Positions 1 to 11,365 of a DNA stretch of 11,365 bases are shown one piece after another (the first letter of the stretch is position 1; the number at the start of each line of letters is the position of its first letter). Source of the stretch: Dehalococcoidia bacterium (GTDB lineage Bacteria > Chloroflexota > Dehalococcoidia > GIF9 > AB-539-J10); NCBI GenBank assembly GCA_030612345.1, contig JAUWOB010000013.1, forward strand, positions 1-11,365. The letters run 5' to 3'. A program made the position numbers and the translations under genes. The notes below the pieces were generated by a model that saw nothing but the letters and a program-made list of their open reading frames with translations, did no database searches and was not told where the DNA came from.

Positions 1-208
<208 letters not shown>

Positions 209-1150
209 CTAGCGTTCGGCCGAGCTCAGACCGAGGCCTAGAATGGCCTCAACTGCTCGAACGTCTTGTTCGATTTGCGCTTTTAGCTCTTCGGAAGAGG
301 AAAAGCGTTGCTCATCCCTGAGTCTTCGCACGAACTCTACCCGTATCTCTTTATTATACAAATCGCCTTCATAGTCCAACAAGTGGGTTTCCACCCTTCT
401 TTCGCCCTCTCCAAAGGTGGGACGGATGCCAATACTGGTCGCCGAAGGATATTGCCTGCCGTCTACGTGAGCGATGGTAGCATAGATGCCATTACCCGGT
501 AATGCCTGCTGCGGCATCAAGCTCAGGTTGGCGGTGGGAAATCCTAGAACTCGTCCACGTTTGTCGGATGTTACGACTTTGCCCCTCAGGTGGAAATGGC
601 GACCCATCAGCCGTTCCACCTTTGTCATATCTCCCTGGACTAATGCCTGGCGGATGAGAGTGCTGCTCACTACTTCCTCATCAATTCTATAGGGGGAAAC
701 AGCTTCCACGCTGAAGTTCATGTCCCGTCCCAGCGAGCGGAGCATGCTGATGTTGCCCTCCTGGCCTCGCCCCAGAGCAAAGTCGGGCCCCACCATGATG
801 CCACGCATCTTGAGGTGTTGCTTGATCGATGACATGAACTCCCTGGCACTTAGCCGGGCCACCCGGCGAGTGAAAGTTAGCACTGCCACTATGCTTATGC
901 CTAGCTCTTGCAGGGCTTCAACCCTGTCCTCGAGGCTGCTAAGCCAGGGCAGCTGGTTATGCGGCTGTAATACCGATTGAGGATGAGGGTTGAAGGTTAC
1001 TACTCCGCTAAGCAGGTTTTGTTCTGCTGCTCGCTGCTGTAGTTTTTCCAGGAGATAGCGATGTCCTGCATGGACACCGTCAAACACGCCTTTGGCAAGT
1101 ATTGTTTCCTGGGGGGGAGTTATCCTGGCCAGTTCCTGCCCGATCTCCAT
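209..1150 (-). CDS. ribF: Bifunctional riboflavin kinase / FAD synthetase
   Basis: Converts riboflavin to FMN and then to FAD in the cytoplasm. At 313 residues it has the usual length for prokaryotic RibF. The N-terminal nucleotidyltransferase (FAD synthetase) domain shows GVFDGVHAGH at 21-30, FNPHP at 53-57, VGPDFALG at 120-127 and SSTLIRQAL at 162-170. The C-terminal riboflavin kinase domain shows GFPTAN at 203-208, GIYA at 221-224 and ETHLLDY at 254-260, with E254 the expected catalytic base. No key motif is missing. The ATG at 1150-1148 lies 4 nt after the aroF stop, with purine-rich sequence inside the aroF end (GAGGGTGAA) as a possible ribosome site. It is a housekeeping gene in the operon with aroH, aroF and tyrS. 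The link to aromatic synthesis may be indirect, since chorismate synthase (not in this window) needs reduced FMN. Confidence 0.96.
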   Translation of the reverse strand: MEIGQELARITPPQETILAKGVFDGVHAGHRYLLEKLQQRAAEQNLLSGVVTFNPHPQSVLQPHNQLPWLSSLEDRVEALQELGISIVAVLTFTRRVARLSAREFMSSIKQHLKMRGIMVGPDFALGRGQEGNISMLRSLGRDMNFSVEAVSPYRIDEEVVSSTLIRQALVQGDMTKVERLMGRHFHLRGKVVTSDKRGRVLGFPTANLSLMPQQALPGNGIYATIAHVDGRQYPSATSIGIRPTFGEGERRVETHLLDYEGDLYNKEIRVEFVRRLRDEQRFSSSEELKAQIEQDVRAVEAILGLGLSSAER

Positions 1151-1154
1151 GGTC

Positions 1155-2198
1155 TCAGGGTTTCACCCTCGCTCTTGGAATAGCTAGCTTTCTATTCCTG
1201 GCTTCGGCTAGAGGGCGTAATTGAGACATCAGGAGACGAAAGTTATCAAAGGTGAGCGATTGAGGACCATCCGCAAGCGCCAAGTCAGGATCAGGATGGA
1301 CCTCTATGAGCAGCCCATCCGCTCCGGCAGCTACTGCCGCCAGTGCTAGCGGAGGTACCAGATACCATTTACCTGTGGCGTGACTGGGGTCGGCGATAAT
1401 GGGTAGATGGCTGAGTTTCTGGACAATCGGTATAGCATTAATGTCCATAGTATTACGGGCATAGTTTTCAAACGTTCTGATTCCCCGTTCGCAAAGAATG
1501 ACCTGCTCATTTCCTTGCACCAGAAGATACTCTGCCGCCAGCAACCATTCCTGGACGTTGCATGCCATACCACGTTTGAGCAGAACCGGCTTCCGTGTTC
1601 TTCCCACCTCATCGAGCAGAACATAGTTCTGCATGTTTCTACTGCCAATCTGGAGTATATCGGCGTATTGGGCTACCAGATCAATGTCTTCCACCGCCAT
1701 GACCTCGGTGACTACGGGCATCTGGGTTTCATCGCCCACCTGCGCGAGTAGCCTGAGTCCGACCTCGCCCAGTCCGCGAAACTCGTAGGGCGACGTGCGC
1801 GGTTTGTAGGCGCCGCCGCGCAGCACAGTGGCCCCGGCTGCTTGGACAGCCTGAGCTGTGGTGAAAAGTTGGTCCTCGCTTTCTACAGCGCAGGGTCCAG
1901 CCATGACCACTATCTCATCACCACCAACAGCTACGCCATCCAGGTCGACTATGGTGTCCTGCGGATGGAACTCCCGGCTGGCAAGTTTATAAGGTTTGCT
2001 CACAGGTATCACCTGCTCCACACCGGGAAGCGATTCCAGGGCATCGCGAAGCCCGGGGACAGGTTGCCCCACTACCCCGACGACAACGATATGTCCAATG
2101 CCATGTGGTATGTACGCCTTTAGACCAGCATCTTCGATTCTGTTCGCGACCCGGCTGATTTCATCTTGGCTGCAATCGATTCTCATGACTACAATCAT
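1155..2198 (-). CDS. aroF: 3-deoxy-7-phosphoheptulonate (DAHP) synthase, type I-beta with regulatory N-domain
   Basis: Condenses phosphoenolpyruvate with erythrose 4-phosphate, the first step of the shikimate pathway. It has 347 residues. Residues 1-70 form a ferredoxin-like (ACT-like) domain of the kind that mediates Tyr/Phe feedback inhibition in Thermotoga-type enzymes. The TIM barrel follows, with GPCAVES at 101-107 (metal ligand C103), KPRTSPY at 132-138, RNMQN at 187-191, LKRGMA at 207-212, CERGIRTFE at 236-244, DPSHATG at 270-276 (metal ligand H273) and EVHPDPD at 299-305, which should supply the Glu and Asp metal ligands. The start is well supported: a GGAGG ribosome site at 2205-2209 lies 6 nt upstream of the ATG, inside aroH. 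The ATG overlaps the aroH stop in an ATGA arrangement. The paired gene aroH acts later in the same pathway. Confidence 0.96.
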
Positions 2199-2578
2199 GT
2201 GTTGCCTCCAACTGGTAGTGACGTTTTGTTCTTCAGCCTCTTCGCCTCTCCTAGGTAAACATGTGTGATCTCTTCAGATCCCTTTTCAGTATTCACAAGC
2301 ATCAGAATTCTGAGACAGCGGGGCAAATCGTTGGGGACATTCATCTCATGTCCACAGAGCAGAGCCAGATTGGTTGGCCATCCTAGCCCTCGCGTCGCTG
2401 CCGCAGGAAACTCAGCATTCAGGTCCGACGTGGTGGTAAAAAAAACGGCCGCTATGTCCCTGATATCAACCTCGTTAGCCTGTGTCATCTCCATAAGCAG
2501 CTCTTCGGTTGCCGCCAAAATGCTCTCCCTGCTATTTGCCGAAACCGTGATGGCACCTCTAATGCCACAGCACTGCAA
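2195..2578 (-). CDS. aroH: Chorismate mutase, AroH class
   Basis: Rearranges chorismate to prephenate, the branch point to Phe and Tyr. It is 127 residues long, like the trimeric Bacillus subtilis AroH, and the active-site residues fall at the same numbers as in that enzyme: R7, R63, C75, E78, R90 and Y108. This identifies it as the monofunctional AroH fold rather than the helical AroQ fold. The start is TTG at 2578-2576, preceded by AAGGAG with a 10-nt spacer. No ATG lies nearby upstream in frame, and the R7 numbering supports this start. It is the first gene of the leftward operon, about 138 nt downstream of the predicted transcription start, and its stop overlaps the aroF start by 4 nt. 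Confidence 0.95.
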   Translation of the reverse strand: MQCCGIRGAITVSANSRESILAATEELLMEMTQANEVDIRDIAAVFFTTTSDLNAEFPAAATRGLGWPTNLALLCGHEMNVPNDLPRCLRILMLVNTEKGSEEITHVYLGEAKRLKNKTSLPVGGNT

Positions 2579-2673
2579 TTTGATATCGCTCCTTCTCGGT
2601 TTAGAATAATAGCCTACTGTAATAGTATTCCTCTGTCCACCTTCATATCAAGAGTCGCTGGTCCACGGTCTTG

Positions 2674-2714
2674 CCACCCTCCCATCTACTGGCGTCCTCG
2701 AATGCGAAGGGTGG
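2674..2714 (-). promoter_or_regulatory. Inverted repeat at the start of the aro operon leader
   Basis: CCACCCT at 2674-2680 and AGGGTGG at 2708-2714 are perfect 7-bp inverted repeats separated by 27 nt. On the minus strand the pair begins about 2 nt after the predicted transcription start, so it could fold as a 5'-end stem in the leader. There is no T tract after it, so it is not a simple terminator. The AGGGTGG arm resembles part of the T-box core, but the rest of that motif is absent. Function unknown. Confidence 0.35.
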
Positions 2715-2722
2715 AATTATTG

Positions 2723-2751
2723 ATTATACCTTGTATACCATTATATCGCAA
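2723..2751 (-). promoter_or_regulatory. Sigma-70-type promoter of the aroH-aroF-ribF-tyrS operon
   Basis: Read on the minus strand, TTGCGA (2751-2746) and a perfect TATAAT (2728-2723) are separated by exactly 17 nt. Transcription would start near 2716. A weaker second candidate, TTGATA-N18-TACTAT, lies downstream at 2651-2622 and would give a shorter leader. The first is preferred because of its perfect -10 box and ideal spacing. Not experimentally known. Confidence 0.6.
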
Positions 2752-3044
2752 TACGATGTACTATTTATTATGAATGTAAAGAGTTTTTTCGTCAATACCC
2801 TTTGGGCATTTCAGTGCATTTTACGAACGATTTTTGTCAAGAATCTATGGCGCCAAGAACCCCGGGCCAAAAAAAGCCAGGTGAGGAGTAACTCGAAAGC
2901 ACGCTGCTCAGCCGGGCTCAGCGAGTATGCAGCCGCGGCCCGGTGATATCATTGGCCCTTGTTCGCTTGTCTGCTGGCAACCTCAGATGTTAAGATGACA
3001 AACAACATGCGTGCACCTATCGACGATGCCCCTGATTCTTAGAT

Positions 3045-3428
3045 ATGGAAAGGGAGAGCTTTGAGGCTCTCGTCGCGAGGGCGATCGATAATCTACCTCC
3101 GGAGTTTCAGGCCAGACTGGAAAATGTCGATATTGTGGTAGAGGATTGGCCTACGCGGCGGCAGCTAAGGCAGGCCAGGCTAGATCATCCCGGCCAGTTG
3201 CTTGGCCTTTACGAGGGCGTGCCTCAAACAAGGAGGGGCCGAGGGTACGGATTGGTTTTGCCGGATAAGATAAGTATCTTTCAAAGGCCTATAGAAGCGC
3301 AATGCCGCTTTGGCCATGAAATCGAAGCAAGAATAGAGGAGGTGGTGCGGCACGAAATAGCCCACCACTTCGGTCTCGACGAAAAGACCCTGCGGCGGAT
3401 AGAGGACGAGAAGCGCCGCAGAAAGTAA
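3045..3428 (+). CDS. Small zincin-like metallopeptidase family protein (PF06262-like)
   Basis: A 127-residue protein with the zinc signature HEIAHHFG at 103-110: H103 and H107 would bind zinc, E104 would be catalytic, and D112 or E113 is the likely third ligand. This single-motif layout at the C-terminus of a roughly 120-residue protein matches the 'metallopeptidase family protein' group (formerly DUF1025). In vivo substrates of that family are largely unknown. No signal peptide or membrane segment is visible, so it is probably cytoplasmic. The C-terminus is strongly basic (KRRRK). The ATG at 3045 lacks a clear Shine-Dalgarno, but no better in-frame start exists. The next gene starts 132 nt downstream on the same strand, so co-transcription is possible but not shown. 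Confidence 0.85.
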   Translation: MERESFEALVARAIDNLPPEFQARLENVDIVVEDWPTRRQLRQARLDHPGQLLGLYEGVPQTRRGRGYGLVLPDKISIFQRPIEAQCRFGHEIEARIEEVVRHEIAHHFGLDEKTLRRIEDEKRRRK

Positions 3429-3469
3429 CGGCAGGAAGTAGCCAACAGGCATCATGGTGGCTCAGTATC

Positions 3470-3492
3470 ATACTGCCGCTATTCGGCAGTGT
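3470..3492 (+). repeat. Hairpin between the metallopeptidase and aldo/keto reductase genes
   Basis: ACTGCCG (3472-3478) and CGGCAGT (3484-3490) form a perfect 7-bp stem around a 5-nt loop, extendable by a T-G and an A-T pair. An overlapping dyad CAGTAT-C-ATACTG (3463-3475) could compete with it. There is no T run on either side, so intrinsic termination is doubtful. It may be an mRNA processing or stability structure. Confidence 0.4.
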
Positions 3493-3560
3493 TAGAGGCA
3501 AGGCCGAAGAGCTGTACGGGGCCATGCGCTGCCGCCTGACAAAGGAGGGCGAGAAACGGA

Positions 3561-4235
3561 ATGGATACTATAAGGCTGGGCAGAACGGAGATGATGGTTT
3601 CCAGACTTGGGTTCGGCGGCATCCCCATTCAGCGGGTTTCTGAGGACGAGGCTGTGGCTGTGGTTCAGAGGTGTCTCCACTTGGGCGTTACCTTTCTCGA
3701 CACAGCTAATGCCTATACCACCAGCGAGGCACACATCGGCAAAGCCATGAAGGGGCGGCGGAGAGAGGTCGTCATCGCCACCAAGTCCGCCTCTCGAGGT
3801 CGCGAAGGTGTGGAGAGCCACCTCCAGATGAGCCTGGAACGTCTGGGAGTTGATTACATCGACCTGTATCAGTTTCACGGGGTCAGTGATTTCAAGTCCC
3901 TGGAGATAGTCCTCGACCCGAAAGGACCGCTGGCGGTGCTGGCGGAGGCAAAGAAGACCGGGGTGATAAGACACATCGGCATTACCTCACACCAGATCGA
4001 CGTAGCCAAGGAAGCCGTGAAATCGGACGGTTTCGAGACCTTGATGTTTCCCTTCAACTTTGTTACCTGCGAACCGGCCGACGAACTGCTACTCCTGTGT
4101 CGACAGCATGACGTGGGCTTCATCGCCATGAAGCCACTGGCCGGCGGAGCGCTGGACTGCGTGACCATCGCCTTCAAATACCTCTTCCAGTTCCCTGACG
4201 TATTGCCGATACCTGGCATCGAAAAAACCGTCTGA
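3561..4235 (+). CDS. Aldo/keto reductase, catalytic part (first piece of a frameshifted gene)
   Basis: NAD(P)H-dependent oxidoreductase TIM barrel of the aldo/keto reductase superfamily. The catalytic tetrad is visible as D47, Y52, K75 and H106 (DTANAY, TKS, QFHG). This piece has 224 residues and ends in GIEKTV at a TGA, too early for the family (about 320-370 residues). The missing C-terminal sequence lies immediately downstream in the +1 frame. Removing one A from the A6 run at 4222-4227 restores a GIEKPSEIEEI junction and one protein of about 347 residues. A ribosome site AAAGGAGG at 3541-3548 precedes the ATG with a rather long spacer. The complete protein would belong to the ferredoxin-fused aldo/keto reductases. 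The substrate is unknown. The defect may be a homopolymer sequencing error or a real mutation. Confidence 0.88.
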   Translation: MDTIRLGRTEMMVSRLGFGGIPIQRVSEDEAVAVVQRCLHLGVTFLDTANAYTTSEAHIGKAMKGRRREVVIATKSASRGREGVESHLQMSLERLGVDYIDLYQFHGVSDFKSLEIVLDPKGPLAVLAEAKKTGVIRHIGITSHQIDVAKEAVKSDGFETLMFPFNFVTCEPADELLLLCRQHDVGFIAMKPLAGGALDCVTIAFKYLFQFPDVLPIPGIEKTV

Positions 4236-4275
4236 GATAGAGGAGATTGTCCAGATCCTTGAACAACCGCGGGAA

Positions 4276-4605
4276 ATGAGCGAGGCACAGCAATGTGAGA
4301 TGCAGCGGCTGAGAGACGAACTGGGCACCAAGTTCTGTCGTCGTTGCGATTACTGCCAGCCCTGCCCTCAAGAAATACCGATAGCGACGGTGATGGTCGT
4401 CAACACCGTCCTCAAACGGATGCCGCTGGAGCGGCTGTTGACCGGCATGTTCGCCGATGCGGTGGGGAAGGGGGCCAACTGTACTGAATGCGGCGACTGT
4501 GAGGAAAGGTGTCCCTACCATCTTCCTATTCGCGAGATGATTGTGGAGCAGGTCCAGCGCTTCCGCGCAGCGAAGCGGCAATATGAGAAGTGGACTTCTA
4601 GCTAG
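4276..4605 (+). CDS. Ferredoxin-like 4Fe-4S C-terminal domain of the aldo/keto reductase (second piece)
   Basis: The C-terminal part of the gene begun at 3561. The open frame extends back to at least 4228 and encodes PSEIEEIVQILE, which fits the last barrel helix of an aldo/keto reductase, so the ATG at 4276 is probably internal. Two cysteine clusters follow: CRRCDYCQPCP (4336-4368), and CTECGDCEERCP (near 4483-4518), which has the usual CxxCxxCxxxCP pattern of [4Fe-4S] binding. This indicates an electron-transfer domain coupled to the reductase barrel. No separate ribosome site or promoter is seen before 4276. If the frameshift is real, this piece is probably not made and the gene is a pseudogene. 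Confidence 0.82.
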   Translation: MSEAQQCEMQRLRDELGTKFCRRCDYCQPCPQEIPIATVMVVNTVLKRMPLERLLTGMFADAVGKGANCTECGDCEERCPYHLPIREMIVEQVQRFRAAKRQYEKWTSS

Positions 4606-5101
4606 TTGTTATCCCCTCACACTTATAATGCAGATTCGTCTTGTGGTATGTCCCGATCCTCCTGAGCGGCAGGGCCATTACTCAAGTGACGAACTAACCG
4701 AATGTGCTGGCGAAGGTGGCCGGCCGAGGCTGCCTTAGCCCGCAAGGGCGCTCCAGCGCGAGCTGCACAAAAACCATTTTCCAGAGCAGCGTTACTGACT
4801 TTGCCCATATCATGACGCTCCTCTTGGCATGAGATAACTCGCTGGCTATAGTCTCCAGCTTAGGTAGAGCATACACCGGCTAGAAGTCGATTCACATGCC
4901 GGATTAAACCCGTTGGGACGTTGAGGCCACAGACAGCAGTGAAAATGCTAACCAACAAGGCAGCATCAAGAACAGTATACAAGCGTTGTGTACAGGGGGC
5001 TGCGTCCCAATCATAAACTGGTTGCCTCGATTTCCCGGGCTCGCCTTGTGTTAGAAATCGATGCCACTACAGGTTCATCCTGCATTGAAAGAGACTGGAT
5101 A
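4606..5101. other. Gene-poor region upstream of the lexA promoter
   Basis: About 500 nt without a gene I can support. Two short inverted repeats abut at 4738-4759: GCCC-GCAA-GGGC, and GCGCT-CC-AGCGC, which shares bases with the first. They could act as a weak terminator region for the aldo/keto reductase gene, although no T run follows. CCGGC and GCCGG around 4873-4899 form another small dyad. Two overlapping minus-strand frames (4623-4808 and 4694-4876) have no recognisable motif or ribosome site and may be chance or a decayed gene. A tRNA-like string (AGCTTAGGTAGAGCA near 4858) lacks the rest of a cloverleaf. Confidence 0.4.
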
Positions 5102-5130
5102 TTGACAGTCCATATTCTATGTGGTACACT
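5102..5130 (+). promoter_or_regulatory. Sigma-70-type promoter of the lexA-imuB-dnaE2 cassette
   Basis: A perfect TTGACA at 5102-5107 and TACACT at 5125-5130 (4 of 6 matches) are separated by exactly 17 nt. Transcription would start near 5137, inside the SOS-like box, so LexA bound there would block initiation or early elongation. Confidence 0.72.
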
Positions 5131-5131
5131 T

Positions 5132-5150
5132 GTTCTTAGAACGAATGTTA
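5132..5150 (+). promoter_or_regulatory. Probable LexA operator (SOS box, Gram-positive type)
   Basis: GAAC-GAAT-GTTA at 5139-5150 matches GAAC-N4-GTTC at 7 of 8 half-site bases. An overlapping perfect dyad GTTC-TTA-GAAC occupies 5132-5142. Both lie directly downstream of the -10 box, across the predicted transcription start and 28 nt before the lexA ATG, which is the usual place for an autoregulatory operator. Which of the two dyads LexA binds cannot be decided from one site. Confidence 0.65.
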
Positions 5151-5177
5151 TAGAAGGGATAAAGACAGGAGGCAGCC

Positions 5178-5828
5178 ATGAGAAAACACGGGGTCAGTAA
5201 GACTAGGGAGAACATTCTTAAATTCATACATGGCTTTATCGATGAAAGAGGTTATGCACCCACCGTTAGAGACATTGTCAAGGGCTGTAATCTCAGTTCC
5301 ACGGCTGTGGTGCAGCATCATCTGCACATTTTGGAAAGGGAAGGCCACATTCATCGTGACCCCAGAGTTGTTAGAAGTATTCAGGTGGCGGAGAGGGAAA
5401 AAGGTGAAGGGGAGGACAGTTTCCTGGTGCCACTTTTGGGAGCAATTGCCGCCGGGAAACCGATTCCTGTGCCAAATGCAGATACCTGGACCAAGACACC
5501 GGAAGAGACAATCAGGCTGACCACAGATATTGTGGGAGATAGAGGCAATATCTATGCCCTGAAAGTACAGGGGACGTCTATGATTGATGGTCTTATCAAC
5601 GACGGGGATATTGTAGTCATGGACGCAACGCAAACTGCTGATGATGGGGAGACGGTAGCTGTGTGGCTCAAAGATGAGCAAGAGGTGACGCTAAAAAAGA
5701 TCTACCGTGAACCAGGTCGCATTCGCCTTCAGCCGGCCAATATTGAGATGGAGCCCATGTATACCAGGCCTGAGAATGTTGAGGTGCAGGGGAAAGTGGT
5801 TGCTGTTCTGAGAAGACTGGACCAGTAG
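5178..5828 (+). CDS. lexA: LexA repressor / self-cleaving SOS regulator
   Basis: Transcriptional repressor of the SOS regulon, inactivated by RecA-stimulated self-cleavage. It has 216 residues. Residues 1-65 form the winged helix-turn-helix (YAPTVRDIVKGCNLSSTAVV at 26-45). A short acidic linker follows, then the S24 peptidase domain. The Ala-Gly cleavage bond is A92-G93 in GAIAAGKP. The catalytic serine is S134 (QGTSMIDG) and the general-base lysine is K173 (EVTLKK). All are present, so it should be an active self-cleaving repressor. The start is strongly supported by AGGAGG at 5167-5172 with a 5-nt spacer. An SOS-like box sits in its own promoter. imuB starts 14 nt after its stop with a very similar ribosome site, so lexA heads the mutagenesis operon. 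Confidence 0.96.
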   Translation: MRKHGVSKTRENILKFIHGFIDERGYAPTVRDIVKGCNLSSTAVVQHHLHILEREGHIHRDPRVVRSIQVAEREKGEGEDSFLVPLLGAIAAGKPIPVPNADTWTKTPEETIRLTTDIVGDRGNIYALKVQGTSMIDGLINDGDIVVMDATQTADDGETVAVWLKDEQEVTLKKIYREPGRIRLQPANIEMEPMYTRPENVEVQGKVVAVLRRLDQ

Positions 5829-5842
5829 TTAGGGAGGCAGTG

Positions 5843-7051
5843 ATGAGACTTGGCTGTTTCTTTTTTCCTCATTTTCCTGTTCAGGTCGAGGCAAGAGGGG
5901 ATGAGACATTGAGGGGCAGGCCGATTATTATTGGAGGCCTGCCTTATGAGCGAAAAACAGTTTATGATATTTCACAGGAAGCCTTAGACTGTGGCATCAG
6001 GACAGGCATGCCCCTGAGAGAGGCATATGCTCTATGCCCGCAAGGGTTATTCCTGCCCTTGGACGAAGAGAATTACAGCCAGGCCTTTACCGCTATTCTA
6101 ACTCTCCTGGCGGATTACAGCCCATTGGTGGAAGCAGGCGCTCCGGGTACTGCTTTCATTGATTTAAGCTATGAATCCAGTGAGCGCCGATTTGCCGCAG
6201 AGATTGCACAGTTAATCGAGAAGCTTTTCCACCTTCACTCTCTCATATCCGTGGCCTCAAATAAATTCGCGGCCTGGGCAGCCAGTCAGGTGGCCGGGCC
6301 AGGGGAGGTCATCGTTATTCCTGAGGGAGAGGAAAGGGATTTTCTCAAGGCCCTGCCTGTGTGTCTTCTACCTGCCTCATCCAGAACGCTGGAGTGGCTT
6401 GAATTGCTCGGCATCTGTCGCATGGGACAGCTGGTCAGTCTGTCCTCGCCAGCAGTCAGCCTGGAATTTGGCAAAGAGGGTGAGCGGTTATGGGCACTGG
6501 CTAATGGCATTGATGGGTCAAGATTAATTCCATGGAGTGAAGCGCCAATGCTGAAAGAGCAGATTTGTTTTGAGCCTGGGGCGGAGACCGTTGCTAAAGT
6601 TCTGGCCAGTGGAGATGAGCTTCTAACCAGGTTAAGCCAGCAATTGAAGGAACGCTGGCAATGCTGCCTCCGGCTAATAATATCCCTGCATCTTAGCAAT
6701 GACCATATCGTGGAACGAGTGGTTCATTTCAAAGAAGCGACTTCCTCACGAGAGATGATGTTACGCCACTTGAAGCATTGCCTGGAAAGAGCCAAATTCA
6801 CAGCTCCCGTAAGCGAAATGAGGCTGACCGTGACTGATTTATGCCCTGAAAGCGGTAGGCAAGCCTCGATTTCGTCGGTATTCATAGATGAGCCGCTGCG
6901 GCGCAGGGAAGGGCCGAGCGCAGAATCATTGTGCTCGGCGATAAGCTGGCTGCGAAAAAGGTATGGCAGATGGGTAGTGGGCAGGATGCTGGCTAAACAG
7001 AATAGCGCATTACCGGAGGATTCCTTTTCCTTCACCGGATTTGATCTCTAA
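5843..7051 (+). CDS. imuB: ImuB-like Y-family polymerase homologue lacking catalytic acids
   Basis: A 402-residue protein of the UmuC/DinB fold, homologous to ImuB, the adaptor that links DnaE2 to the replication clamp. Typical Y-family landmarks remain: VYDISQEALDCGIRTGMPLREA at 40-61 (finger region) and YSPLVE at 92-97. The metal-binding acids are gone. Motif I reads FFPHFPVQVE (F7 and P9 where D7 and D9 stand in Dpo4), and the usual SIDEAFLDL reads APGTAFIDL at 100-108 (G102 and T103 for the catalytic Asp-Glu). A non-catalytic scaffolding role follows by analogy with ImuB. I see no clear clamp-binding QLxLF motif at the C-terminus. The ATG at 5843 is preferred, with GGGAGG at 5832-5837 and a 5-nt spacer; a GTG at 5840 adds one residue. 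The next gene begins 3 nt after its stop. No imuA is adjacent. Confidence 0.87.
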   Translation: MRLGCFFFPHFPVQVEARGDETLRGRPIIIGGLPYERKTVYDISQEALDCGIRTGMPLREAYALCPQGLFLPLDEENYSQAFTAILTLLADYSPLVEAGAPGTAFIDLSYESSERRFAAEIAQLIEKLFHLHSLISVASNKFAAWAASQVAGPGEVIVIPEGEERDFLKALPVCLLPASSRTLEWLELLGICRMGQLVSLSSPAVSLEFGKEGERLWALANGIDGSRLIPWSEAPMLKEQICFEPGAETVAKVLASGDELLTRLSQQLKERWQCCLRLIISLHLSNDHIVERVVHFKEATSSREMMLRHLKHCLERAKFTAPVSEMRLTVTDLCPESGRQASISSVFIDEPLRRREGPSAESLCSAISWLRKRYGRWVVGRMLAKQNSALPEDSFSFTGFDL

Positions 7052-7054
7052 GAG

Positions 7055-7309
7055 ATGAGTAGGCTATTCAGAGAAGCTATCAAACTGGAAGTTCAGGAAG
7101 ATATCCAACACAATCCGGTTACCTTCCTCTACAAAGGGAGGAGAGTGGGAGTGGCAGAGACGCTAAAGCGATGGCGGGTAGCTCAGGAATGGTGGAAGAG
7201 CCCGGTGGAAAGGGAGTACTTCCAGGTCAGGATTGAATCCGGCACTGTCTGTGAACTCTACCGGAATCTTCTCACCGGAGTTTGGTACCTGCAACGCATC
7301 TATGACTAG
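7055..7309 (+). CDS. DUF6504-like small protein in the mutasome cassette
   Basis: An 84-residue protein, basic in the middle and rich in aromatic residues. The pattern (basic loop FLYKGRRVGV at 24-33, W40, W46-W47, Y55, a strand with ELYRN at 67-71, and GVWYLQRIYD at 75-84) resembles the DUF6504 family from memory: short beta-rich proteins ending in W-x-L-x-R-x-x-D, often found beside or fused to ImuB-type proteins in Actinobacteria and related phyla. No catalytic motif, metal site or signal peptide is seen. It starts 3 nt after imuB and ends 16 nt before dnaE2, which implies co-translation with both. Its biochemical role is unknown. By position it could be an accessory subunit of the ImuB-DnaE2 mutasome. 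The family name is a recollection and not a computed match. Confidence 0.75.
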   Translation: MSRLFREAIKLEVQEDIQHNPVTFLYKGRRVGVAETLKRWRVAQEWWKSPVEREYFQVRIESGTVCELYRNLLTGVWYLQRIYD

Positions 7310-7325
7310 GAGTGTTAATATCTCA

Positions 7326-10300
7326 ATGGAAGCGAGGGGAAGTTACGTTGAACTTCACTGCCACTCCAATTTCTCTCTCCTTGATGGGGCATCTCATCCG
7401 GAGGATCTGGCAAGCCGGGCAGCCGATCTGGGCATGCCTGCGTTAGCACTTACCGACCATGATGGCCTATATGGAGCTATCCGCTTCTACAAAGCATGCC
7501 TCAAGGCCGGCATCAAGCCTGTTATTGGAGCGGAGATAACGCTGGAAAATGGAAATCACCTTACGTTGCTGGCGAAAAATAACGAAGGTTACTCCAACCT
7601 GTGCCGGCTGATAACCAGATCCCAGTTAGAGCACAGGAAAGGCAGTCCCGCCCTTAATCTAGCAACCCTCGCCCGGCACTCTGCCGGCCTGATTTGCCTC
7701 TCTGGCTGCCGGCAAGGAGAACTGGTCAGCTTGCTCATTTCCGGACGCAGGGAGCAAGCTCATCGGGTAGCCAAACGGTACATTGAAATCTTCGGCCAAG
7801 GGAACTTCTATGTAGAGCTGCAAAACAATTTCTACCTCGAGGATGGACGGCTTTGCCGTGCTTTAGTGGAGCTGGCTGGAAGCCTCAAGCTGGGTTATGT
7901 AGCCACCAACAATGTGCATTATGCCCGAAAGGAAAGCCACAAACTGCACGATGTGCTCACATGTATTAGGAACCGAACAACTCTGGACGAGTGTACCTCC
8001 TTGAGACTGAATTCGGAATTTCACCTCAAGTCCTTTGCGGAAATGGCACGGCTTTTCCAGAATCGCCCCGAGGCGATTTCAAATACGCTTGCCGTAGTTG
8101 AGCAATGCAATGTCAATCTCGATTTCTCAGGGTATCGTTTTCCGGAATTTCCCTTACCCCGACATGAGACTGCCGGCGGCTATCTGGCTCAGTTATGCCG
8201 GCAGAAGATACACGAAAGGTATGGACCCGATTTCATTGGGATGAGTTCAGAGATAGAGGCCAGGGTCAATCACGAACTTCAGCTAATAGAGAAGCTGGGA
8301 TTATCAGCCTACTTTCTTATCGTGTGGGACATTATGGACTATGCTAAGAGAAATGGAATCCCTGCCCAGGGCAGGGGCTCGGCAGCCAATTCCATAGTTG
8401 CTTATATCCTGGGCATAACCGGGGTCGACCCTGTAAAGAACAAGCTATTTCTGGGCAGATTTCTGAATGAAGAGATGTCATCCATCCCCGACATCGATAT
8501 AGATGTTTCCACGAGTCACCGGGAAAAGCTCATCCAATACGTTTATGAAAAGTATGGACAGGAACACACCGCCATGGTCTGTACCTATGTCACCTTCCAG
8601 GCCAGAAATGCCATAAGAGAGATGGGCAAGGCAATGGGGCTGCCCGCTTACCTGGTTGATAGGATGGCAAGGTCGGTTTCAGTATATGGAGCCAAAGATA
8701 TAGAGCAAGACCTGGCCAGCATCGAGGAATTTCGACCGTATTTCACTTCTCAAAATAGTAACCAGCCTATCTGGCAGGAATTCGTGTCTCTTTGCCGGCA
8801 GATTTACGATTTTCCCAGACATCTATCAATTCATAACGGGGGGATGCTTATCTCTTCCTGTCCGCTCACCGACATAGTGCCCCTGGAAAAAGCTACCATG
8901 CCAGGCAGGATAGTCTGCCAGTGGGATAAAGACAGCACTGCTGATGCCGGCTTAATAAAAGTGGACTTGCTTGGCTTGAGAATGCTATCTCTCATTCACG
9001 AAGCTTGCGCGCTTGTTGAGCAGAAGCACAATCCCGACTCATCGGGACTCGACCTGGATAGATTACCTTTGGACGATGAGAAGGTCTACGATATGATCTG
9101 CCGGGGCGACACAGTGGGCGTCTTTCAGGTAGAGAGCCGGGCTCAGATGCAACCCCTGCCGCAGACAAAACCACGCTCCATCGATGACCTGACTATTGAA
9201 GTTGCTCTCATCAGGCCGGGACCTCTGCAGGGCAATATGGTGCATCCCTATATCAGGAGGAGGAAAGGCCTGGAACAGGTAACATACCTGCATCCCAGGC
9301 TTAAGCCAATACTGGAAGATACCCTGGGGGTGCTCCTATTTCAAGAGCAGGTGATTCAGGTTGCCGTTGTCGTAGCCGATTTTACGCCGGGCGAGGCCGA
9401 CTCTTTGAGAAGGGCAATGAGCAGGAAGAGATCCAAAGAGGCCATGAACGAAATGAGACAGAAGTTTATTGACGGCGCCAAGAAGCACGGCGTAGCGACA
9501 ACCCTCGCCGATTGCATCTTCGCAGCCCTGCAGGGCTTTGCGGAGTATGGCTTTTGCAAGAGCCATGCCGCCCGTTTTGCGCTTTTATGCTATCGATCGG
9601 CCTGGCTCAAGAAATACCATCCGCCTGAGTTTTATTGTGCCCTGCTCAATAACCAGCCCATGGGGTTTTACGCTCCGGAGGTCATTGTGCGGGATGCCAA
9701 GAGACATGGAGTTGATGTATTACCCGCAGACATCAACAGGAGCCGCGTCAGATGCACCATTGAAGGTGGCAGGGTCAGGCTCGGTTTTATGTATGTAAAG
9801 AAGTTGGGAGAGAAAGCCATGAGCCAGATAGTAGTAGAAAGGGAGAGGACACCTTATCTTTCGCTGGCAGATTTCTATCTTAGAACCAGGTTGGAGAGGA
9901 AGTCCGTGGAAAACCTCATCCTGGCCGGTGCCTTTGATTCTTTCCTGCCCGCCAGGGCCGGGCTCGCCTGCCGAAGTCTCTCGCCTGCTGAAGTCACCTG
10001 CCCGCCAGGGCCTGGCAGGCGGGTACGGCGAGCAGGTACGGCGAGCAGGCAGGCGGATGGCTGCCAGAAGAGGCAGCTATTGTGGCAGCTCGGTCTCCTG
10101 GAGAAGAAAGGCCCGGGGGAATTGCCCTTGGAATTCAGCCATACCAGGGTTTCCCTGCCTGACTTCACTGAACTCGAGGAGATGAAAGTAGATTATGAAG
10201 TGCAGGGATTATCCACAAAACACCATCCCATGCAGGTACTGAGAAAAGGCATATCCAGGGATGGCCTGCTTAAAAGCTCTGAGATTGCCCGACTTTTGCC

Positions 10301-10598
10301 CAATACCCGGGTAAGGTTAGCCGGCTATGTCATCACCAGACAGAGACCTGCCACTGCCAAGGGTTTTGCCTTTATGACGCTGGAGGATGAGGAGGGGATG
10401 GTAAACGTAGTAATCAAACCAGATGTGTATCAGAATTACCGGCAGGTTTTCAAGCTCGAGCCACTGATCGTGGTCGAAGGAATCATCCAGAGGCGGGATG
10501 ACATCCTGAATATCATTGCCCAGACGCTAATCCCGCTTCGACATGAAGAGGAAAGGCAGCACGGCCTGTCTGAACCCCACTCGGCCTACCCGGATTAG
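7326..10598 (+). CDS. dnaE2: Error-prone DNA polymerase III alpha subunit DnaE2 (ImuC)
   Basis: C-family translesion polymerase of the SOS mutasome, 1090 residues from the chosen start. Order: PHP domain (HCHSNFSLLDG from residue 11, TDHDG), then the polymerase core with catalytic aspartates D391 and D393 (PDIDID) and D547 (IKVDLLGL), then the finger/HhH region, and an OB fold near 995-1060 (LAGYVITRQRPATAKGFAF). DnaE2-type signatures are EVALIRPGPLQGNMVHPY and LLNNQPMGFYAPE. The PHP site looks degenerate (NNVHY instead of the usual NDVHY, ELQNN where a His is common), so proofreading is doubtful. The start at 7326 follows GGAG at 7309-7312. The open frame reaches back to 7233 but would overlap the previous gene by 77 nt, and homology begins at VELHCHS. 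Residues about 874-915 are an in-frame GC-rich repeat insertion. Confidence 0.93.
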   Translation: MEARGSYVELHCHSNFSLLDGASHPEDLASRAADLGMPALALTDHDGLYGAIRFYKACLKAGIKPVIGAEITLENGNHLTLLAKNNEGYSNLCRLITRSQLEHRKGSPALNLATLARHSAGLICLSGCRQGELVSLLISGRREQAHRVAKRYIEIFGQGNFYVELQNNFYLEDGRLCRALVELAGSLKLGYVATNNVHYARKESHKLHDVLTCIRNRTTLDECTSLRLNSEFHLKSFAEMARLFQNRPEAISNTLAVVEQCNVNLDFSGYRFPEFPLPRHETAGGYLAQLCRQKIHERYGPDFIGMSSEIEARVNHELQLIEKLGLSAYFLIVWDIMDYAKRNGIPAQGRGSAANSIVAYILGITGVDPVKNKLFLGRFLNEEMSSIPDIDIDVSTSHREKLIQYVYEKYGQEHTAMVCTYVTFQARNAIREMGKAMGLPAYLVDRMARSVSVYGAKDIEQDLASIEEFRPYFTSQNSNQPIWQEFVSLCRQIYDFPRHLSIHNGGMLISSCPLTDIVPLEKATMPGRIVCQWDKDSTADAGLIKVDLLGLRMLSLIHEACALVEQKHNPDSSGLDLDRLPLDDEKVYDMICRGDTVGVFQVESRAQMQPLPQTKPRSIDDLTIEVALIRPGPLQGNMVHPYIRRRKGLEQVTYLHPRLKPILEDTLGVLLFQEQVIQVAVVVADFTPGEADSLRRAMSRKRSKEAMNEMRQKFIDGAKKHGVATTLADCIFAALQGFAEYGFCKSHAARFALLCYRSAWLKKYHPPEFYCALLNNQPMGFYAPEVIVRDAKRHGVDVLPADINRSRVRCTIEGGRVRLGFMYVKKLGEKAMSQIVVERERTPYLSLADFYLRTRLERKSVENLILAGAFDSFLPARAGLACRSLSPAEVTCPPGPGRRVRRAGTASRQADGCQKRQLLWQLGLLEKKGPGELPLEFSHTRVSLPDFTELEEMKVDYEVQGLSTKHHPMQVLRKGISRDGLLKSSEIARLLPNTRVRLAGYVITRQRPATAKGFAFMTLEDEEGMVNVVIKPDVYQNYRQVFKLEPLIVVEGIIQRRDDILNIIAQTLIPLRHEEERQHGLSEPHSAYPD
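9944..10070 (+). repeat. GC-rich palindromic/tandem repeat insertion inside dnaE2
   Basis: The 16-mer CCTGCCCGCCAGGGCC occurs at 9944-9959 and again at 9997-10012. The second copy forms a hairpin: 12-nt arms 9996-10007 and 10013-10024 around a GGGCC loop, with 10 Watson-Crick pairs, one T-G and one C-A. A 13-mer GTACGGCGAGCAG is then tandemly duplicated at 10023-10035 and 10036-10048. GCTCGCC (9962-9968) is inverted as GGCGAGC (10027-10033). The segment is much more GC-rich than its surroundings. It is read through in frame as about 40 Arg/Pro/Ala/Gly-rich residues between AGAFDSF and RQLLWQLG, a place where DnaE proteins are normally nearly continuous. It resembles REP-like palindromic elements inserted into coding sequence. 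Confidence 0.7.
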
Positions 10599-10652
10599 CT
10601 CATGCAGCCTTCCGTTGCCCTGATCTCGAGCCCGGAGTAAAATGACAGCAGA

Positions 10653-11132
10653 GTGGACAAACAAGCACAGCACCAGGACACGCCCGGCGACGGCCCGACC
10701 TTGAGAATCAAGAAACTATACCGCGATGCCCGCTTCCCCCTGTGCGCCACGGAAGGCGCCTCCGGGCTCGACCTGTTTGCCTGTATCCAAGAGGGGGAGG
10801 GACGGATCGTGCTCCAGGACAAGCCGAAGCTGATTGGGACAGGCATTGCAATAGAAGTACCTCGAGGTTACGATGCTCAAGTAAGACCCAGATCCGGTCT
10901 ATCGGCAAAGGGCGTCATGGTTGCCTTAGGCACGGTGGACAGCGACTATAGAGGCGAGGTCATGGTAACGATGTATGTTCTGGGGCAAGGCAATAGCTTT
11001 GAGATCAAGCATGGTGACAGGATAGCTCAGTTGGTCATAGGCAAGCTGGCCGACCTGCCTATGGCGGTAGCTGACGAGCTTACGCCTACGGAAAGGGGGG
11101 CACAAGGCCACGGCTCCACGGGCATTGGCTGA
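10653..11132 (+). CDS. dut: dUTP diphosphatase (dUTPase), trimeric type
   Basis: Hydrolyses dUTP to dUMP and pyrophosphate, keeping uracil out of DNA and feeding dTMP synthesis. The five trimeric dUTPase motifs are present, numbering from the GTG at 10653: ASGLDLFA (37-43), RPRSGLS (78-84), GTVDSDYRGE (93-102, catalytic D96, substrate-facing Y99), GDRIAQLVI (121-129) and RGAQGHGSTG (148-157). In the last motif the uracil-stacking aromatic, usually Phe, is His (H153). The start is uncertain. GTG 10653 gives 159 residues but its GGAG is about 15 nt away. TTG 10701 gives MRIKKLYRDARFP, closer to normal dUTPase N-termini (143 residues), and overlaps the stop of a 20-codon frame beginning at ATG 10642. 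It lies 54 nt after dnaE2, possibly in the same SOS operon. Confidence 0.92.
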   Translation: MDKQAQHQDTPGDGPTLRIKKLYRDARFPLCATEGASGLDLFACIQEGEGRIVLQDKPKLIGTGIAIEVPRGYDAQVRPRSGLSAKGVMVALGTVDSDYRGEVMVTMYVLGQGNSFEIKHGDRIAQLVIGKLADLPMAVADELTPTERGAQGHGSTGIG

Positions 11133-11133
11133 A

Positions 11134-11365
11134 ATGGGAAGAATCCGCATAGGTACCTGTTCCTGGACCGACCCTACGCTGGTCAGTTCCGGACGCTTTT
11201 ACCCTGATTCTGCACAATCCGCCGAAGCCCGCCTTAAGCATTACGCCGGTCAGTTCGACCTCGTTGAAGTAGATAGCTGCTATTACGCGCTGCCCAATGA
11301 AAGGAATAGCTATCTCTGGGCAGAGCGGACGCCCGACGGCTTTCTGTTTGATTTCAAGGCTTTCA
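11134..11365 (+). CDS. DUF72 (YecE-like) family protein, N-terminal part (runs off the window)
   Basis: The first 77 residues of a DUF72 protein. IGTCSWTD at 6-13, RFYPDSA at 21-27, LKHYAGQFDLVEVDSCYYALP at 34-54 and FLFDFKAF at 70-77 follow the family pattern of an IGtsgW start, FYP, yyA..F..vEvn.tfY and f.f.vKa. DUF72 proteins have a TIM-barrel-like fold and their function is not established. The ATG at 11134 lies 1 nt after the dut stop, so translation is probably coupled and no separate ribosome site is needed. The position after dnaE2 and dut suggests, but does not prove, a link with DNA damage or nucleotide metabolism. The gene continues beyond the window. Confidence 0.9.
   Translation, partial: MGRIRIGTCSWTDPTLVSSGRFYPDSAQSAEARLKHYAGQFDLVEVDSCYYALPNERNSYLWAERTPDGFLFDFKAF

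Follow-up and report, generated by a model that had tools for sequence, protein, structure and literature searches.

A lexA-led four-gene set of Dehalococcoidia probably serves damage-induced, error-prone DNA copying

The gene order lexA-imuY-imuB-C-dnaE2, with imuA absent, has been reported in at least 20 species of Deinococcus, where UV mutagenesis requires ImuY, DnaE2 and RecA. In D. deserti, mutagenesis is lost without ImuY, DnaE2 or RecAC, and no imuB-C mutant is reported in the parts of that paper used here (PMC8072749). The same module has been described as a putative DnaE2X-iPolY-ImuB-C-RecA system in the part of PMC12926913 consulted, and in an operon of Kyrpidia tusciae (PMC6511836).

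A gene set of this type was found in the window, the whole 11,365 nt stretch of contig JAUWOB010000013.1 from an uncultured Dehalococcoidia bacterium (GenBank assembly GCA_030612345.1), with the following features:

5102..5130, + strand: sigma-70-like promoter TTGACA-17-TACACT (sequence match)
5132..5150, + strand: putative LexA operator just 3' of the -10, in which GTTCTTAGAAC (5132-5142) overlaps GAACGAATGTTA (5139-5150)
5178..5828, + strand: lexA, SOS repressor (TIGR00498, 166.8 bits, cut-off 110.95; Peptidase_S24; LexA_DNA_bind)
5843..7051, + strand: imuY, predicted inactive Y-family polymerase (iPolY), 402 aa (PF00817, IMS, E 5e-27; PF11799, IMS_C, E 4.5e-5)
6917..6988, + strand: RecA-NT-like tail motif of the PolY, residues 359-382 (profile-level match, weak in this sequence alone)
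7055..7309, + strand: imuB-C, standalone ImuB-C domain, 84 aa (DUF6504/PF20114, E 6.8e-7, 29.9 bits, cut-off 24.2)
7326..10598, + strand: dnaE2, error-prone C-family polymerase, start ATG 7326 (NF004225, 1140.7 bits, cut-off 939)
10653..11132, + strand: dut (dUTPase), 54 nt 3' of dnaE2

Coordinates and family searches bore out the initial annotation of four genes separated by 14, 3 and 16 nt, with a single promoter ahead of them. All four lie on the same strand, and the promoter region carries a LexA-type box. No RecA-like gene was found among the scanned window genes, as had also been stated. The 14 nt gap applies to the imuY start at ATG 5843; an in-frame GTG at 5840 is an alternative giving 403 aa and a gap of 11 nt.

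The locus agrees with the Deinococcus cassette in all four genes and their order, with lexA first, and in having a small ImuB-C between PolY and dnaE2 (80 aa in D. deserti; PMC8072749). A search for imuA found none in its own assembly (69% complete) or in the cassette-bearing relatives G134 and G112. It belongs to another phylum, the DnaE2s do not form one clade and the system is known here from sequence alone. The same order is also present in the named plasmids of Deinococcus sp. QL22 (lexA-PolY-DUF6504-dnaE) and Thermus brockianus (S24/PolY/ImuB-C/dnaE). Like the DnaE2X-iPolY-ImuB-C-RecA and K. tusciae systems, it combines a putatively dead PolY and RecA-NT motif with a standalone ImuB-C and DnaE2, and no ImuA was found. 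The ImuA-ImuB-DnaE2 mutasome of Caulobacter, Mycobacterium and Pseudomonas likewise has a dead PolY, an ImuB-C domain, DnaE2 and LexA control, but in the window two genes correspond to ImuB, and searches of the window, its own assembly and the relatives G134 and G112 yielded no ImuA. The Geobacter lexA-imuB-C-polY operon (PMC6511836) shares lexA, a standalone ImuB-C and PolY, but its PolY is apparently active and dnaE2 is missing. The departure from the classical cassette that was first remarked on is real, but the four-gene set is already published for Deinococcus, and the window locus adds a member.

The cassette order was seen again in all five named Dehalococcoidia/Chloroflexi loci (in one, L035, a contig end cuts dnaE2), and because of this repetition it is not attributable to chance. 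A decayed or unexpressed operon, for which nothing was found in favour in this MAG-derived sequence, has next to no probability, as all four frames are open, the five relatives keep the order with proteins 65-93% identical, and a LexA-type box was found in each of them (L032 and L034 being read via their copies L044 and L043). The dut gene lies beside the cassette in one of 11 loci checked (L032), several of which end at or before dnaE2 and two of which (L034 and L043) are a single contig; it is possibly a read-through gene outside the conserved cassette.

Taken alone, the promoter and box of the window are not significant: seven promoter-like sites were observed in the region with 5.3 expected, and GAACGAATGTTA is the sole RAACN4GTTW in the window with 0.65 expected. 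An NAACN4GTTN box was found in 10 of 15 lexA upstream regions, counting L044/L032 and L043/L034 once each; mononucleotide shuffling gave a mean of 0.44, and no shuffle out of 1000 reached the observed number. None of 19 recA upstream regions had such a box. The TTGACA hexamer precedes all 15 lexA genes examined, as does a -10-like hexamer read by eye.

Because its catalytic triad positions hold F7, G102 and T103 in place of carboxylates, the window ImuY is predicted to be a catalytically dead Y-family protein. The D,D,E triad was intact in none of the 87 PolYs surveyed (76 separate and 11 fused; in seven, a triad position falls in a gap), none of the three residues being retained in 76 of the 87, and all three were kept in 3/3 Pol IV controls. 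The structure model (mean pLDDT 78.6) gave Pol IV as its PDB matches. Pfam detects IMS and IMS_C only, and no ImuB-C domain, in the window protein. The initial annotation, which called the gene ImuB-like, had not noted the loss of the catalytic residues or the missing ImuB-C domain.

Sequence comparison identifies the 84-aa "DUF6504" protein as the ImuB-C domain, usually the ImuB C-terminus and here encoded by its own gene, and not as an extra factor. In ImuA-linked ImuBs, the PF20114 match covers the ~75 C-terminal residues, at 431-504 of 507 in Afipia (E 4e-7), 429-504 of 507 in Sinorhizobium (E 6e-6) and 430-502 of 505 in Rhizobium (E 0.007, below cut-off). When the 84-aa family was aligned using hhalign with a profile of six such ImuBs (L131 and five encoded on named plasmids), the probability was 96.7 (p 3.4e-10; columns 417-510 of 511), and control profiles of RecA, ImuA and iPolY gave 0.1-0.3. 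Neither the small gene of Thermus nor one Microbacterium Y-family ORF gave a PF20114 match in Pfam. The modelled 84-aa protein is all-beta with six strands. Of the variant mutasome with an accessory small protein proposed in the initial annotation, a variant without imuA and a probable accessory subunit stand, but that subunit is no separate addition to ImuB.

The ImuB-C profile matched 100 of 197 genomes of the class at 108 places, of which 100 entered the survey, the window being one more; the remaining seven (G153, G011, G130, G093, G002, G112:C70 and the second G113:C9 match) were left out. Among 90 standalone ImuB-C genes, PolY is directly upstream in 74, dnaE2 directly downstream in 58, and both in 49; dnaE2 lies within 7 kb in 12 more, and neither partner is in view in five, indicating that the small gene does not occur mostly apart from PolY and dnaE2. 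Some loci combine ImuB-C and dnaE2 with no recognisable PolY. Aravind et al. (PMC3765255, in the part used here) proposed a damage-recognising or regulatory function for ImuB-C, which would suit the five loci without either partner in view and also L046 and L050, where ImuB-C accompanies lexA only. However, canonical systems fuse the domain to a dead PolY, an AlphaFold complex for M. tuberculosis places it on the PHP domain of DnaE2 (PMC12926913, part consulted), and 58 of the 90 genes directly precede dnaE2, making such a role unlikely compared with that of a DnaE2 coupling subunit.

As the window genome is 69% complete and, as assembled, lacks even recA, the absence of imuA, which was not found in that assembly, rests on relatives. 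When imuA was sought elsewhere, none was detected in the cassette-bearing G134 and G112 (each 95% complete), which have one RecA each. One strong imuA match was found in the 197 genomes, using a model (A3) of limited reach that detects, at 40 bits, a beta-proteobacterial ImuA not included in it and misses an actinobacterial candidate and a Thermomicrobium RecA-like neighbour. These misses and the incomplete genome would leave room for a divergent or distant imuA completing a classical ImuA-ImuB-DnaE2 mutasome. However, PF00154 matches the Thermomicrobium neighbour (85.7 bits) and would catch that type, yet of the 184 genomes (out of 197) in which RecA was matched, 176 gave a single match and eight gave more than one. 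Together with the result for G134 and G112 and the separation of PolY and ImuB-C into two genes, unlike in the classical system, this makes a missed imuA very improbable.

A RecA-NT motif has been proposed as the element that docks RecA instead of ImuA. As judged from profiles, the ImuY tail resembles the RecA N-terminus; this is a family signal and does not stand out in the window protein taken by itself. A profile of 54 of 76 PolY tails (<70% identity) gave z 6.0, with none of 2000 column permutations as high, and an hhalign E of 2.2e-4 at a probability of only 44.9. Within the window genus (6 rows), z was 5.8 (0/1000), with two control segments at -0.8 and 1.6. The window tail alone gave z 2.3 (16/500 shuffles as high), the top score falling at another site, around residue 53 of the open frame, and the L044 PolY alone behaved likewise (76/500). 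The best place fell within the last 100 residues in 56 of 76 separate PolYs, and 42 of 76 tails had 25 or fewer of 500 shuffles as high. The ImuY model has a helix at 359-374, with a pLDDT of only about 60. The indistinct motif in the window would fit ImuY, ImuB-C and DnaE2 being sufficient, with RecA only inducing the operon, as would Caulobacter, which needs RecA just for induction; the parts of PMC8072749 used leave the point undecided for Deinococcus. As Caulobacter has ImuA, which was not found here, and the motif scores strongly when the window genus is taken as a profile, this explanation is considered doubtful.

The window DnaE2 carries both PDIDID and KVDLLGL, which we take to have a catalytic role. 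In DnaE2 trees, Deinococcus/Thermus formed a separate long branch, and the window protein did not group with their cassette DnaE2s. The first tree, with 82 of 89 rows after thinning and row L136 replaced by the fuller copy L170, drew a long-branch warning between DnaE1 and a PolY-less clade; a mixture-model tree used 47 hand-picked rows, and both trees flagged rows of unusual letter make-up, among them L131, Deinococcus and Thermus.

The four genes are probably damage-induced genes for error-prone DNA copying, and it is highly probable that they form a LexA-controlled three-part mutasome of ImuY, ImuB-C and DnaE2, with RecA in the place of ImuA. The phenotype and each of the binding steps are inferred from the parallel with D. 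deserti and from published AlphaFold complexes (PMC12926913, part consulted). From the box next to the -10, LexA would repress the operon that encodes it until damage leads to RecA filaments and LexA self-cleavage, upon which the three-part mutasome would be made. Dead ImuY may act as the scaffold, its RecA-NT-like tail binding RecA and so substituting for ImuA, while the standalone ImuB-C, the beta domain of the canonical ImuB C-terminus, would couple this scaffold to DnaE2 for error-prone synthesis.

In one clade, PolY and ImuB-C are joined in one protein, with no detectable ImuA, and one of two tests suggests a weaker RecA-NT motif there. This fusion is apparently independent of canonical ImuB (AU p 1e-4, for a clade chosen after viewing the first tree). 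On balance, we lean slightly towards the split ImuA-free mutasome being the common form in Dehalococcoidia, one lineage having independently fused the dead PolY and ImuB-C again without gaining ImuA. The window locus itself will not surprise specialists; it widens the known range of the ImuA-free mutasome to include a large class with few cultured members, and gives DUF6504 a name, ImuB-C. If the independent fusion is true, fusion and ImuA recruitment would be separable steps, as opposed to a single joint origin of fused ImuB and ImuA. Split, independently fused and canonical versions coexist in Dehalococcoidia, and the order of mutasome assembly may therefore be testable by comparison within the class.

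Four genes, lexA, a Y-family gene, an 84-aa gene and dnaE2, are found in the same orientation in the window, preceded by a promoter and followed by dut:

5102-5130, promoter, TTGACA-17-TACACT
5139-5150, LexA-type box GAACGAATGTTA, downstream of the promoter
5178-5828, + strand, lexA
5843-7051, + strand, Y-family gene
7055-7309, + strand, 84-aa gene
7326-10598, + strand, dnaE2
10653-11132, + strand, dut, 54 nt downstream of dnaE2

The tight four-gene operon described in the initial annotation, with gaps of 14, 3 and 16 nt, is real, and the same order was found in all five named relatives (Dehalococcoidia/Chloroflexi MAGs), including L035, in which dnaE2 runs off its contig. In a check of 11 loci, some of them too short at this end to show dut, L032 was the only other one with dut adjoining the cassette.

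The 84-aa product, annotated initially as a DUF6504-like protein with a possible accessory role, was confirmed as DUF6504 by Pfam (PF20114, E 6.8e-7), and its identity can be taken further. In ImuB proteins linked to ImuA, PF20114 also matched the C-terminal ~75 residues, above the cut-off in Afipia and Sinorhizobium and below it in Rhizobium; neither a Y-family ORF of Microbacterium nor the small gene of Thermus gave a match. A profile of 68 small-protein sequences aligned with columns 417-510 of 511 in six ImuA-linked ImuBs (probability 96.7, p 3.4e-10), and three control profiles gave probabilities of 0.1-0.3 in the same comparison. As both PF20114 and the profile align with the ImuB C-terminus, the 84-aa protein is, on sequence, a standalone ImuB-C domain. 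Its AlphaFold2 model (mean pLDDT 87.7) is all-beta with six strands, and comparison with solved structures gave no convincing relative, in agreement with excerpts of PMC12926913 that describe ImuB-C as a beta-barrel and report no close relative of it in the PDB.

The Y-family product (PolY) belongs to that family by sequence (model mean pLDDT 78.6) and has F7, G102 and T103 at the catalytic positions. The D, D, E triad was kept in none of 87 PolYs from the survey loci (76 separate and 11 fused); 76 of the 87 have none of the three residues, seven of the 87 have a gap there, and all three residues were kept in three Pol IV controls. The PolY tail includes a motif like the RecA N-terminus (RecA-NT; SAESLCSAISWLRKRYGRWVVGRM in the window and KEKAVELAIEQIERQYGKGSIMKL in the RecA of relatives), corresponding to the RecA-NT motif in the available text of PMC6511836. 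A profile of 54 non-redundant tails matched RecA-NT with z 6.0 (0 of 2000 permutations as high), as did the six rows from the window genus with z 5.8 (0 of 1000), and two control segments gave z -0.8 and 1.6; hhalign of RecA-NT against the 54-tail profile gave E 2.2e-4 with a probability of only 44.9. The signal is less clear in single sequences than in the profile, the best match falling within the last 100 residues in 56 of 76 separate PolYs, and 42 of 76 tails reaching at most 25/500 shuffles. The window tail alone gave 16/500, another part of the protein scored better than the tail, and the tail helix of the model (359-374) has a pLDDT of about 60. On the N-terminal side of the motif, tails across the class have GRQxSLF in common (GRQASISSVF in the window, 6854-6883), which resembles a beta-clamp-binding motif.

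Neither ImuA nor RecA was found in the window's own genome (960 kb, 69% complete), and as RecA was also not found, this silence on ImuA means little. In this genome and 19 relatives, RecA was present in 19 of 20; the scores of further matches were 18-24 bits, and most of these lay in 460-675-aa frames. Across 197 class genomes, the only strong match to an ImuA model was in survey genome G136, itself a contributor to the model, and three more at 16-18 bits; its reach is limited, as it misses an actinobacterial candidate and a Thermomicrobium RecA-like neighbour, the latter of which PF00154 would catch. Burkholderia ImuA, used as an independent query, found G136 again (E 5e-8), while none of its matches in 11 other genomes fell below E 0.006. 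PF00154 finds RecA in 184 of the 197 genomes, with more than one match in eight. On a Thermomicrobium roseum plasmid (L187, 2703-8168), three genes lie in a row: a RecA-like gene, a Y-family-like gene in which IMS_C is the sole Pfam match, and dnaE2. This RecA-like gene would be a RecA-like alternative to ImuA.

The small-protein profile matched 108 places in 100 of the 197 class genomes. In the 101 loci that were read, made up of the window and 100 others, ImuB-C was standalone in 90 and in a single frame with PolY in 11. PolY lies directly upstream of 74 of the 90 and dnaE2 directly downstream of 58, with both at 49; 12 further standalone genes have dnaE2 within 7 kb, and lexA was in view at 12 of the 101 loci, these neighbour counts being lower bounds because some loci stop at contig ends. 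In six loci (L093, L104, L117, L120, L123, L170), ImuB-C precedes dnaE2 with no recognisable PolY, and the DnaE2s of these six branch off deeply as a clade of their own. L046 (6326-7252) and L050 (6319-7252) show lexA then ImuB-C, with PolY and dnaE2 not in view. The cassette seems patchy within the window genus, as three of its genomes (G097, G155 and G188; 95-99% complete) gave no ImuB-C match at E <= 0.001.

A recognisable imuA was located beside just one of the 11 fused genes (L131, in G136), and the DnaE2 of this locus clusters with proteobacterial canonical DnaE2s, which suggests acquisition by transfer. The other ten (L098, L110, L121, L125, L126, L130, L132, L135, L138, L139) are from nine genomes, in which no ImuA was found within reach of the queries used. 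Their DnaE2s (eight rows in the first tree, seven in the second) form one clade with support of 100, nested inside the split cassettes and apart from the canonical ones. Forcing fused and canonical rows together cost 151 log units in the second tree (p-AU 1e-4), for a clade named post hoc, once the first tree had been seen; this clade would be a second, apparently independent fusion of PolY and ImuB-C. At profile level the RecA-NT match of the fused set is weak (z 1.1), and that of three canonical ImuBs is similar (z 1.2), but when the ten fused tails are taken singly, seven pass at 25/500 shuffles; RecA binding may or may not be relaxed in this clade. An SRAP (SOS response-associated peptidase) gene was found near the fused cassette in L121 (10384-11103) and L132 (8894-9589), both Pfam-confirmed, and, by similarity, in L098 (11466-12173).

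An NAACN4GTTN box precedes 10 of the 15 lexA genes that were compared (mean in shuffled sequence 0.44). Given these and the promoter followed by a box in the window, the operon is likely to be autoregulated by LexA. The box was found in none of 19 regions upstream of recA in relatives (L143-L161); recA seems to be outside control of this LexA-type box, and thus may lie outside this SOS regulon.

The four genes and their order are identical to those of the Deinococcus cassette in the available text of PMC8072749, which reports lexA-imuY-imuB-C-dnaE2 from at least 20 Deinococcus species, recognises an 80-residue protein as standalone ImuB-C, and describes D. deserti as without imuA and as losing UV mutagenesis without ImuY, DnaE2 or RecAC. 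A Deinococcus plasmid examined here also has this order, and the genes of a Thermus plasmid are arranged in the same way. Solo ImuB-C alongside DnaE2 and an inactive DinB is described in part of PMC3765255, and iPolY, ImuB-C and DnaE2 with RecA replacing ImuA in parts of PMC6511836 and PMC12926913. The window is thus an added lineage of an already published system and not a new kind, and its probable mechanism would be translesion synthesis by DnaE2 on a two-piece ImuB, under LexA control and with the help of RecA. The parts worth following are the pattern across the class and the apparent second fusion.
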